This document shows positions 1 through 64,000 of a stretch of DNA of 64,000 nucleotides, piece after piece (position 1 is the first letter of the stretch; each line of letters opens with the position of its first letter). The notes under the pieces are model-generated. The model ran no database searches. It saw only the letters and a list, made by a program, of their open reading frames with translations, and had not been told where the DNA came from. The position numbers and the translations under genes are program-made. The stretch comes from an uncultured Planctomycetota bacterium (GTDB lineage: Bacteria > Planctomycetota > Phycisphaerae > Sedimentisphaerales > UBA12454): contig CAINDG010000018.1 in NCBI GenBank assembly GCA_903847315.1, positions 1-64,000 of the forward strand, read 5' to 3'.

Positions 1-1
1 A

Positions 2-310
2 CGAAACTTTTTACTACAGGCAGCAAGAATATATTTTTTAGGGTTTGGATATGACGAGACCAATATGAATCGCCTTTTTCTTGAGGGTGGAGCAAATTTA
101 TTAAAAGAAAATAACACTGGGGGAAAATGTTTTGGAACAGCATTAGATTTATCACCACATCATAGACAATTTCTGGCTACATTTGGTTTGAAAAATATGG
201 AAAGAGATATTGCTGATTCAAGATGGGATAGTATACGCAGACCGCTTTTTTTTCCAAATAATACAATTTATGATTTCCTTCATTATAATCCTTATTCAAA
301 ATTAGATTAA
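2..310 (+). CDS. C-terminal fragment of an unrecognised protein (cut by window edge)
   Basis: The reading frame is open to the first codon of the window, so this is the last ~102 residues of a longer protein; the first ATG (65) is probably internal. The fragment starts with a hydrophobic strand ending in a Gly-rich turn (YFLGFGYDETN), then GGKCFGTALDLS and a Trp/Arg-rich tail. A strand followed by GFGYD is reminiscent of the last strand of Rossmann-like or SIR2-like folds in orphan bacterial proteins, but that is only a suggestion. No start, promoter or partner gene is visible. Confidence 0.5.
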   Translation, partial: RNFLLQAARIYFLGFGYDETNMNRLFLEGGANLLKENNTGGKCFGTALDLSPHHRQFLATFGLKNMERDIADSRWDSIRRPLFFPNNTIYDFLHYNPYSKLD

Positions 311-405
311 CTAAACTAGGCCCAGTGGGTCTTTTGAAAAATCACTTTGATTTTTTATTTTTGATATTTGATTTTCTTACCACGTTGCTGCAAAATCAAC
401 CTGAA

Positions 406-500
406 ACGAGATTCTTCCCCTGCAGTTTCCTTCGCTGCGGCAAGAAAACTAAACGCTGGGGTCTGCGCTTCGGCTCCGACACTCCGTTCAGAATGACAGA
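406..500. repeat. Dispersed repeat family A, copy 1
   Basis: The block begins ACGAGATTCTTC and ends CTCCGTTCAGAATGACAGA. The same two ends recur at 1100-1147 with a shorter middle. Its right end overlaps the 3' end of the flavin reductase gene and supplies the stop codon of that gene. It looks like a short non-coding dispersed element with a variable centre. Confidence 0.65.
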
Positions 501-1003
501 GGGCGGACTCCGCCGAGCTTACGATTTGGGCCTACAGCATAAAGGCGCTCTTTTGATTCGCTGTTTACGTGGCAGGCAACGACTCGGCCTACGAAAATTA
601 TATGGTCGCCGGCTGTATGCTCGCTTTCGAGAGTACATTCGAAATTAGCAACCGCATCGTCAATAATCATCGAGTCTATTTTTTCAGCAGGGCTGTATTT
701 GGTGCCGGTTTCGGCGAATTTATCGGTATTTATCCCGCTGTGCGTACCGAAAAACATAACCTCTTTCGACATCTCCTGATTTGGATACGCTATCGTAAAG
801 CACTTGATTTGCCTTATGGCCTCCGTCGAATATCTTTCGGGCTTAAGTGCGATTGCCATCATAGGCGGCTCGCCGCTTGCGGTCATACTCCAGCCGATAG
901 TTACGGGGTTGGCTTTGCCTTTGGCGTCCTTTACAACCGCTATTACTATTGGTTCGGGGTATTTGGTCTTGATTGCCTGGACATAATCGGCTTTTTTCTG
1001 CAT
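488..1003 (-). CDS. Flavin reductase family protein (flavoredoxin-like)
   Basis: This 171-residue protein has the layout of the FMN-binding split-barrel flavin reductase family: an N-terminal strand (PIVIAVVKDAKGKANPVTIGW), then SGEPPMMAIALKPERYS and FTIAYPN, and a core ending in DHIIFVGRVV. Members bind FMN and reduce flavins or act as small electron carriers (flavoredoxin). The length suits a single-domain member. The TGA stop and last residues (PLSF) come from repeat copy A1, so the original C-terminus was probably replaced. It is transcribed away from proC. The family is fairly sure; the physiological substrate is unknown. Confidence 0.85.
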   Translation of the reverse strand: MQKKADYVQAIKTKYPEPIVIAVVKDAKGKANPVTIGWSMTASGEPPMMAIALKPERYSTEAIRQIKCFTIAYPNQEMSKEVMFFGTHSGINTDKFAETGTKYSPAEKIDSMIIDDAVANFECTLESEHTAGDHIIFVGRVVACHVNSESKERLYAVGPNRKLGGVRPLSF

Positions 1004-1099
1004 TTTTTATCCTTTCTTATACATTTGCAAACTGGTAATTTTTCAGTTAAAATTATAAGGAAATTCAAACATATGAAAAAGAAATTTTTATTATTTATA

Positions 1100-1147
1100 A
1101 CGAGATTCTTCACTGCGCCTCTAAGGGGCTCCGTTCAGAATGACAGA
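1100..1147. repeat. Dispersed repeat family A, copy 2
   Basis: This shares ACGAGATTCTTC at the left and GGCTCCGTTCAGAATGACAGAG at the right with 406-500, and lies just upstream of proC. An ATG at 1140 inside it is in frame with proC but lacks a ribosome binding site, so it is not taken as the start. Confidence 0.65.
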
Positions 1148-1172
1148 GCGTATTTATAGCAAGGAGTTATAT

Positions 1173-1982
1173 ATGGCGAAGATTGGTTTTATAGGCGCCG
1201 GCAATATGGCCGAGGCGATAATCAAAGGTATTATTGACGCCAAAGTTTACAAATCTAAAGATATACTTATCAGCGATGTTCGGCCAAAGCAGGTCAAATC
1301 TGTCTGTAAAAAATATAAAGTCAAATCCGCCGATAACTGTAAACTCGCAAAGATGGTTGGCATACTCGTTTTGAGTATTAAGCCTCAGAATATGCGGGAT
1401 GTTCTAAACGAAATAAAAGATGCCGTTGGTAAAAATCTTTTAATCGTTTCCATTGCCGCGGGCATCACAACAAAGCGGATTCAAAAAATTCTCGATAGTG
1501 TCGCTGTCGTCCGGGTAATGCCTAATACACCTGCCTTAATCGGTCAGGGCGCAGCAGCGATATACGCGACTAAAAAAGCAAAGAGCAAACTGGGACAGGT
1601 TGTGCGAATATTTTCCGCTGTCGGTCTTGCTGTAATGGTTGATAACGAAAAACTCATTGATGCGGTAACGGCAGTCAGCGGGTCAGGGCCTGCGTATTTC
1701 TTTTTGCTGATGGAGGAGATGATAAAAGCGGCTCAAAAACTTGGGCTTAAGAAAGAACTTGCCGAAAAACTTGTTTTGCAGACCGCCAAAGGGGCGGGAT
1801 TGCTTGCCGTTGAAGCTTTAAAAAATGGACAAACGCCGGATATTCTAAGAAAGAATGTTACATCCCCCGGCGGCACAACTGAGGCTGCGATGAAAGTTTT
1901 TTCAAAACGAAATTTTGAAAAAACGGTGCAAGAGGCTTTAACCGCCGCTGCAAAACGAAGCAAAGAACTTTCCGGCAATTAA
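1173..1982 (+). CDS. proC: Pyrroline-5-carboxylate reductase
   Basis: It catalyses the last step of proline synthesis, NAD(P)H-dependent reduction of 1-pyrroline-5-carboxylate. The 269-residue protein has the N-terminal Rossmann motif GAGNMAEA, the VVRVMPNTPALIGQGA segment and the SGSGPAYFF motif before the C-terminal helical dimer domain, ending in the typical TSPGGTTEAA region. The start is the ATG at 1173 because AAGGAG (1161-1166) is correctly spaced before it. It appears monocistronic, lying between repeat copy A2 and the sigma-factor gene. Confidence 0.95.
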   Translation: MAKIGFIGAGNMAEAIIKGIIDAKVYKSKDILISDVRPKQVKSVCKKYKVKSADNCKLAKMVGILVLSIKPQNMRDVLNEIKDAVGKNLLIVSIAAGITTKRIQKILDSVAVVRVMPNTPALIGQGAAAIYATKKAKSKLGQVVRIFSAVGLAVMVDNEKLIDAVTAVSGSGPAYFFLLMEEMIKAAQKLGLKKELAEKLVLQTAKGAGLLAVEALKNGQTPDILRKNVTSPGGTTEAAMKVFSKRNFEKTVQEALTAAAKRSKELSGN

Positions 1983-2113
1983 CCGCTCTCGTTAAGTGTT
2001 TGACGATACTTGTGTTATGGACATTTCCTGAAAAATGACAAGATTTATGGGAACTTTTGCAGTCGGCAATTGTATAACCTGCCGTAAAGCAATTACAAAT
2101 CCTGGATAACCGG

Positions 2114-2650
2114 ATGATTGACGAACAAACGATTATTAAAAATGTTGTCAATGGCGACACCGAGTCTTTTAGATTGCTCGTAGAGGAGCATCAAAAGCCG
2201 GTGATAAGAATGATAGGGAATATTATCAGCGACAGACATATTTGCGAGGATATCGCACAGGAAGTGTTTTTCGCGGCTTTTAAAAAATTAAAAACCTTTG
2301 ATAGTGCACAAAGCAAATTTTCAACCTGGCTGTTCACTATAGCCCGGAATAAAAGTTTGAACGCGATTAAAAAGAAGAAGGTGCAGTTGATAGATGAACT
2401 ATCGGAGGTTGCCGGCGAAAAAAAGGCTCCTGATATACTTGAGCAATAGGAATTTTTCAGCCAACTTGACAGATGTTTAAATGCTTTGCCGCGCAATCAA
2501 AAAACCGCCTTTGTTCTCGCTGAATTTGAAAAATTGCCATACGAAGAAATATCGCAGATTGAGAATATCGGAGTCAGCACTGTCAAAACAAGATTGCACA
2601 GGGCCAAAAAGAAACTTGCAAAAGCTTTAGGTTTGGATTGGGAAATTTAA
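2114..2650 (+). pseudogene. ECF-type RNA polymerase sigma factor with in-frame amber codon
   Basis: Residues 1-111 are a sigma-70 region 2: DTESFRLLVEEH at the start, DRHICEDIAQEVFF and FSTWLFTIARNKSLNAIKKK. A TAG at 2447-2449 then interrupts the frame. Translation in the same frame continues without a shift and gives a complete sigma-70 region 4 (ALPRNQKTAFVLAEFE, LPYEEIS, VSTVKTRLHRAKKKLAKAL) to TAA at 2648. Restored, it would be a 178-codon ECF factor of normal length. TAG ends other genes here (dnaX, leuA), so it is not reassigned. Options are a recent nonsense mutation (for example CAG to TAG), amber suppression or a base error. The downstream gene starts on the last base of its TAA. Confidence 0.85.
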
Positions 2651-2895
2651 TGGATAAGAAAAAACTTTACGAAATCTGGTTAGAGAAAAAAAGTCAGGTC
2701 CAAATCAGCGGTTCTTTTCCCGACAAGGTTATGAATCAAATATATCAATACAAGCAGCGGCCGCGATGGTTCGATATACAGCAGCTTATAGATATCATCT
2801 CTGCTCACAGTATTATGAAAAATGGTTTAATAGCTATTGGCGCATTAATCGGGTTAGTCAGAGTAATGTATATGGTTTTTATGATTTTAGCTTAA
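2650..2895 (+). CDS. Small single-pass membrane protein, possible anti-sigma factor
   Basis: The 81-residue protein has a charged cytoplasmic part of about 55 residues (MDKKKLYEIWLEKKSQ, then FPDKVMNQIYQY) and one C-terminal transmembrane helix (about 57-79). The ATG at 2650 overlaps the TAA of the sigma-factor gene (TAATG), indicating translational coupling. ECF sigma genes are commonly followed by a membrane anti-sigma factor, and the pattern 'short N-terminal helix domain plus one membrane helix' fits; no zinc-binding HxxxCxxC motif is present. Anti-sigma function is inferred from position alone. If sigma translation stops at the amber codon, coupling here should be weakened. Confidence 0.7.
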   Translation: MDKKKLYEIWLEKKSQVQISGSFPDKVMNQIYQYKQRPRWFDIQQLIDIISAHSIMKNGLIAIGALIGLVRVMYMVFMILA

Positions 2896-2905
2896 GAGGT
2901 GACAA

Positions 2906-3859
2906 ATGGCTGAGACAATTACAAATACCAAAAATAAAAGGCATACCTGGATAGCTGTAATGCTTTCATTAATTTTACCCGGACTTGGACAGGTATATTG
3001 CGGGAAATTAATCAGGGGATTGCTTTTGAGCATCTTGAATACCCTGCCTATATCTTTAATAGTTATGGTGCTCATGTTTAAAAACTCGCTTGCTTTAATA
3101 TTGACTGCAATAGGTTTGATTGTGTTTGGCGGAATTATACAGCTTATCGCCATCATTGATTCGATATACCTGGTAAAACACGTCGGCTGCAATTACGAAC
3201 TCAAGGAGTATAACAGGTGGTATGTTTATTTGCTTTTGATTCTTATGGGCGGCGGCAGCGGTACTATTGGGAGCGCTTCTTATATCAAAAGTAATATTAT
3301 GGAGGCATTCATAGTACCCACAGCCTCAAATTATCCTGCGATTATTCCAGGCGACAGAATTTTAGCTAATAAGACAGCATACCGAACAACTGAGCCGAAG
3401 AGAGGAGATATTGCAGTTTTCGTTAATCCTGAAAAGAGGGGACAGAATTATATAAAGAGAATCGTTGCAATTGCCGGCGATACTGTAGAGATGAAAGATA
3501 ATCAGCTTTACATAAACGGCCAAATGCTCCAGTGCCAGCCTTTGCCGCAATCGGAATTTGACAGCATAAAGATAAAGATTAAAGGCGAAGATTTACGCGG
3601 AGATTTATTTTACGAAATAAATAACGGAGTTAAATATAAAATCTTCTTAGCCAAACCTTCCAATGACCAGACGCCGCATAGCTTTGCCCAGATTACAGTC
3701 CCGAAATACAATTGTTTCGTTCTTGGCGACAATAGGAATTCCAGTAAAGACAGCAGAGCCTTTGGTCCTGTTCCTGTAGCTACGATAAAAGGCCGTGCCG
3801 ACTGGCACTACTGGTCTGCTAAAGACTGGGTGCATTTCCGCAGGTTGAATGTCGAGTAA
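2906..3859 (+). CDS. lepB: Signal peptidase I with extra N-terminal membrane domain
   Basis: This 317-residue S26-family peptidase cleaves signal peptides of exported proteins at the outer face of the membrane. Residues 15-95 form three hydrophobic segments (starting LILPGLGQVYCGK, a TM2-like motif), followed by another helix at about 105-125. The catalytic part follows: IVPTASNYPAI with nucleophile Ser141, NYIKRIVAIAGD with general base Lys184, and GDNRNSSKDSR at 274-284. The usual PSGSM box is degenerate (PTASN) but keeps the Ser. It lies 10 bp after the membrane-protein gene in the sigma-factor operon, so it may be a dedicated or sigma-regulated peptidase rather than the only housekeeping copy. 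Confidence 0.9.
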   Translation: MAETITNTKNKRHTWIAVMLSLILPGLGQVYCGKLIRGLLLSILNTLPISLIVMVLMFKNSLALILTAIGLIVFGGIIQLIAIIDSIYLVKHVGCNYELKEYNRWYVYLLLILMGGGSGTIGSASYIKSNIMEAFIVPTASNYPAIIPGDRILANKTAYRTTEPKRGDIAVFVNPEKRGQNYIKRIVAIAGDTVEMKDNQLYINGQMLQCQPLPQSEFDSIKIKIKGEDLRGDLFYEINNGVKYKIFLAKPSNDQTPHSFAQITVPKYNCFVLGDNRNSSKDSRAFGPVPVATIKGRADWHYWSAKDWVHFRRLNVE

Positions 3860-3879
3860 GGGTACCGGTCTGTAGAAAA

Positions 3880-4062
3880 CTACTCAACCGCGATAGACTC
3901 TACGGGACATTCATCGGCTGCCTGCTGGGCGGCCTCTTCGAATTGCGGCGGCACCTGTTCGACGATAACTTCAGCAACAGTGTCTCCCATCCGGAAAACT
4001 TCCGGGCAGGTATCCACGCACAATCCGCAGGCTGTACAACTATCATCAATTTTTACTTTCAT
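3880..4062 (-). CDS. 4Fe-4S ferredoxin
   Basis: This 60-residue electron carrier has CTACGLCVDTCP near the N-terminus (Cys 9, 12, 15, 19) and a CP near the end (Cys52). Cys 9, 12, 15 and 52 match the ligands of single-cluster [4Fe-4S] ferredoxins of the Desulfovibrio/Thermotoga type; Cys19 would be free. The interior is acidic, as usual for soluble ferredoxins. It is transcribed toward signal peptidase and away from dnaX, downstream of the SRP RNA on the same strand. Its redox partner cannot be told from context. Confidence 0.92.
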   Translation of the reverse strand: MKVKIDDSCTACGLCVDTCPEVFRMGDTVAEVIVEQVPPQFEEAAQQAADECPVESIAVE

Positions 4063-4102
4063 AATACATCCCCTGCACTATTAATTTTCGCTGCTAACCC
4101 AA

Positions 4103-4202
4103 ATAAGGCCAGGGTTTGCCAGTCACATCAAAACGACCGCTTATGGCTGCTCGCTTCCGCGCCTGACCAGATTCGTGGGTTCGGATAGCCTGGGCCCCGG
4201 CC
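4103..4202 (-). ncRNA. ffs: Signal recognition particle RNA, small bacterial type (4.5S)
   Basis: On the minus strand, 4168-4145 reads GGTCAGGCGCGGAAGCGAGC followed by AGCC, which matches the universal SRP RNA apical domain (GGTCAGG...GGAAG...AGCAGCC, the Ffh-binding symmetric and asymmetric loops). Flanks can pair (GGCCCAGG at the 5' side with CCTGGCC at the 3' side), giving a rod of about 100 nt, the size of 4.5S RNA. A promoter (TTGTTA-16-TACAAT) sits 7 bp upstream of the predicted 5' end. ffs is next to dnaX in many bacteria, although here it is divergent from it. Exact ends are approximate. Confidence 0.88.
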
Positions 4203-4208
4203 GAGTTT

Positions 4209-4236
4209 ATTGTATCGTTTGTCCCAAAAATAACAA
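4209..4236 (-). promoter_or_regulatory. Sigma-70 promoter for SRP RNA
   Basis: On the minus strand TTGTTA (4236-4231), a 16-bp spacer and TACAAT (4214-4209) precede the predicted RNA 5' end near 4202. The position relative to the RNA supports the call. Confidence 0.65.
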
Positions 4237-4320
4237 GCTTAAAGAGTCTAAAACAATTCAATTTGACTAATCGGGTTTTTGGCTTTATGATGGTTTTGGC
4301 AGGTTTTTTTCGGAGAAAAA

Positions 4321-6012
4321 ATGGCTTATACAGTGCTGGCAAGAAGGTACCGCTCGCAAAGGTTCGACGACGTAGTCGGCCAGAACGCCATTTCGCAGAC
4401 ACTCAAAAACGCTATAAACTCCGGCCGAGTAGCTCACGCGTATCTATTCACCGGAACCCGAGGAGTCGGCAAAACCACAATGGCGAGAATCCTCGCCAAA
4501 TCGCTTAACTGCCTTGCGTCCGACAAGCCGACAACCGAACCCTGCCTTAAATGCGATAGCTGCTCCGCTGTAAACAGCGGCGAAGATATCGACGTTATCG
4601 AAATCGACGGCGCATCCAATCGCGGCATAGAAAATATCCGCGAACTTCGGCAAAACGCAATTTACAGGCCTGCACGGGCGAGATTCAAGATTTATATCAT
4701 CGACGAAGTGCATATGCTCACAACCGAGGCGTTTAATGCCCTGCTGAAAATACTCGAAGAGCCGCCTTCGCACGTCAAATTCATCTTCGCGACGACCGAG
4801 CCGAATAAAGTCCTTGCGACAATCCAGTCCCGCTGCCAGAGATTCGATTTTTCCAATATCAGCCCTGCCGATATTATCGCTCAGCTTAAAAAAATACTCG
4901 CGGAAGAAAAAATAGGTTTCGAGGACGATTGCATTATCGCCCTTGCTCGCCTCGCCAACGGCTCGATGCGCGATGCGCTAAGCCTTGTTGACAGACTCAT
5001 AAGCGCCGGCACGGGAAAACTGACCGTCGCACTGCTCGAAGAATTCCTCGGGCAGGCCAACAAGGACAAAATTTACGGGCTTGTTGAAAAAATCGGATTA
5101 GCAGATGCCGGTGCGACATTGGCAGATGTCGATTCGCTGCTCAATTCGGGCCTAAGTTGTATAGGCGTTCTCGATAATCTGATTGAGGCGTTTCGAGATA
5201 TGATGGTTCTAAAAGCCTGTACATCCGGCAGTCAATCTCTCGTTATACTTACGCAGGCTGAAAAAGATTCGCTTTTGAAAATCGCTCCGTCTTTCGATAT
5301 TCCCGCTATCGTTTATAATATTTCGCTTCTCGAAAAACTCCGCTGGCCGGTTAAGAACAGCGATAATTCCCGCGCTCTGCTCGAGGCGGCACTGTTAAGA
5401 GTCGCACTGGCCGGACATTTTATGAGTATTCCAGACCTTCTCGGCGCCAAAGCAGGCGGCCCAGCCGATAACTTAAAAAAAAACACTCCCAGCCTCGCTG
5501 ATGCGAGTCGAGGCAAGCCAATAATTGAAAAACCTGCGATTGAACAGTCTGAATCAATTCCTGTTTCCGAAAAACCGGCCGATAAGCCTGTTCTCGATGC
5601 GGTTTCAGATATCGAGCAGATAAAACAGAACTGGGACAAAATCATAGATTTTGTAAAATCAAACGCAAACGTCAAAATCGCGGAACTCCTCAAAAAAACC
5701 GTCCCTTTACGGCTGAACGGTACTGTGCTTGCGCTTGGTTTCGACGCGAGCGATGAATTTTCAATGAAACTCTGTCAGAGCAACGGCAGAATGGAGACAA
5801 TTCAGCAGGTTTTGGGGCAGGCGACAGGATTGAAACTGAGAGTAAGTTTTGAACTCATTAATAAAACTTCGGAAAATCATTCAAAGCCCAAACCCCGCGG
5901 CGCAAAGGCAAGCTCGAAAACCATCGATGAGGCCGCCAATAGTCCTGTCATAAAAAATATGCTTACCGAACTTGAGGCTAATATAATTGACGTTGAGGAA
6001 AACAGTCAATAG
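4321..6012 (+). CDS. dnaX: DNA polymerase III subunit gamma/tau
   Basis: This is the clamp-loader ATPase of the replicative polymerase. The 563-residue protein shows Walker A GTRGVGKT (45-52), the four-Cys zinc module (Cys 64, 75, 78, 81), Walker B with IIDEVHM (126-132), the sensor-1 region ATTEPNK and the SRC arginine-finger motif (IQSRCQRF). The C-terminal third is low in conservation, with a Pro/Lys/Ser linker and a tau-like domain around residues 440-530. It ends with TAG and is followed by an intrinsic terminator. The usual partners (a YbaB/EbfC gene and recR) do not follow directly; two unrelated genes separate it from recR. Confidence 0.96.
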   Translation: MAYTVLARRYRSQRFDDVVGQNAISQTLKNAINSGRVAHAYLFTGTRGVGKTTMARILAKSLNCLASDKPTTEPCLKCDSCSAVNSGEDIDVIEIDGASNRGIENIRELRQNAIYRPARARFKIYIIDEVHMLTTEAFNALLKILEEPPSHVKFIFATTEPNKVLATIQSRCQRFDFSNISPADIIAQLKKILAEEKIGFEDDCIIALARLANGSMRDALSLVDRLISAGTGKLTVALLEEFLGQANKDKIYGLVEKIGLADAGATLADVDSLLNSGLSCIGVLDNLIEAFRDMMVLKACTSGSQSLVILTQAEKDSLLKIAPSFDIPAIVYNISLLEKLRWPVKNSDNSRALLEAALLRVALAGHFMSIPDLLGAKAGGPADNLKKNTPSLADASRGKPIIEKPAIEQSESIPVSEKPADKPVLDAVSDIEQIKQNWDKIIDFVKSNANVKIAELLKKTVPLRLNGTVLALGFDASDEFSMKLCQSNGRMETIQQVLGQATGLKLRVSFELINKTSENHSKPKPRGAKASSKTIDEAANSPVIKNMLTELEANIIDVEENSQ

Positions 6013-6013
6013 C

Positions 6014-6031
6014 CACTAAGACACGAATTAT
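6014..6031. repeat. Fragment of dispersed repeat family D
   Basis: GCCACTAAGACACGAA follows the dnaX stop. Its reverse complement is found as TTCGTGTCTTAGTG within 28650-28711, so it is a short member of the same spacer element. Confidence 0.4.
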
Positions 6032-6068
6032 ATTTAATATTTAAAATTTAAGATTTAAAATTGAACGT

Positions 6069-6117
6069 TCAACCCCGATGAGATAGCTGCGGGCATCTCA
6101 CAGGGCAGGCATTGAAC
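6069..6117. repeat. Palindromic repeat family B, copy 1
   Basis: The element contains CCCCGATGAGATAGC, a short loop and GGCATCTCACAGGGCAGG, forming a GAGAT...ATCTC hairpin flanked by TTCAA/TTGAA. A second copy in inverted orientation is at 29974-30026 with the same arms and a different loop. It is a REP/RPE-like element in the spacer after dnaX. Confidence 0.7.
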
Positions 6118-6144
6118 ACCGAACATTCAACGTCCAATGAGGAA

Positions 6145-6166
6145 CCGCCGATGGCGGGATTTTTTC
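6145..6166 (+). terminator. Intrinsic terminator after dnaX
   Basis: CCGCC, loop GAT, GGCGG (6145-6157) followed by GATTTTTTC gives a short GC stem with a T run on the plus strand, about 135 bp after the dnaX stop. Confidence 0.65.
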
Positions 6167-6197
6167 AACAGCCCCAACGGCCCCTATTTAATTATAG

Positions 6198-7451
6198 CTA
6201 TCTCTTGTTCGGCTCATTTACTACATCCCCAATCCCAATCAATTGTGGTTTCTGAACTTTAGCTGGCTCTTGTATTGTCTGGGTCGGCTTTACGCTCTTG
6301 TGGGGTGTTTGCGGTATTCTAGATGCTTGTATTTTCGGGTTGCCGCGCTGTTGTACAAGATTAGTTTTGAAATAGTAATAGCTGAGAAGCCAGCCAATGA
6401 CCGATATAAAAATCAAAGCAGCAACACTTATTAGAGCACTTTGAATAGTCCTGTTGTGATACCACTTCTCTGGTTTTTTGTCTGTTGCCAGCTGCTTGTG
6501 AATTGACGAAGAGTCTCCAGTCTGCACATTTTCGGCTTGGACATCTCCTAATATGCCTTTAAAGTTTTTTATGTTAATAACTTTCGCAGGAGCAACATTC
6601 TGTTTTGTTTCTGCTGGATTTTCTGTCTTGCCATCGCATTCTGCGCATAGTTGCTGAAGCTGAGCTAATGCCGAAAGCGAGTCGGATGTGTCAATTTGAG
6701 GCAAGGGCAACTTCGGATATGACTTGCGTATCCTGTTGTACTGGCTCAGAGCGATTCCATAGAGCCTTCGAGTTTCAAAGTCATCATAAACAGTTTTCTT
6801 TAAGACTCCCTGTTCGTATATGTCACGGCGCATTCCACCTTGTTTGAGGCGGTTGTCGATGGCTTCAGCTAACTCCTCCGGTGTTTGACAACTGTCACTA
6901 AGATTTGGTGGTACTTTTATTTTCTCTGCCTTTTCGCCGCCGGCCTTATCAAGTAGATATTCCAACTTTGCTTTAATGCGATCAAACTCATTTACTATTA
7001 TCTCTTTTTGTGTGTTCAAGCTGCTTGCTGATGTACCGATGTTGGTATTTATAAAGGATTCGACCAATTCCCGACTAAACTGCTTTTGCGTACGGAGCTG
7101 CAATATCTCTGACCATCGTGGTGTTAGGAAAAGGTCGAGATCTTTTTGCAGCGGTTTAATAGTGGATTCGATATATTCCTGTTTTGCCTTCCATAATTTG
7201 TTTTTCAAGGCCGCCAATACGTCTTTATCATAGCTAACCTTCTTGCGACGTTGTTCGTCCTCTTTTTCATCGAACGGCCTGACGCCGAGCCTGCTGTTTT
7301 GCAATTCTATTTTCCGCCAGAGCTCGTACTGGTTGTATTTGTTTAATTGCTCCTGTTCTTCCGGGGATAGAAAATCGGTCTTACTCAGTGCTTCTGTTAT
7401 TTGTGTTAGCAACTGGATTATATTGTCAATATCTGCGGGTTTTAAACTCAT
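6198..7451 (-). CDS. Unrecognised single-pass membrane protein with coiled-coil-rich N-terminus
   Basis: I do not recognise this 417-residue protein. Residues 1-290 are highly charged and helical (many E/K/Q, coiled-coil-like stretches around 90-190). At about 300-320 there is a short segment, NFKGILGDVQAENVQTGD, of a repeat-like beta type seen in orphan membrane proteins. A transmembrane helix follows (about 339-360), then a Pro/Gln/Lys-rich tail of 50 residues. No signal peptide is evident, so the large domain is probably cytoplasmic. It is divergent from the next orphan gene and sits in the dnaX-recR interval, which suggests insertion of an accessory module. Confidence 0.8.
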   Translation of the reverse strand: MSLKPADIDNIIQLLTQITEALSKTDFLSPEEQEQLNKYNQYELWRKIELQNSRLGVRPFDEKEDEQRRKKVSYDKDVLAALKNKLWKAKQEYIESTIKPLQKDLDLFLTPRWSEILQLRTQKQFSRELVESFINTNIGTSASSLNTQKEIIVNEFDRIKAKLEYLLDKAGGEKAEKIKVPPNLSDSCQTPEELAEAIDNRLKQGGMRRDIYEQGVLKKTVYDDFETRRLYGIALSQYNRIRKSYPKLPLPQIDTSDSLSALAQLQQLCAECDGKTENPAETKQNVAPAKVINIKNFKGILGDVQAENVQTGDSSSIHKQLATDKKPEKWYHNRTIQSALISVAALIFISVIGWLLSYYYFKTNLVQQRGNPKIQASRIPQTPHKSVKPTQTIQEPAKVQKPQLIGIGDVVNEPNKR

Positions 7452-7617
7452 ATTTCACCTGTCTTTTCCGGGTCGGTTCAAGTAGCGGCAGGTTATGACC
7501 TGCCGTCCCGATATATCTTAGCTTTTACGCTATTTTACCACACAAACCCGTATATTAAAAAACTGTTTTTTATTGATTCTTAGTAGGAAATGGCTATTGT
7601 TAGCAAGGAGAATTTAT

Positions 7618-8211
7618 ATGGCAACGATGACAATCTCGGAAGCAGAACACATTATCAATATAACGGTCGCAGCTTTACTAGAAGAGCAAACTTCCAGCAA
7701 CGGTGAGGACCAGAAAAACCACTTCTTGGAATACTACTGCCACAAACCCATTTCTACTCTTCAAGGATATGATGTATTTCAAATTGATATCGCACTGAAA
7801 TTGCGACTTGCCAACATGTTTTTGTTTTTAGCGGAAAAGAATGGTTTTAAAGAACGGTTCGCAGAAGAAATAAAAATCTGTACACTTCCTCGCCTACCAC
7901 TCCGCAAGTTTATCCCGGATGATTTAATGGCCAAGTTGGAGCAATTGAATGAATTATCCAAGACGCTCCCGCAAGATTCTCCAGAGTTCCTGAAACGCAA
8001 CCTTCCTGTTACAGGAGAACTGTTAGCCTTCAAGGAACGCAAAGACAAAAAATTACTTTCTCTCGAAACGGCATCATCGTTTGGAGAGTATTGTAGATGT
8101 GTTGGAGCGAATGACCCTATCTACTGGCAGAAGATATACACTCGTATCGGGATTGAATACACATCTACATCACCAAAGGGGAATACTCCGGTGTACACCG
8201 AAACAAATTAA
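7618..8211 (+). CDS. Unrecognised soluble protein in dnaX-recR interval
   Basis: The start is the ATG at 7618, placed 8 bp after AAGGAG (7605-7610); an upstream in-frame ATG at 7573 has no such site. The 197-residue product is soluble, without signal peptide or membrane helix. N-terminal ISEAEHIINITVAALLEE is helical; the middle (FQIDIALKLRLANMFLFLAEKNGF) is amphipathic; Pro-rich loops follow. No known domain is seen. It is transcribed in the direction of recR and divergently from the membrane-protein gene, so the two may be functionally linked, but nothing in either sequence shows it. Confidence 0.75.
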   Translation: MATMTISEAEHIINITVAALLEEQTSSNGEDQKNHFLEYYCHKPISTLQGYDVFQIDIALKLRLANMFLFLAEKNGFKERFAEEIKICTLPRLPLRKFIPDDLMAKLEQLNELSKTLPQDSPEFLKRNLPVTGELLAFKERKDKKLLSLETASSFGEYCRCVGANDPIYWQKIYTRIGIEYTSTSPKGNTPVYTETN

Positions 8212-8303
8212 GAGACTACGAACCCCGTTTTAGTTTTGTCTTTAAATCTAACAGGATAGATATTATAATACAGCTTGTACCATTATTTAATGGAGTTTAA
8301 AAT

Positions 8304-8909
8304 TTGAGTTCTGCATATACGCAAAGTCTTAATAAACTGATAGACGAGCTTGCCAAACTGCCCGGCATAGGCACAAAAACAGCCGAGCGGCTGGCTTTTC
8401 ATATCTTAAAAACGGAAAAAAGCGAGGCTCTTGCCCTTGCCGATGCGATAGGCAAACTGAAAAGCAGTATCCGGCAATGCAAACAATGTCATAATCTTTC
8501 CGAGGGCGATTTATGCTCGGTTTGCTCCGATGCGAAACGCGATAAAAGTATTATTTGCGTCGTCGAGCAATTCAGAGACCTTATCTCGCTGGAAAAGACA
8601 GGCCTTTGCAAATGGATTTATCACGTACTCGGCGGACATATCGCTCCGCTTGAAGGAGTCGAGCCGCAGGATTTGACGATTGAGCATTTACTAACCCGGC
8701 TGCGAGCCGGAAAAGTCAGCGAAGTGGTTATGGCGACTAATCCCACCGTCGAGGGCGACGGCACAGCTTTATATCTCAGCTCGCTGATAAAGCCGATGGG
8801 CGTTAAGGTTACAAGACTCGCCAGAGGGCTGCCCGGCGGAAGCCAGATTGAATTTGCCAGCGGCGCAATCCTTACAGACGCTATTCTCGGCAGGAGCGAG
8901 CTGGAATAA
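8304..8909 (+). CDS. recR: Recombination mediator RecR
   Basis: RecR acts with RecO/RecF to load RecA at gaps. The 201-residue protein has the N-terminal helix-hairpin-helix (LPGIGTKTAERLAF, 19-32), the C4 zinc finger (Cys 59, 62, 71, 74), the Toprim domain beginning ICVVEQFRDL, and the C-terminal Walker-B-like LPGGSQIEFAS. The family length is about 200. The start is TTG at 8304, preceded by TGGAGT. In many bacteria recR follows dnaX directly; here a two-gene insert separates them. Confidence 0.96.
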   Translation: MSSAYTQSLNKLIDELAKLPGIGTKTAERLAFHILKTEKSEALALADAIGKLKSSIRQCKQCHNLSEGDLCSVCSDAKRDKSIICVVEQFRDLISLEKTGLCKWIYHVLGGHIAPLEGVEPQDLTIEHLLTRLRAGKVSEVVMATNPTVEGDGTALYLSSLIKPMGVKVTRLARGLPGGSQIEFASGAILTDAILGRSELE

Positions 8910-9013
8910 AAACCATTTACAAATCGCTGTTATTTCACAAATTACAGCACTATTTCCCACTTCTTTAGACACATCAAATTGCTTTTTTTGCCTAAATTTG
9001 GTATATTTGTACT

Positions 9014-9122
9014 TAGCCCCCACACCAATTCGCGTTATGGTTGGGTGGATAAATGCTGAATAGAAGCAAATTTACCGATAACCCCTAATTGCTTTAAAGT
9101 TCGCAAATTGGTGTGGGGGTAA
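9014..9122. repeat. Long inverted repeat upstream of rpoN (possible structured RNA)
   Basis: CCCCCACACCAATT (9017-9030) and AATTGGTGTGGGGG (9106-9119) are perfect inverted 14-mers; the match extends at both ends (CGC/GCG inward, TAA/TTA outward) with one or two mismatches. The 75-bp interval can fold further (GTTAT with ATAAC). No gene lies in 8910-9170. It could be a leader RNA hairpin of rpoN, a transcription attenuator or the ends of a small mobile element; no T run follows, so it is not a simple terminator. Confidence 0.7.
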
Positions 9123-9170
9123 ATTGGAACGGAGTTTGCATATTAGGCACAATTTTTTCTCGGAAGCGGT

Positions 9171-10667
9171 ATGAAGATGGACATGACAAATCAGATGCGC
9201 ATGGAGCAGCGGATGAAAATGGCTCCGCGGATGATTCAGTCGATGGAAATCCTGCAGCTTTCCACATTCGCGCTTCTTGAAAAAATTGAAACCGAGCTCA
9301 ACAGTAATCCCGTCCTCGAAGTAGAGGAAGAGACTTCAGAAACAAATTCTTCTCCCGACCCGGACAGAAGCGAAGCCAGTCCCGTCCAGCTGCCGAGTCA
9401 GAGCGATTCTCAACAGCAGGATTTCAGAACCGGCGGCGATGAAGGCAAGCAAGAGGATTTTCGGAAGGTGGACGATTTCGCCGAGCAGTCTGACGATTAT
9501 ATGTATCGCACGGAAACATCACACAGGGCTGGAAACGACGATGAGTTCGATGGAAAACTCGAGGCGATTAATAACGCTCCCGATTTAGGCGTTTCCTTAA
9601 ACGATTATCTCAACGACCAATGGCGGCTTGTCGATACGGACGAAAAAACCAAAAAGGCCGGCGAGCAAATCATCGATTACATCGACGAGAAGGGCTACCT
9701 GAAAGTCCGGCTCGAACAGCTTCATAATAAGGATAAAAATGATTTCGGTATCGAGCACCTTGAAAAAGCATTGAAGCTCGTCCAGCAGCTTGAGCCAGCG
9801 GGCGTCGGCGCACGCGACGTTAAAGAATGCCTGCTGATTCAGATGGCTCAATCTTCCGAAGATACGAGTCTCGAAAGAGAGATTGTATCGAAATATCTCG
9901 ATAAACTTCTCGAGAACAAGCTGCCGGAAATCGCAAAGAAGATGAACTGCGATGTCGAGCGCATCAACGAGGCGATTTTGCGTATGCGAAAATTCGATAC
10001 GTCGCCGGGGCTTCAGATAAGCAGGGTTAAAAATCATCCCATAAAGGCCGACGTAATAGTCGAGCCTGTCGAGGCCGGCGGATTTAAGGTTTACCTGGCG
10101 GACAAAAACGTTCCATCGCTTCGGATAAACGAATATTACGCAAATATGGCAAGGGACAGAAAATTTGACGCAAAGGCGCGTCAGTTTCTTAACGATAACA
10201 TCCGCTCGGCGAAATGGCTTATGGACGCAATCGCGCAGAGAAAGCAGACTCTTTTGAAAGTCAGCCAGGCAATCGTTGACAATCAGAGCGAATTTTTCGA
10301 AAAGGGCAGGATGCATTTAAAGCCCCTGCCGATGTCGCAAATCGCTGACAAGGTCGGCGTTCACGTTGCTACCGTTTCGCGGGCGGTGGCGGGCAAGTAC
10401 ATACAATCTCCGCAGGGACTTATGCCGCTGCGTGAGCTTTTCGGCGGCGGAATGGAAACCGACAGCGGCGAAAATGAAAGTTTCGAGGCGATTCGCGCAA
10501 AGATGCAGCAGGTTATCGATTCCGAAGACAAATCAAAACCTCTCAGCGACGACGCGATAAAAAAGAGGCTCGAACAGATGGGGGTAAAAGATATTGCCAG
10601 AAGAACTGTCGCGAAATACCGCAAACTGATGAATATACCCACGGCGAGATTCAGAAAACGATTCTGA
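9171..10667 (+). CDS. rpoN: RNA polymerase sigma-54 factor
   Basis: This is the alternative sigma factor that recognises -24/-12 promoters and needs AAA+ activators. The 498-residue protein has region I (MAPRMIQSMEILQLS...LEKIETELNSNPVLE), an acidic region II of about 100 residues, the core-binding domain, the helix-turn-helix (MSQIADKVGVHVATVSRAV) and the RpoN box ARRTVAKYR (about 476-484) near the C-terminus. An activator of the NtrC class is encoded in the same window (20263-21651). The spacer upstream carries a long inverted repeat. Confidence 0.97.
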   Translation: MKMDMTNQMRMEQRMKMAPRMIQSMEILQLSTFALLEKIETELNSNPVLEVEEETSETNSSPDPDRSEASPVQLPSQSDSQQQDFRTGGDEGKQEDFRKVDDFAEQSDDYMYRTETSHRAGNDDEFDGKLEAINNAPDLGVSLNDYLNDQWRLVDTDEKTKKAGEQIIDYIDEKGYLKVRLEQLHNKDKNDFGIEHLEKALKLVQQLEPAGVGARDVKECLLIQMAQSSEDTSLEREIVSKYLDKLLENKLPEIAKKMNCDVERINEAILRMRKFDTSPGLQISRVKNHPIKADVIVEPVEAGGFKVYLADKNVPSLRINEYYANMARDRKFDAKARQFLNDNIRSAKWLMDAIAQRKQTLLKVSQAIVDNQSEFFEKGRMHLKPLPMSQIADKVGVHVATVSRAVAGKYIQSPQGLMPLRELFGGGMETDSGENESFEAIRAKMQQVIDSEDKSKPLSDDAIKKRLEQMGVKDIARRTVAKYRKLMNIPTARFRKRF

Positions 10668-10688
10668 TTTTCCCCTCTTTGTGAATGC

Positions 10689-10931
10689 TTAGCCTACAAT
10701 TACCTTCATAACTGCGTAAATAATTACCGCTGTCAAAACCATAAAGGCAACAATCGAGCCGAATAAAATAGACGACTCACGAACAAACGTAATAACTTCA
10801 AGCTTTTCCAGCTTTATCGCTTTATACGCAACCGCAATAACGGCTATGAGCGGCAGCGCAAGCAGAAACGCCGCCGGCGTTGTGCCGATATATACAGGCG
10901 CCAAAAATCCCGCAAGACAACAGTTCATCAT
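10689..10931 (-). CDS. Small two-helix membrane protein
   Basis: The 80-residue protein has two transmembrane helices (about 18-35 and 53-76) separated by a charged loop (YKAIKLEKLEVITFVRES). No family recognised. Its start overlaps the end of the upstream membrane-protein gene by 4 bp, so it is the last gene of a three-gene coupled operon with the PpiD-like protein. Confidence 0.75.
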   Translation of the reverse strand: MMNCCLAGFLAPVYIGTTPAAFLLALPLIAVIAVAYKAIKLEKLEVITFVRESSILFGSIVAFMVLTAVIIYAVMKVIVG

Positions 10932-11335
10932 TCGTTTTGCTCTTTTATATTAATACAGTGAGCCATATATACTGCATTGACAACGCATAAAAGATTCAGC
11001 ATCCCGGCGATAGCCGTATAGATTTCGCCTATTTCTCTCGGTCTGCCGAAAGAATCCAGATGATAGACCGAGCCGCTCAGATGAGCAATATATACCGTCG
11101 CAGGCGAATAGAGAATCTGCGCCCAGAACCAGGGTGTTTTCAAGTCGATTACAGCAATTGAGCCGATATAAATACCCAGCACAAAAGCGAATGTCAGCGA
11201 AATAAATATTATCGCCGCCCTTTTCGGCTGACCGATTACCCAATGACCTGCCCCGGGTATCCACCAGCCGAGAACGCCAGCAAGAAAAAGAAATCCCAGA
11301 TGGGGCAGTTTCAATTTTTCCGCTGTTTGCCGCAT
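10928..11335 (-). CDS. Small membrane protein, DUF6677-like
   Basis: The 135-residue protein has three or four hydrophobic segments. The N-terminal part GWWIPGAGHWVIGQPKRA resembles small planctomycete membrane proteins (DUF6677 type) in which a PGAGH motif precedes the first helix pair. The start codon overlaps the stop of the PpiD-like gene (TGATG), indicating coupling. The function is unknown; the context suggests a role at the membrane together with the SurA/PpiD-like protein. Confidence 0.75.
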   Translation of the reverse strand: MRQTAEKLKLPHLGFLFLAGVLGWWIPGAGHWVIGQPKRAAIIFISLTFAFVLGIYIGSIAVIDLKTPWFWAQILYSPATVYIAHLSGSVYHLDSFGRPREIGEIYTAIAGMLNLLCVVNAVYMAHCINIKEQNE

Positions 11336-13545
11336 CAGCGATTTACTCCGTTGGCGTCTTTTAAATCGCCCGACTTGGCGGGTTTATTCGGCTCCTGCAT
11401 AGCCCTGAGGTTTAATCGCTTCGTGATATTGTCCGGCATAAAATGCTCTATTGCCGTACTCTGGGAACTGATATAATCCTGCTGGAAAGCCAATTGCTGC
11501 CGCATTTTTGCAAAATCCTCAATCGTACCGGGGTCGCGAGTCAGACTTTTTACCACATAACAGGAAAGCTGAGACTCAAAATTAATAATCGTCGGCGGAG
11601 TTTCATTCTTCGCCTGCATTTCTTCATACCGCTGGTAAAACGTGTCAACAAGTTTGCCGTAGATTATCGTCTGATTGACAATATCGTTCGCGATCACCAG
11701 ACCGGACGTTCTCATTTTTGTAAACTCTATATCCATTTGCGAAATCCTGCTGCTGCCGTTCCACGTTCGAATTGCGAATGTCTTATCGTTCGGTTCGGTC
11801 TTGTCTTTTTTGCCGTAGGAAGCATTGACTTTCGCCAGTGCAGCATCCCAGGATTGTTTCCTGACCGTTTCCATAAATTCTTTCGCAGCTGTTTTGGCAA
11901 TTTCAAATCCCTGTAGTCTTTTACAGTCTTTTATTATGTTATCCTTCAAATCAAAGGTTTTATCTTTCGTATCGGAAGATTCAGAAATCTCCGGAAGGTT
12001 TTTTTGATAGCTTAGTCCGATATCCGCAGGTACAGCGGAACCGGCTATTTCAACAACGCGCACTATTGCCATTATGCTGCCCGCCGTATCCGTAAGCGGC
12101 CCGATGCTTACATACATCTTCGGCGCAGAAGGTTCGAACGGTCCGAGTTTGCTTGCCTCGCTGCCGAGCTGCGATACGGCAAAAACGAGCTTGGTCAGTC
12201 TTGTCGGCGTCCGGCCCTGACCTGCCATCAGCAAAGTCCCTATATGCCGATCAACCTGCATTTCCTCGCCGCTGAGCAGTGCCGTCCTGCCGGTATATAT
12301 TGTTACATTATGCTCTTTCGATACACCCTCTGCTGCGGCTTTGTAATCTCCCGCTTTGGATTTGAAGTCTTCAACGCTCGCTTTTTCAAAATCAAGCGGC
12401 TCAAAACCGGCTTCGACCTGCCCGACGGCCTGGGCAAGAATTTTCCTGCCCTGCGAACCTGTTTTTTGGGTGTACAGCGCTTCTTTTATAATATCAGCTA
12501 CTTCAGCATAGCTTTTTTGCCTTTCCTCGGCTTTACTGTTCGGGTCGTTCGCATCTACCGGCAGCTTTTCGGTAAAACGCGCAAGATTGCGCTGGTAGAA
12601 ATCTTCGGCTTCTTCTTCGGTAGGCGCAGCAACCAGCTTCTTTATATCATCAAGTTTCACTATCATATAATCCAACGCGACTCGCGGCATCAGCTTGTAC
12701 CCGAAACCGCATGGATTATCATTCGTAATTGTCCCGGAAAAATAATTTTTGTATTTCTCGAACTGCGCTGCAATCTGCGATTCGCTCGGCTGAGACGTTT
12801 TGTCCAGAAAATCTTCAGCCCTGAATGGTACACCCTCAAAATTGATTTTTTCCTTCACTTTTGCGAACAGATTTTCGAGCTGTGCCTCGGTAACGTCCTC
12901 GCTGTCGCTTACAATTCTCGAGTATGTTATAATTGCCAGAACATCCGCAAAAGCCGTCATCGCCTCCGACTCGGCTATATTATTGACTACACATGCTCTT
13001 TTGACGACCTCTGCGGCGCCAACCTGGCTTCCCGTCACTTGCGGAATAACAATATTAAGGATTTCGCCCGCCCGTTCCGGAGGTACAACACAGCCGGCCT
13101 GCCTGGCTTCGTCTTTAAGTATTATCAGGAATAGTTCCGGCCTGCTGCGGGCCTGCGAGAAAAAGTCGTCTATTTCGGAAAGATTTATGCAAAACCGGCT
13201 TTGCATGGAAAACCGTTTAATTTCGTCGTTCAGTACGGCTGACGAGCCGACATCCGGAAACAGCAGATGTCCCAGAAGCAGCGACCTCAAATCCTGTTGA
13301 GCCATAAGAAATCTGTCTGCGAACAAACTGCGAAGTACTGAGAGTTCCGTTGTGGCCGTTCGCAGGTCGTTGATAGTGATTTTTTTGTCCTTGCCGTACT
13401 GCCACATCACGTTTTCAAGCCCGTGCGTTCTCGGCTTGGAAAGCTGATTCAGAAGGGTCGGCATAATAAAGGCGAACATAATTAGTATTACAAACACCGC
13501 CATTAGTTTGGTCATATTCTTACGAAACCATTTAACCAGATGCAT
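11335..13545 (-). CDS. SurA/PpiD-like membrane-anchored chaperone-type protein
   Basis: The 736-residue protein starts with a charged N-terminus and one membrane anchor (about 14-34, MAVFVILIMFAFIMPTLL), as in PpiD, followed by a large periplasmic helical region with SurA-N-like features (paired helices; EDVTEAQLENLFAK, QPSESQIAAQFEKYKN) and a long C-terminal half. I do not see an intact parvulin PPIase core, so it probably acts as a chaperone or scaffold. The ATG at 13545 is chosen because GGAGAGC precedes it; the TTG 12 bp upstream would bury that site. It heads the operon with the two small membrane proteins. Confidence 0.75.
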   Translation of the reverse strand: MHLVKWFRKNMTKLMAVFVILIMFAFIMPTLLNQLSKPRTHGLENVMWQYGKDKKITINDLRTATTELSVLRSLFADRFLMAQQDLRSLLLGHLLFPDVGSSAVLNDEIKRFSMQSRFCINLSEIDDFFSQARSRPELFLIILKDEARQAGCVVPPERAGEILNIVIPQVTGSQVGAAEVVKRACVVNNIAESEAMTAFADVLAIITYSRIVSDSEDVTEAQLENLFAKVKEKINFEGVPFRAEDFLDKTSQPSESQIAAQFEKYKNYFSGTITNDNPCGFGYKLMPRVALDYMIVKLDDIKKLVAAPTEEEAEDFYQRNLARFTEKLPVDANDPNSKAEERQKSYAEVADIIKEALYTQKTGSQGRKILAQAVGQVEAGFEPLDFEKASVEDFKSKAGDYKAAAEGVSKEHNVTIYTGRTALLSGEEMQVDRHIGTLLMAGQGRTPTRLTKLVFAVSQLGSEASKLGPFEPSAPKMYVSIGPLTDTAGSIMAIVRVVEIAGSAVPADIGLSYQKNLPEISESSDTKDKTFDLKDNIIKDCKRLQGFEIAKTAAKEFMETVRKQSWDAALAKVNASYGKKDKTEPNDKTFAIRTWNGSSRISQMDIEFTKMRTSGLVIANDIVNQTIIYGKLVDTFYQRYEEMQAKNETPPTIINFESQLSCYVVKSLTRDPGTIEDFAKMRQQLAFQQDYISSQSTAIEHFMPDNITKRLNLRAMQEPNKPAKSGDLKDANGVNR

Positions 13546-13741
13546 ATTGCTCTCCAAAAAAGGTCAAAGAATTTACTTCCCTAACTGCAAGTACTTTAAT
13601 AAAAACGGGTTACACGCATAAGCCGTGTTTATTTTAAGAAAAACAGAGTATAAGCATTCCGCCGCGGTTTGCAATAAAAAAACAAAACGCCGCCTGCCGC
13701 AACTATTTGCACTTTTGGCACTTAACGATTATAGTGAGAAA

Positions 13742-15025
13742 ATGAAATCCCGTAAGCAATTTAGCAAAGCCTGCCGTTTTATGCCCGGCGGCGTCAATTC
13801 TCCCGTCAGAGCTTTCGGCTCTGTCGATAGACAACCTATATTTATCGCAAAAGGCAATGGCTCGAAAATCTGCGATATCGACGGCAATGAATATATAGAT
13901 TATGTCTGCTCCTGGGGCGCTTTAATACTCGGCCATTCTCATCCGGCAGTTGTCAAAGCCGTACAGGCCGCTGCGAAAAAAGGAACTTCTTTCGGCGCAC
14001 CTACCATTGCCGAGACGGCTCTTTGCGAAATGATTTGCGGCGCTTTTGATTCTATCGACAAACTTCGCCTCGTCAGCAGCGGAACGGAAGCGGTTATGAC
14101 GGCGGTTCGTCTTGCCCACGCTTTTACCGGCAGAGATTACATTCTGAAAATGTCCGGCTGCTATCATGGCCACAGCGATTCGATGCTCGTCAGTGCCGGC
14201 TCAGGCTCCGCTCAGTTTTCAAAGCCTTTATGTCCGGGCGTGCCGAAATCGCTTTCATCGCTTACATTGGTTGCAGATTTTAATGATATCGATTCAGCGG
14301 CAAGGGCTTTTAAAAAATACAAAAAAAAAATTGCCGGCTGCATAATCGAGCCCGTAGCCGCGAATATGGGTGTTGTCCTTCCAAAACCCGGCTATCTGCG
14401 GTCTTTACGAAAACTCTGCGATGAAAACAAAGCCCTTTTGGTTTTTGATGAGGTAATCACGGGTTTTCGTTTATGTTTTGGGGGCGCACAGAAAATCTTT
14501 AAAGTAAGACCTGACCTGACCTGTCTGGGAAAAATCATCGGAGGCGGAGTCCCCTGCGCAGCCGTCGGCGGAAGAGAAGATATTATGAATATGCTCGCCC
14601 CGGCAGGGGCCGTTTATCAGGCCGGTACTTTAAGCGGAAATCCGCTCGCGACCGCCGCAGCAATCGCAACTCTGAATATTATAAAAGATAAAAGATTCTA
14701 TGCCGGTCTTGAGGAAAAATCGCAAATGCTTCATACCGGCCTTCTCGATGCCGCAAAAAAAGCGTCTGTTCCCCTGACGATAAACCGCATCGGGTCGCTT
14801 TTGAGCTACTTTTTTACCAAAAAACAGGTTGGAAACTTCGACGACGCGAAATCAGCCAACGCAAAATTGTTTAAGGCGTTCTTCGCCGGAATGCTCAAAA
14901 ACGGGATTTATCTCGCTCCCAGCCCCTTTGAGGCGATGTTTATTTCCGCCGCCCATTCAAAAAAGGATATTGCAAAAACTGTTTTTGCTGCACAAAATAC
15001 CTTCAAACGGTTAGAATACCCATAA
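13742..15025 (+). CDS. hemL: Glutamate-1-semialdehyde 2,1-aminomutase
   Basis: This PLP enzyme converts glutamate-1-semialdehyde to 5-aminolevulinate, the C5 route to tetrapyrroles. From the ATG at 13742 the protein is 427 residues, the standard family length; an upstream in-frame start (13625) would add 39 residues with no family counterpart. Features: MPGGVNSPVRAFGSV near the N-terminus, SSGTEAVMTAVRLA (PLP phosphate region), DEVITGFR and the Schiff-base Lys264 in CLGKIIGGG. It is followed after 36 bp by a membrane-protein gene that may be cotranscribed. Confidence 0.95.
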   Translation: MKSRKQFSKACRFMPGGVNSPVRAFGSVDRQPIFIAKGNGSKICDIDGNEYIDYVCSWGALILGHSHPAVVKAVQAAAKKGTSFGAPTIAETALCEMICGAFDSIDKLRLVSSGTEAVMTAVRLAHAFTGRDYILKMSGCYHGHSDSMLVSAGSGSAQFSKPLCPGVPKSLSSLTLVADFNDIDSAARAFKKYKKKIAGCIIEPVAANMGVVLPKPGYLRSLRKLCDENKALLVFDEVITGFRLCFGGAQKIFKVRPDLTCLGKIIGGGVPCAAVGGREDIMNMLAPAGAVYQAGTLSGNPLATAAAIATLNIIKDKRFYAGLEEKSQMLHTGLLDAAKKASVPLTINRIGSLLSYFFTKKQVGNFDDAKSANAKLFKAFFAGMLKNGIYLAPSPFEAMFISAAHSKKDIAKTVFAAQNTFKRLEYP

Positions 15026-15061
15026 AACAAATACCTTAATTACAGTTAAGGAGAACGAAAA

Positions 15062-15826
15062 ATGACCGACGACTCGAAAAAACAGGATGTGCTTCTGGAA
15101 ACAACGGATTGTTTAGAGGCTATCGGAACGCTCAAGAGCAATAAGAACTTTTTCTTTTTTATATGTTTATTCTGCCTGATTTTGCTGCAGGGCTGCTTCT
15201 GGCTTATGGCCACCAAACATGTGGACATCGGCACAGAGGGTCCGTCTATTGAAAAATCAACAGTGCTTGTCGCCGTTCAGCAGCAAACACCGGCTGAAGC
15301 CTCATCGGACAAAATTGAAAAAGTTACTCAGACTGTCGTCGGCGAACCAAATGTTGCCAAGTCCGACCCGAATGCCGTCTGGCAAAAATACGCCGGCCAG
15401 CTCGCTGAAACCGAAATCAAGTTCAGCCAGCTCGTCTGGGTAATTAGAATCTGTAATTATCTGCTTATCATTTGCTCGATAATGTATTCGCTGACTTTGC
15501 TGTTCGGATTGATGATATCGCTCGTCGGCAGGCTTGGCGGTATAAGTCACGTTACAAGAGCATTTTTTACTTCTCTTCTCATAATTATTATCCTGCTCCC
15601 CTGGCAGATAATATTTAAGAGTGTTTGCATCAGCCCGATTTACACACCATCCGAGCTGCTTGCAAGCTGGAAGGCTTATCCGGACGCGGACGTAATCGCA
15701 AAAACCGTTATGTTCCTGCGATATGCCGGCCTCGCGGCGGTTATATTCATCCTTCTTATCTGGGCGCAGTTGAAAAGTATGCGATGGGCGAGAAATACTT
15801 TGAAGCGTCTCGGCATCGTCGGCTAA
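15062..15826 (+). CDS. Unrecognised four-helix membrane protein
   Basis: The 254-residue protein has four hydrophobic helices: about 28-50 (FFFFICLFCLILLQGCFW), 125-150 (IRICNYLLIICSIMYSLTLLFG), 162-180 (FFTSLLIIIILLPWQIIF) and 222-242. Between the first two is a soluble stretch of about 70 residues that is probably outside the membrane. AAGGAG precedes the ATG. It is 36 bp after hemL and 4 bp before the dehydrogenase gene, so it probably belongs to the same transcript. No domain recognised. Confidence 0.8.
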   Translation: MTDDSKKQDVLLETTDCLEAIGTLKSNKNFFFFICLFCLILLQGCFWLMATKHVDIGTEGPSIEKSTVLVAVQQQTPAEASSDKIEKVTQTVVGEPNVAKSDPNAVWQKYAGQLAETEIKFSQLVWVIRICNYLLIICSIMYSLTLLFGLMISLVGRLGGISHVTRAFFTSLLIIIILLPWQIIFKSVCISPIYTPSELLASWKAYPDADVIAKTVMFLRYAGLAAVIFILLIWAQLKSMRWARNTLKRLGIVG

Positions 15827-15830
15827 TAAA

Positions 15831-16721
15831 ATGAAGCCTCGCATTGCTTTTATCGGCACAGGTATAATGGGCAGGCCAATGGCACTCAATCTGCTCAAGG
15901 CAGGTTTCCCGCTCACTGTATATTCACGGACAAAATCGAAAGCCGATGACGTTATAAAAGCAGGCGCCGTCTGGGGGGACAATCCCGCTCTGGCGGCAAA
16001 AAACGCCGACGTTGTCATCACCTGCGTTACCGACACGCCTGACGTAAGAGAAGTTTTGCTCGGCAAAAACGGCGTAATCGAATCGGTACGTCCCGGCCTT
16101 ATCTGTATAGATATGTCAACTATTTCCCCCGACCAAACGCAGGAAATGGCAAAACTTCTTTTAAATAAAGGGGTTATATTAATCGACGCACCAATTAGCG
16201 GCGGGCAAATCGGCGCAATAGAAGGCAAACTTTCCATAATGGCAGGCGGGCCGAAAGATTCTTTCGAAAAAATTCGTCCGATTCTTGAAGCGATGGGAAG
16301 AACTATTACTTATTGCGGCCCTTCGGGTTTCGGCCAGATAACAAAACTTGCCAACCAGGTTATGGTCATTCACAACATTATGAGTATTTCTGAAGGTCTC
16401 GCCTTTGCGCAAAAGGCAGGACTTAATTTGCAAACCACTTTGGCGGCAACAAGCGCAGGCGCCGCGGGAAGTCCGGCACTGAAAGTGCTCGGCCCGAAAA
16501 TTATCGCGGGCGATTTTAAGCCGGCGTTTATGGTTGATTTGCAGGTCAAGGACTTAAGACTGGTTCTCGAATACGCGGAAAAAATCGGCCAGCCTCTGCC
16601 GGGCACGACTTTAGTAAAAGAATTATTCACTGTCCTGCAGAAGCAGGGAAGAGGAAAAGACGGAACTCACGCGCTATTTGATGTGATTAGACAACTGGCT
16701 GAGAAAAAGATTAAAAAATAA
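15831..16721 (+). CDS. NAD(P)-dependent beta-hydroxyacid dehydrogenase (GarR/HIBADH family)
   Basis: The 296-residue enzyme has the Rossmann motif GTGIMGRPMA (9-18), the substrate loop DAPISGGQIGA (SGG at 123-125) and catalytic Lys172 in GQITKLANQ, followed by the all-helical C-terminal dimer domain. The family includes 2-hydroxy-3-oxopropionate (tartronate semialdehyde) reductase, 3-hydroxyisobutyrate dehydrogenase and succinate semialdehyde reductases. The specific substrate cannot be decided from sequence; GarR-like is the nearest impression. It starts 4 bp after the membrane-protein gene and ends tail-to-tail with the amidase-like gene. Confidence 0.88.
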   Translation: MKPRIAFIGTGIMGRPMALNLLKAGFPLTVYSRTKSKADDVIKAGAVWGDNPALAAKNADVVITCVTDTPDVREVLLGKNGVIESVRPGLICIDMSTISPDQTQEMAKLLLNKGVILIDAPISGGQIGAIEGKLSIMAGGPKDSFEKIRPILEAMGRTITYCGPSGFGQITKLANQVMVIHNIMSISEGLAFAQKAGLNLQTTLAATSAGAAGSPALKVLGPKIIAGDFKPAFMVDLQVKDLRLVLEYAEKIGQPLPGTTLVKELFTVLQKQGRGKDGTHALFDVIRQLAEKKIKK

Positions 16722-16737
16722 GGTTTGTGTTCTATAA

Positions 16738-17286
16738 CTACCAACCGGCGGGACAACTGATATTGCCCCGCTCGACGTGAAATTTTCTGGCAAGCGAATC
16801 TATCAATTCCTGTGTCCGGCTTATCTGGTAATCCGACACCGGTGTTCTCTGTCCTTCCCCAACTACGCAGATGCGGATGGTTTTTCTGCCGCCGTACCAG
16901 GCCTTGCCGGGTATTGCCGACCATTGATTGAGCCATTTTTCAGTGGATTGTATCTGGCCGTCGAGTGCGCCGAGACTATTGCAGATGAGGAAATGAAAAT
17001 TAAGGTCTTCCGGACTTGTCAGGCCGGTCAGTGAAGCGATTTGCGCCAGGTCGCCGCCTTTGGTATTGCTGTAGAAGACTTCTATTTTGTTCCACCTGTC
17101 GGCAATTGTCGCCTGACGGGTTTCGATAACTGATGAAATTGAGCCGAGAGAGGAATAGCTTGCCAGACTGAACGCACCTGCTGATATCGATTGATTATTG
17201 CTCAATGCCATCAGGAGTGCAGCGCCTGCCGTCATAGAAACTACGAGGCTTATTAGAATCTTTGCTTCCCGGGGCTGACTAGGCAC
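16738..17286 (-). CDS. Amidase_2/PGRP-like protein lacking a zinc ligand, membrane-anchored
   Basis: The 182-residue protein has an N-terminal hydrophobic helix (about 9-27), so it is anchored with the domain outside. The remainder follows the N-acetylmuramoyl-L-alanine amidase type 2 layout: W..IEVFYSNTKGG where active members have I.VHHS.T, NFHFLICN...DGQIQST..W where they have YHFvI...DG.I...W, and TIRICVVGEG before a helix. The first zinc His is replaced (FY), the second (FHFLI) is kept, and the chain ends before a third. It is likely a catalytically dead, possibly peptidoglycan-binding relative. Confidence 0.7.
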   Translation of the reverse strand: MPSQPREAKILISLVVSMTAGAALLMALSNNQSISAGAFSLASYSSLGSISSVIETRQATIADRWNKIEVFYSNTKGGDLAQIASLTGLTSPEDLNFHFLICNSLGALDGQIQSTEKWLNQWSAIPGKAWYGGRKTIRICVVGEGQRTPVSDYQISRTQELIDSLARKFHVERGNISCPAGW

Positions 17287-17552
17287 GTTTTTAATCCGTT
17301 AAAAATTGTTTTTAGGACCATCCATTGGCTACACTGCCAATATAATTGCTATCGGCCAATCGGTAAAGATTTTATAAACAATTTTTGAAAAAATTATCGC
17401 GAAAGAGAAGATTTATCCGTTTCAGATTTACTCTGCCGGACAATAACTGTCTTATCGGTAGGATTTGTGTACTTTGAACTCCATTTTACTAACGATTATC
17501 CTGTTAGTTTTGCTTTGAAATGTCCGAATTTTGGCAAACTTTGCCGAATTGC

Positions 17553-18359
17553 TTAATCATTTATCAGACTACAGGCTATAAGGCAGAATCTTATGACAGG
17601 TTTCGGTTTGTCCGAGCAAAACATCATCTTGCCTGTTATGGGCAGGCCTTCCAGCGGAAAATTAGCCGTATTTGGAGCTATACAGACGAATTGTCCCGGC
17701 CAAACAGGCACATTTATCGCCGTTGAGCCGAAAATAAACTCCCAGCCGAAGCTTTCTTGTTCTTTTCGGTTCTTGTCCGAAATCATCCTGGCTTTGTAAA
17801 TCGGCGTGATATCGAGACCACAGATTTGTTTAAGACCGATAAGCGATTTGGCATTTATGCGCAGCCAGACCGTTCCGGCCGGAAAACCAATCTCCGCGGA
17901 AGTATCTTTGCCGGAGCGGTAGCAGACGTTACCGGGTTCTTCCATATCGATAATCGCAACATCGTTGTCGATGTTTTGATTCATATAAAGATTTACTCTT
18001 TTTATCATCCTTGCCTGTGCATCGGTCAGAATTTGTGCGAATTTCCTCCAGGTATCTCTGTCTCCACCGCCGCTGACGAGTCCATTACCGAAAAAACTGC
18101 CGGAATCTTCGTATTTGACCGATAAATCGTTCGCCTCGCCCAATCCCGCAAGTACCGATGGATATTGGTCCCTGTCGAGCTCAAATACATAAACACACAC
18201 GTTGACAATGGAATTCTTCGCATCGCCGGAGTGGTCTTTCGGGGCAAGGTCCGAAATCTTGACTTTATTAAATGGCTTTTTCCAGCCGATTCCTTCTGCG
18301 CTGCCCGGCAACAATACCGCAAGGAGCAGAAGAATCGAACAATATCGCAAAATTTTCAT
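17553..18359 (-). CDS. Unrecognised secreted protein
   Basis: From the ATG at 18359 the protein (268 residues) begins MKILRYCSILLLLAVLLPGSAEG, a clear Sec signal peptide with a likely signal peptidase I site after SAEG; there is no lipobox. The mature part is a mixed alpha/beta protein with N-VCVYVFELD, a Gly-rich loop (FFGNGLVSGGGDRD) and several Cys. An upstream in-frame start would bury the signal peptide. No domain recognised. It lies between the PilZ gene and the amidase-like gene on the same strand. Confidence 0.75.
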   Translation of the reverse strand: MKILRYCSILLLLAVLLPGSAEGIGWKKPFNKVKISDLAPKDHSGDAKNSIVNVCVYVFELDRDQYPSVLAGLGEANDLSVKYEDSGSFFGNGLVSGGGDRDTWRKFAQILTDAQARMIKRVNLYMNQNIDNDVAIIDMEEPGNVCYRSGKDTSAEIGFPAGTVWLRINAKSLIGLKQICGLDITPIYKARMISDKNRKEQESFGWEFIFGSTAINVPVWPGQFVCIAPNTANFPLEGLPITGKMMFCSDKPKPVIRFCLIACSLIND

Positions 18360-18416
18360 AGCTATTGATATTAACCAGCCGTTTTGATATGTCAACGATA
18401 TCGGCTGTGATATGAG

Positions 18417-18764
18417 TTAAATGTCGAACTGCGGTCGGCTGCAGAATTGAAAGGCTATTTGTTTCTTGCCGGCCTTTTCATCGGCCTCAATAATCCTTAC
18501 GACCTTCGCGTACGCTGAAACCTTGCCGCCAATCTGGTCTGCCCTGTCCAGACCGGGAACATCCATTTCGATATTGAATAGTTCGCCGGCATCCGCTGCA
18601 GGGGTTTGGCCGCTTTCAACAAGAAGACCATCCGGACTTATATTGATGCTTTTACCGACAAAAGCCTGGTCGTTCAATGAGCCGACCTTGCGACAAACCG
18701 TCCCCGTCCTGACGAGCAGGCGCCTGTGTTTTCTTCTCTCGCTATCTCCTCCCATCGCTTCCAT
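18417..18764 (-). CDS. PilZ domain protein (c-di-GMP binding)
   Basis: The 115-residue single-domain protein has the RxxxR-type motif (ERRKHRRLLVR, about 9-19) and, 20-odd residues later, NISPDGLLVES matching (D/N)xSxxG of PilZ, followed by beta strands (FNIEMDVPG, AYAKVVRII, KQIAFQF). PilZ domains bind cyclic di-GMP through these two motifs. A nearer start (ATG giving MGGDSERRKHRR) is possible. The target is unknown; neighbours are envelope proteins. Confidence 0.85.
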   Translation of the reverse strand: MEAMGGDSERRKHRRLLVRTGTVCRKVGSLNDQAFVGKSINISPDGLLVESGQTPAADAGELFNIEMDVPGLDRADQIGGKVSAYAKVVRIIEADEKAGKKQIAFQFCSRPQFDI

Positions 18765-19136
18765 GCCTTAAAAATAAAATAAAAAAAACATAATATTTCC
18801 GCTCTTATGGGACTATCGCAAATAATAGACCAAAAACACTATTTCAAAAACCCCCCAATTTAACTTGCTTAAACACCTTTGAAATATGGCTTTATAGATG
18901 CTGTGTTGTTATTTTTAAACTTGGGAACTTGTGAATTTGGTAAATATTGTTTAAAAACAACAACAAAGACAACTTTTCGATAAATAAAATTTAAAACCCA
19001 GCAACGCCTTTTTTAATCTCAAATGTGCCCAAAAACGTCGTAACCTATTTATTGTAAATATGTTATGACTAAAAACACCTGTAAATGAAGGATGTATGTT
19101 TCGTGCATTATTGTTGTTTTTTTGCAACATAGAACA
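18765..19136. other. AT-rich intergenic region with no gene
   Basis: This is the spacer between the divergent PilZ and histidine-kinase genes. It is very AT-rich; the word AAACACCT recurs at about 18868, 19074 and within the kinase promoter at about 19145. No tRNA, open frame with a ribosome site or terminator is visible. Confidence 0.5.
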
Positions 19137-19166
19137 TTGACAAAAACACCTGAATTCTTTTATAAT
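19137..19166 (+). promoter_or_regulatory. Consensus sigma-70 promoter of the kinase-regulator operon
   Basis: TTGACA (19137-19142), 18-bp spacer, TATAAT (19161-19166): both hexamers are perfect. The predicted transcription start falls at or 1 bp before the ATG at 19174, so a leaderless mRNA is expected. Confidence 0.85.
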
Positions 19167-19173
19167 GTTATTT

Positions 19174-20259
19174 ATGCCCAATGTCAGTAAGCAACATATT
19201 TCAGACAAAGAGGTTAAAGTCGCTTTTGCCCCGCTTGTTTTGCAATCGCTGCCGATTGGAGTTATCGTTTTCGACAGGGAGCTTAAAATAGTAAGTGCAA
19301 ATCCGACTGCTTCCGGGCTTGTAGATATTAAAACAAGCGTTGATGTCACTCTTGTCGCCGGAACGAGCGAAAAAATCTGGGGAGACTGGCGAAAAATACT
19401 CCTCGAAGTTATAGAAACAGGAAAAATCTGCCGGTTAGATAATGTCAGTTATCGAATGGCAGACAAAGTATCGGTCCTGCAGATAACTTTTGCGCCGCTG
19501 ACGGACAGTTTGAACGGAATTATACAGGGTGGACTTCTGCTGCTGGAGGATATAACCGAAAAAGCGAATGTCCAAAAGCAGATGGCAACCACAGAACGTT
19601 TCGCCGCGATGGGAAAACTTGCCAGCAAAGTCGCACACGAGCTTAACAACCCGATAGACGGCATAATGCGATACATAAATCTGGCGAAAAGAATCATCGG
19701 CGAACAAAACCTGCCAAAACCTGTTGAGTATCTCGAACACGCCAGCGACGGCCTTAAAAGAATGGTTCAGATTATTACCGAATTGCTCGAGTTTTCGCGG
19801 AGCAGATATTCTGCTCTTGAAGATACGCCCCTCGACAAAATTATGGATGATGCGATTAGGTTTATGGAGCCGGCGGTAAAAACAGCAGGCGTCGAAATCG
19901 AACGGCAGTATCAATCGCCGCTGCCGAAAGCAAAAAGTGGAAATCTGTTCCAGGTATTCTGTAACCTGCTGAAAAACGCGGTCGAGGCGATGCCCGGCGG
20001 CGGAAAGGTTACGATAAGCTGCAGCGTCTCCGAAGATAATATCGCGATTATAAAATTTAAAGATACCGGCGAAGGCTTTAGTCTTGAAAACAGCGACGCG
20101 ATTTTCGAGCCTTTCTTTACGACAAAAACCGGCAAAGGAACAGGGCTCGGCCTTGCCATTTGCAGAGATATCATAGAAAAGTACGGCGGGAAAATCACCG
20201 CTCAAAACGCTCCGGAAGGCGGAAGTATTTTTACAGTATATTTACCGTTAAATGCGTAA
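19174..20259 (+). CDS. Soluble PAS-domain sensor histidine kinase, NtrB-like
   Basis: The 361-residue kinase has no membrane helix. The PAS domain (about 20-125) begins LPIGVIVFDRELKIVSANP. The dimerisation domain has H155 in KVAHELNNPIDG (H-box), and the ATPase domain has the N-box CNLLKNAVEAMPGGG, G1 DTGEGFS, F-box FEPFFTTK and G2 GKGTGLGLAI. The start is taken at 19174; the ATG at 19165 overlaps the -10 box. It is followed after 3 bp by its NtrC-like partner. A cytoplasmic signal, possibly nitrogen or redox status, is inferred from the architecture. Confidence 0.92.
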   Translation: MPNVSKQHISDKEVKVAFAPLVLQSLPIGVIVFDRELKIVSANPTASGLVDIKTSVDVTLVAGTSEKIWGDWRKILLEVIETGKICRLDNVSYRMADKVSVLQITFAPLTDSLNGIIQGGLLLLEDITEKANVQKQMATTERFAAMGKLASKVAHELNNPIDGIMRYINLAKRIIGEQNLPKPVEYLEHASDGLKRMVQIITELLEFSRSRYSALEDTPLDKIMDDAIRFMEPAVKTAGVEIERQYQSPLPKAKSGNLFQVFCNLLKNAVEAMPGGGKVTISCSVSEDNIAIIKFKDTGEGFSLENSDAIFEPFFTTKTGKGTGLGLAICRDIIEKYGGKITAQNAPEGGSIFTVYLPLNA

Positions 20260-20262
20260 ATT

Positions 20263-21651
20263 ATGAAACAAAACAACATCTTAATAGTTGACGACGACAA
20301 AATAATACTCGATTCGTTGTGTGAATTTCTAAAACTCGAAGGCTACAGCACTGCCGGGGCCGAATCATACAAGCAGGCTGTGAATATGGTGCAGAAACAG
20401 AAATTCGCGCTCGTCCTCACCGACGTTAATCTGCCGGACGGAGGCGGACTCGAACTGCTCAATCTCATCAGAAAAAATTATCCGCAAACTGTGGTAATTA
20501 TCATTACAGGTTACGGCACTATCGAAAGCGCGGTTGAGGCGATTAAACTGGGCGCTTACGATTATCTTACAAAACCTATTATCGATGACGAACTGCGCCT
20601 GACTATCGAAAGAGCCCTTAAGCAGCAGTCGCTCATCAGCGAAAATGAAAATCTTAAAAGTCAGCTCGAACACAAGTACAGTCTTGATAACATAATCAGC
20701 CAGGATTACAAAATGGCGAAAATCTTCGACCTCGTCGAAGCCGTCGCCGACAGCAGGTCCAATATCCTTATGACAGGCCCCAGCGGCACCGGAAAAACAA
20801 TGCTCGCAAGAGCAATCCACTGGCGCTCCGGCAGAAAAGACAAACCGTTTGTCGAGGTAAGCTGCGGCGCTCTGCCGGAAACTCTGCTCGAAAGCGAATT
20901 GTTCGGGCACGTCAAAGGCTCTTTTACCGGCGCTATCGGCGACAAACAGGGAAAATTTCTCGCCGCCGACGGCGGAACAATCTTTCTCGATGAAATCGCA
21001 AGCGCATCGGCGGCTATGCAGGTAAAACTTTTGCGCGTTATTCAGGAAAGGCAGTTCGAACCTGTCGGCAGCAATAAAACTATTACCGTTGATACCCGTC
21101 TGATAGTCGCTTCGAATAAAAATATGCCAGATGAAGTGAAAAACGGCAGGTTCAGGGAAGATTTGTATTACAGAATTAATGTAATAACGATAAATCTTCC
21201 TGCGCTTAACGAAAAGCCGGCGGATATTCCGCTGCTTGCCAATCATTTTATGAAAAATTTCTGCCTGATGCATAACCGCCAAAAGAAGGGAATTGCAGAC
21301 CGTGCGATGGACGCCATCCAGAGATATAATTGGCCGGGAAATGTGCGCGAGCTCGAGAATATAATGGAAAGAGCGGTTCTGCTCAGCAAAACAGATTTCA
21401 TTACGCTCGAAGATTTGCCTGTCAATATAACTTCTCACACGCCCGAATTTGCTCCTGCGGATTTCAATAAAATAAGTCTCAAAAACGCGATAGCCGAACC
21501 TGAAAGAAGAATCATCCGGGCGACTCTCGAAGCGAACAACTGGAACAGACAGCTTACCGCTCAGGCCCTTAAAATCAATAGAACAACTCTTTATAAGAAA
21601 ATGAAAAAATACGGCCTCGAAGACGAAGCCGAAAGACTGGGAATTAGATAA
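20263..21651 (+). CDS. Sigma-54-dependent response regulator, NtrC family
   Basis: The 462-residue activator has a receiver domain with acidic pocket D10-D12 and phospho-acceptor D54 (LTDVNLPDGG), a AAA+ domain with Walker A GPSGTGKT (172-179), the sigma-54 contact loop GSFTGA (219-224, a Ser variant of GAFTGA), Walker B GGTIFLDEI, and a Fis-type helix-turn-helix (NRQLTAQALKINRTTLYKKMKKYG) at the C-terminus. It is cotranscribed with the kinase. It should activate rpoN-dependent promoters; its targets are not visible in this window. Its 3' end overlaps convergent purQ by 8 bp. Confidence 0.95.
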   Translation: MKQNNILIVDDDKIILDSLCEFLKLEGYSTAGAESYKQAVNMVQKQKFALVLTDVNLPDGGGLELLNLIRKNYPQTVVIIITGYGTIESAVEAIKLGAYDYLTKPIIDDELRLTIERALKQQSLISENENLKSQLEHKYSLDNIISQDYKMAKIFDLVEAVADSRSNILMTGPSGTGKTMLARAIHWRSGRKDKPFVEVSCGALPETLLESELFGHVKGSFTGAIGDKQGKFLAADGGTIFLDEIASASAAMQVKLLRVIQERQFEPVGSNKTITVDTRLIVASNKNMPDEVKNGRFREDLYYRINVITINLPALNEKPADIPLLANHFMKNFCLMHNRQKKGIADRAMDAIQRYNWPGNVRELENIMERAVLLSKTDFITLEDLPVNITSHTPEFAPADFNKISLKNAIAEPERRIIRATLEANNWNRQLTAQALKINRTTLYKKMKKYGLEDEAERLGIR

Positions 21652-22429
21652 GGTTTTGTTTTACATATTTTACCGCATTGTCAAAGATTGTCCTGCCGTC
21701 GGCGCGTGTCTTATCTTTTAATCTTGTCCAGTGCGGATGCTGAGTAAATCTTATAAATCTTTCCGGATGCGGCATAAGACCCATTACCCTGCCTGTTGAA
21801 TCACATAGACCAGCGATTGAATCTGTCGAGCCGTTGGGGTTTATCGGGAATGGACCGAAGTTGCCGTTTTCGTCAACATATCGCAGCGTAATCCGGTCGT
21901 CCGCTTTTAGTTTTTCAAGCACATCATTATTTTCAAAGAGAATTTTCCCTTCGCCGTGCGCTACCGGCAGATAAATTCTTCTGCCCTGTTCGATGAAGAC
22001 GCATTTTTTGCTCGAAGGCTCAAGATAAACCCACCTGTCTTCATATCTGCCGCTGTCGTTATTGGTAATTGTTATCTGCTGTTTGCCGCTCGGCTCGATT
22101 TTGCCGAGAATTCCCGTTTTGATAAGAACCTGAAAACCGTTGCAGATGCCCAGAACGATTTTGCCTGCTTCTATAAAGGCGTTGAGCCTGTCGGAAAAAT
22201 GATGAATAATCTGATTTGCGAGGATTTTGCCCGCCGCAACGTCGTCGCCGTAACTGAAACCGCCCGGAACAACAAGAATTTGAAACTCATCGAGTAAATC
22301 AGGATTTTCAATAATCCTGTTTACGTGAACTCTCTGCGCCTCTGCGCCTGAAAGCTCGAGTGCGTATTGCGTCTCGACATCGCAATTTATTCCTGCCGCT
22401 CTTAATACTATTGCTTTTACTTTTGTCAT
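21644..22429 (-). CDS. purQ: Phosphoribosylformylglycinamidine synthase, glutaminase subunit
   Basis: The glutamine amidotransferase half of FGAM synthase (purine step 4). The 261-residue class I amidotransferase has PGGFSYGDDVAAG (oxyanion region), the nucleophile Cys96 in GICNGFQ and the His-Glu pair in MPHPERF near the C-terminus. It is longer than compact PurQ (about 220), similar to the GATase part of large PurL. It lies downstream of purL in the same orientation but is separated from it by an unrelated nuclease-like gene. Confidence 0.94.
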   Translation of the reverse strand: MTKVKAIVLRAAGINCDVETQYALELSGAEAQRVHVNRIIENPDLLDEFQILVVPGGFSYGDDVAAGKILANQIIHHFSDRLNAFIEAGKIVLGICNGFQVLIKTGILGKIEPSGKQQITITNNDSGRYEDRWVYLEPSSKKCVFIEQGRRIYLPVAHGEGKILFENNDVLEKLKADDRITLRYVDENGNFGPFPINPNGSTDSIAGLCDSTGRVMGLMPHPERFIRFTQHPHWTRLKDKTRADGRTIFDNAVKYVKQNLI

Positions 22430-22497
22430 ATTCTGTCTTTTTTGATAGTTGTCATTTTCGTAAAAGTTTTGTCTAATTCTTCATTATAACTCATAAC

Positions 22498-23571
22498 TCA
22501 TACTCTGTTTATACCTGCAGGAGTCAATGCCATTATGGTATCGACGGCACTCGTTCCCGCTGGGGCTATGTGATTAGTGCGAATCAGCTTCACGTTCAAA
22601 TATCCAACCGGATTCTCATCCCAACTATCATCTTTTTTCCTTTGGTAAAGATACAGCCTTTCCCCATCTGTGAGAAGGATTCTCTTGCAGTTATCCAGTT
22701 TAAGCCGTTTAATGTAATTTGTAGCCTGAGAGAAAGTCTTATTCTGTAGTCCGTGCCCATACTCCTTTGCTTCGCACAACAGGCACACATTTTCCTTTTT
22801 CCTAGGTGTGCGCGAGAAGGCAGCAAGGTCTATCCGATTCCACTCGACGGCGAGAAGTTGTTCAGACCACCCCAGAGCGAGCATAAATGGCAATATCATA
22901 TGAGCCACAACCTCGTGCTCTGCGGGCTTTTTAGATTGCGCTCTATACCATTTCGCCAACCGTCTTTGCCTTTGTATAGCCAATATGAACTTATCTACAT
23001 CTTCATTTGGCAAACCTTTTGAGAATAACTCGGTGCCAAGCTCTTCCAACGTTAACGGTTCGGGCAAAGAAGGCAAAGGTTTCAAGTCTCGAGGTTTACA
23101 TTGCTTGAACAGTTCCAGTATCTGGCCTTCTAATCTATTAACTTTGCTGAAAGCAGAACCACGATAATAGAACAGCCCTTTACTCTTTTGTATTTTTTGC
23201 AAATCATCCGTCAAATGATGCTGCCAGATAACTCTGCGAGTGTGCTGCAAATCCCAGCCAAAAACATCATCAAAAGTTGACATCCAACGGTACTCTCCCG
23301 GTGCCCTCCATGGCCTAATCCAGCCAATTGCCTTCGCTTGCGACCCCAAACGAAGCAAAACAATGTCGTTACCATTAATTTCCGTGCAGAATTGACGTAG
23401 TTGTGTCGCAATACCTTTTTTAACCAAACCCTGCTCAACTAAGGCATCATAACTATGTTTATAATAAGCACCTGGATTACCGGGCCCCATAAACATCAAG
23501 TCGTAATCGAGGAATAGTTTTGTATAATCTCTTCCTGTCTCACCGGCTGCTATTTGCCAAACCTGAGGCAT
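22498..23571 (-). CDS. Putative restriction-type nuclease: EVE/PUA-like N-terminus plus HsdR-N-like PD-(D/E)xK domain
   Basis: The 357-residue protein has two parts. Residues 1-110 (VWQIAAGE, FMGPGNPGAY, NGNDIVLLRLGSQAKAIGWI) resemble EVE/PUA-like modified-base readers in order of elements. Residues 210-315 match the HsdR N-terminal nuclease: HEVVAHMILPFMLALGW, then E243/D248 (VEWNRIDLA), E267-A-K269 (LLCEAKEYG), Q282xxxY286 (QATNY) and LLTDGERLYLY. The DxnExK-QxxxY set is that of RecB-like nucleases. A reader plus nuclease would make a type IV-like modification-dependent enzyme. The domain assignment is by eye; nuclease part is more certain than the EVE part. Confidence 0.65.
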   Translation of the reverse strand: MPQVWQIAAGETGRDYTKLFLDYDLMFMGPGNPGAYYKHSYDALVEQGLVKKGIATQLRQFCTEINGNDIVLLRLGSQAKAIGWIRPWRAPGEYRWMSTFDDVFGWDLQHTRRVIWQHHLTDDLQKIQKSKGLFYYRGSAFSKVNRLEGQILELFKQCKPRDLKPLPSLPEPLTLEELGTELFSKGLPNEDVDKFILAIQRQRRLAKWYRAQSKKPAEHEVVAHMILPFMLALGWSEQLLAVEWNRIDLAAFSRTPRKKENVCLLCEAKEYGHGLQNKTFSQATNYIKRLKLDNCKRILLTDGERLYLYQRKKDDSWDENPVGYLNVKLIRTNHIAPAGTSAVDTIMALTPAGINRV

Positions 23572-23623
23572 TTATTACCTTTCATTTTTGCGATAGTGTT
23601 TTTTCGATGGTTAATTACCAACG

Positions 23624-26503
23624 CTACCACTTCAACGGTTTCTGCCAGGCGTTTTTCAGATTGTTAATCGCGACATCCACGATTGTTTTGCCCAGGCTGT
23701 CTTTTATAATTATATTTTTATCTTCGATTACTTTCCCAATCTGCCCGAACGCAGCGCCGAGCATAAGTTTGGCGAAAGCATTAAACTTCTCCGGCTCAAC
23801 TTCGACAATATACCGCGAGCACGATTCACCGAAAAGCTGCGAGGCTAAATTCGTGCAGTCATCGGTTCTCGGCAGACCCTTCAGGTCGGCAAGTATTCCC
23901 AGTCCGCCCGAAAAGGCCATTTCCGCAAGCGCAACCGCAAGGCCGCCTTCACTGCAATCGTGACAGCTTGCGATAAGTCCTGCGTCGATTGCCTTGTGAA
24001 TTTTTTCCGCGTTTAATTTCGCCATTCTCAAATCGGTTTTCGGAACGTTCGCTCCAAGCTGATTTTTAATCTTATAATAATGTGAAGCGCCAAGCTCGTT
24101 TCTCGTAAGGCCGACCATAAATAATAAATTGCCCGCCGATTTCAAGTCCGCTGTTACGCATTTCTTGACATCATCGACGATGCCGATTGCGCTTATCAGC
24201 AGCGTCGCTGGTATGGAAATTTCTCTGCCGTCGTCGCAGATAAAATTATTATTCAGCGAATCTTTGCCTGATATGAAAGGCGTTCCGAACGCGATAGCCC
24301 CATCGAAACACGCCTGCGCCGCCCTGACAAGTGAGCCTAACGTTTCTTCTTTTTTGCAGTCTGCCCAGCAGAAATTGTCGAGCAGTGCGATTCTGTCCGG
24401 CCTTGCCCCGACGCAAACAACGTTTCTTATCGCCTCATCGATTCCCGCAAGAGCCATCCAGTACGGGTCGATATCGCCGTACAAAGGATTCATTCCGCAG
24501 CCGATTACAATACCTTTGTCGCTGTCGAATTTCGGCTGAACCACCGCCGCATCGTTCGGCCCATCATTTGTAATTCCGCCGAGCGGTTTTATAACCGAGC
24601 CGGCCTGAACTTCGTGGTCATACTGGCGGATAACCCACTCTTTGCTTGCGACATTATACGTCGAAAGAATTTTTAAAAGGTCTTCACCATAATTTTCTTT
24701 TGTCTCAGAAACAGGTTCCGACAGATTTTTTGAACTCCATCGTGCCTTTCTCGAATATTTTGGCAGGCCGTCGTGCAGAAAATCCATATCAATCTGACCG
24801 ACCTGCGTACCCTGATATTTCAGTGTAAGTTTTTTATCATTTGTAAATCTGCCGATGATGGTCGCCTCGACATTTTCATCGGCGAATATTTTACTTATCC
24901 GTTCAAGGTTTTCAGGTTTTACCGCGACAACCATTCTCTCCTGCGCCTCGCTAATCCATATTTCGGTATAGGAAAGGCCCGCGTATTTGAGCGGAATTTT
25001 TTCAAGGTCAACTTCCGCGCCCAAATCAGCGCCCATTTCGCCGACCGCGCTGCTCAGTCCGCCCGCCCCGCAGTCGGTAATCGCGCTGTAAAGACCCTGC
25101 TCTCTCGCCTGCAGGAGTGTATCGAGCATTTTCTTTTCGGTAATGGCGTTTCCAATCTGAACAGCGTGCGAGAAAACCGTTTCGTGTTCGTGCGTCATCG
25201 CGCCGCTCGAAAAAGTCGCGCCGTGTATGCCGTCCCTGCCGGTCTTTCCGCCGACGACCATAACAAGCTCGCCCGTTTCAGCTTTTCCGAAACATTTGTC
25301 CCTCGGCATAATTCCGATATTGCCGCAGAACACCAGTGGATTGCCGAGATAGCGGTCGTCGAAAAATATCGCGCCGTTAACGGTCGGTATTCCCATCCTG
25401 TTGCCGTAATCTCTTACGCCCGCGACAACGCCTTTGGCGATTCGTTTGGGATGCAGAATGCCATGCGGAATTTCGTCGAAACTTTTGTCCGGCTCCGCGA
25501 AACAGAAAATATCCGTATTGGCAATCGGCTTTGCTCCCAGTCCCGTACCCATCGGGTCCCGCAGAACCCCGCCGATTCCCGTCGCCGCCCCGCCGTAAGG
25601 GTCGAGCGCGGATGGATGATTATGCGTCTCGACTTTGAAGCAGACCGCGTCGGTATCATCGAATTCTATTACGCCCGCGTTATCTTTAAAAACGCTTATA
25701 CACCAGTCTTTGTTGAGCTGTTTCGTGGCGCCAAAAATCGTATCTTTTATAAGATTATCGAAATGAATCTTTTGGCCTTCAAAATCGAAGTCAACGCTGC
25801 TCTTTAAAGTTTTGTGAACGCAGTGTTCGCTCCAGGTCTGGGCAAGCGCCTCAAGTTCGATATCCGTAGGTTCTCTGTTCTGTGTCTTGAAATAATTCTG
25901 AATAGTTTTCATCTCAACGACATTGAGAAACAAATCCATTTTCTTGCTAATCTCTAAAAGCTGCTGCTCGTTGAGCTTTGTCATATCGACAGTTTTAAGT
26001 TTTAGTTTATATGGAGCAAGATGCGGACTTGGCGGCTCTGCGTTTGCGCCGATAACAACCACCTCGATGCAGTCGTTCGAAAGTCTGCGGACGATTTTTT
26101 TTAGCTGCTTTTCGGAAATCTCGCCGAACAGAACATATTTTCTCGCGGTTCTGACCGTCTGGCATTTTTTGCCCATATCGTCAACAGCCGTCATAACCGA
26201 CTCAGCGACAGGGTCCGTAACGCCGCTCTTGAGATGAATTTCTATAATGGTTGCTTTCGCCAGACCTGCCGGCGCCGCGCTTTTGCCGATGTAAAAATCT
26301 TCGCAGACCGGGTCCGCGAGCATCTCGCCGGCGATTCGCTTCGCAAAGTTGTCGTCAAAATCCCCTTCAATCAGAAAAACTCTCGCCGACTGGACTTCCT
26401 GGACAGTATCGATGCCGAGTTCTTTTACATCCCCGAGAACTTCCCTGCCGTGTACGTCGTCGCTGCCGGGCCTGTTGAAAACTTCAAAACGCCATTGTTT
26501 CAC
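23624..26503 (-). CDS. purL: Phosphoribosylformylglycinamidine synthase, large subunit with PurS-like N-terminus
   Basis: ATP-dependent FGAM synthase. The 959-residue protein is longer than small PurL (about 740); the extra N-terminal ~180 residues contain two PurS-like segments (MKQWRFEVFNRPG...VQEVQSARVFLIEGDF; then ATIIEIHLKSGVTDP). The rest has the duplicated AIR-synthase fold: ALAQTWSEHCVHKTLKS, VCFKVETHNHPSALDPYGGAATGIGG, and GGKTGRDGIHGATFSSG, with the second half ending in CHDCSEGGLAVALAEM. The glutaminase is separate (purQ). Its start overlaps the stop of tyrA by 4 bp. Confidence 0.95.
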   Translation of the reverse strand: MKQWRFEVFNRPGSDDVHGREVLGDVKELGIDTVQEVQSARVFLIEGDFDDNFAKRIAGEMLADPVCEDFYIGKSAAPAGLAKATIIEIHLKSGVTDPVAESVMTAVDDMGKKCQTVRTARKYVLFGEISEKQLKKIVRRLSNDCIEVVVIGANAEPPSPHLAPYKLKLKTVDMTKLNEQQLLEISKKMDLFLNVVEMKTIQNYFKTQNREPTDIELEALAQTWSEHCVHKTLKSSVDFDFEGQKIHFDNLIKDTIFGATKQLNKDWCISVFKDNAGVIEFDDTDAVCFKVETHNHPSALDPYGGAATGIGGVLRDPMGTGLGAKPIANTDIFCFAEPDKSFDEIPHGILHPKRIAKGVVAGVRDYGNRMGIPTVNGAIFFDDRYLGNPLVFCGNIGIMPRDKCFGKAETGELVMVVGGKTGRDGIHGATFSSGAMTHEHETVFSHAVQIGNAITEKKMLDTLLQAREQGLYSAITDCGAGGLSSAVGEMGADLGAEVDLEKIPLKYAGLSYTEIWISEAQERMVVAVKPENLERISKIFADENVEATIIGRFTNDKKLTLKYQGTQVGQIDMDFLHDGLPKYSRKARWSSKNLSEPVSETKENYGEDLLKILSTYNVASKEWVIRQYDHEVQAGSVIKPLGGITNDGPNDAAVVQPKFDSDKGIVIGCGMNPLYGDIDPYWMALAGIDEAIRNVVCVGARPDRIALLDNFCWADCKKEETLGSLVRAAQACFDGAIAFGTPFISGKDSLNNNFICDDGREISIPATLLISAIGIVDDVKKCVTADLKSAGNLLFMVGLTRNELGASHYYKIKNQLGANVPKTDLRMAKLNAEKIHKAIDAGLIASCHDCSEGGLAVALAEMAFSGGLGILADLKGLPRTDDCTNLASQLFGESCSRYIVEVEPEKFNAFAKLMLGAAFGQIGKVIEDKNIIIKDSLGKTIVDVAINNLKNAWQKPLKW

Positions 26504-27372
26504 TGTATTTCCTTCTTCGACACCTTATATTCGATGAGTCTCGCCCGTTTTTCTCGAGCCTGCTCAAGCAATTTTTCAATTTGTCTTTTATTTTTTAGTT
26601 TCGCCGCCTTTTTAAGTTTGACCAGCTCTTTAATTGTCCCATCGATGCCCTTGCAGATATTCGCAGAATTCGTATGAAATATATCCGCCCAGATATTTGC
26701 CGGCCCCGATGCGATTCTCGACGTATCCATAAAACCTTTGCCGCAGAATTTCAATTGTTTCAAATCAGATGCGTTCAGCATCGCCGCCGCCAGCGCGTGC
26801 GGCAGATGACTTACATTGCCGAGAATTTCATCGTGCTGCTGCGGGCTCATTTCACTAACCCGGCAGCCCAGCGATGACCAGAATTTTTTCAGCGTCTGCA
26901 CCGCCGACAAATTTGTAGAAATATCCTTCGTTATGATACAGGCGGCCCCGTCAAACAAATCGTCTCTTCCGAATTCAACGCCCCGCTGCTCCGAACCCGC
27001 AATCGGATGAGAGCCGACATAATTTACATATTTCGGAAGTGTTTTCTTCGCCCACTTATGAGGCAATAATTTTGTCGAGCCGACATCGGTAACTATGCAG
27101 CCCTTTTTCAAAGCAGGCCCAATCGTTTTAAATGTGTCTTCAAATGTGCAAATCGGCGTTGCGAGAATTACAATATCGGCATCGGCGACGCTTCTTCGAA
27201 TATCGTCAAAAATCACATCGGCAACGCCCAGCCGTCTCGCCCGTCTGCGGGTCTCTGCGCGATGGCTGTATCCCGCTGTTTTCACACCGGAACTATTTCG
27301 GCTTATAGTCAGGGTAACCGAAGAGCCCAAAAGGCCCAGGCCTATCACCGTAACTTGTCGTAACTTCTTCAA
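26500..27372 (-). CDS. tyrA: Prephenate dehydrogenase
   Basis: NAD(P)-dependent oxidative decarboxylation of prephenate in tyrosine synthesis. The 290-residue protein has GLGLLGSSV (11-19), the catalytic His in GSHPIAGSEQRGVEF, TDVGSTK, and the helical C-terminal domain with NVSHLPHALAAAM. A C-terminal Lys/Arg-rich helix of about 30 residues follows; no ACT or chorismate mutase domain. It starts the tyrA-purL-nuclease-purQ run, with ATGA-type overlap to purL. Confidence 0.93.
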   Translation of the reverse strand: MKKLRQVTVIGLGLLGSSVTLTISRNSSGVKTAGYSHRAETRRRARRLGVADVIFDDIRRSVADADIVILATPICTFEDTFKTIGPALKKGCIVTDVGSTKLLPHKWAKKTLPKYVNYVGSHPIAGSEQRGVEFGRDDLFDGAACIITKDISTNLSAVQTLKKFWSSLGCRVSEMSPQQHDEILGNVSHLPHALAAAMLNASDLKQLKFCGKGFMDTSRIASGPANIWADIFHTNSANICKGIDGTIKELVKLKKAAKLKNKRQIEKLLEQAREKRARLIEYKVSKKEIQ

Positions 27373-27455
27373 AATAAACGCCTTATATAAACATTACCGT
27401 CTTTGTCAGGTTTGTAAAAAGTATCGACAAATACCCCCAATGTCAATTTTTTTCT

Positions 27456-27483
27456 TTGTTAAAGGGCTCAAATTTGGTATAAT
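27456..27483 (+). promoter_or_regulatory. Sigma-70 promoter of accA
   Basis: TTGTTA (27456-27461), 16-bp spacer, TATAAT (27478-27483), 50 bp upstream of the accA start codon. Confidence 0.65.
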
Positions 27484-27533
27484 GTCGCACTACTTAAAAA
27501 CGTTTCACCCACTAAATATCAGCGATTAATTTA

Positions 27534-28616
27534 ATGGCACATACAAAAACGAAAAATAAAGGTGATTATCTTGCGTTTGAAGACACGATAGCCGATATCG
27601 ACTGTCAGACAGCCGAGCTTACAAGGCTAAGTTCGGTCAAGGGCATAGACTATTCATCTGAAATCCGCAAGCTTCAGCAGCAGCAGGTCGCAGAATTTCG
27701 CCGGATTTATTCAAACCTCAGCGCATGGCAGACCGTTCAGGTCGCAAGACATCCGAAAAGACCGCTGCTCGGCGAATATCTCAATCTTATGGTCAAGGAT
27801 TTCCGCCAGCTCCACGGCGACAGATGTTTCGGCGACGATAGCGCGATGGTTTGCGGCATAGGCCACATCGGCAGGGAAAAAGTCCTCGTCGTCGGCCAGA
27901 ACAAAGGCCGCGATACGAAAGAAAAAATAAAATGCAATTTCGGCTGCGCAAATCCAGAGGGATACCGCAAGGCACTTGCCAAAATGAAATTCGCCGAAAA
28001 ATTCAATATCCCAGTCGTAACTTTTATTGATACTCCCGGCGCATATCCAGGCATCGGCGCCGAAGAACGGGGCCAGGCCCAGGCGATTGCCGTAAACCTT
28101 ATGGAAATGTCCCGCCTGCGTGTCCCGATTATCTGCATCGTCATCGGCGAAGGCGGCTCAGGCGGCGCTCTGGGCATCGGCGTTGGCGATAGATTAGCAA
28201 TTCTCGAATACGCTTATTATTCCGTTATTTCGCCCGAAGGCTGTGCCGCGATTCTCTGGCGCGACGGCTCGAAAGCACAGCAGGCCGCCGAAGCTTTGAA
28301 ACTCACCAGCAAAGAACTGCACAGACTGGGAATCGCAGATTCGATAATCGCCGAACCTCTCGGCGGGGCGCACAGGAACATCCACGACGCTGTTTATAAT
28401 GTCGAGCAATACATCGTCAGAACTCTGCGTGAATTGAAAAGAATGAGCGTTGAAACCCTTCTCGAAACCAGGTACCAAAAACTTCGCGCCCTCGGCAACA
28501 CCGCTATAATGTTTGAACCTGAGGACCAGTTACAGAAACAAGTAAAAATCGCCGCCGAAAAAATAGTCGAGTCCGGCAAAATAAAAACACCACAACCCGC
28601 TCCTATCGAAGTTTAA
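27534..28616 (+). CDS. accA: Acetyl-CoA carboxylase carboxyltransferase subunit alpha
   Basis: This subunit transfers the carboxyl group from biotin to acetyl-CoA in fatty acid synthesis. The 360-residue protein has the N-terminal helical segment (AFEDTIADIDCQTAELTRL), the crotonase-like core with RHPKRPLLGEYL, GDRCFGDD, FIDTPGAYPGIGAEERGQ and GEGGSGGALGIGVGD, and the AAEALKLTSKEL helix. It is about 40 residues longer than the E. coli protein, with a Lys/Pro-rich C-terminal tail. It is monocistronic and convergent with dprA. Confidence 0.95.
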   Translation: MAHTKTKNKGDYLAFEDTIADIDCQTAELTRLSSVKGIDYSSEIRKLQQQQVAEFRRIYSNLSAWQTVQVARHPKRPLLGEYLNLMVKDFRQLHGDRCFGDDSAMVCGIGHIGREKVLVVGQNKGRDTKEKIKCNFGCANPEGYRKALAKMKFAEKFNIPVVTFIDTPGAYPGIGAEERGQAQAIAVNLMEMSRLRVPIICIVIGEGGSGGALGIGVGDRLAILEYAYYSVISPEGCAAILWRDGSKAQQAAEALKLTSKELHRLGIADSIIAEPLGGAHRNIHDAVYNVEQYIVRTLRELKRMSVETLLETRYQKLRALGNTAIMFEPEDQLQKQVKIAAEKIVESGKIKTPQPAPIEV

Positions 28617-28649
28617 AATATCTTATCTCTGTGAACTCTGTGGCTAAAT

Positions 28650-28711
28650 AAATCCGTGCCATCCGTGTAATCCGTGGTTAATTTTCTTCGTGTCTTAGTG
28701 CCTTTGTGGCT
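28650..28711. repeat. Dispersed repeat family D, long copy
   Basis: The spacer between convergent accA and dprA contains AATCCGTGCCATCCGTGTAA followed by TCCGTGGTTAATTTTC and CGTGTCTTAGTGCCTTTGTGG. Related strings occur at 6014-6031, 44833-44860 and 45783-45805. It is non-coding. Confidence 0.55.
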
Positions 28712-28715
28712 ATTT

Positions 28716-29861
28716 TTATTTTTTCACAAAATAATTACCGGGCAACTGTTTGATTATTCCTTTAAGCCGCAATGAAACCAAAGCAGCATTGACCTTGCCC
28801 GCCGCTATATCCGTCTGGCTTATTATCTGCTCGATATGAACCGGCTCGCTATCTAAGCAATCGAAAATCTTTCTCTCAATATCTGTTAAATTTAATTTCG
28901 ATATATCAAACAACGGCATCTCTGCTTTTTGGATAGCTTGTTTTGCAGTTTCTGTTAAATGTTCCGCAAAATCTTTTTGCAGAAATTCAAGCGTCTCAAT
29001 CACATCTTCAACCGACTCGACTAACTTCGCCCCCTGTTTTATCAAACTGTGCGGCCCTTTCGACAGTGGCGAATCGGCTCTGCCCGGCACAGCCAAAACT
29101 TCCCTGCTGTTTTCCAAAGCGGCTCTGGCCGTAATAAGAGCGCCAGACCTCGGCATCGCTTCGACAACTATCGTCGCAAGAGACAAGCCTGCGATTATCC
29201 TATTGCGAGGCGGAAAATTTTCCGCCAATGGCTCGTATTCCATAGGCAGTTCGCTGATACACGCGCCGCTTGCGCAGATTTTCTCGAAAAGCAGTTTATT
29301 CTCAGGCGGGAAAATTTTCGATAGCCCGCATCCTTGCACAGCGATTGTCCGTCCGTTTGCGCTCAGTGCTCCGCTGTGAGCAGCCGAGTCGATGCCTCTT
29401 GCCATACCCGATACGATTGTGAAACCTGCCGAGGCGAGCAGATGCGCAAATCGCGCAGCCTGTTCGCTTCCATAATTACTGCACCGCCGGGCTCCGACAA
29501 TTGCGACGGCCAGACTATCGCTTTGTTCGAAACCGCCTTTGACATAAAGTATCGGCGGAGGGTCGTAAATTTTTTTCAGCAGCGCAGGATATCTGTCATC
29601 CGAAATGTTGATAATGCACACACCCTGCTTGTCAGCCAGCGAGATTTCCTTCTCGGCACTAAAATTATCTCTGCCATGACAAATTTGTTCTGCTGTTTTG
29701 TCTTTAATACCTCTGATTTTGGTAAGCGTGCTGACATTGGCACCGAGAATTGCCTCTACAGAGCCGAAATGTTCTATGAGACGACCGAAAGTAGCAGGTC
29801 CGACCTCTTCTGCTAGAACTATCTGCAGCCATTTACCTATATTTTCTGAATGTTTTTCCAA
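28716..29861 (-). CDS. dprA: DNA-processing protein DprA
   Basis: DprA binds incoming single-stranded DNA and loads RecA in natural transformation. The 381-residue protein has an N-terminal HhH/SAM-like region (EEVGPATFGRLIEHFGSVEAI), the Rossmann-like core (VGARRCSNYG, SGMARGIDSAAHSGAL, AVQGCGLSKIFPPENK, PPRNRIIAGLS, NSREVLAVPGR) and a C-terminal winged helix (FDCLDSEPVHIEQII, AALVSLRLKGIIKQLPG). The start is TTG at 29861. A truncated second copy of its first 37 codons lies 145 bp upstream on the same strand. Confidence 0.94.
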   Translation of the reverse strand: MEKHSENIGKWLQIVLAEEVGPATFGRLIEHFGSVEAILGANVSTLTKIRGIKDKTAEQICHGRDNFSAEKEISLADKQGVCIINISDDRYPALLKKIYDPPPILYVKGGFEQSDSLAVAIVGARRCSNYGSEQAARFAHLLASAGFTIVSGMARGIDSAAHSGALSANGRTIAVQGCGLSKIFPPENKLLFEKICASGACISELPMEYEPLAENFPPRNRIIAGLSLATIVVEAMPRSGALITARAALENSREVLAVPGRADSPLSKGPHSLIKQGAKLVESVEDVIETLEFLQKDFAEHLTETAKQAIQKAEMPLFDISKLNLTDIERKIFDCLDSEPVHIEQIISQTDIAAGKVNAALVSLRLKGIIKQLPGNYFVKK

Positions 29862-29973
29862 TTCTCTCTTTCCTTCGTAGGTTTAATCCGCTTAAAATTT
29901 CCGCCTCCGCAATCCGCACTGCCTGACTCATTGCCTTGTCTAATCCCGACAACATTCCATTAAATTTTCAATT

Positions 29974-30026
29974 TTCAATCCCTGCCCTGTGAGATGCCGC
30001 TTCGGCTATCTCACCGGGGTTAAATC
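29974..30026. repeat. Palindromic repeat family B, copy 2
   Basis: Read on the minus strand it is TTTAACCCCGGTGAGATAGC, CGAA, GCGGCATCTCACAGGGCAGG, the same arms as copy 1 (6069-6117) with one changed base and a longer loop. It overlaps the point where the dprA-like fragment stops. Confidence 0.7.
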
Positions 30027-30149
30027 TTCAATTTCTGTCGCCTCTACGGAGCCGAAGCGTTCCAGAAGACGGCCGAAAATAACTGGCCCTACTCCTTCTG
30101 AATGAACAATACCGAGCCAATTCCGTATATCTGATGAGTGTCCTTCCAA
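30006..30149 (-). pseudogene. Truncated duplicate of the dprA 5' end
   Basis: A 47-codon frame with TTG start (30149) behind AAGGAGG (30154-30160) encodes EGHSSDIRNWLGIVHSEGVG followed by PVIFGRLLERFGSVEA, which aligns without gaps to residues 2-37 of the adjacent DprA (EKHSENIGKWLQIVLAEEVG...). After the shared part the frame runs into palindromic repeat B and stops at its TAG (30006-30008). It is diverged (about 60% identical by eye), so the duplication is not very recent. It could be expressed as a short peptide because its ribosome site is intact. Confidence 0.8.
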
Positions 30150-30404
30150 ATTTCCTCCTTAAGGTTGGAAGATTTTCTAATATTTTTATCCGATTTTGGA
30201 CCAAAAACAATAATGAATTCGCCGGATTTCCAGAAAAAACTAACAGAAACTCAGTAAAAATGGACTTGGGCAGTCTTAAAATACTTAAGGAAAATTCGCA
30301 GAATTATATGCGGAAATATAGTCGTAACTGTATATTATATAATAAGTTACAAAACAATGGTAACAAGACAAACTATTCTGTTATATGACGTAAGTGGTTA
30401 TAAA

Positions 30405-30433
30405 TTGACTTTATGATTTTTTATTGCTATTCT
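30405..30433 (+). promoter_or_regulatory. Sigma-70 promoter of folC
   Basis: TTGACT (30405-30410), 17-bp spacer, TATTCT (30428-30433), only 8 bp before the ATG at 30442, predicting an almost leaderless mRNA. Confidence 0.65.
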
Positions 30434-30441
30434 AAAGGGCT

Positions 30442-31848
30442 ATGGCTACCCAAATAAGCACAAGTAAGAAGGCAGCTAATAAGGATAAGGTTGCCGCTGT
30501 GAAGCCTGACCGGCAGTTCCGCACCATTAAACAGGGGCTTGAGTACCTGTTTACGCGGACGGACTACGAGAAGCAGGGTCGGCTGCGCTATAATGTTACC
30601 ACGTTCAGTCTTGAACGGATGGAAAAGCTCCTTTCGCTCGTAGCCAATCCGCACAAAAAGCTCGCAACTGCTCATATCGCCGGCACCAAGGGAAAAGGCT
30701 CGACGGCGACGATGCTGGCAAGAATGCTTCAGGCGAATGACTACTCGGTCGGTCTTTATACATCGCCTCACGTAGTCAATCTGCACGAAAGAATCGAAAT
30801 CAACGGCAAAAAAATATCCGATTCCGAGCTTCTCGGTCTGGTTAACCGCATATACGCTCCCGTCGAGAAAATGGCCAAAATCGACCCGCCAACTTTCTTT
30901 GAGATTTTCACTACGATGGCATTTTTATACTTCGTGGACAAAAAAGTTGATATCGCGGTTATCGAGACGGGTCTGGGCGGAAGATTGGACAGCACAAACG
31001 TCATCAATCCTGTCGTTGTCGGAATAACAAATATAAGCATCGACCATCAGAATTTGCTCGGCAAAACCATCGACAGCATTGCAAAGGAAAAAGCCGGCAT
31101 CATAAAGAAGGGTATCCCTGTAATAAGTGTGCCTCAGGACCCGCTGGCGATGCGCGAAATTAAGAAACAGGCACTGGCCGTCAAAGCGCCGCTTTCGGTT
31201 ACTGGCAAGGATATAGATTTTTCATATAGATTCGAATCGTCGCGAGAGCACGGCCCTCACACTCGAATATGCCTGACTACCCCGACCAGCAAATTCGAAC
31301 ATCTTAGGGTTCCTCTGCCCGGCGAACATCAGGCGATCAACTGCGGTCTTGCGATAGCAATGCTCGATGTTCTCAAAGCCGGCGGATATAAAATAGACGA
31401 TGCAAAGGCCATCGAGGGACTCAAAGATATAAAGATGCCCGGCCGGATGGAAATAATACACAACGACCCGCGCATCCTGATTGATGGCGCTCACAACGCC
31501 GCCAGTATCCGTGCGCTTGTCCAGGCTATTGGCCAGCATGTACCGTATGATTCGATGATTGTCATCTTCGGCTGCGGCCAGGACAAAGACATAAGAGGAA
31601 TGCTCGAGCAGCTCCAGTATGGCGCCGACAAAGTGATATTCACACGCAGCAATTCGCCCAAGGCCATCTATCCGCAGGAACTTGCTGATATGTACACCGA
31701 AATTTGCGGCAAGATGTGCCAGACCGCGATGAGCCTTAAAGAAGCTCTGCGAATTGCTTCTGCCGCTATCGGCAGAGAAGACCTCATTTGTATCACCGGC
31801 AGTTTTTATCTCGTCGGCCAGGCCCGGACTATGTACATACCGGAATAA
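30442..31848 (+). CDS. folC: Bifunctional folylpolyglutamate synthase / dihydrofolate synthase
   Basis: Adds glutamate to dihydropteroate or to folates in an ATP-dependent reaction. The 468-residue Mur-ligase-like protein has the P-loop GTKGKGST (81-88), the omega-loop region with TSPHVVNLHERIEING, ETGLGGRLDSTN, ISIDHQNLLG and KEKAGIIKKG, and the C-terminal domain with DGAHNAASIRAL. The first ~28 residues are a Lys-rich extension before the family's usual start; the strong promoter just upstream supports the annotated ATG. It is convergent with folP, leaving a 3-bp gap. Confidence 0.93.
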   Translation: MATQISTSKKAANKDKVAAVKPDRQFRTIKQGLEYLFTRTDYEKQGRLRYNVTTFSLERMEKLLSLVANPHKKLATAHIAGTKGKGSTATMLARMLQANDYSVGLYTSPHVVNLHERIEINGKKISDSELLGLVNRIYAPVEKMAKIDPPTFFEIFTTMAFLYFVDKKVDIAVIETGLGGRLDSTNVINPVVVGITNISIDHQNLLGKTIDSIAKEKAGIIKKGIPVISVPQDPLAMREIKKQALAVKAPLSVTGKDIDFSYRFESSREHGPHTRICLTTPTSKFEHLRVPLPGEHQAINCGLAIAMLDVLKAGGYKIDDAKAIEGLKDIKMPGRMEIIHNDPRILIDGAHNAASIRALVQAIGQHVPYDSMIVIFGCGQDKDIRGMLEQLQYGADKVIFTRSNSPKAIYPQELADMYTEICGKMCQTAMSLKEALRIASAAIGREDLICITGSFYLVGQARTMYIPE

Positions 31849-31851
31849 ATC

Positions 31852-32706
31852 CTATTCTCCCTTTCGCAGCCTGTTCGCTACTTTTACCACATCGACCATT
31901 TGCGCAACATCGTGAACTCTTACTATCGAAACTCTCGCCGCTGCCGCAAGTGCAACTGTCGCCGCCGTACCAAAAATTCTCTCCTTCGGTATTTCCCTGC
32001 CTGTTAATGTGCCGATAAATCTCTTTCTGCTTGTACCAAGCAGAACTTTATATCCGCTGTTTACAAAAACATCTATGTTTCGCAAAAGTTCTAAATTATG
32101 TTCCAGCGTCTTGCCGAAACCAATTCCGGGGTCGATAAATATTTTTTCCTTCTCAATTCCCGCCTCTTGAACGACTTTGGCTCTTTTTAGTAAATAGTCG
32201 AGCACCTCTTTAACAACATTTTTATATTTCGGCTCAACTTGCATCGTCGCAGGCGTGTTTTGAATATGCATTAGTATTACAGGAACTTTTTTCTCTGCCG
32301 CGAGATGTGCCGTCTTTTCATCGCTCAGCGCGGTTATATCATTTATTATCGAAGCGCCGCTATTAATAGCCGCTTTTGCAACTTCATAATCTTTGCTGTC
32401 GATGCTGATGAGAATTTTAATTTTCGCCGCAAGTTTTTCAATCACAGGCAAGACTCTTTTTATCTGCTCATCACTGCTTACCGGTTTCGAACCGGGGCGG
32501 GTGGACTCTGCGCCGATGTCGATTATCGCTGCGCCTTCGTCGGCCATTTTAATTCCCTGCTCGATTGCTTTTTGAGTATCGAGAAAATCCCCGCCGTCGC
32601 TGAACGAATCGGGCGTTATATTCAAAACACCCATCACGATACAACCGGCAGAAAAATCCAGCTTCCCGCCCGGCCAGGATAAAATATTTTGGTTTTTATT
32701 TGCCAT
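31852..32706 (-). CDS. folP: Dihydropteroate synthase
   Basis: Condenses p-aminobenzoate with dihydropterin pyrophosphate; target of sulfonamides. The 284-residue TIM-barrel protein has VMGVLNITPDSFSDGG (about 24-39), IDIGAESTRPGS, a DSKDYEVAKAAINSGASIIND segment, PVILMHIQ, IFIDPGIGFGKTLEHN, LLGTSRKRFIG, and ends with VRVHDVAQM. It follows pdxB by 2 bp on the same strand, so the two are probably cotranscribed. Confidence 0.95.
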   Translation of the reverse strand: MANKNQNILSWPGGKLDFSAGCIVMGVLNITPDSFSDGGDFLDTQKAIEQGIKMADEGAAIIDIGAESTRPGSKPVSSDEQIKRVLPVIEKLAAKIKILISIDSKDYEVAKAAINSGASIINDITALSDEKTAHLAAEKKVPVILMHIQNTPATMQVEPKYKNVVKEVLDYLLKRAKVVQEAGIEKEKIFIDPGIGFGKTLEHNLELLRNIDVFVNSGYKVLLGTSRKRFIGTLTGREIPKERIFGTAATVALAAAARVSIVRVHDVAQMVDVVKVANRLRKGE

Positions 32707-32708
32707 CG

Positions 32709-33839
32709 CTATTCTGTTTTAAAACCCAATCCTTCCAAAATTTTTTGAAGATGTTTATCTCCTGTAGAAATTACCGTATTCTGAAATTCTCTGCGGATAT
32801 GATAATTTTTGCGAAGCGAATCAAAATATGCACCCTGTTTTTCAGCATTTTTCTCAATTATCTGCCGCAGTTTCGCGTCATCCTTTTTTATATCATACAG
32901 CGTATTGATGATTGTCAGCAGCGGCTTAGGGTCGTTTTTGTTAATGTCAATTTTCTCAACCTGCGGCTTAGGCAAAAAATCTTTTGCGCCGAATTTTGGT
33001 TTAATACCGAAAAATCTGCAGAACGCCTCATAAATCATAATCATTCCGACAATTTTCCCATCGTAGGAATAACCCGCGATGTGCGGCGTTCCGAAATCGA
33101 CTATTTTCACAAGTTCAATATCGATATTCGGCTCGTTCTCCCAGACATCAAGCACGCAAGCCTTTGTTTTTCCGGAAGTTATGGCGTTTTTCAAGGCCAC
33201 CGTCTCGTGTACTTTGCCCCGGCAGGTATTGAAAAAAATCACGTCTTTTTTTAAGGCTTTGAAAAATTTCTCATCGGCTAAATGGAAAGTTTTGTCTATT
33301 CCCTCGAGCGTCAGCGGCGTATGAAGCGTTACGATATCGCAGCCGAAAATTTCCTCTATCGGTCTGTATTTTTCGTCGCCGCTTTGTCTTTTCAGCGGCG
33401 GGTCGTTTAAAATAACTTTCATTCCCATCGCTTTGGTCTTTTTTTCCACCCTGCCTCCGACATTGCCGACGCCGACGATGCCGATTGATTTTTTGGTAAT
33501 ATCTAATTTATATTTCTCGGCGAGATTTAAAATTGCCGAGGTTATATACTCCGCCACAGAATTTGCGTTCGAGCCCGGCGCCGATGCAAAACCGATTTTA
33601 TTCGCTGAAAGATAATCAAGGTTTATATGCTCGAAACCGATTGTCGCCGTCCCGACAAATTTCACTTTTGAACCTTCGAGCAAATCTTTGCCGACTTTCG
33701 TTATACTGCGGACAAGTAATGCGTCTGCGTCTTTCAAAATATCAGGCGTAATCTTCCTGCCGTGAATTGTTACAACATCTCCCGCCGAGCTGAAGCATTC
33801 TTTTACAAACGGTATATTTTCATCCGCGATAATTTTCAT
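32709..33839 (-). CDS. pdxB: Erythronate-4-phosphate dehydrogenase
   Basis: NAD-dependent oxidation of 4-phosphoerythronate in DXP-dependent pyridoxal phosphate synthesis. The 376-residue D-2-hydroxyacid dehydrogenase begins MKIIADENIPFVKECFS and has LLVRSITKV, GTATIGFEHI, the NAD motif GVGNVG (123-128), LHTPLT, FFNTCRGKVHE (Arg of the active site), DVWENEP and GTPHIAGYS (catalytic His), followed by the PdxB-specific C-terminal dimer domain. AAGGTG precedes the ATG and is part of a 14-bp inverted repeat. Confidence 0.92.
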   Translation of the reverse strand: MKIIADENIPFVKECFSSAGDVVTIHGRKITPDILKDADALLVRSITKVGKDLLEGSKVKFVGTATIGFEHINLDYLSANKIGFASAPGSNANSVAEYITSAILNLAEKYKLDITKKSIGIVGVGNVGGRVEKKTKAMGMKVILNDPPLKRQSGDEKYRPIEEIFGCDIVTLHTPLTLEGIDKTFHLADEKFFKALKKDVIFFNTCRGKVHETVALKNAITSGKTKACVLDVWENEPNIDIELVKIVDFGTPHIAGYSYDGKIVGMIMIYEAFCRFFGIKPKFGAKDFLPKPQVEKIDINKNDPKPLLTIINTLYDIKKDDAKLRQIIEKNAEKQGAYFDSLRKNYHIRREFQNTVISTGDKHLQKILEGLGFKTE

Positions 33840-33952
33840 CCCGCACCTTCTTTTTATTCAATTTTCTTGTGGATATATCCAATATGCAAGTTATTTTTTA
33901 GGTTCTCCGAAAAATTTACATAATACACTAGAATATTTAGAAGGTGCGGGAT
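33838..33952. repeat. 14-bp inverted repeat flanking the pdxB upstream region
   Basis: ATCCCGCACCTTCT (33838-33851) and AGAAGGTGCGGGAT (33939-33952) are perfect inverted copies 87 bp apart. The left copy includes the pdxB ribosome site and start codon, so pairing in the pdxB transcript would cover the translation start. The core word is also used in the leuB terminator (62182-62213). Confidence 0.6.
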
Positions 33953-33971
33953 TCATTCGCAGTTAATTTAA

Positions 33972-35006
33972 TTATGTCAGCTCAAATCCTGCAATTTTTT
34001 CATTACAGCCGGGACAGCAGCCGTTCTTTACGATATTTTTCATTACATAAAACCCTTCGCGCTCAATCAGCAGGCTCTCGCATTTCGGGCAGTAGGTGTT
34101 TTCGCCTTTCAGCGAGCGAAGGTTTCCTATATAAACGTAATGCAAACCCGCCGCTTTTGCAATATCATAAGCCCTCTGCAAAGCCCCCACTGGTGTCGGC
34201 GGCGATTCCGTATATTTATATTGAGGATAAAACCTGCTTATATGCCAGGGCATATCAGGCCCGCAGGTCTTAATCAGAAAATCCGCGATTTGTTTCAGCT
34301 CTTCGTCCGAATCGTTCTGGCCCGGCACAACAAGCGTCGTTATCTCCATCCATATCTTCGTATGATTGGCGATATAATCTATTGTTTCGAGCACAGGTTC
34401 TAATTTCGCCTTGCAGAAATTTTTATAATAATCTTCGCTGAACGCTTTCAAATCGACATTTATTCCATCGAGCCATTCGGATGCGAAATCAATCGCTTCT
34501 TTCGTCATATAGCCGTTGGAAACAAAAACATTGGCAAGACCTTTTTGCTTCGCGATTTTCCCGCAGTCCGCCGCGAGCTCCATAAAAACCGTTGGCTCGG
34601 TATAGGTATATGCTATATTTTTACAGCCGCTCGATAGCGCGAACTCGATAACTCTTTTCGGTTCAAGTTTATGCCCGTCGATTTTCTTTTCTTCGATTGC
34701 CATTTGACTTATCTGCCAGTTCTGGCAAAAGACACACTGAAAATTGCATCCCGGCGCAGCGATTGAAAAACTCTTGCTCGCAGGTTGGAAATGAAACAAT
34801 GGCTTTTTCTCTATCGGGTCCGGATTAGCGGAACAGAGTTTGTGATAATTGAGCGAATATAATTTCCCGCCGATATTTTCGCGAACCTGGCAATGCCCCG
34901 CTTTGCCCTCGTCTATCAGGCATCGCCAATTGCACAGATTACATCGGACTTTCGCGTTCTCGAGCGGCTCATACAGAACGGCTTCTTTTAACGTATTCTC
35001 AGCCAT
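33972..35006 (-). CDS. amrS: AmmeMemoRadiSam-system radical SAM enzyme
   Basis: The 344-residue radical SAM protein has an N-terminal Cys cluster (CNLCNWRC, Cys 22, 25, 29; HCQVRENIGG), then the SAM-cluster motif CxxxCxxC (Cys 87, 91, 94 in GCNFQCVFCQNW), YTEPTVFMELA, NVDLKAFSEDYYK and W-HISRFYPQYKYTESPPTP. The C-terminus adds a further Cys set (CPKC, GCCPGC). This matches AmrS, which partners with AMMECR1 and Memo proteins in many genomes; neither partner is nearby. Its reaction is not settled. It is 7 bp downstream of the flavoprotein gene. Confidence 0.9.
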   Translation of the reverse strand: MAENTLKEAVLYEPLENAKVRCNLCNWRCLIDEGKAGHCQVRENIGGKLYSLNYHKLCSANPDPIEKKPLFHFQPASKSFSIAAPGCNFQCVFCQNWQISQMAIEEKKIDGHKLEPKRVIEFALSSGCKNIAYTYTEPTVFMELAADCGKIAKQKGLANVFVSNGYMTKEAIDFASEWLDGINVDLKAFSEDYYKNFCKAKLEPVLETIDYIANHTKIWMEITTLVVPGQNDSDEELKQIADFLIKTCGPDMPWHISRFYPQYKYTESPPTPVGALQRAYDIAKAAGLHYVYIGNLRSLKGENTYCPKCESLLIEREGFYVMKNIVKNGCCPGCNEKIAGFELT

Positions 35007-35013
35007 ATCATTA

Positions 35014-37887
35014 TTATAACAGGCCGAACGCCTGTGCCAAAACTTTAATCGGATGAATTGCTTTTTTGCCCGTCAGGTGTTCTATCTGCATTTGGCAGGT
35101 CGAGCACTCGGTCAGAACAGTATCGGCTCCTGATTTTTCTATTTTTTCGGCAAGATTTTTACCGATTTGCGTCGAAAGCTCGTAATTTTTTTTCTGCATC
35201 CCGAACGTCCCCGCTATTCCGCAGCATCCGCCGTCAAGTTCTTTCACATCAATCCCTGCAAGTTGCTTCAAAACATCTATCGACGCGGGCTTTTTCCCCA
35301 GTGCGATAAGATGGCAAGGCGTATGATGAACAAAATTCCCTTTAATGTTGCTCGTCATTGCGAGGCCGCCGGTAGCGGCCGCGGCAATCTTGCCCGTTCG
35401 CATAAGATTTTTTAAATAATCAAAAAGCTCAAATGTATTATTCGAAACAATTATCGCATCGGGACTATCGACAAAAAATCTCAAATCTTCCTTAAGGCAC
35501 AGCGCCGCGCTCGGCTCCGAACAGATAATTGCATACCCTTTTTTTACTGCTTGGCTTAGATGTTTGACGTTGTACTCTAAATCTTTCCTGCTGGTACTTA
35601 CATCGCCGTAAACAACCGCAGGCAGCGGCGCAGGTCTCTGTTTGGGAACAATTACATCTATATTATTATGTCTTAAAAATTTTATAACCGCAAAACCGAG
35701 TTCGTGGTCGTTGTAATTGACGAATGTATCCGTAAAATACGCAACCTTATCAATCGGATTTTCCAGTTTCGGCTGTGAAGCTAAATATTTATTCGCTTTC
35801 CTGATAAAACTCGAAAAGCCGAACTTCGGCATTGCCCTTCGTTCATCGATGCCTGTAAGAGTTTGCATAATCCTTTTAACGGGCGCGATACTCATAAAAA
35901 TATTGCTGATTGGCGCAAACGTCGAAGCCAGAATACTCATATATCGGTTCAACGCCAAAACTTTAGCGCTGCGGCTCATCCCGCGTTTTTTCGCAAGTCT
36001 CGCCCGCACCTCCATTATCATTCTCGAAACATCCACTCCCGATGGACAATCAATCACGCACGCCTTGCAGTTCAGGCACGTCGCCAGAAGTTCCCTGAAA
36101 GCCTCCGATTCAAAATCCTGCTCTGTCAGCAGTCCTTTCGCCCACGCCGCAAGCAGATTCGCCCTTGCCCGCGAAGAATACATCTCATCGCCTTTGGCAC
36201 GAAACACAGGACACATCCGCAGAGCGGAATCGGTACTTCGGCATACCCCGCATCCGCTGCACTGAATAAGTTCGAATTTAAACTCGTCAGGCTTGAAATT
36301 CAGCTCGGTTTTTAGCCTGTCGTTAATAATTTTATTTCCGCCGCGAAGGTTCTGCGTCATTATATCGGCGTTGTCGCTGACGATTTTGCCGGGATTGAGA
36401 ATATTTTTCGGGTCGAATATCTGCTTGAGCTTTTTGAGGATATCGCAATATTCCTGGCCGAAATGTTTTTCCATAAACGCCGCGTGAATCAAACCGTCCG
36501 CATGCTCTCCGCTCAGCGACCCGCCGTAAGACAGCGCCAGCGAGAAAACCTCTTCCGCGATATCGGTCATTTTTTTCACATCCGCCGGGTCGGACAAATC
36601 CAAATAAGGCCGAACATGAATCTCCCCGTCGCCCGCATGTCCGTAATAAACCATATCGACCTTATACTTTTCGCCGATTTTCTGCAAACCAGCCAGATAC
36701 TCCGCCAGTTTTCTGCTATCGACCGAAACATCTTCGATAAACGGTATCGGCTGCTTTAAACCCTTTATCCTCGTCAATAGCGGAACCGCGTCTTTGCGGC
36801 ATTTAAATAATCTCTTCTGCACCGCCGGGTCAAAAACAATTTTCTTATCGAAACACAACCCGCCTACCGCTGCAATCGTCTTTTCTATTTTTATCTTAAT
36901 TTCCGCATCCGTATCGCCGCTATGCTCAACCAAAAGACTCGCGACAGAATTCGGATTGAGAATATCGTGGTACTGCTCGAATGCGTCTCTTGCGATTTTT
37001 ATTAAATCTTTGCCCATCAATTCGCACGCCGCCGCCCCGCAATCGACTATCGATGGCACCGCTCGCGCCATTTTATCCAGCGAATCGAATTCTAATTGTA
37101 CAACCGCAGTAATTTTCGGTATTGCGACCGTTCGCAGCGTCACTTCCGTAAAAACGGCCAGCGTCCCTTCTGAACCGGACAAAAGTTTGGCCATATCTAT
37201 CCTGCCGCTATGCACGACGTTTGCGATGTTGTATCCGCTGTGGTTTCTCTTTGTCGAAGGCTGGGCTTTTGCGATAAGCTCGGCGTTTGCATTGAGCAAT
37301 TGGAAGCAGTCTCTTGAAATCTTTTTCTCGCCACTGCCGACATCATTTACAAATTCAACGACTCTTCCATCCGCCAGAACCGCTTTTATTTTTTCGACAT
37401 AATTTGCGATATATCCGTACTTGAGCGAATGGGCGCCGGTCGAATTATTCGCGACCACTCCGCCGATTACCGCGCGGTTTCCGCTCGAAGGGTCCGGCCC
37501 GATTTTCCTGCCGTACCCGGCTAAATGTTTATTCACATCGTCAAGCACAACCCCGACCTCGCAGGTAATTGTGCTGGCATCTGCGCTTGTGCTGATAATT
37601 TTGGTCATAAACCGTGTCGTATCGAGCATAATCCCGCTCGTCAGCGATTCGCCCCCAAGTCCGCTTCCGGCGCCGCGGGCGACGAGCGGTATATTATTTT
37701 CGCCGACGTATTTTATAACAGCGACGATATCGTCTGTATTTTTCGGCGCGACAACGCACTGCGGAATTATCTGATAAATGCTCGCATCCGTACTATATAC
37801 AACGCGGGTAAAAATATCAGCCATACATTCGCCCGATATTAGTTGCGAAAGCTCATCTGCTATCTGTTGTGAATTTTTATTTGCCAT
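35014..37887 (-). CDS. FAD-linked oxidase fused to Fe-S/CCG subunit (glycolate/D-lactate oxidase type)
   Basis: The 957-residue protein joins a GlcD-like FAD domain (PLVARGAGSGLGGESLTSG, NRAVIGGVVANNSTGAHSLKYG), the FAD-oxidase C-terminal domain (YYGHAGDGEIHVRP, LSGEHADGL), two 4Fe-4S motifs (CSGCGVCR...CPVF and CLNCKACVIDCP) and a CCG domain (HHTPCH, GGCCGIAGTFG; second half ending ECSTCQMQIEH). Such fusions oxidise D-2-hydroxy acids at the membrane. A 38-bp palindromic element of family C is present in frame in the linker before HHTPCH. No clear ribosome site is seen before the annotated ATG. Confidence 0.88.
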   Translation of the reverse strand: MANKNSQQIADELSQLISGECMADIFTRVVYSTDASIYQIIPQCVVAPKNTDDIVAVIKYVGENNIPLVARGAGSGLGGESLTSGIMLDTTRFMTKIISTSADASTITCEVGVVLDDVNKHLAGYGRKIGPDPSSGNRAVIGGVVANNSTGAHSLKYGYIANYVEKIKAVLADGRVVEFVNDVGSGEKKISRDCFQLLNANAELIAKAQPSTKRNHSGYNIANVVHSGRIDMAKLLSGSEGTLAVFTEVTLRTVAIPKITAVVQLEFDSLDKMARAVPSIVDCGAAACELMGKDLIKIARDAFEQYHDILNPNSVASLLVEHSGDTDAEIKIKIEKTIAAVGGLCFDKKIVFDPAVQKRLFKCRKDAVPLLTRIKGLKQPIPFIEDVSVDSRKLAEYLAGLQKIGEKYKVDMVYYGHAGDGEIHVRPYLDLSDPADVKKMTDIAEEVFSLALSYGGSLSGEHADGLIHAAFMEKHFGQEYCDILKKLKQIFDPKNILNPGKIVSDNADIMTQNLRGGNKIINDRLKTELNFKPDEFKFELIQCSGCGVCRSTDSALRMCPVFRAKGDEMYSSRARANLLAAWAKGLLTEQDFESEAFRELLATCLNCKACVIDCPSGVDVSRMIMEVRARLAKKRGMSRSAKVLALNRYMSILASTFAPISNIFMSIAPVKRIMQTLTGIDERRAMPKFGFSSFIRKANKYLASQPKLENPIDKVAYFTDTFVNYNDHELGFAVIKFLRHNNIDVIVPKQRPAPLPAVVYGDVSTSRKDLEYNVKHLSQAVKKGYAIICSEPSAALCLKEDLRFFVDSPDAIIVSNNTFELFDYLKNLMRTGKIAAAATGGLAMTSNIKGNFVHHTPCHLIALGKKPASIDVLKQLAGIDVKELDGGCCGIAGTFGMQKKNYELSTQIGKNLAEKIEKSGADTVLTECSTCQMQIEHLTGKKAIHPIKVLAQAFGLL
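35353..35391. repeat. Palindromic repeat family C inside a coding sequence
   Basis: CGTCATTGCGAGGCCGCCGG followed by TAGCGGCCGCGGCAATCTT; the centre is a GGCCGC/GCGGCC hairpin. Its outer parts (TCATTGCGAG...GCAATCT) match an intergenic copy at 56395-56423. In the oxidase gene (minus strand) it is read in frame as KIAAAATGGLAMT. Confidence 0.7.
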
Positions 37888-37985
37888 TTTTGTTTTTGAT
37901 ATTTGATTTTTGGTTTATTCCGCTTCACACTTCACGAGATACGAAACCGATACGAGCCTCGCAACCGCAACCGTTTGACGGGTCG

Positions 37986-38807
37986 TCACTGGATCCCGTC
38001 GATTTTTATATCTTCAAACGAAACCTGCAGCGACTTCAAATCTTTTTCGCTCACCTTCCCCCTGATAAACCCCTGAACAATCGGCAGAGTGCTGTTTTTG
38101 AAAGTCTCGGCGTTGCCGTCGATGAGTATTTTGCCGTTATGCAGCATTATTATCCGGTCGCCGATTTTATACGCGCTGTTCATATCGTGTGTCACGACAA
38201 TGCTCGTAACGCCCAGTTCTTTTTGCGTCTTCAAAATCAATTCGTTGATTATATCCGCCCTGATAGGGTCCAGTCCCGTTGTCGGCTCGTCATAAAGAAT
38301 CACTTCCGGATTAAGTGCGACCGCCCTTGCCAGCGCGACCCTTTTCTTCTGCCCGCCGGAAAGTCTCGCCGGATAATAATTCTGAAATCCGTCCATCCCC
38401 ACCATCGCGAGTTTCATTTTCACAATTTCATCGAGTTTCCGCGTATCTTTTGTCTGCGTATGCTGTTTTACCGGAAATAATATATTCTCATAGACGGTCA
38501 AACTGTCGAAAAGCGCCCCGCCCTGAAACAAAAATCCCATTTGCGCCCGCACTTTCCCCAGTTCTCTCTCGTCCAGATTATCGATTCTCTGATTATGAAA
38601 ATAAATTTCCCCGGAGCTCGGCCGCAGAAGGACTATTATATGTTTTATCAAAACCGTTTTGCCGCATCCGCTCGGCCCGATTATTACCGTCGTTTTGCCC
38701 TTCTCGAAGGTAAGCGAAATATCGTTAAGCACGACTATTTCGCCGAACCTTTTAGTCAGCCCTTTCAGCTCGATTATTCCATCACCGTTTTTGACTTGCT
38801 CTTGCAC
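37986..38807 (-). CDS. ABC transporter ATPase, MlaF-like
   Basis: The 273-residue ATPase has Walker A GPSGCGKT (44-51), Q-loop (MGFLFQGGALFDS), signature LSGGQKKRVALARA and Walker B VILYDEPTTGLDP. FQGGALFDSLTV and the long spacing to the signature are typical of MlaF/Mkl proteins, which energise phospholipid transport between membranes. The permease gene lies directly upstream (13 bp). No MCE-domain gene (MlaD) follows; the next gene is the flavoprotein, so the substrate-binding part must be elsewhere. Confidence 0.88.
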   Translation of the reverse strand: MQEQVKNGDGIIELKGLTKRFGEIVVLNDISLTFEKGKTTVIIGPSGCGKTVLIKHIIVLLRPSSGEIYFHNQRIDNLDERELGKVRAQMGFLFQGGALFDSLTVYENILFPVKQHTQTKDTRKLDEIVKMKLAMVGMDGFQNYYPARLSGGQKKRVALARAVALNPEVILYDEPTTGLDPIRADIINELILKTQKELGVTSIVVTHDMNSAYKIGDRIIMLHNGKILIDGNAETFKNSTLPIVQGFIRGKVSEKDLKSLQVSFEDIKIDGIQ

Positions 38808-38820
38808 TTTTCAACTTTCT

Positions 38821-39660
38821 TTAAAGCAGAATTTTAATCGGCCAGATTGACGCGTAAATCGCCTTGAACACAACCACCAGAACGAAGTCGATAGCGAGAA
38901 TTATAATAAAGCTTCCGACAAACGCCTCCGTGCACGCCTCGCCTACTCCTTGCGCGCCTTCTTTGCAGTGAAATCCCTTATAGCAGCTGACGCCCGCGAT
39001 TGCCGCGCCGAAGAAAAATCCCTTTGCGATTCCAACCGTAATATCGAACATCTCGACGCCCGCCGCACTTAGGCTCCAGTACGCCCTGCTGTTTATTCCG
39101 AGGTATGGCACGCTGATTAAATACCCGCCTATCATTCCCAGAAAATCCGCGTAGATAATCAAAAATGGCGTCAGGAACAAACACGCTATTAATCGCGGCG
39201 CGACAAGGTATCGTATCGGGTCGGTCCCCATACTGCGTACCGCGAGTATTTGCTCCGTCACATTCATTGTCCCCAGTTCAGCCGTCAGTGCCCCGCCCAC
39301 TCTGCCTGCAAGCATCACCGCCGCCAGCACAGGCCCCAATTCCTTAACCACCGACAGGTTTATCAGCACCCCCAGATGTTCTTCAATCCCCAGCCCCGCC
39401 AACTGGTCATACGCCTGAATCGCCAGCACCATTCCCACAAATGCTCCGGTTATCATTACGACCGGAACGCTGCGGACGCCGATGGCGAGCATCTGGTTCC
39501 AAATCAAAGGATAAGTTGCCGGCCGGAAACACGCCGCGAAAGAGGCTACCAGCGAGTCAGCCTGAAATCTTGAGAATCTGCCGCAATTGCCGACCATTCT
39601 GACAGTCGCCCCGCCGAGCTGCTCTACCATCGAACCTTTCTGTTGTTTCAATTCTGCCAT
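38821..39660 (-). CDS. ABC transporter permease, MlaE family
   Basis: From the ATG at 39660 the protein is 279 residues (a TTG 30 bp upstream is the other option). It has five to six membrane helices with MlaE hallmarks: SVPVVMITGAFVGMVLAIQ, LSVVKELGPVLAAVMLAGRVGGALTAELGTM and VTEQILAVRSMGTDPIRYLVAPR. Partner of the MlaF-like ATPase, predicted to move phospholipids or other lipids between inner and outer membranes of a diderm cell. Confidence 0.9.
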   Translation of the reverse strand: MAELKQQKGSMVEQLGGATVRMVGNCGRFSRFQADSLVASFAACFRPATYPLIWNQMLAIGVRSVPVVMITGAFVGMVLAIQAYDQLAGLGIEEHLGVLINLSVVKELGPVLAAVMLAGRVGGALTAELGTMNVTEQILAVRSMGTDPIRYLVAPRLIACLFLTPFLIIYADFLGMIGGYLISVPYLGINSRAYWSLSAAGVEMFDITVGIAKGFFFGAAIAGVSCYKGFHCKEGAQGVGEACTEAFVGSFIIILAIDFVLVVVFKAIYASIWPIKILL

Positions 39661-39690
39661 AAATTGCCTGTTTGATTGTTTTATCCCCAA

Positions 39691-39819
39691 TCACCCTGTT
39701 TGTCAACAATTTAGAAGTATCAGCTTTCGGCTTTGGCGACACCCAATCCTCGACCCTGACGAGGGTTAGCCTGAATATGTGCGGCAGAAGGTGTTTCCGG
39801 CCTTGATGAACCCACTTCT
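39691..39819. other. GC-rich spacer between permease and methyltransferase genes
   Basis: This 129-bp spacer is GC-richer than other intergenic DNA and contains the hairpin ACCCT-GACG-AGGGT (about 39756-39769). A minus-strand open frame crosses it without a ribosome site. It may hold a small RNA or repeat; no known RNA family is recognised. Confidence 0.3.
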
Positions 39820-40596
39820 TTATACCGCCTTGCACGTAAAAATTTTATAATGCAGATATGCGCGGAAACCGTCTTCAGTTAATTCCGCGACATCTTTAAT
39901 TTGTCCATAATGCTTAACGATACTTCGCCTGATTGCTATAATAATCCGCGGTTTAAGATTATACCGTTTTGCCAAATCTTCGCAGGTCAGCGTCAGCTTC
40001 GGCGCATCTGAAACAGACTCGATTTTCCAGCCGGTGTTTTCCAGTAATTGGCGTAATTGTTCAACTGTCGGATACCATTTGCCCGTATTCATCATTTTAT
40101 AAATCATATTTGCGCAATCGCAGTTCCTTTGATTTTCGAAACAGGCTGTCTGATGAACGAAGTATTCGCCCGTGTTCATTTGCGGGCGCAGATGTTTTAA
40201 TAAAGGCTCCAAGCCATCCTGCCCGAAATAGTGAAACGCGGAGCGCATTATAAAAAGGAATTTATCCTCATTTCCAATCTCGTCTCTTTCAAAATCCGAT
40301 AAATTTTCGCATAGATTTTTAATACGCAGGCCTGTCTGATGACTTTCCAATTGCTTATTCGAAACATCGATATCAACCAGCCTGATATCAGGAGTGACTA
40401 TTTTTTCAATCAGGGAAAGTATAAATCCGGTCCCGCCGGCAAGGTCGACAACAGCCTTTGGCTGGGAAATAGAGATTGCTGATTTTATTTTTTCAATGAA
40501 CGGCGAAGCGACTTGTGCATCGGCGAAATAGCCGTTATGCAATTTGCCCCAGTTGGCACCGTGCTGATTCATTTCCCTGTAAATTACATTATCCAT
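39820..40596 (-). CDS. Class I SAM-dependent methyltransferase
   Basis: The 258-residue protein has motif I VVDLAGGTGF (49-58), an acidic end of strand 2 (RLVDIDVSNKQLES), and IMRSAFHYFGQDGLEPLLKHL in the place of motif IV and post-motif helices. The C-terminal third (TCEDLAKRYNLKPRIII) is variable. The substrate is unknown. It precedes the MlaEF pair on the same strand with a 129-bp gap and lies at the edge of the accessory island. Confidence 0.85.
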   Translation of the reverse strand: MDNVIYREMNQHGANWGKLHNGYFADAQVASPFIEKIKSAISISQPKAVVDLAGGTGFILSLIEKIVTPDIRLVDIDVSNKQLESHQTGLRIKNLCENLSDFERDEIGNEDKFLFIMRSAFHYFGQDGLEPLLKHLRPQMNTGEYFVHQTACFENQRNCDCANMIYKMMNTGKWYPTVEQLRQLLENTGWKIESVSDAPKLTLTCEDLAKRYNLKPRIIIAIRRSIVKHYGQIKDVAELTEDGFRAYLHYKIFTCKAV

Positions 40597-40727
40597 AGAC
40601 GAATAATAACTGTGATTTATATTTCAGACAATACTAATTTTTGCGGTTAGGTTCGTTTAGTGTGGTTTTATTTCCCTTCTTTTCTTTCTTTTTTTTGTTA
40701 TAATATTGTTATTAAAGGATTTTATAA

Positions 40728-41459
40728 ATGGCGTATAAAAGCATAATTTCTTATTCAGATATCGTAAGACGAGAAGATATTATGCTCCAGCGGGGGATGA
40801 ATTTCTGAATCAAACACGGGTACTCAATAATCCTAATGAGCGTAAGGCGCGGCGCCCCATATAAAGACCGCTGGCATCCAGACACCGGCCTACTCGAATA
40901 TGAGGGTCACGATGAGCCAAGACAGGCAGGCATCGACCCTAAAAAGAAAGACCAACCACTTAAGACGGCCGCTGGTACTTTGACCGAAAACGGAAAATTT
41001 TCCCAAGCTGCCACTGACTACAAAGAGAAAAAACGAAAACCTGAATTAGTTCAAGTATATGAAAAAATCTCATCGGGCATATGGTGCGATAGAGGAAAAT
41101 ATGAACTGATTGACGCTAAAGTTTTATCCGATGACGGCCGAAAAGTTTGCAGGTTTTTCTTAAGACCTGCAAAAGCTCTTTTTAAGAGTGAACCATTTCT
41201 TAAAGTAACTCGTGCAATTCCAACACACGTTAAAGTTGAGGTCTGGAAGCGCGACCAAGGTAAATGTGTTATTTGCGGCAAAAAAGATAATCTTCATTTT
41301 GACCACGATGTGCCCTATTCAAAAGGCGGCAGTAGTATTACGGCCAAAAACGTTAAACTTCTTTGTGCCAGACATAACTTAGAAAAATCAGATAAGATAA
41401 TGGGGTATATACCTTGGATTACAACTGTAGGATCGGTTATAGCAATGAAGATTGCGTAA
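40728..41459 (+). pseudogene. SRA-like/HNH endonuclease gene with in-frame TGA (type IV restriction-like)
   Basis: A frame starting at ATG 40728, behind AAAGGA, encodes ...EDIMLQRGMNF, meets TGA at 40806-40808 and continues in the same frame as IKHGYSIILMSVRRGAPYKD, then a complete domain (YEGHDEPRQ, DQPLKTAAGTLTENGKF, ELVQVYEKISSGIW) and a C-terminal HNH nuclease (CVICGKKDNLHFDHDVPYSKGG...LCARHN). The part before HNH resembles SRA-like modified-DNA readers, as in McrA-type enzymes. The continuity of both sides suggests a sense codon (for example CGA) became TGA. Reinitiation at ATG 40836 would remove the N-terminus and has no ribosome site. Confidence 0.75.
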
Positions 41460-41596
41460 TAACCCGAAATTATCGTTACGACAACAATAATTCCGGAGGT
41501 TTTCCCTTTGCCTTTTCCCCCTTTCCCCCACTATAATTACCCTGATTCCTTGAGGAAACAACTGAGGATCGAAAATTGTTATAAAAAGGAGATACA

Positions 41597-42508
41597 ATGC
41601 CTAAACAAGCTACTTATTATCTCGGCAGGATATCAAAGATAAATTTAACAAGCGAAAAGTTTTTACAGGCACTTTCCTCTCCATCTAAAGTGGAAGCAAG
41701 AGATTATCTTTGGACTTTCATAAATCATAAGGCTTTCAAAGAAAAAAATAATATCAAATTTGTTTATGCTGAACTGGCAAAGTATGTCCCCAGTGGCGAT
41801 GTGGAACAGGTTGACGAGAAGCAACATGAAAGCCGAAATGTAGAAGTTGATCACCAACTTATTGCGTCAAGTCCTTTTGTGTACATACCAGAATGTTCAG
41901 GAATTGCATATCAGCATGTATGGAATAAAATCGAGCAGAAGGCATTTGTTCAGAATTTTAGTAAGATCGTTTCAGAGACCTTTGGGAAGTTTTTTGCGGA
42001 ATGTCAAATCGAATCAATTGCAGAGTATCTCCAATTTATTCGAAAACTCAAAACAGTCAAACGCATAAGTAAGTTGGATGCATCGGTTCATCCACCAAAC
42101 CCTCTTTTTGGCCGACTATGGGATAGCTTGCGCAAATATCTTAAGGAAAGGGAACTTCAAGAATTATCTTTGAAAGAGCAGGCCGGCCGAGACGGCCGCA
42201 TCAAAAGCAATCTTTTAGAAATTTTAAAAGGCGTTACCCAGGAAAAACTAGCAGAAGAACTCTTGCCCTTGCAAGAGATTCCAATTGGGGATGCTGTGAT
42301 ATTAATGGCCGCTGATGGTTATGGTAAGGCGAAAGTCGAAGGGCACGATGGAAAGCGTATAATAACTATACGAACATCAGATGTAATCAAAAGCTTCAAA
42401 TATGATGCAAAACCTGATCCTGAGCAACTTTACGACATAGCGAAAGGACTCTTTGAGGATATCTCTAAACAGAGATATATGGGGCATGGGAAAGATTTAC
42501 ACGATTAA
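41597..42508 (+). CDS. Unrecognised soluble protein of a two-gene accessory module
   Basis: The 303-residue protein starts with ATG behind AAAAGGAG. It has no signal peptide or membrane helix. N-terminal YYLGRISKINLTSEKFLQAL and a middle segment FVYIPECSGIAYQHVWNKIEQKAF suggest an alpha/beta N-terminal half; residues 160-240 are helical and charged (KYLKERELQELSLKEQ). The layout is somewhat like phage/defence-associated DUF4747 proteins, but I cannot confirm that. It overlaps the next gene by 23 bp, so both are made together. Base composition is AT-richer than in the housekeeping genes, fitting transfer. Confidence 0.75.
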   Translation: MPKQATYYLGRISKINLTSEKFLQALSSPSKVEARDYLWTFINHKAFKEKNNIKFVYAELAKYVPSGDVEQVDEKQHESRNVEVDHQLIASSPFVYIPECSGIAYQHVWNKIEQKAFVQNFSKIVSETFGKFFAECQIESIAEYLQFIRKLKTVKRISKLDASVHPPNPLFGRLWDSLRKYLKERELQELSLKEQAGRDGRIKSNLLEILKGVTQEKLAEELLPLQEIPIGDAVILMAADGYGKAKVEGHDGKRIITIRTSDVIKSFKYDAKPDPEQLYDIAKGLFEDISKQRYMGHGKDLHD

Positions 42509-42956
42509 ACAAATATTGATTGCCATTTTGATAGAGCTTGCCGCAATATTATTTGCCATAGGTCTTGCTTTGTTGTTTCCTCAATTCGTTATAAAAATTG
42601 GCGACCTATTCACACAGGGATGGAAAATGTACTGCGTCTTAGTTGGATTGCCTTTAGGCGGATTGGCCTTTGGAGCGGGGACTTTGCATTCCCTTCTCCA
42701 TCCAAAATACGCAAAACAAAAAGGATTTTACAAGTGGCCTGATTACCCTCTTTTAAGATATTATGGGTATATTCCCATTCTTCTATGTCTAATAGGAGCA
42801 GCTACGGCTTTTGTGTTTCTCGTAACACCTCAATCGCTCACTAAGTTACTAATTGGAACCGTTTATCTGGCCATTACCTTTGCTTGGATAGTTTCAATAA
42901 TCACCTTGAAAATGGCTCAACTTCGGATAGACGCCATACTTGGAGGAGCGGATTGA
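42486..42956 (+). CDS. Four-helix membrane protein of the same two-gene module
   Basis: Starting at ATG 42486 (MGKIYTIKQI), the 156-residue protein has four transmembrane helices (about 9-30, 47-66, 92-112, 118-140) and short loops, no soluble domain. An upstream frame start at 42453 lies deeper in the previous gene. Small all-helical membrane proteins translated with a soluble partner are typical of abortive-infection effectors, but no known effector family is recognised. DarTG follows 160 bp downstream behind its own promoter. Confidence 0.75.
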   Translation: MGKIYTIKQILIAILIELAAILFAIGLALLFPQFVIKIGDLFTQGWKMYCVLVGLPLGGLAFGAGTLHSLLHPKYAKQKGFYKWPDYPLLRYYGYIPILLCLIGAATAFVFLVTPQSLTKLLIGTVYLAITFAWIVSIITLKMAQLRIDAILGGAD

Positions 42957-42995
42957 GTTAATGAATAATATGGAACGTTTATCTATTTTTACGCC

Positions 42996-43023
42996 TTGCC
43001 TGACAAATTTTTTACGCTATAAT
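42996..43023 (+). promoter_or_regulatory. Sigma-70 promoter of darTG
   Basis: TTGCCT (42996-43001), 16-bp spacer, TATAAT (43018-43023), giving a 5' leader of about 85 nt before darT. Confidence 0.55.
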
Positions 43024-43115
43024 TTGTGAAAATATTTGAGAAGCAACTGCAAGCCACAATAAAAAAGAAAATAGGTGATTGTCCTTAATTTTTTAAGCAG
43101 GATGTTTAATTATAT

Positions 43116-43757
43116 ATGACAACGGTACCAGCTAATCCCAAGATATATCATATTACCCATATTGATAATTTTGACAATATCTTAAGGGACAAAGTATTGT
43201 GGTCGGATGCTAAACGGATTGAACGTGGAATGCCATGTGAAATTATAGGAATGTCAGAGATTAAGAGACGAAGACTTGTTCTGCCAGTTGATTGTCATCT
43301 CAATACAACAGTAGGCCAATATGTCCCATTTTACTTTTGCTCTCGCTCGATAATGTTATTTATTCTACATAAAGGTAATCATCCAGATATTACTTATCAT
43401 GGTGGACAGGAGCCTATTTTACATCTGGAAGTAGATTTAAAAGCCGCAATTCGTTGGGCAGAGAACAACAACGTTCGTTGGGCTTTTTCAGACAGAAATG
43501 CAGGTGGATATTTAGCGAAATTTTATAAAAGCGTTGACGATCTTGATAAAATTAATTGGCCAGCAGTGGAATCAACCGTTTTTCGTGATATGCTTATTAA
43601 AGAGGGTAAACAGGCAGAGTTTTTGACGTACGAGTCATTTCCTTTGAACCTTATAGAAAAGATAGGAGTATGCAATAGCAGAGTCAGAGACCAAGTTATT
43701 CAAAAATTGGGAAATGTAAGAATACTTGTAACCGTTGAAGGAACATGGTATTATTAA
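43116..43757 (+). CDS. darT: DarT-type DNA ADP-ribosyltransferase toxin
   Basis: DarT transfers ADP-ribose from NAD+ to thymidine in single-stranded DNA, blocking replication. The 213-residue protein has the family's N-terminal YHITHIDNFDNIL (NAD-site His12), a basic IKRRRLV turn (51-55), QYVPFYFCSRSIMLF, and Glu168 in KQAEFLTYESFP at the position of the catalytic Glu. Length and element order fit DarT2. The antitoxin gene follows after 18 bp. The catalytic residues appear intact, so it should be active. Confidence 0.9.
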   Translation: MTTVPANPKIYHITHIDNFDNILRDKVLWSDAKRIERGMPCEIIGMSEIKRRRLVLPVDCHLNTTVGQYVPFYFCSRSIMLFILHKGNHPDITYHGGQEPILHLEVDLKAAIRWAENNNVRWAFSDRNAGGYLAKFYKSVDDLDKINWPAVESTVFRDMLIKEGKQAEFLTYESFPLNLIEKIGVCNSRVRDQVIQKLGNVRILVTVEGTWYY

Positions 43758-43775
43758 GCAACAAGGACTAAAATT

Positions 43776-44834
43776 ATGTTAAAGCTAATAAAAGGCGATA
43801 TACTTAAAGCTGATACTGAAGCCCTTGTTAACACCGTTAATTGCATGGGCATAATGGGTAGAGGAATTGCTCTGCAATTTCGAAAAGCTTTCCCTGATAA
43901 TTTCAAGGTATATGAATCCGCTTGCGATAAAAAGCAACTCCATCCGGGAAAGATGTTAGTTTGTGATTTGAATCGCTTTGAAAATCCAAGATACGTGATT
44001 AATTTCCCTACAAAAAGGCATTGGAAAGGTAAGAGTAAAATTGAAGATATAGAGTCCGGGCTTAAAGCATTAATAGAAGAAGTTAGCAAACGCAATATTA
44101 GATCTATTGCAATTCCTCCATTGGGGTGTGGTCTTGGTGGTTTGAATTGGCAAAAAGTTAAAGCGATGATCGAAAAAACATTTGAAGCTTTGCCTCAAGT
44201 GCAAGTATTGCTTTATGAGCCTGCTGGTGCGCCAGAGGCCGAAGTTATGGTCAAAGAAAAGAAATTGCCGAAGATGACTATCGGACGAGCGGCATTATTA
44301 GGGTTAATGAATCGCTACCTGGAAGCAGTAATGGATCCTTTTATAAGCTTACTCGAAATACACAAACTTATGTATTTTATGCAGGAGGCCGGTGAAAAAC
44401 TCAAGCTGAAATATTCTAAAGCTCCTTATGGTCCCTATGCTCAGAATCTGCGACATGTTCTTAATGTTATCGAAGGACATTTCATTCGTGGTTTTGCGGA
44501 TGGGGAAGACAGACCAGACATACAAATTGAATTACTGCCTGAAGTTGCTAAACAAGCCAACCTTTCTCTGAAGAATAATACAGAAACTCAAGAACGATTT
44601 GAACGTGTTGTAAATTTGATCAAAGGATTCGAAACTCCGTTTGGCATGGAATTATTATCTACGGTGCATTGGGTAACTACTCGAGAAAACGCAACAACTG
44701 TAGATGAAGCTATCGAAAAAACCTATGCTTGGAATGATCGAAAACGAATGTTTCAGGAAGAACATATACGAATTGCATGGAAGGTTCTTGAAGAAAAAGG
44801 CTGGCTGACAAAACTGCTTAAAGCAAATAATTAA
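43776..44834 (+). CDS. darG: DarG-type macrodomain antitoxin
   Basis: DarG removes ADP-ribose from DNA and also binds DarT. The 352-residue protein has an N-terminal macrodomain (1-150): KGDILKADTEALVNTVNCMG, MGRGIALQFRKAFP, and AIPPLGCGLGGLNW at the ADP-ribose phosphate loop. The C-terminal domain (about 170-352; RAALLGLMNRYLEAVMDPFI, KAPYGPYAQNLRHVL) is the DarT-binding domain. It is cotranscribed with darT. It is a complete toxin-antitoxin pair; such pairs can act as anti-phage defence. Confidence 0.92.
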   Translation: MLKLIKGDILKADTEALVNTVNCMGIMGRGIALQFRKAFPDNFKVYESACDKKQLHPGKMLVCDLNRFENPRYVINFPTKRHWKGKSKIEDIESGLKALIEEVSKRNIRSIAIPPLGCGLGGLNWQKVKAMIEKTFEALPQVQVLLYEPAGAPEAEVMVKEKKLPKMTIGRAALLGLMNRYLEAVMDPFISLLEIHKLMYFMQEAGEKLKLKYSKAPYGPYAQNLRHVLNVIEGHFIRGFADGEDRPDIQIELLPEVAKQANLSLKNNTETQERFERVVNLIKGFETPFGMELLSTVHWVTTRENATTVDEAIEKTYAWNDRKRMFQEEHIRIAWKVLEEKGWLTKLLKANN

Positions 44835-44853
44835 AATTCGTGTCTTTTCGTGT

Positions 44854-45468
44854 CTAAATATTGCGTTTTTTGTATTTTCGCAAATTCTCCTGCAATAAGA
44901 AACTCCTGAACGGCTCATTCTTAAAACACGGGAAATTCAAAGGTGCGTAATCCTCCTCGCCCGCCTGTAAAACAAATCTATCACGCGCAAAGGCGGCGAT
45001 AATCCGATTTTCAGGGTTGTCAGGCAATTGAAACGAAAGTTCCTTACCATCGGCGGCTTGGAACTTTGCAGCGCAATAACATCTTCCTTTTTTGTGCTTG
45101 ATGCAAACGCCGATAAAACCAGAGGAGTTTTTACATTTTTTGTTAAGACTATTTTGCCTTTTATTTACGATTCGAAGATTACATCTGCGATTGTCCAAGG
45201 GGTTCCTGTTTATATGGTCAACTATCTGGCCTTGCTGGGCATTCATAACAAAACGAGAAAGCAAAAGATGACGGCTGGGGGGCTTGCCAAAGACAATTAC
45301 CGGATAACCTTCGCTGGTAATACGCATCGAAGTAATGCTGCCATTGTATTTTCTGTACGGCTGTTCGTGCCGAGGATTTATGATTTTATAGAAAATGTCC
45401 GGGTCGACTTTGACTATCCGGCCACGTATTTTAAACATCAAATAATTAATTTTACATTTAGTTGGCAT
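44854..45468 (-). CDS. HNH endonuclease with AP2-like DNA-binding segment
   Basis: The 204-residue protein has an HNH core (QIVDHINRNPLDNRRCNLRIVNKRQN) followed by a segment like the AP2/integrase-type DNA-binding domain (SSGFIGVCIKHKKGRCYCAAK), an arrangement common in phage-borne free-standing homing endonucleases. GGAG precedes the ATG at 45468. It is transcribed toward darG, ending 20 bp from it, and marks the right edge of the accessory island. Selfish endonuclease activity is inferred from family; no target is visible. Confidence 0.85.
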   Translation of the reverse strand: MPTKCKINYLMFKIRGRIVKVDPDIFYKIINPRHEQPYRKYNGSITSMRITSEGYPVIVFGKPPSRHLLLSRFVMNAQQGQIVDHINRNPLDNRRCNLRIVNKRQNSLNKKCKNSSGFIGVCIKHKKGRCYCAAKFQAADGKELSFQLPDNPENRIIAAFARDRFVLQAGEEDYAPLNFPCFKNEPFRSFLLQENLRKYKKRNI

Positions 45469-45949
45469 AATAGGACTCCGGGAATGAAGTAAGGAAGTAA
45501 GATGTAAGGAAATAAGGAAAGCGTTAATCGGTTGCGGTGCTTGTCCGCCACTAAACTATTAGATAATTGGTTAATTTTATAGGTATTATACCATATTTTT
45601 AACAGAATTCAAGGGAAAACTGTGTTTTTTAAAAAAAAATACGTATTGCATCATATCACCAAAAAATGTTTACTTCTTTTTGCAATTTTACCTATTTTGA
45701 CTAAAGAAATTGAAAGCACTACCCCGATACATTATATATCTTGCCTAACTTAACAAGTTAACAGGGAAAAGTGGGAACTAAACCACGGATTACACGGATT
45801 ACGCAGATGTTAAGGTAAATTGGGGCATATTAGAGTTTAATTTGGGTAATCCTTCGACCCGGCTCAGGACAAGTTTTCGGTTCAGAATGAGTTTGCGATT
45901 TAAAAAGTGCATACTGCAATTTATGAAACTTTGATTTGGAGATACTGGT
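45469..45949. other. Intergenic region with repeat fragments
   Basis: There is no gene here. It contains a purine-rich stretch of AAGTAAGGAAGTAAG type (about 45490-45522), a long AT-rich block, a family D string (ACCACGGATTACACGGATTA at about 45783-45802) and a family A-like end (ATCCTTCGAC...GGTTCAGAATGAG at about 45849-45891). Confidence 0.5.
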
Positions 45950-46675
45950 ATGTTGGATGAAATTTTTCTGAAGCGTTATCTGGAAGCGTTACTTATAGGC
46001 GACCGCAGAAGCTGCCGGGATGTTATCGAGGATGTTCTGCATAATAATAACGCATCCATTGTCGGAGTTTACAGCGATGTTATTTGGCCGATGATGCTCG
46101 AGATTGATAAGCTCTTTCGGGCGGAGAAGATAACATCCGTTCAGGAGCATCTGGCGACGAGGATAAATCGTACGATTATCGACCAGCTTCAGAACAAGCT
46201 GCCCAAACAGGCGCAGTGTGAGAAAAAAGTTGTCGTGTGCAGTTCGATTAAGGAAATAAGCGAGCTTGGCGGGCAGATGATTTCGGATATGTTTGAGAGC
46301 GCGGGCTGGAATGTGAGATTTACCGGAGGGGGACTGAGCAACGACGATATTCTGGAATATATACATGAATTCTGTCCGGATGTGCTGATAATCTACGGGA
46401 CAGACCCGACGGAAACGCCTTCCGTCCGCAATATAATAGACAGGATACGAGAGATAAACGCCTGGCCGAATATGAAAATAATGCTATGCGGCGGAGTGTT
46501 CGGCAGAGCTGAGGGGCTTTGGGAAGAAATAGGGGCAGACCTTTACGCGGCCACGCCTGCAGAGGCGGTTGAATCGGCTACGAGCGGGAAGCCTGTCAGC
46601 GAACCTGTAAGAACCATCAACCGCAGGAAACGGAAATACCAGCAGCTTGTTAAGGCCGGCGGGCGGAAAAAATAA
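45950..46675 (+). CDS. B12-binding-like protein lacking the cobalt-ligating His
   Basis: The 241-residue protein combines a B12-binding cap helix bundle (1-85, with ITSVQEHLATRI at 61-72) and a Rossmann-like B12-binding domain (90-215) as in CarH and methyltransferase-type cobalamin proteins. The usual E-x-H-x-x-G ligand motif is E-I-S-E-L-G here (Ser104 for His), followed by the expected helix ISDMFESAGWNV and later ILEYIHEFCPDVLII. It may bind cobalamin without a protein ligand or have lost it. A basic C-terminal tail (RRKRKYQQLVKAGGRKK) could bind nucleic acid. A strong terminator follows. Confidence 0.8.
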   Translation: MLDEIFLKRYLEALLIGDRRSCRDVIEDVLHNNNASIVGVYSDVIWPMMLEIDKLFRAEKITSVQEHLATRINRTIIDQLQNKLPKQAQCEKKVVVCSSIKEISELGGQMISDMFESAGWNVRFTGGGLSNDDILEYIHEFCPDVLIIYGTDPTETPSVRNIIDRIREINAWPNMKIMLCGGVFGRAEGLWEEIGADLYAATPAEAVESATSGKPVSEPVRTINRRKRKYQQLVKAGGRKK

Positions 46676-46710
46676 ACTTTCTTTTTTGCGTTAATTTGAG
46701 ATGAGGGGAA

Positions 46711-46739
46711 AATCCGCTGTACAACAGCGGATTTTTTTT
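46711..46739 (+). terminator. Intrinsic terminator
   Basis: AATCCGCTGT (46711-46720), loop ACA, ACAGCGGATT (46724-46733), then a run of T, located 35 bp after the B12-binding-like gene. It separates that gene from xylB. Confidence 0.9.
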
Positions 46740-46810
46740 GCGCCTTTGGGAGCGGGATTGACCTTTGCCGGCGAGAAAGTATAATTAAGAACCTTCAAAA
46801 GGAATGAAAA

Positions 46811-48295
46811 ATGTTTTTTCTCGGTTATGACGTCGGCAGTTCTTCAATAAAAGCGTCACTTCTCGAAGCACAGAGCGGAAAGACGGCTGCCTCGGCGGCG
46901 AGTCCTGAAAAAGAACTTGAAATAAACGCGCCGAAAACCGGCTGGGCGGAGCAAAATCCTCAGGTATGGTGGGAAAATTTAAAGAAGGCGACGGCGGAAA
47001 TACTGGCGGCTTCAAAAGTCAATCCGGCGGATATAAAGGCTATCGGCATTTCGTATCAAATGCACGGGCTTGTGCTGATTGATAAAAATAAACAACTGCT
47101 AAGAGACGCGATTATCTGGTGCGACAGCAGAGCGGTGGCAATCGGGGAAAAAGCGGCGAAGGAAATCGGGGCGAAGAAATGCCTGCAAACGCTTTTAAAT
47201 CTGCCGGGGAATTTTACGGCGACGAGACTTAAATGGGTGAAAGACAATCAGCCGGAGATTTATAAAAAAATATTCAAGGTGATTCTGCCCGGCGAATATA
47301 TCGCGATGAAAATGACCGACAGAATCGCAACTACGCCATCGGGACTATCCGAACATATTCTATGGGATTACAACAAGGGCGGGCTGGCGGATATTATGCT
47401 GGACTATTTCGGGTTCGAGAAAGATTTTTACGCTGACGTTGTGCCGAGTTTTTCCGAGCAGGGTGAACTGACAATAAAAGCCGCCAGCGAATTAGGTTTG
47501 AAAGCGGGGACAAAAATTACATATCGCGCGGGCGACCAGCCGAACAATGCACTTTCGCTGAATGTTCTTAATCCCGGCGAAATCGCAGCGACGGCAGGAA
47601 CCAGCGGCGTCGTTTACGGCATTACAGATAAGGCATCTTTCGACGCTAAATCGCGCATCAATAGTTTTGTACACGTAAATTACAGCGAGCAACGCCCGCG
47701 ATACGGAGTAATGCTGTGCGTAAATGGAACGGGAATCCTGAACAGCTGGCTGCGAAAGAATGTCGCGGGCAATATCGATTATCACGAGATGAACGAACTT
47801 GCTCAAAAGGCGCCAATCGGCAGCGAGGGGCTGGCGATACTGCCTTTCGGTAATGGGGCTGAAAGGATGCTTGAGAATAAAGATGTCGGCGCGCAAATCA
47901 GCGGATTGAGATTCAATACGCATACAAAACAGCATTTACTGCGGGCGGGGCAGGAAGGCATTGTCTTTGCGCTGAACTACGGCTTAAAAATAATGCACGA
48001 TATCGGCGTTAAGGTCAGCAAGGTGCGGGCGGGAGATGCGAATATGTTTTTGAGTCCGCTGTTCGGTCAGGCATTCGCGTGCGTTACGGACGCGGTGGTT
48101 GAACTTTATAATACCGACGGCTCGGCGGGAGCGGCGAGAGGGGCGGGAATCGGACTTGGTTTCTATAAGGATTTCTCGGAGGCTTTCGCGGGACTGAAGA
48201 GCACAAGAAAAATCGAGCCTGACAAGAAACTTGCTCCGCAATACAAAGACGCTTACGAACACTGGTTCGGTGTTTTGAATCGTACAATAATATAA
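46811..48295 (+). CDS. xylB: Xylulokinase
   Basis: FGGY-family sugar kinase that phosphorylates D-xylulose. The 494-residue protein has GYDVGSSSIKASLLE (N-terminal phosphate-1 motif), IGISYQMHGLVL (XylB-type QMHG), IIWCDSRAV, ATTPSGLSEH, GDQPNNALS and ATAGTSGVVYGI (second ATP site), and the C-terminal adenosine region DANMFLSPLFGQAFACVT. Length fits. No xylose isomerase or transporter is adjacent, so substrate specificity is a family inference. Confidence 0.93.
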   Translation: MFFLGYDVGSSSIKASLLEAQSGKTAASAASPEKELEINAPKTGWAEQNPQVWWENLKKATAEILAASKVNPADIKAIGISYQMHGLVLIDKNKQLLRDAIIWCDSRAVAIGEKAAKEIGAKKCLQTLLNLPGNFTATRLKWVKDNQPEIYKKIFKVILPGEYIAMKMTDRIATTPSGLSEHILWDYNKGGLADIMLDYFGFEKDFYADVVPSFSEQGELTIKAASELGLKAGTKITYRAGDQPNNALSLNVLNPGEIAATAGTSGVVYGITDKASFDAKSRINSFVHVNYSEQRPRYGVMLCVNGTGILNSWLRKNVAGNIDYHEMNELAQKAPIGSEGLAILPFGNGAERMLENKDVGAQISGLRFNTHTKQHLLRAGQEGIVFALNYGLKIMHDIGVKVSKVRAGDANMFLSPLFGQAFACVTDAVVELYNTDGSAGAARGAGIGLGFYKDFSEAFAGLKSTRKIEPDKKLAPQYKDAYEHWFGVLNRTII

Positions 48296-48324
48296 AAACC
48301 GGCAAAAATTTTTAAGGAGACTGT

Positions 48325-48951
48325 ATGCACAAGCTGATTTCTGTTATTATCGCGGTTTGTATCGCGGCAGTACTCTGCGGCGGCTGCGGAAAAAAAGAAG
48401 GAAAAGAAGGCGATGAGCCGACAAAGACAGCCGACCAATCCCAATTGGCAAAAATGCAACCACAGCAGAGTCAATCGTCGAAAAAAGCGAGCGGTCAGCA
48501 TCAGACGACGATAAAAGATATCTCCGATAATCCGGCGTTTTACAGCGCGGCCGAACAGTCACCTGCCAGCGATACAACAAAAAATTTGGACAGCGTTATA
48601 TCGCCGGTGCTGAAAAAAGTTTTTGGGGACGCGAAATTTATCGCTGAATCAAAATCGGCAGAAACAAAATTAGATGGCGAAGTCGTTGAAAACAGTATTA
48701 CATACGTGGTAAAGCGGCTTATGGTTCCACAAGACGGCGTGGAGCTGCATACGACGCTGCATAGCACCGGTTTCGGATTAAGCCCAAGACTGGGGGCAAA
48801 GCCGACTATATGGAGCGGAGGGGCAGCTATGTCTTTATTTAAAAATACTTCCCATGGGTCATATTCGCTGGTTATAAATGTGGATACTAAAAAGCAGCAG
48901 ATAGTAGTGGAGTCTTATAAGCTCGGCTCGAAATACGACCGGTTAATGTAA
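48325..48951 (+). CDS. Unrecognised lipoprotein
   Basis: The 208-residue protein starts with a signal peptide (MHKLISVIIAVCIAAVLCGGC) ending in GGC, a slightly atypical lipobox that makes it a probable lipoprotein. A charged, Gln/Lys/Ser-rich linker (24-75) leads to a folded C-terminal part (FGDAKFIAESKSAETKLDGE...GVELHTTLHSTGFGLSPRLG). AAGGAG precedes the start. It lies between xylB and the large secreted protein, 16 bp from the latter, so it may be exported together with it. Confidence 0.75.
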   Translation: MHKLISVIIAVCIAAVLCGGCGKKEGKEGDEPTKTADQSQLAKMQPQQSQSSKKASGQHQTTIKDISDNPAFYSAAEQSPASDTTKNLDSVISPVLKKVFGDAKFIAESKSAETKLDGEVVENSITYVVKRLMVPQDGVELHTTLHSTGFGLSPRLGAKPTIWSGGAAMSLFKNTSHGSYSLVINVDTKKQQIVVESYKLGSKYDRLM

Positions 48952-48967
48952 TAAAAAGGAGATGGTT

Positions 48968-51900
48968 ATGGAAAACCAAACAAAGTCCCTGGGCGTTTTT
49001 ATCCTCATCAGTATTTTTATAGGCGGCGCTTTTTGCCGGGCTGTGGAAGTTTCGCACGAGTACGGTCCGATCGAATGGAGCTTTCAGGGCAAACCCGTTC
49101 CTGAAACGCAATGGTCGCCGTGGCTTCCGCCAGTCCAGACGGGATTTCGCTTCAAGATGGGGTTTTTGATTTCCGACGGAACAATTACCATAAAGACGCC
49201 GATAAAATTTACCTTCAGCTATGACGCAGATGCTGTGCGTTCAGGGCAGGATTTTGTTTTGGGAGTCAAAGCTGAACCGGCCGGCGCAGGATACAATACC
49301 TTTCAGTCGGCGTTCGGTATTTCGCTTCCCAATAAAATACAACTCGGATTTGTGGGAGTGGCCGGCTGCCCAATTGATTTGCCGTGGTTTGACGTGCCAT
49401 ACGATTTCTGGGAATTAGTCGCGAAAATTCCAAAAGTCGGCGATTCTATCGCCAGCGCCGTCAGCAATATCGGCGTCAATACTTCAACTCAAAACGCACT
49501 TCCGCTGGGCAAAACGGATTCATATCATAATGAGCGAGATTTAATCACCGTTGAAATTTCAAAATATAAAGTTGAAGATTTGGCGCCGGATGTATTAGGG
49601 AAAATTCCCGAGAGCGCAAGGACTAACGCTGTGCGATTGATTAAGGTCGCCAATTACTGCTCGGATTCCGAGGCGCTTAAGAAACTGCAGGATTATACGG
49701 AAAAAGCGCTGTCGGTTTTGTATGACGCTCCGACACTGACGTTAAAAGGAGACCCGTATTTTAAACTGGAGGGAGTGAGATTGCGCGCAAATGTCCGCGT
49801 TTACATTCCCGGCGGAAAAGGCAGCGGATTGTACACGCTGTATTTCGACAAGATGAATCAACAGCAAACAATAACGTTCCGCGATATTACTCCATTTATT
49901 TCCGAAGGCGATAAACTGACTGTCGAAGTTCAGGATATAGCATACGAATTCAGATTAGTACAAGGCCTGACGGCAAGCGTTCAGATATCGGTAATACCGC
50001 TGAATTTAGATAATGTGGAAAAGACAGTTACATATACTACCGCGGTAAAAGACACATCTGGTGATGCATTTAAAATTGAAATCCCAATCCTGCAATCTGA
50101 CGCGTTAGTGCAAGGCCTGCGCGCTCATCCGGGATGCACATCTGTATCTGTTAATTGGGCAAGTCCATCGGTGCCGCTCAAAGGCACAGTCAAGGCTTTT
50201 GACGGCGGTACACTCGCGACAACTGTGGCTGAAAGCTCTTTTAAAACTGCGCATAATGTAATTGTGCCGAATCTCCAGCGGGGAACGACGTATCGTTTTA
50301 CGGTCGATTGTCTTAACCAGGGCGGCCAGGCAGTTCCCGGCGGGGAAGTAACCGCGACTACTGCCGCAGGCGCCTGTCCGGAAAGGAACGAATCGGCTAC
50401 CTGCAATACGCTTACCCTGAGCAATCCGAGCGCGACGGCAGGTTCCGATTATATTGATTTTTCCTGGGCAACAAATGTGCTCGCTTCCACCGAAGTGATG
50501 TTTTCTCCATCTCCGGACCTTTCGCTTAATTATGTTATGGCAGTGAAAAAAATCGGCGATGTCGTTACGCAGGGCTGGATAACTCGCGAAGGCCCGCGAC
50601 AATTTGAGACCAGCCACGGGATAAGACTTGCGGGATTAGAGCCGAGCACGAAATATTATTACAATATCCGCTCGTGGACGTTTGTGAACAACGACGAGAC
50701 GGCGAATCCGCAGGATAAAGTAGGCTATACAGGCAACATCACAACTCTGCCGGGTATGCCGCCTCCGACTGTTAAAATTTCCGTGCATTCTCCTTCAGAA
50801 GGAAATAAAGCCATTCCCGATATGCCGGTAATCATAAAGAAAGATACCGATGTAGATTTTGGTATATCGGTCAGCACAGGTCAAAGCGGCGTCAGCAACG
50901 ACGTTGTGCTCGAACGCGGAACAAGTTATACCTTCGAAGTGCAGGGCAACGCCTGCTATGAACCCGGCTCGGCGCAACTCAATGTTGCCGCCAACGCCCA
51001 GGGCGCTTTGCCGGAAGTAGTGATTAATATTAATAAGATTGCGCCCAAGAAAGGCTTTATTCTGGCCAACCAAAGTACCGGCAGCGGCATTGCAGGCGCA
51101 ACCGTTTCCGGCAAAAATTCCGCGGGCGCTTCTGTAAGCGTGCAAACAGCCGCCAACGGCTCATGGGTTATCGATTCAGGATTAAACCCCGGTTCTTACA
51201 CATTTACAGTTACCAAAGACGGATATAAAACGACAACGGCCAACGCCACTGTAAGTTCGTGCGGGCGATTTATAGGATTGCTGGTAACAATGGTTCCGCG
51301 CGATTACACTTTGAACATCGTCGTTAAAAATCAGGCAAATCAGGCGGTCAAGAACGCAACGGTCCTGGTTAAGGAAGGCGACGCGACAATCGCTACGCTT
51401 ACCACAGACCTTCAAGGCAAAGCGACGAAAGCGGGAACTTTCAATGATGACAACGAACATACCTTTACAATTGCTGTTACTCCGCCGGCAACAAATACGG
51501 CAAATATTTTGCCGACGCAGGATTTTGTTTCGATTACCAGCGCTTCGATACGCAATGCAACTATCATATGTCCTGCGGACAAAAAGCCGCCTGTGCCGTC
51601 TCAGATAAAAATTTCACAGGTCGGCCAACACAATCTCCAGGTAAACTTTAAACTTGACGATGAAAATGGAAACAGCGGCGTAGAGTGTCAGAGCCCGCAA
51701 GGTCAGATTACCACGACTCCATGGAAGGCGGGTATGTATTCGCAGGGAAGCGGTGTGTCAGACCATACGGCAGTTGTTCAGGGAGCCGCGATGAAAGCGG
51801 GCGTCTATAAAATTAAAGTTAAGACAAAAGACAAATGGAATAACGCCGGCGAAAGCGCCGTCAGCGAATTTACGCTCTTCGGCGAAAGCCTCTGGGACTT

Positions 51901-52822
51901 CAAGGCTGTGCAGGCGGCTTCCACAGTTACGTTTACGTGGAAGAAATATCCATATTCCGAAAATTTCGGAAAATATACCATTACCATCGGCACAGGGGCA
52001 CCTATTGAAATTACAAGCATAGACACAACTACCTATACGCTTTCCAATTACACTTCCGCAACGGCGAGACAGGCCAGTTTGACCGCGCGTGCTTCGGATA
52101 ACAGTATTCTTACGCTGCCGGCTACTGCTTCGTTACAGGCTACTACCCAAACTACCTCAAGCGGAGGAACGCAGCCGCAGCAAACGCAAACCAACACAAC
52201 TCAAACAAATCAAACCGGAACAACAAGTTCGTCAAACCAGACGGGTCAGGGGCAGCAGGAAGAAAAAACACTGCTTAAATTTGTCGGCAAGCCGACAAAG
52301 GCCTATGTGAATAAGGAAATATCTCTTAAAACGGCAGTGCAGACTCTCAAGGCCAAGAAACTTGCGGCTGACTGCAATATAGTATGGGGCGATGGGAGCG
52401 TGGACAAGGCCGCTGCGGATACTTCTCTTAAGCATACTTACAAACAGGCCGGCAAATTTACGATTAGCGCAACGGCATCCATTAAAGAAAGCGGAGCGTA
52501 TTCTTTGCCGCTGCCGGTAAGCAGCGATATTACGGTTACTGTCGACCCGCCGGACATCAGTTTGTCCAAGAGCACGGTAACAGGCGGTACGCGAGGATAT
52601 AACTTTACGATAAAGGCGGATGAAGGTTCGTATCCAATCGGAAACTGGACGCTTTCTTTCGGCGACGGCAGCAAAAGCGAGTCGGGACAGGGAAAAGTTT
52701 CCAAAACTATTAATCATGTTTATCAAAAGGATGGAAGCTATAAAGTTGAGTTTTCAGTAGCCGATTCCACCGGAGCGGAAACAAAGAAAGCTTTAAATTT
52801 TAATATTGTGCCGAAAAACTAA
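48968..52822 (+). CDS. Large secreted multidomain protein with Fn3, carboxypeptidase-regulatory-like and PKD repeats
   Basis: The 1284-residue protein begins with a signal peptide (SLGVFILISIFIGGAFCRA). Residues up to ~340 are an unrecognised beta domain; ~390-465 and ~480-595 are two Fn3-like domains (LQRGTTYRFTVDC; LEPSTKYYYNIRSW); ~600-860 hold carboxypeptidase-regulatory-like Ig modules (IVVKNQANQAVKNATVLVKEG). A Thr/Gln/Asn/Gly linker precedes two PKD-like domains (VWGDGSVD...HTYKQAGKFTIS; LSFGDGSK...HVYQKDGSYKVEF). ATG 48968 is chosen over 48962 because the ribosome site is then correctly spaced. Likely a cell-surface or outer-membrane-associated protein; no catalytic domain is seen. 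Confidence 0.85.
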   Translation: MENQTKSLGVFILISIFIGGAFCRAVEVSHEYGPIEWSFQGKPVPETQWSPWLPPVQTGFRFKMGFLISDGTITIKTPIKFTFSYDADAVRSGQDFVLGVKAEPAGAGYNTFQSAFGISLPNKIQLGFVGVAGCPIDLPWFDVPYDFWELVAKIPKVGDSIASAVSNIGVNTSTQNALPLGKTDSYHNERDLITVEISKYKVEDLAPDVLGKIPESARTNAVRLIKVANYCSDSEALKKLQDYTEKALSVLYDAPTLTLKGDPYFKLEGVRLRANVRVYIPGGKGSGLYTLYFDKMNQQQTITFRDITPFISEGDKLTVEVQDIAYEFRLVQGLTASVQISVIPLNLDNVEKTVTYTTAVKDTSGDAFKIEIPILQSDALVQGLRAHPGCTSVSVNWASPSVPLKGTVKAFDGGTLATTVAESSFKTAHNVIVPNLQRGTTYRFTVDCLNQGGQAVPGGEVTATTAAGACPERNESATCNTLTLSNPSATAGSDYIDFSWATNVLASTEVMFSPSPDLSLNYVMAVKKIGDVVTQGWITREGPRQFETSHGIRLAGLEPSTKYYYNIRSWTFVNNDETANPQDKVGYTGNITTLPGMPPPTVKISVHSPSEGNKAIPDMPVIIKKDTDVDFGISVSTGQSGVSNDVVLERGTSYTFEVQGNACYEPGSAQLNVAANAQGALPEVVININKIAPKKGFILANQSTGSGIAGATVSGKNSAGASVSVQTAANGSWVIDSGLNPGSYTFTVTKDGYKTTTANATVSSCGRFIGLLVTMVPRDYTLNIVVKNQANQAVKNATVLVKEGDATIATLTTDLQGKATKAGTFNDDNEHTFTIAVTPPATNTANILPTQDFVSITSASIRNATIICPADKKPPVPSQIKISQVGQHNLQVNFKLDDENGNSGVECQSPQGQITTTPWKAGMYSQGSGVSDHTAVVQGAAMKAGVYKIKVKTKDKWNNAGESAVSEFTLFGESLWDFKAVQAASTVTFTWKKYPYSENFGKYTITIGTGAPIEITSIDTTTYTLSNYTSATARQASLTARASDNSILTLPATASLQATTQTTSSGGTQPQQTQTNTTQTNQTGTTSSSNQTGQGQQEEKTLLKFVGKPTKAYVNKEISLKTAVQTLKAKKLAADCNIVWGDGSVDKAAADTSLKHTYKQAGKFTISATASIKESGAYSLPLPVSSDITVTVDPPDISLSKSTVTGGTRGYNFTIKADEGSYPIGNWTLSFGDGSKSESGQGKVSKTINHVYQKDGSYKVEFSVADSTGAETKKALNFNIVPKN

Positions 52823-52839
52823 ACTATAAAGGAGTGCTT

Positions 52840-53214
52840 ATGGAACCAAATGATTTAGGCAAGACTTCAACAGGTATGCAGGCCAACGTCGCGGCGCTGC
52901 TGAGTTATGTATTGGGACCGATTACCGGCCTTATTTTCTTTCTCATCGAGAAGGAAAATAAATTCGTCCGCTTTCACGCTATGCAGTCAATTATTGTTTT
53001 TGGCGCGTTGTTCGTATTGCAGATTGTGATAGGGATTTTTGTGAGAATATTTATCGTGATACACTTATACTTTTTCCTTCCTGTTTTTACTTTGCTTTAT
53101 CCTCTTGTAGGCTTAGTAGCTCTGGTTCTTTGGATATTGCTCATGGTCAAGGCTTATCAGGGCGAAAAGTTTAAGCTGCCAATTGCCGGCGATATCGCGG
53201 AAAAAAATTCCTGA
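52840..53214 (+). CDS. DUF4870-like membrane protein
   Basis: The 124-residue protein starts at ATG 52840 behind AAAGGAG. It has three hydrophobic helices with the DUF4870 pattern: NVAALLSYVLGPITGLIFFLIEKENKFVRFHAMQS and later PLVGLVALVLWILLMVKAYQGEKFKLP. The RFHAMQS turn between helices is typical. Function unknown. It is the last gene of the lipoprotein/secreted-protein run. Confidence 0.85.
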   Translation: MEPNDLGKTSTGMQANVAALLSYVLGPITGLIFFLIEKENKFVRFHAMQSIIVFGALFVLQIVIGIFVRIFIVIHLYFFLPVFTLLYPLVGLVALVLWILLMVKAYQGEKFKLPIAGDIAEKNS

Positions 53215-53227
53215 AAACCGTTTGTGT

Positions 53228-53644
53228 TTACTCGCCGATGATTTTAACCAAAAGGCGTTTTTTGCGTTTGCCGTCGAATTCGCCGTAGAAAATCTGCTCC
53301 CATGGGCCGAAATCGAGTTTGCCGTCTGTCACAGCAATAACAACTTCTCTGCCCATAATGGTTCTTTTTAAATGCGCATCGGCGTTGTCTTCGGCGCCGT
53401 TGTGATGATATTGCGAATACGGTTTTTCGGGGGCGAGTTTTTCAAGCCAAGTTTCAAAATCCTGATGAAGGCCTTGCTCGTCATCATTAATAAAGACGCT
53501 TGCCGTTATATGCATCGCATTGACAAGACAGAGGCCTTCTTTTATGCCGCTTTCAGAGAGACAATCTTCAACTTGAGATGTGATATTAACGAATTGGCGC
53601 CTTGTCGGTGTATTAAAAAATAATTCCTTTTTGTAACTTTTCAT
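53228..53644 (-). CDS. YjbQ family protein (UPF0047)
   Basis: The 138-residue single-domain protein shows the YjbQ signature: [50 protein letters not shown], and [16 protein letters not shown]. Members have been reported to have weak thiamine phosphate synthase activity. Its start overlaps the stop of the glycosyltransferase gene by 4 bp. The real role is unknown. Confidence 0.92.
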
Positions 53645-54795
53645 AGTAATTTTTTGTAAACCTCTTCGATTTTATCGACCATAGTCTTTGGCGAGAATTT
53701 TTCTTTGACAAATTCTCTGCCATTTTTGCCAAGTTTTATCCGCAAGGTTTCATTTGCAATCAATTCCGCACAAGAATCCGTCAACTGCTCTACATTTTCA
53801 GGCTCGATGAGCCTGCCGGTGTCAGGAGTTACAACTTCGCCGGCGCCATCGATATCGAAACTTATCGCGGGTTTGCCGCAAATAAGCGTCTGCGGCAGAA
53901 CTCTTGCCAAACCTTCGCGCAGCGAACAATGAACAAGAATATCCGACGATTGAAGTACAAGCGGCATTTGCTCGACGGGCAAAAGGCCGGTGAATCTGAA
54001 TTTATCAGTTAGTCCGCAAGAGGCAATCTGGTTTTGAAGCTGGTCTTTCAAAATCCCGTCGCCGACAAAGAGCCAAATGCAGTTATCAAATCGTTTCGCA
54101 AGTTCTTTGGCCGATTCAATTATGTATTTATGCCCTTTTAAATGAAACAGTCTTGCGATTGTTACAAGGACAACCGCATTTTGGGGAATATTATATTTTT
54201 TGCGGAAATCGTTTCGCGCCTGAATTGTAATCGGATTTAAAAATTGTTCTTCCTCAATGGCAGAATAGGCGGTTGTATATTGGTCGGCCCTGCCAATTCC
54301 GGCGGCAAGAGATTTTTGCGTCATCGCGTCAGCGACACAAATAAAAGCATCTGTTTTTTTTGCAGCGGCTCTTTCAACTGCGATATAAAACTTGTTCAGC
54401 AACTGGTTCTGGTATTCGTGAAAAGAAAGGCCATGGACGGAATGAACGATTTTAGGGCGATTTTCTAAACTATAAGCAGCAAAGCGCCCTAATATTCCTG
54501 CTTTGGCTGAATGTGTATGAACAATGTCCGGGCGGATTTCTTCCAGCAGCTTCTTTATCTGGTTATATGCGGGGATATCGTAAATCGGGTTTATCTGACG
54601 GCGTAATGAATCTATTACAATAGTTTTGAATTTTTGGTTTTTAGTTTGCTCGAAAAGTTCGCCTTCAGGGCCGAGAGCAGGGCCTGTGATTAAAGTTACA
54701 TCGTGGCCGCGGGCGGCAAGGCCCTTACAAGTGATAAGGGTGTTCTCTTGTGCGCCGCCGAGAATTAAACGAGTTATTATGTGAACGATCTTCAT
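53641..54795 (-). CDS. Glycosyltransferase family 4
   Basis: The 384-residue GT-B enzyme has the N-terminal [40 protein letters not shown], then the C-terminal domain with [89 protein letters not shown] (E-x7-E type donor site). It probably transfers a nucleotide-sugar residue to a surface polysaccharide; acceptor unknown. No other polysaccharide genes are adjacent. Confidence 0.9.
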
Positions 54796-55012
54796 TGGCT
54801 AGAATATAATCAGCAATAATAATGCTTTATTATCCCCATATCCGAGGTTTTTTGCAAGAAGGAGATTGTAATGACATTCTTCAAGAGAACCTTGAACTAT
54901 ATTCATATTCACTGTGCGGTTGTTGCTCATTCTGACTTTCTAACATTGATTTAACCTGCGAGCGGCTTGTCTGCGATGTCAGGTTGGAATAGTTATTAAA
55001 GCTCTTTCTTAT

Positions 55013-55438
55013 TTATATATTTTCACTTAATAACATCTTTATAATTTCTTCTTTAGTTATTTTTGTCTTTTTATAGCCTAAATCTTTTCTTATAAGCAGC
55101 AGTATATCTTGATATATTATATTTAAATCTGCTTTTGACGGATCACCAGATTTTGCCTTCTCCCAAAATTCTAAATATTTTTTTACTATTTCATCAGGCG
55201 CATACTTTATTAAATCAGTTACCAAGTCAATCCTTAATTTTGCGTCCCACATATTGCTTTTTGTTTTTGTTAATACTGCATTAAATATTTCAAATATCTT
55301 TTTGTAAGTTTGTACTTTGTATTCGGTTTTTATTTTATTTTCTTCCAATACTTTTGAAGTCCTTGAATTTAAATAAATCAAAATTAATGGCATAATTATT
55401 AAACTGATAATTGAAACAATAAATGTTGCTAATTCCAT
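55013..55438 (-). CDS. Unrecognised AT-rich gene, membrane-anchored helical protein
   Basis: The 141-residue protein has an N-terminal helix (about 5-22, FIVSIISLIIMPLILIYL) and a helical, Lys-rich remainder (TEYKVQTYKKIFEIFNAVLTKTKSN). The gene is much AT-richer than its neighbours, which suggests recent transfer. No domain recognised. It lies alone between the glycosyltransferase and truA. Confidence 0.65.
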   Translation of the reverse strand: MELATFIVSIISLIIMPLILIYLNSRTSKVLEENKIKTEYKVQTYKKIFEIFNAVLTKTKSNMWDAKLRIDLVTDLIKYAPDEIVKKYLEFWEKAKSGDPSKADLNIIYQDILLLIRKDLGYKKTKITKEEIIKMLLSENI

Positions 55439-55569
55439 TTTTTATCCTCTGTGTTTAGGTTTTAATTTAATTGTTTTGTATTTTATTTCCTTATCTTTGT
55501 TTAGCATAAATCATCTAACTACTGTTTATATGATTTCCAGATAATACGCTTCGTCATTTTATTCTTCAA

Positions 55570-56313
55570 TCAATATTTAATCCACATTAAACAAAGTCCC
55601 TGAGCCGGGGCGATAGGGCCGGCGGCAGTGCGGGTTTTGGCTTCGATAATTTTTTCTATTTTGTCCGGCGGCCAATGGCCTCGGCCGATTTCAACGAGAG
55701 TGCCGACAATATTTCTTACCATATTATATAAAAAACCGTCCGCTTCGACATCTATATATATCCATTGGTCGTCCTGAACACAATCGCAGTGCAAAATCGT
55801 CCTGACCGAGCTTGAACGCTTATCGCCGGCAGTCGCAAAGGATTTGAAATCCTTTTCGCCGACGAATTTTTTCGCCGCCTGGCGCATCAGTTCGACATCC
55901 AACTGTCCCGGCCTGTGCCAGCAGTGATTTACCTGCATAACGGGACGGGTCCTGCCGGTATAAATCGAATAACGGTAGAGTTTGCTTTTGGTATTCCTGA
56001 TTGCGTCAAATTCGTCCGGCACATCGACCGCTTCGACAATAACAATCTGGGGAGGAAGATACTGGCTTATCGCTTTGGCGAGACGGTTGGTGGGAATCGG
56101 GGTATCGAGTTTTACATTGGCGACCTGGCCGAGAGCGCTTACGCCTGCGTCGGTTCGGCTTGAGCCATTGACTTCAATATTATCGCAGCAGATGAGGTTT
56201 TCAATCGCTGTTCTTATCTCGTCCTCAATGGTTTTTTTGTCAGGCTGTTTCTGCCAGCCGGAATATCTGCTGCCGTCGTATTGGATAACGAGTTTTATAT
56301 TTCTTTCCGTCAT
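55570..56313 (-). CDS. truA: tRNA pseudouridine synthase A
   Basis: Makes pseudouridine at positions 38-40 of the tRNA anticodon arm. From ATG 56313 (MTERNIKLVIQYDGSRYSGWQ) it is 247 residues; an upstream start would add a non-family leader. Catalytic Asp55 is in GSSRTDAGVSALGQ; KLYRYSIYTG, FKSFATAGDKRSS and DGFLYNMVRNIVGTLVEIGRG follow. It ends near an AT-rich spacer. The terminator of asd lies immediately before its start. Confidence 0.95.
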   Translation of the reverse strand: MTERNIKLVIQYDGSRYSGWQKQPDKKTIEDEIRTAIENLICCDNIEVNGSSRTDAGVSALGQVANVKLDTPIPTNRLAKAISQYLPPQIVIVEAVDVPDEFDAIRNTKSKLYRYSIYTGRTRPVMQVNHCWHRPGQLDVELMRQAAKKFVGEKDFKSFATAGDKRSSSVRTILHCDCVQDDQWIYIDVEADGFLYNMVRNIVGTLVEIGRGHWPPDKIEKIIEAKTRTAAGPIAPAQGLCLMWIKY

Positions 56314-56315
56314 AA

Positions 56316-56342
56316 ATAAAAAGGCCCTGAATTTCAGGGCCC
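56316..56342 (-). terminator. Intrinsic terminator after asd
   Basis: On the minus strand GGCCCTGAAATTCAGGGCC followed by TTTTTTA, directly upstream of the truA start codon. The T run touches the truA start, so truA needs its own signal or readthrough. Confidence 0.75.
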
Positions 56343-56394
56343 ATTGTAATCGTAGAAACACTAATATGCAAACAATAGAAGAACTCTAAAGATT

Positions 56395-56423
56395 GAGATT
56401 GCTTCGCTGCGCTCGCAATGACA
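56395..56423. repeat. Palindromic repeat family C, intergenic copy
   Basis: GAGATTGCTTCGCTGCGCTC then GCAATGACA, with a GCTTCGCTGCGC... centre; ends match the in-gene copy at 35353-35391 (TCATTGCGAG...GCAATCT). It sits just after the asd stop codon. Confidence 0.65.
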
Positions 56424-56427
56424 TTCC

Positions 56428-57429
56428 TTAGAGAAGTTTCTCTGCTATTTGAATAGCGTTTAGAGCCGCGCCTTTGCGAATCTGGTCGCCGGAGACCCAC
56501 AGGTTAATGCCCTTGTTGTCCGGCAGGGATTCGTCCTGACGGATTCTGCCGACATAAACATCGTCATTGTCGGCAGCGTCAATCGGCATCGGGAAACGGT
56601 TGTTTGCCCGGTCGTCTATCAGTGATACGCCCGGGGCGTGCTCGAGCAATTTGCGAACTTCGTCAGGCGTCATCGAGTCCTTGAACTCAAGGTTGATGCT
56701 TTCGCAATGACAACGCGGAACCGGTATTCTTATGCAGGTACAGGTAATCGCCATATCGGGACAATGAAAAATCTTCCTTGTCTCTTTAACCATCTTTATC
56801 TCTTCCTCGTTATAGCCGTTGGGGCCGATAGCTGAATCGTGACTGAAGATGTTAAAGGCAATCTGGTATTTGAATTTTTTCATAGTCGGATTTTTGCCGT
56901 CGAGAATTTCCCTTGCCTGATTGAAAAGCTCGGTCATGCCGGCCTGGCCGGCGCCGCTGACGGCCTGATAGGTGCTGACAACCATTCTTTTAATAGGGTT
57001 GGCTTTGTGCAGCGGCCAAATCGGAACGTTGGCGATTATCGTCGAGCAGTTCGGGTTGGCGATTATGCCGTTGTGTTTTTTTATGTCTTCAGGATTGACT
57101 TCCGGAACGACAAGCGGAATATCGGGGTCCATTCTGAACGCACTGGAATTATCAATAACTACAGCGCCTGCCTTTACCGCGGCGGAGGCGAATTGCCTGC
57201 TGCGTGCGGCGCCTGCGCTGAAAAGGGCAATCTCAACGCCAGTGAAACTGCTCTCGGTCAATTCTTCAACGGGGTAATCTTTGCCTTTGAATTTTTGTGT
57301 TTTGCCGACAGAACGTGCGGAAGCAAGCATCTTTATGGACTTGACAGGGAAATCCCGCTGCTCGAGGATTTTAATAAATTCCTGCCCTACGGCACCGGTA
57401 ACTCCGGCGATTGCTACATTTTTTGCCAC
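56428..57429 (-). CDS. asd: Aspartate-semialdehyde dehydrogenase
   Basis: NADPH-dependent reduction of aspartyl phosphate, feeding lysine, methionine and threonine synthesis. The start is GTG at 57429 with AAGGAG 9 bp upstream; earlier codons in this frame read through the promoter zone. The 333-residue protein has AGVTGAVGQEF, SAGAARSRQFA, DNSSAFRMDPDIPLVVPEVN, nucleophile Cys128 in NPNCSTI, and His in RIPVPRCHCESIN. Single gene unit, divergent from the leu operon. Confidence 0.95.
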   Translation of the reverse strand: MAKNVAIAGVTGAVGQEFIKILEQRDFPVKSIKMLASARSVGKTQKFKGKDYPVEELTESSFTGVEIALFSAGAARSRQFASAAVKAGAVVIDNSSAFRMDPDIPLVVPEVNPEDIKKHNGIIANPNCSTIIANVPIWPLHKANPIKRMVVSTYQAVSGAGQAGMTELFNQAREILDGKNPTMKKFKYQIAFNIFSHDSAIGPNGYNEEEIKMVKETRKIFHCPDMAITCTCIRIPVPRCHCESINLEFKDSMTPDEVRKLLEHAPGVSLIDDRANNRFPMPIDAADNDDVYVGRIRQDESLPDNKGINLWVSGDQIRKGAALNAIQIAEKLL

Positions 57430-57532
57430 GTGTATTAACTCCTTAAATCGTTTAAAAGCCGAAACATAGTAATAAGTACGCACGAAAAAGTCAAGAAATA
57501 GGCAAAAAAACGGAAAAAATCGGTTTTTCTAA
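57430..57532. other. Spacer between asd and leu operons
   Basis: AT-rich divergent regulatory region between asd (minus) and the leu operon (plus). The asd ribosome site is at its left end; the leu promoter starts at its right end. No operator-like palindrome stands out. Confidence 0.4.
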
Positions 57533-57561
57533 TTGTATTCTATTAAATTTAGTTATATAAT
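57533..57561 (+). promoter_or_regulatory. Sigma-70 promoter of the leu operon
   Basis: TTGTAT (57533-57538), 17-bp spacer, TATAAT (57556-57561); the predicted transcription start is 2-3 bp before the leader ORF ATG at 57571. Confidence 0.7.
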
Positions 57562-57570
57562 TGTAAGTCT

Positions 57571-57645
57571 ATGAATAAACAGACAAATAAGGTCGCTTTC
57601 AATTCAGCAATTATTAATCTGCTGGCTCTCCTATTGCGCCAGTAG
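57571..57645 (+). CDS. Leucine-rich leader peptide (candidate leu attenuator)
   Basis: A 24-codon ORF encodes MNKQTNKVAFNSAIINLLAL followed by LLRQ and ends with TAG. It contains five Leu codons in six consecutive positions (CTG CTG GCT CTC CTA TTG). It lies between the leu promoter and leuA, where leu leader peptides sit. A hairpin TTGCGCC-AGTA-GGCGCAA (57634-57651) overlaps its stop codon, so ribosome stalling at the Leu codons would change folding. A clear downstream terminator with a T run is not evident, so the exact mechanism is unresolved. Confidence 0.6.
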   Translation: MNKQTNKVAFNSAIINLLALLLRQ

Positions 57646-57754
57646 GCGCAAAAAATTCCTTTCCAAAATCCCCCATATTGTTTTTGTTTGTAGTAGAAAT
57701 TAAAGCCTATTTATTGCATAATTTCTGTTTCAGAATGATAAAAGGAGACAAGTT

Positions 57755-59305
57755 ATGTCTACTGAAGAAAAAGTGATAGTTTTTGATACGACATTAAGAG
57801 ATGGCGAACAGGCCGCCGGCACCAGACTCGGTGTCAGAGAAAAACTTGAGCTGGCTATGCAGCTCGCCAGGCTCGGCGTCGATGTTATCGAGGCCGGCTT
57901 TCCGATTTCCTCTCCGCAGGATTTCGAGGCGGTGCAGTTGATAGCGCAGCAGGTTGCCGGGCCGACTATCTGCGGACTTTCCAGGGCGGTTGATAAAGAT
58001 ATCGACTCTGCCGGTGCGGCTCTGAAAAAAGCAAAGAAAGCAAGGATACATACCGGCCTTGGAATCAGCGATATCCATATCGCAAGCAAGTTCAAAGATG
58101 AAAAGTACGGCAAGACGCTTAAAGATAAAAAAGAAAAAGCGATGGATATGGGCATCAAGGCTGTCAAAAGAGCGAAGCGATATACGGATGATGTCGAATT
58201 TTACTGCGAAGATTCAGGCAGGGCCGACAAAGAATATCTGTATAAAGTTATCGAAGCAGTTATCGATGCCGGCGCTACTACGGTAAATATTCCGGATACG
58301 ACCGGATATTCGATACCGGAACAGTTCGGACAGTTAATCGCTGATATTTTTAAGAGAGTGCCGAACGCCAGAAAAGCGATAATCAGCGTGCATTGCCACG
58401 ATGACCTTGGAATGTCGGTGGCAAATACGCTAGCCGGAGTAAGAAACGGCGCACGGCAAATCGAGTGCACCATTAACGGCGTCGGAGAACGTGCCGGCAA
58501 CGCTTCGCTCGAAGAATCTGTGATGGCGATAAGAACTCGAAAGGATTTCTTCGGGCTCGATACAAAAATAAATACAAAAGAGCTGTACAAAACCAGCAGG
58601 ATGGTTTCCGAGATGCTCGGAATACTTGTTCCGCCGAACAAGGCGATCATCGGAGCAAACGCGTTCGCGCACAGCAGCGGAATTCACGTTGACGGTTTCC
58701 TGAAAAATCCGCTGACTTATGAAATAATCCGGCCGGAAGATGTCGGCTCGCCGAAAAGCGTTGTCGTGCTTACCGCAAGAACCGGAAGACACGGGCTTAA
58801 ACACCGGCTCGCTGAACTCGGATACAAAGTATCGGAAGCAGAGCTTGAGCCGCTGTACCAAAGGTTCCTTGATATCGCGGACAAGAAGACGGAAGTCTTC
58901 GATGAAGATATCGCGGCTCTTGTCGGCGACGAAAGAAGAACAATCGAACATGTGTACGAACTTGTGTATCTTCACGTCGCCTGCGGAACTGGAACTCTGC
59001 CGACAGCGAGCGTAAAAATTAAAACAAAAGGAAAAGATGCGCCGACAACGGCAGCGGCCTGCGGAGACGGGCCGGTCGATGCGGCTTATGAAGCAATAAG
59101 AATCGCAACGGGGCAGTCGCCGAAATTAGACCTTTATACGATAAAGGCCGTTACGGGCGGAAAAGAAGCCCTGGGCGAAGCGAACGTAAAAGTAATCGAT
59201 AAAAACGGCGTAAGATTTACCGGCAGAGGCATCTCGACCGATATTATCGAGGCCTCGGCGAAAGCTTATGTCGATGCGATAAATAGAATGGTAGCAGAAA
59301 AATAG
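57755..59305 (+). CDS. leuA: 2-Isopropylmalate synthase
   Basis: First committed step of leucine synthesis, condensing acetyl-CoA with 2-oxoisovalerate. The 516-residue protein has [85 protein letters not shown], and the C-terminal regulatory domain ([31 protein letters not shown] type). AAAGGAG precedes the ATG. First structural gene of leuACDB. Confidence 0.96.
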
Positions 59306-59313
59306 GATTTACT

Positions 59314-60576
59314 ATGTCAATGACAATAACAGAAAAGATACTTGCCGCGGCGGCAGGTAAAAAAAATGTCGAACCCGGCGATATAATCGACGCGAAAATC
59401 GACTGCATAATGTGCCACGATGTAACGACGCCGGCGGCGATTTCGATGCTGAAGGAAAAAGGAATCGATAAGGTTTTCGATACTGAAAAAATTGTCGTTA
59501 CTCCAGACCATTTTCAGCCGGCAAAAGATATCAAAAGCGCAGAACTGCACAAAAGACTCGATAGCTGGGCAAGGGAAAAGAAAATAAAATTCTATTACCC
59601 ACTCGGCAAGGCAGGCGTTTGCCACGCATTACTTCCTGAACAGGGGCATATCAGGCCCGGCGAAGTAATTATCGGCGGCGACAGTCATACGTGCACATAC
59701 GGTGCATTTGCGGCATTTTCAACGGGCATCGGCTCGACAGATTTAGCGGCCGCTATCGCTACGGGAACACTGTGGTTTAGAGTTCCCGCATCGATGAAGT
59801 TTGTACTTAACGGTAAACTTTCAAAAGGCGTTTACAGCAAGGATGTGATTTTAGCTTGTATAGCAAAAATCGGCACGGACGGTGCGCTTTATAAGGCGAT
59901 GGAATTTACAGGCCCGACCCTTAAAGAGATGTCGATGGAAGCGCGAATGACCATTACGAATATGGCAATCGAAGCGGGCGCTAAGAACGGCATTATCGGC
60001 TTTGACGAGATAACGAAAAAATATCTCGATGAACATCTGAAAGATAAAAAACAATATAAAGTTTATCAATCGGATGCGGATGCCAAGTACGAACAGACCA
60101 TCGAAATAGATTGTTCTAAGCTTGAGCCGATAGTCGCAATGCCTCATCTGCCCAGCGGCGGAAAACCGATAAGCCAGTGCGCGGGAATGAAGATGGACCA
60201 GTCTTATATCGGAAGCTGCACTAACGGCAGAATTGAAGATTTAAGAATTGCCGCGGCGATAATGAAAGGTAAAAAGGTCGCGATACGGACGATTATCGTA
60301 CCTGCAACGCCTGAAATATGGAAACAAGCGATGGATGAAAAATTGTTCGATATCTTCTATGCGGCAGGATGCGTAATTTCCGCACCGACCTGCGGGGCGT
60401 GTCTCGGCGGATTTATGGGAATACTCGCCGCAGGCGAAAAATGCGTAAGCACAACGAATCGTAACTTTGTCGGCAGAATGGGAAGCCCAAAGAGTGAAGT
60501 CTATCTTGCTTCTCCGGCTACTGCTGCGGCAAGTGCAGTCGAAGGAAAATTAGTTGATCCAAGAAAGTATATGTGA
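59314..60576 (+). CDS. leuC: 3-Isopropylmalate dehydratase, large subunit
   Basis: Isomerises 2- to 3-isopropylmalate with a 4Fe-4S cluster. The 420-residue subunit (archaeal/homoaconitase-like short type) has [61 protein letters not shown], and cluster Cys in YIGSCTNGR and PTCGACLGG. It starts 8 bp after leuA and overlaps no gene; leuD follows at once. Confidence 0.95.
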
Positions 60577-60583
60577 GGTAATA

Positions 60584-61060
60584 ATGTCAAAGGCACATGT
60601 ATATAAACGAGATCATATAAATACGGACGAGATAATACCGGCAAGGTATCTTAATACGGACAATACGGCTGAATTGGCAACGCATTGTATGGAAGACCTT
60701 GATACGGATTTTGTCAAAAAATGCAAAGCCGGCGATTGTATAGTTGCCGGCGACGATTTCGGCTGCGGTTCAAGCAGAGAACACGCTGTCTGGGCTCTTC
60801 AGGGAGCAAAAGTCGGCGCGGTTATCGCAAAAAGCTTTGCGCGGATTTTCTACCGCAACTGCATCAACTGCGGTTTTTACCCGATCGAACTTGCGGACGC
60901 CGCGGAAAAAATCAACAATGGCGATGAAATTGAAATAGATTACAAAAAAGGCGTTATAAAAAACAAAACGCAGAAGAAAGAATTTACGTTTAAACCGCTT
61001 CCGGATTTCGCGATTGAGATTATCAACGACGGCGGATTATTAGAACATATAAAAAAATAA
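60584..61060 (+). CDS. leuD: 3-Isopropylmalate dehydratase, small subunit
   Basis: The 158-residue swivel-domain subunit has [67 protein letters not shown] 60584 behind GAGGTAATA is chosen; the frame's earlier start lies inside leuC. Same operon. Confidence 0.94.
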
Positions 61061-61087
61061 AAATAAAAAAATTAAGGAAAGGGACAA

Positions 61088-62173
61088 ATGAAGACGTACA
61101 AGATTGCTGTAATGGGCGGCGACGGGACAGGGCCGGAAGTAACGGCTGAGGCTGTAAAGGTTTTAAAGGCTGCTGCCGCGAAGATTGGGTTTAAAGCCGA
61201 TTTGACTGAATTCGATTTCGGCGGCGAAAGATACAAAAGAACAGGCGAGACTCTGCCGGACAGCGCGGTCGAAGAACTGCGCAAGTTCGACGCGATTCTG
61301 CTTGGCGCTATCGGCCATCCGGACGTAAAGCCGGGCATTCTGGAAAAAGGGATTCTGCTCAAGGCCCGCTTTGAGCTTGACCAGTATATAAATCTTCGGC
61401 CTGTAAGATTGTTTCCCGGCGTCGAGACGCCGTTGAAAGGCAAAGGGCCCAAAGAGATAGACTATGTTGTCATCCGTGAAAATACCGGCGACGCATATAC
61501 CGGCACAGGCGGCTTTACTATGAAAGGTACGCCTAACGAAGTTGCTGTGCAATCGGCAGTTTATACCAGATTCCAGGTTGACAGATGCCTGAAGTACGCC
61601 TTTGAGTACACGAAAAAATACGGCAAAAAAGCTCGCGGCGTCGGGCCGGAAAATACACTTGCTCTTGTCGGCAAGACAAACGTCCTTACGTTTATTTATG
61701 ACCTTTGGGAAAGAGCGTTTCACGAGATGGGAAAGAAATATTATCCCGATATCCGCAGAGATTATTATCACGTTGACGCGACCTGTATGTGGATGGTTAA
61801 GAGTCCTGAGTGGTTCGACGTGCTGGTAACCGGCAATATGTTCGGCGACATTATTACCGACCTCGGCGCGATAACACAGGGCGGAATGGGCATCGCGGCA
61901 GGCGGAAACCTCAATCCACAGGGCGTTTCGATGTTCGAGCCTATCGGCGGAAGCGCACCGAAATATACAGGCATGGGCGTTATCAATCCGCTGGCGGCAA
62001 TCTGTGCGGCTCAAATGATGCTCGAGACGCTGGGCGAAGAAAAAGCAGCGAAAAAAATCGAAGACGCTGTCAAATTCGTAACCGCCAACAAGATGAAGAG
62101 TATGGCGGCCGGCAAAATGGGATATTCAACTTCCCAGGTCGGCGATCTTGTAGCAACAAAAGTTGCAGAATAA
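61088..62173 (+). CDS. leuB: 3-Isopropylmalate dehydrogenase
   Basis: NAD-dependent oxidative decarboxylation of 3-isopropylmalate. The 361-residue protein has MGGDGTGPEVTAEAV, LLGAIGHPDVKPG, LDQYINLRPVRLFPG, VIRENTGDAYTGTGG, VDATCMWMVKSPEWFDVLVTGNMFGDIITDLG and GGSAPKYTGMGVINPLA. It is the last leu gene. An AAGGAAAGG ribosome site precedes it, and a terminator follows. Confidence 0.95.
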   Translation: MKTYKIAVMGGDGTGPEVTAEAVKVLKAAAAKIGFKADLTEFDFGGERYKRTGETLPDSAVEELRKFDAILLGAIGHPDVKPGILEKGILLKARFELDQYINLRPVRLFPGVETPLKGKGPKEIDYVVIRENTGDAYTGTGGFTMKGTPNEVAVQSAVYTRFQVDRCLKYAFEYTKKYGKKARGVGPENTLALVGKTNVLTFIYDLWERAFHEMGKKYYPDIRRDYYHVDATCMWMVKSPEWFDVLVTGNMFGDIITDLGAITQGGMGIAAGGNLNPQGVSMFEPIGGSAPKYTGMGVINPLAAICAAQMMLETLGEEKAAKKIEDAVKFVTANKMKSMAAGKMGYSTSQVGDLVATKVAE

Positions 62174-62181
62174 TTAAAAAT

Positions 62182-62216
62182 AATCCCGCACCTGTTCGTT
62201 CAGGTGCGGGATTTTA
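62182..62216 (+). terminator. Intrinsic terminator of the leu operon
   Basis: AATCCCGCACCTG (62182-62194), loop TTCGTT, CAGGTGCGGGATT (62201-62213), then TTTT. A 13-bp perfect stem; the T run is short. Confidence 0.8.
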
Positions 62217-62243
62217 CAGTTTTAATTTTTTATTTCAGATGCT

Positions 62244-63230
62244 ATGCCTGCAAATCTGACACCAGCTTATTTAAAGGCTGACAAGTGGTTCAGGGAAGCA
62301 ACCACTGATGAGGAGAAAATTCTTGCGCTCCAGGAGATGATGAGAGTCATCCCCAAGCACAAAGGCACAGAGCATATCCAGGCAGACCTGCGAAAAAAAA
62401 TGAGCGCTCTGAAGGAATCTGCCGAAAAAAAGAAAAAGGCTTCGCACGGCTTTGATATTTTTCATATTCCCAAAACCGGGGCTGGACAAGTGACACTTTT
62501 GGGACTGCCCAACAGCGGAAAAAGCGCAATTGTTTCGGGCACTACTCACGCAAAGGCACATGTGGCCGACTTTCCTTTTACGACAAGCATTCCACTGCCC
62601 GGAATAGCGCTATTCGAAGACATAAAAATCGAGATAGTCGATATACCGCCGATAACGGCGGACTTTGCACCATCGGGTATAATCAATGCGTTTCGCAATT
62701 GCGACCTTATCGGTGTCGTAATAGATTTAAGCGGCAATATACAAGAGCAGGTTAAAGTCTGCTTTGATTTTCTCGAATCAAGAAGACTTTTGCCTGACCC
62801 TAATAGTCCCATTCTGGATGAAGACGGTAAATCTCTGGCGAGAAAATGTTTTATCATCGCGACAAAACAAGATTCGGCGCCGCCGGACGCCATTGATAAT
62901 TTAAAAAAGCAGTTAACAAGGCCGATTGAAATTTCCATAATATCCGTCAATGATAAAACGAGCCTCGATAAAATGCTCGCGGATATTTTCAAATTGCTGG
63001 ATATCGTCAGGATATACGCGAAAAAGCCCGGCCATGAACCAGATATGAAGGACCCTTTTGTTTTGCCCAGAGGTTCAACTGTTATGGATTTGGCACAGTC
63101 GATTCACAAGGAATTGGCAGAAAAACTGAAAACGGCCCGTTGCTGGGGCAGCACCGTTCATAACGGCCAGAACGTACATAAAACGCATATTCTGTGCGAT
63201 AAAGATATTATAGAATTGCATTTCTTATAA
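62244..63230 (+). CDS. DRG/OBG-like GTPase with TGS domain
   Basis: The 328-residue protein has a charged N-terminal helical region (1-75), a G domain with P-loop GLPNSGKS (87-94), a DxxG-type G3 region replaced by IVDIPPI (no Gly-Gln as in Ras), TKQDS in place of NKxD, and a C-terminal TGS domain (about 260-328, LPRGSTVMDLAQSIHKELAEKL). This is the developmentally-regulated-GTP-binding protein layout, associated with ribosomes. The atypical G3 and G4 motifs suggest altered nucleotide handling. Confidence 0.85.
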   Translation: MPANLTPAYLKADKWFREATTDEEKILALQEMMRVIPKHKGTEHIQADLRKKMSALKESAEKKKKASHGFDIFHIPKTGAGQVTLLGLPNSGKSAIVSGTTHAKAHVADFPFTTSIPLPGIALFEDIKIEIVDIPPITADFAPSGIINAFRNCDLIGVVIDLSGNIQEQVKVCFDFLESRRLLPDPNSPILDEDGKSLARKCFIIATKQDSAPPDAIDNLKKQLTRPIEISIISVNDKTSLDKMLADIFKLLDIVRIYAKKPGHEPDMKDPFVLPRGSTVMDLAQSIHKELAEKLKTARCWGSTVHNGQNVHKTHILCDKDIIELHFL

Positions 63231-63238
63231 GAAACTGA

Positions 63239-63445
63239 ATGGATAAAAAGATGGAATGTAAGAAAAAAGAGAATCTGAAATTTTGCAGTTGTTCATATCC
63301 AGGCTGCGACAATAAAGGTATCTGCTGCCAGTGTCTTCAATATCATTTAGAGTCGAAACAATTGCCCGGCTGCTGTTTCCCGGGCGATGTCGAAAAAACT
63401 TTTGACCGAAGTTTTAAATCCTTTGCAAGAGCCTGGAAATTATAA
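63239..63445 (+). CDS. Cys-rich small protein, DUF6485-like
   Basis: The 68-residue protein has nine Cys in MECKKKENLKFCSCSYPGCD, KGICCQCLQYH and LPGCCFP, followed by EKTFDRSFKSFARAW. This is the DUF6485-type cysteine-cluster protein, probably a metal-binding or Fe-S protein of unknown role. It starts 8 bp after the GTPase gene, so the two are likely cotranscribed; its end overlaps aroK by 6 bp convergently. Confidence 0.85.
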   Translation: MDKKMECKKKENLKFCSCSYPGCDNKGICCQCLQYHLESKQLPGCCFPGDVEKTFDRSFKSFARAWKL

Positions 63446-63952
63446 AAAAGTTTTGAGCCGCTCAATAATTTCTCCGACAACTTGTTCGTGAGTCAGGCTG
63501 CGGCAATCAATTGTGATATCCGCCCATTTTTCATAAAGAGGCGTTCGTCTTTTATATAAATCGTCGAGGGTTTGTCCTTTACTCATCACAACGCCGCGGA
63601 TGTTTAAATCCGTCAGGCGTTTTTTTATCATCTCAAGCGGCAAATCAAGATAAATAACCGTTCCGTTTGCCTTAAGACAGCTCATCGCCGAATCGCTGTA
63701 AACGACACTTCCGCCGGTCGCAATCACGCAATTTGTCTTATCTATACAGCAAATATGCTCAGCCTCGAGTTTGCAAAATTTATCCAGACCGTCAGAATTA
63801 ATAATCTCCTGCAGTGTTCTGCCAACAAGGGCCTGAATAAAAACATCCGTATCGAGAAAATATCTACCCAGTCTTTTTGCCAGCAGAACGCCGATAGTGC
63901 TTTTGCCGACCGCGGGCATGCCGATAAGAATGATATTTTTATTTTGGTCCAT
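63440..63952 (-). CDS. aroK: Shikimate kinase
   Basis: ATP-dependent phosphorylation of shikimate in the aromatic pathway. The 170-residue protein has Walker A GMPAVGKST (11-19), FLDTDVFIQ (shikimate Asp), IINSDGLDKFCKLEAEHI, IATGGSVV, and the lid region RTPLYEKWADI. Family length is about 170. Its promoter lies outside the window. It is a step of the same pathway as tyrA but not linked to it. Confidence 0.94.
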   Translation of the reverse strand: MDQNKNIILIGMPAVGKSTIGVLLAKRLGRYFLDTDVFIQALVGRTLQEIINSDGLDKFCKLEAEHICCIDKTNCVIATGGSVVYSDSAMSCLKANGTVIYLDLPLEMIKKRLTDLNIRGVVMSKGQTLDDLYKRRTPLYEKWADITIDCRSLTHEQVVGEIIERLKTFL

Positions 63953-64000
63953 TTTGCCGGTCTTTTTGCTCTTTTAGGGCATCTTCAAAAAATTGCTTCG

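Follow-up and report, generated by a model that had tools for sequence, protein, structure and literature searches.

Fusions of an EVE domain to a PD-(D/E)XK nuclease are predicted type IV restriction enzymes, according to Bell, Wolf and Koonin 2020 (PMC7641849), and the EVE-HNH protein VcaM4I is a proven one, which flips 5mC or 5hmC into its EVE pocket (PMC7897488). The DUF499-centred systems, namely Hma and BREX-related types 1-3, have a core of helicase, N6-methylase and ATPase (PMC12839542), and standalone EVE proteins accompany such systems in archaea (PMC7641849). Here we describe a compact gene from a planctomycete purine operon whose product joins a candidate reader domain to a predicted PD-(D/E)xK nuclease domain, and whose relatives occur both alone and within Hma-type loci.

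Results

The window, by which we mean the whole stretch of 64,000 nucleotides analysed, is part of contig 18 in the 2.4-Mb draft genome of a planctomycete. It contains, as originally predicted, a lone gene between purL and purQ, all three co-oriented on the minus strand, and no methylase gene adjoins it. The locus is laid out as follows.

21644-22429, minus strand: purQ, 261 aa, downstream flank (Pfam GATase_5)
22430-23623, minus strand: inserted segment relative to the empty purL-purQ junction, 1194 nt (comparison with six congeners; repeat scan)
22498-23571, minus strand: reader-nuclease gene, complete, a 357-aa ORF with an ATG start (11 full-length homologs)
22582-22929, minus strand: predicted PD-(D/E)xK domain, residues 215-330 (Pfam HSDR_N_2 / HSDR_N, E 5e-4 to 1e-3; invariant motifs)
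22714-22728, minus strand: QxxxY motif, Q282 to Y286 (Q282 and Y286 identical in 12/12 homologs)
22765-22773, minus strand: putative catalytic E267-A268-K269 (identical in 12/12 homologs)
22828-22830, minus strand: putative catalytic Asp248 (identical in 12/12 homologs)
22930-23205, minus strand: variable linker, residues 123-214 (from the alignment; partly absent in the Hma-embedded clade)
23206-23571, minus strand: N-terminal domain, residues 1-122 (profile matches; hhalign to McrB-like/Mrr_cat N-domains; putatively EVE/PUA-like)
23624-26503, minus strand: purL (the PurS-PurL fusion purSL), 959 aa, upstream flank (Pfam)

PADLOC, NCBIfam and PHROGs returned no match for the 357-aa protein. 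In all six congeners compared, purL and purQ are directly adjacent, with a spacing of a few nucleotides to about 105 nt, and the gene is missing from all 12 other genomes of the same family; the insertion is thus lineage-specific, in line with the expectation that purL and purQ normally adjoin. A repeat scan of the 1194-nt segment detected no inverted repeats, transposase gene or mobile-element marks, and the sole direct repeat at the insertion is 14 nt long and imperfect. Promoter-like sites ahead of the gene on its strand did not exceed the number found by chance; its expression probably depends on transcription of the pur operon. Its surroundings show no phage, viral or plasmid defence island, and neither the viral contigs nor the phages scanned yielded a homolog. 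Genome-wide searches for two families, the DUF1156 methylase and the DUF499 ATPase, found neither in this genome. Elsewhere in the window, positions 43116-44834 (plus strand) encode DarTG, a toxin-antitoxin pair in which DarT (PADLOC E 4e-61) precedes the macro-domain protein DarG (PADLOC E 1e-138), and an HNH_3 endonuclease ORF adjoins this pair on the opposite strand (44854-45468, minus).

The N-terminus had been called EVE/PUA-like. A profile of the first ~120 residues, searched over 392 Planctomycetota genomes, matched the family itself and larger proteins outside it; ten of the outside matches, passed through Pfam, comprised five AAA_5 (McrB-like) proteins, four Mrr_cat proteins and one small protein without a match. 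By hhalign of the family N-domain against the McrB-like and Mrr_cat N-domains (98.9%, E 2.3e-17, 108 columns), it is homologous to a domain that Planctomycetota also carry on McrB-like GTPases and on Mrr_cat nucleases. Even with E values as high as 5 admitted, Pfam EVE (PF01878) matched no member of the 11 searched, and there was no PUA call either. Furthermore, in the McrB-like protein L198 a Pfam EVE domain precedes the N-domain homolog, and since both occur in one chain they are distinct domains. We then compared the combined N-domain profile with one built from 20 Pfam EVE domains of the same class. The similarity is weak and lies over a GD...G core (hhalign 56%, E 1e-4, score 31.3), but the score exceeds those of all 100 column shuffles (maximum 23.5), so that kinship with EVE/PUA is likely rather than proven, and we regard it as suggestive. 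The original description therefore stands as far as a reader-like N-domain is concerned, one shared with McrB- and Mrr-type enzymes, while strict EVE identity is suggestive only. AlphaFold, run on the single sequence and on five homologs, gave pLDDT 39 and 41 and no usable model, and Foldseek with the pLDDT-41 model returned no match at E up to 0.001. We therefore claim no fold for the protein. Searching solved structures by sequence gave matches at chance level only.

The C-terminus had been predicted to be an HsdR-N-like PD-(D/E)xK domain with QxxxY. Residues 245-315 match Pfam HSDR_N_2 with E 5e-4 and 20.6 bits, so the domain was found in the HMM search but with a score below the 25-bit cut-off; MmeI_N matches still more weakly (E 0.05). 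Among the 11 family members, four match HSDR_N and two match HSDR_N_2, all weakly. All the putative catalytic residues are present: D248, E267-A268-K269, Q282-A283 and Y286 do not vary among the 12 aligned homologs and stand in the expected D, ExK, QxxxY order. The family profile also matches three ORFs of ~900 aa over the ExK-to-Y stretch; these look, by eye, like MmeI-type restriction-modification proteins, and the match is consistent with a common PD-(D/E)xK type. Judged from this weak but consistent Pfam similarity and the invariant motifs, the C-terminus appears to be a PD-(D/E)xK fold of HSDR_N type.

In a full-length alignment and tree of 12 sequences, the window protein and 11 homologs, the relatives split into two well-supported groups. 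The closest named homolog records belong to Phycisphaerales MAGs, and true family members occur in six of 161 genomes of the order, the remaining weak matches being other nuclease-bearing or unrelated proteins. The first group, here the solitary clade, is scattered and consists of the window gene and seven other known members, with the following identities to the window protein.

G077 (L004): 87%
G492 (L002): 71%
G056 (L003): 70%
G502 (L048): 62%
GN15 MAG (L005): 51%
G108 (L028): 48%
Cupriavidus metallidurans (L017): 33%

The neighbouring genes differ in six of these seven; the seventh, G502, again has the gene between purL and purQ. At no solitary-clade locus inspected does an intact methylase stand beside the homolog. 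Near the G056 homolog, positions 7736-8071 (plus strand) of L003 encode a 111-aa HsdM_N fragment, apparently of a broken hsdM. Just upstream of the G056 and G077 homologs, L003 5800-6000 and L004 5535-5963 are similar by eye at the protein level, as a 142-aa ORF in L004 and a remnant in L003, perhaps of a former partner gene.

The sister clade (L027, L029, L030 and L031; 30-33% identical to the window protein) has a different setting. In all four loci the gene adjoins a DUF499 ATPase matching PADLOC HmaC. A DUF1156 methylase matching PADLOC HmaB was verified for L027 and L033, was made out by eye in L029 and L030 through its shared N-terminal sequence, and was not seen in a clean frame in L031. 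L033 encodes only the N-domain; it is flanked by a DUF1156 methylase and a DUF499 ATPase, both verified, and AAA genes lie in between. On these profile matches, the sister clade occupies Hma-type loci, between the HmaB methylase and the HmaC ATPase where readable, and for this reason the family is not intrinsically methylase-free. The claim of a nuclease without a methylase thus holds for the window locus and the solitary clade but fails for the family as a whole, whose sister clade sits beside the DUF1156 methylase.

The window genome and G077 belong to different families, yet their reader-nucleases are 87% identical compared with 70% for PurQ, and their DNA similarity is confined to the gene, ending at both borders. 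The gene was therefore gained horizontally as a single-gene unit. It is under purifying selection, with dN/dS between the two copies of 0.125 overall and 0.083 for the nuclease part. The copy at the purL-purQ junction of G502, from another family, is 62% identical to the window copy and not its sister; hence the gene either entered this position long ago and was then lost or moved many times, or was inserted there twice.

The position between purL and purQ had been regarded as odd. We measured 130 purL-purQ junctions, from coordinates transcribed by hand, and used leuC-leuD in 87 genomes of the order as a control. Junctions of at least 400 nt numbered 14 of 130 for purL-purQ and 30 of 87 for leuC-leuD; at 700 nt or more, the counts were 10 of 130 and 8 of 87 (p 0.80). 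The idea of a privileged cargo slot does not survive this comparison, because leuC-leuD shows interruptions no less frequently. In this order, operons commonly take up lone genes, and purL-purQ has no special status in this respect; a single control pair is a thin basis for this statement but points clearly, and it warns against over-reading a single gene in a housekeeping operon here. The cargo of long purL-purQ junctions varies, and includes transglutaminase-like, EcsC and PDDEXK_3 genes, a HEPN-MNT pair, an N4/N6 methylase with a CfrBI-like enzyme, and a methylase-Mrr gene. The purL-purQ junction of G534 (L054 340-2659, minus) carries an N4/N6 DNA methylase gene with a CfrBI-like restriction enzyme gene behind it, apparently a complete restriction-modification pair within the pur operon, and that of G504 (L055 328-1860, minus) a gene in which a DNA methylase is joined to an Mrr-like domain. 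At leuC-leuD, five loci (L088, L089, L090, L134, L154) encode a small protein with the pattern YDLEDRT...RSSGSVGANYIEANEALSKKDF, of which the L090 copy matches Pfam 23S_rRNA_IVP, whose proteins normally belong to intervening sequences of 23S rRNA.

Discussion

We propose that the window gene probably encodes a stand-alone, NTP-independent, type IV-like, modification-dependent restriction nuclease. We favour this reading because the N-domain is shared with McrB and Mrr types, the nuclease motifs are invariant, and its own genome has neither DUF1156 nor DUF499. Residues 1-122 would recognise a modified base on invading DNA, probably by flipping it out in the manner of EVE and SRA domains, and would direct the HSDR_N-type PD-(D/E)xK domain to cut nearby, probably as a dimer. 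A partner methylase would not be needed, because host DNA would lack the recognised mark. The gene arrived horizontally as a single unit and lodged in the sense direction between purL and purQ, where the pur operon probably drives its transcription. Modified-base recognition, cleavage and the role in defence are proposed here by analogy with VcaM4I and the predicted EVE-PD(D/E)XK class. We count against this reading the low pLDDT, the weak EVE similarity, the lack of a surrounding defence island and of viral homologs, and the consideration that in methylase-bearing Hma loci the same protein could act otherwise.

That last point leads to a broader and more tentative idea, namely that a single reader-nuclease family has two ways of working, one as an accessory effector within Hma loci and the other as an independent type IV enzyme. 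Together with it, and held just as tentatively, goes the suggestion that the free-standing form escaped from, or was captured by, Hma systems with their methylase and DUF499 ATPase. If true, this would tie BREX-related systems and type IV restriction directly together in evolution.

The window protein might instead be a detached part of an Hma/BREX-related system that is still linked to methylation, with the N-domain reading self marks and restraining the nuclease, so that unmethylated DNA is cut as in types I and II. The sister-clade genes beside DUF499/HmaC, with the DUF1156 methylase on the other side where readable, fit such an origin, as does the N-domain alone in the same slot in L033. 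We nevertheless consider it unlikely: DUF1156 and DUF499 are both missing from the window genome, the inspected solitary loci have no intact methylase alongside, with only the HsdM fragment near L003's homolog, and a nuclease blocked by self methylation alone would be toxic without a methylase. Somewhat less likely again is an abortive or regulatory nuclease, in which the N-domain would sense modified RNA or damaged nucleic acid and RNA or host DNA would be cut. RNA binding is frequent among PUA-type domains, according to PMC7641849; the HSDR_N-type domains of restriction proteins, however, work on DNA, and the distant relatives of the N-domain are McrB- and Mrr-type proteins. The Pfam score under threshold could also point to a decaying or inactive relic, which the intact frame, the low dN/dS (0.125) and the retention of all catalytic residues make improbable. 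Finally, recruitment to purine metabolism, or retention owing to the place in the pur operon, is very improbable despite the homolog at the same junction in G502 (62% identical, another family), since the three nearest homologs are found at other sites of their genomes, the G502 and window copies are not sisters, unrelated genes occupy this junction elsewhere in the order, and leuC-leuD is broken up no less often.

The proposed type IV-like enzyme extends the type IV repertoire by an unannotated compact reader-nuclease family, which PADLOC, NCBIfam and PHROGs do not detect. Because the family occurs both within Hma loci and alone, it also offers a testable case of a component moving between methylation-linked and modification-dependent defence. 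In the open-access papers searched we found no description of the present fusion of a reader with an HSDR_N-type nuclease.

Compared with described systems, the window protein resembles the EVE-PD(D/E)XK and EVE-HNH enzymes (PMC7641849, PMC7897488) in being a single chain with an N-terminal candidate reader of PUA-superfamily type, a C-terminal nuclease and no methylase partner. It differs from them in that its N-domain has no Pfam EVE match and its nuclease is of the HSDR_N type, not HNH or Mrr_cat. The Planctomycetota McrB-like AAA_5 GTPases and Mrr_cat fusions (L190-L204) carry a homologous N-domain (hhalign 98.9%); there it joins a GTPase or Mrr_cat, whereas here it joins an HSDR_N-type nuclease, with no NTPase. 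The link to Hma lies in the sister clade, encoded between genes that match PADLOC HmaB and HmaC; unlike Hma and BREX-related systems, the window gene is solitary, and the published core (PMC12839542) lacks this fused reader-nuclease. The nuclease domain is like the N-terminal domain of HsdR, the type I R subunit, in combining PD-(D/E)xK with QxxxY, while the protein has no helicase/translocase, HsdM or HsdS. The class of architecture is known; the combination, on the open-access papers searched, is new.
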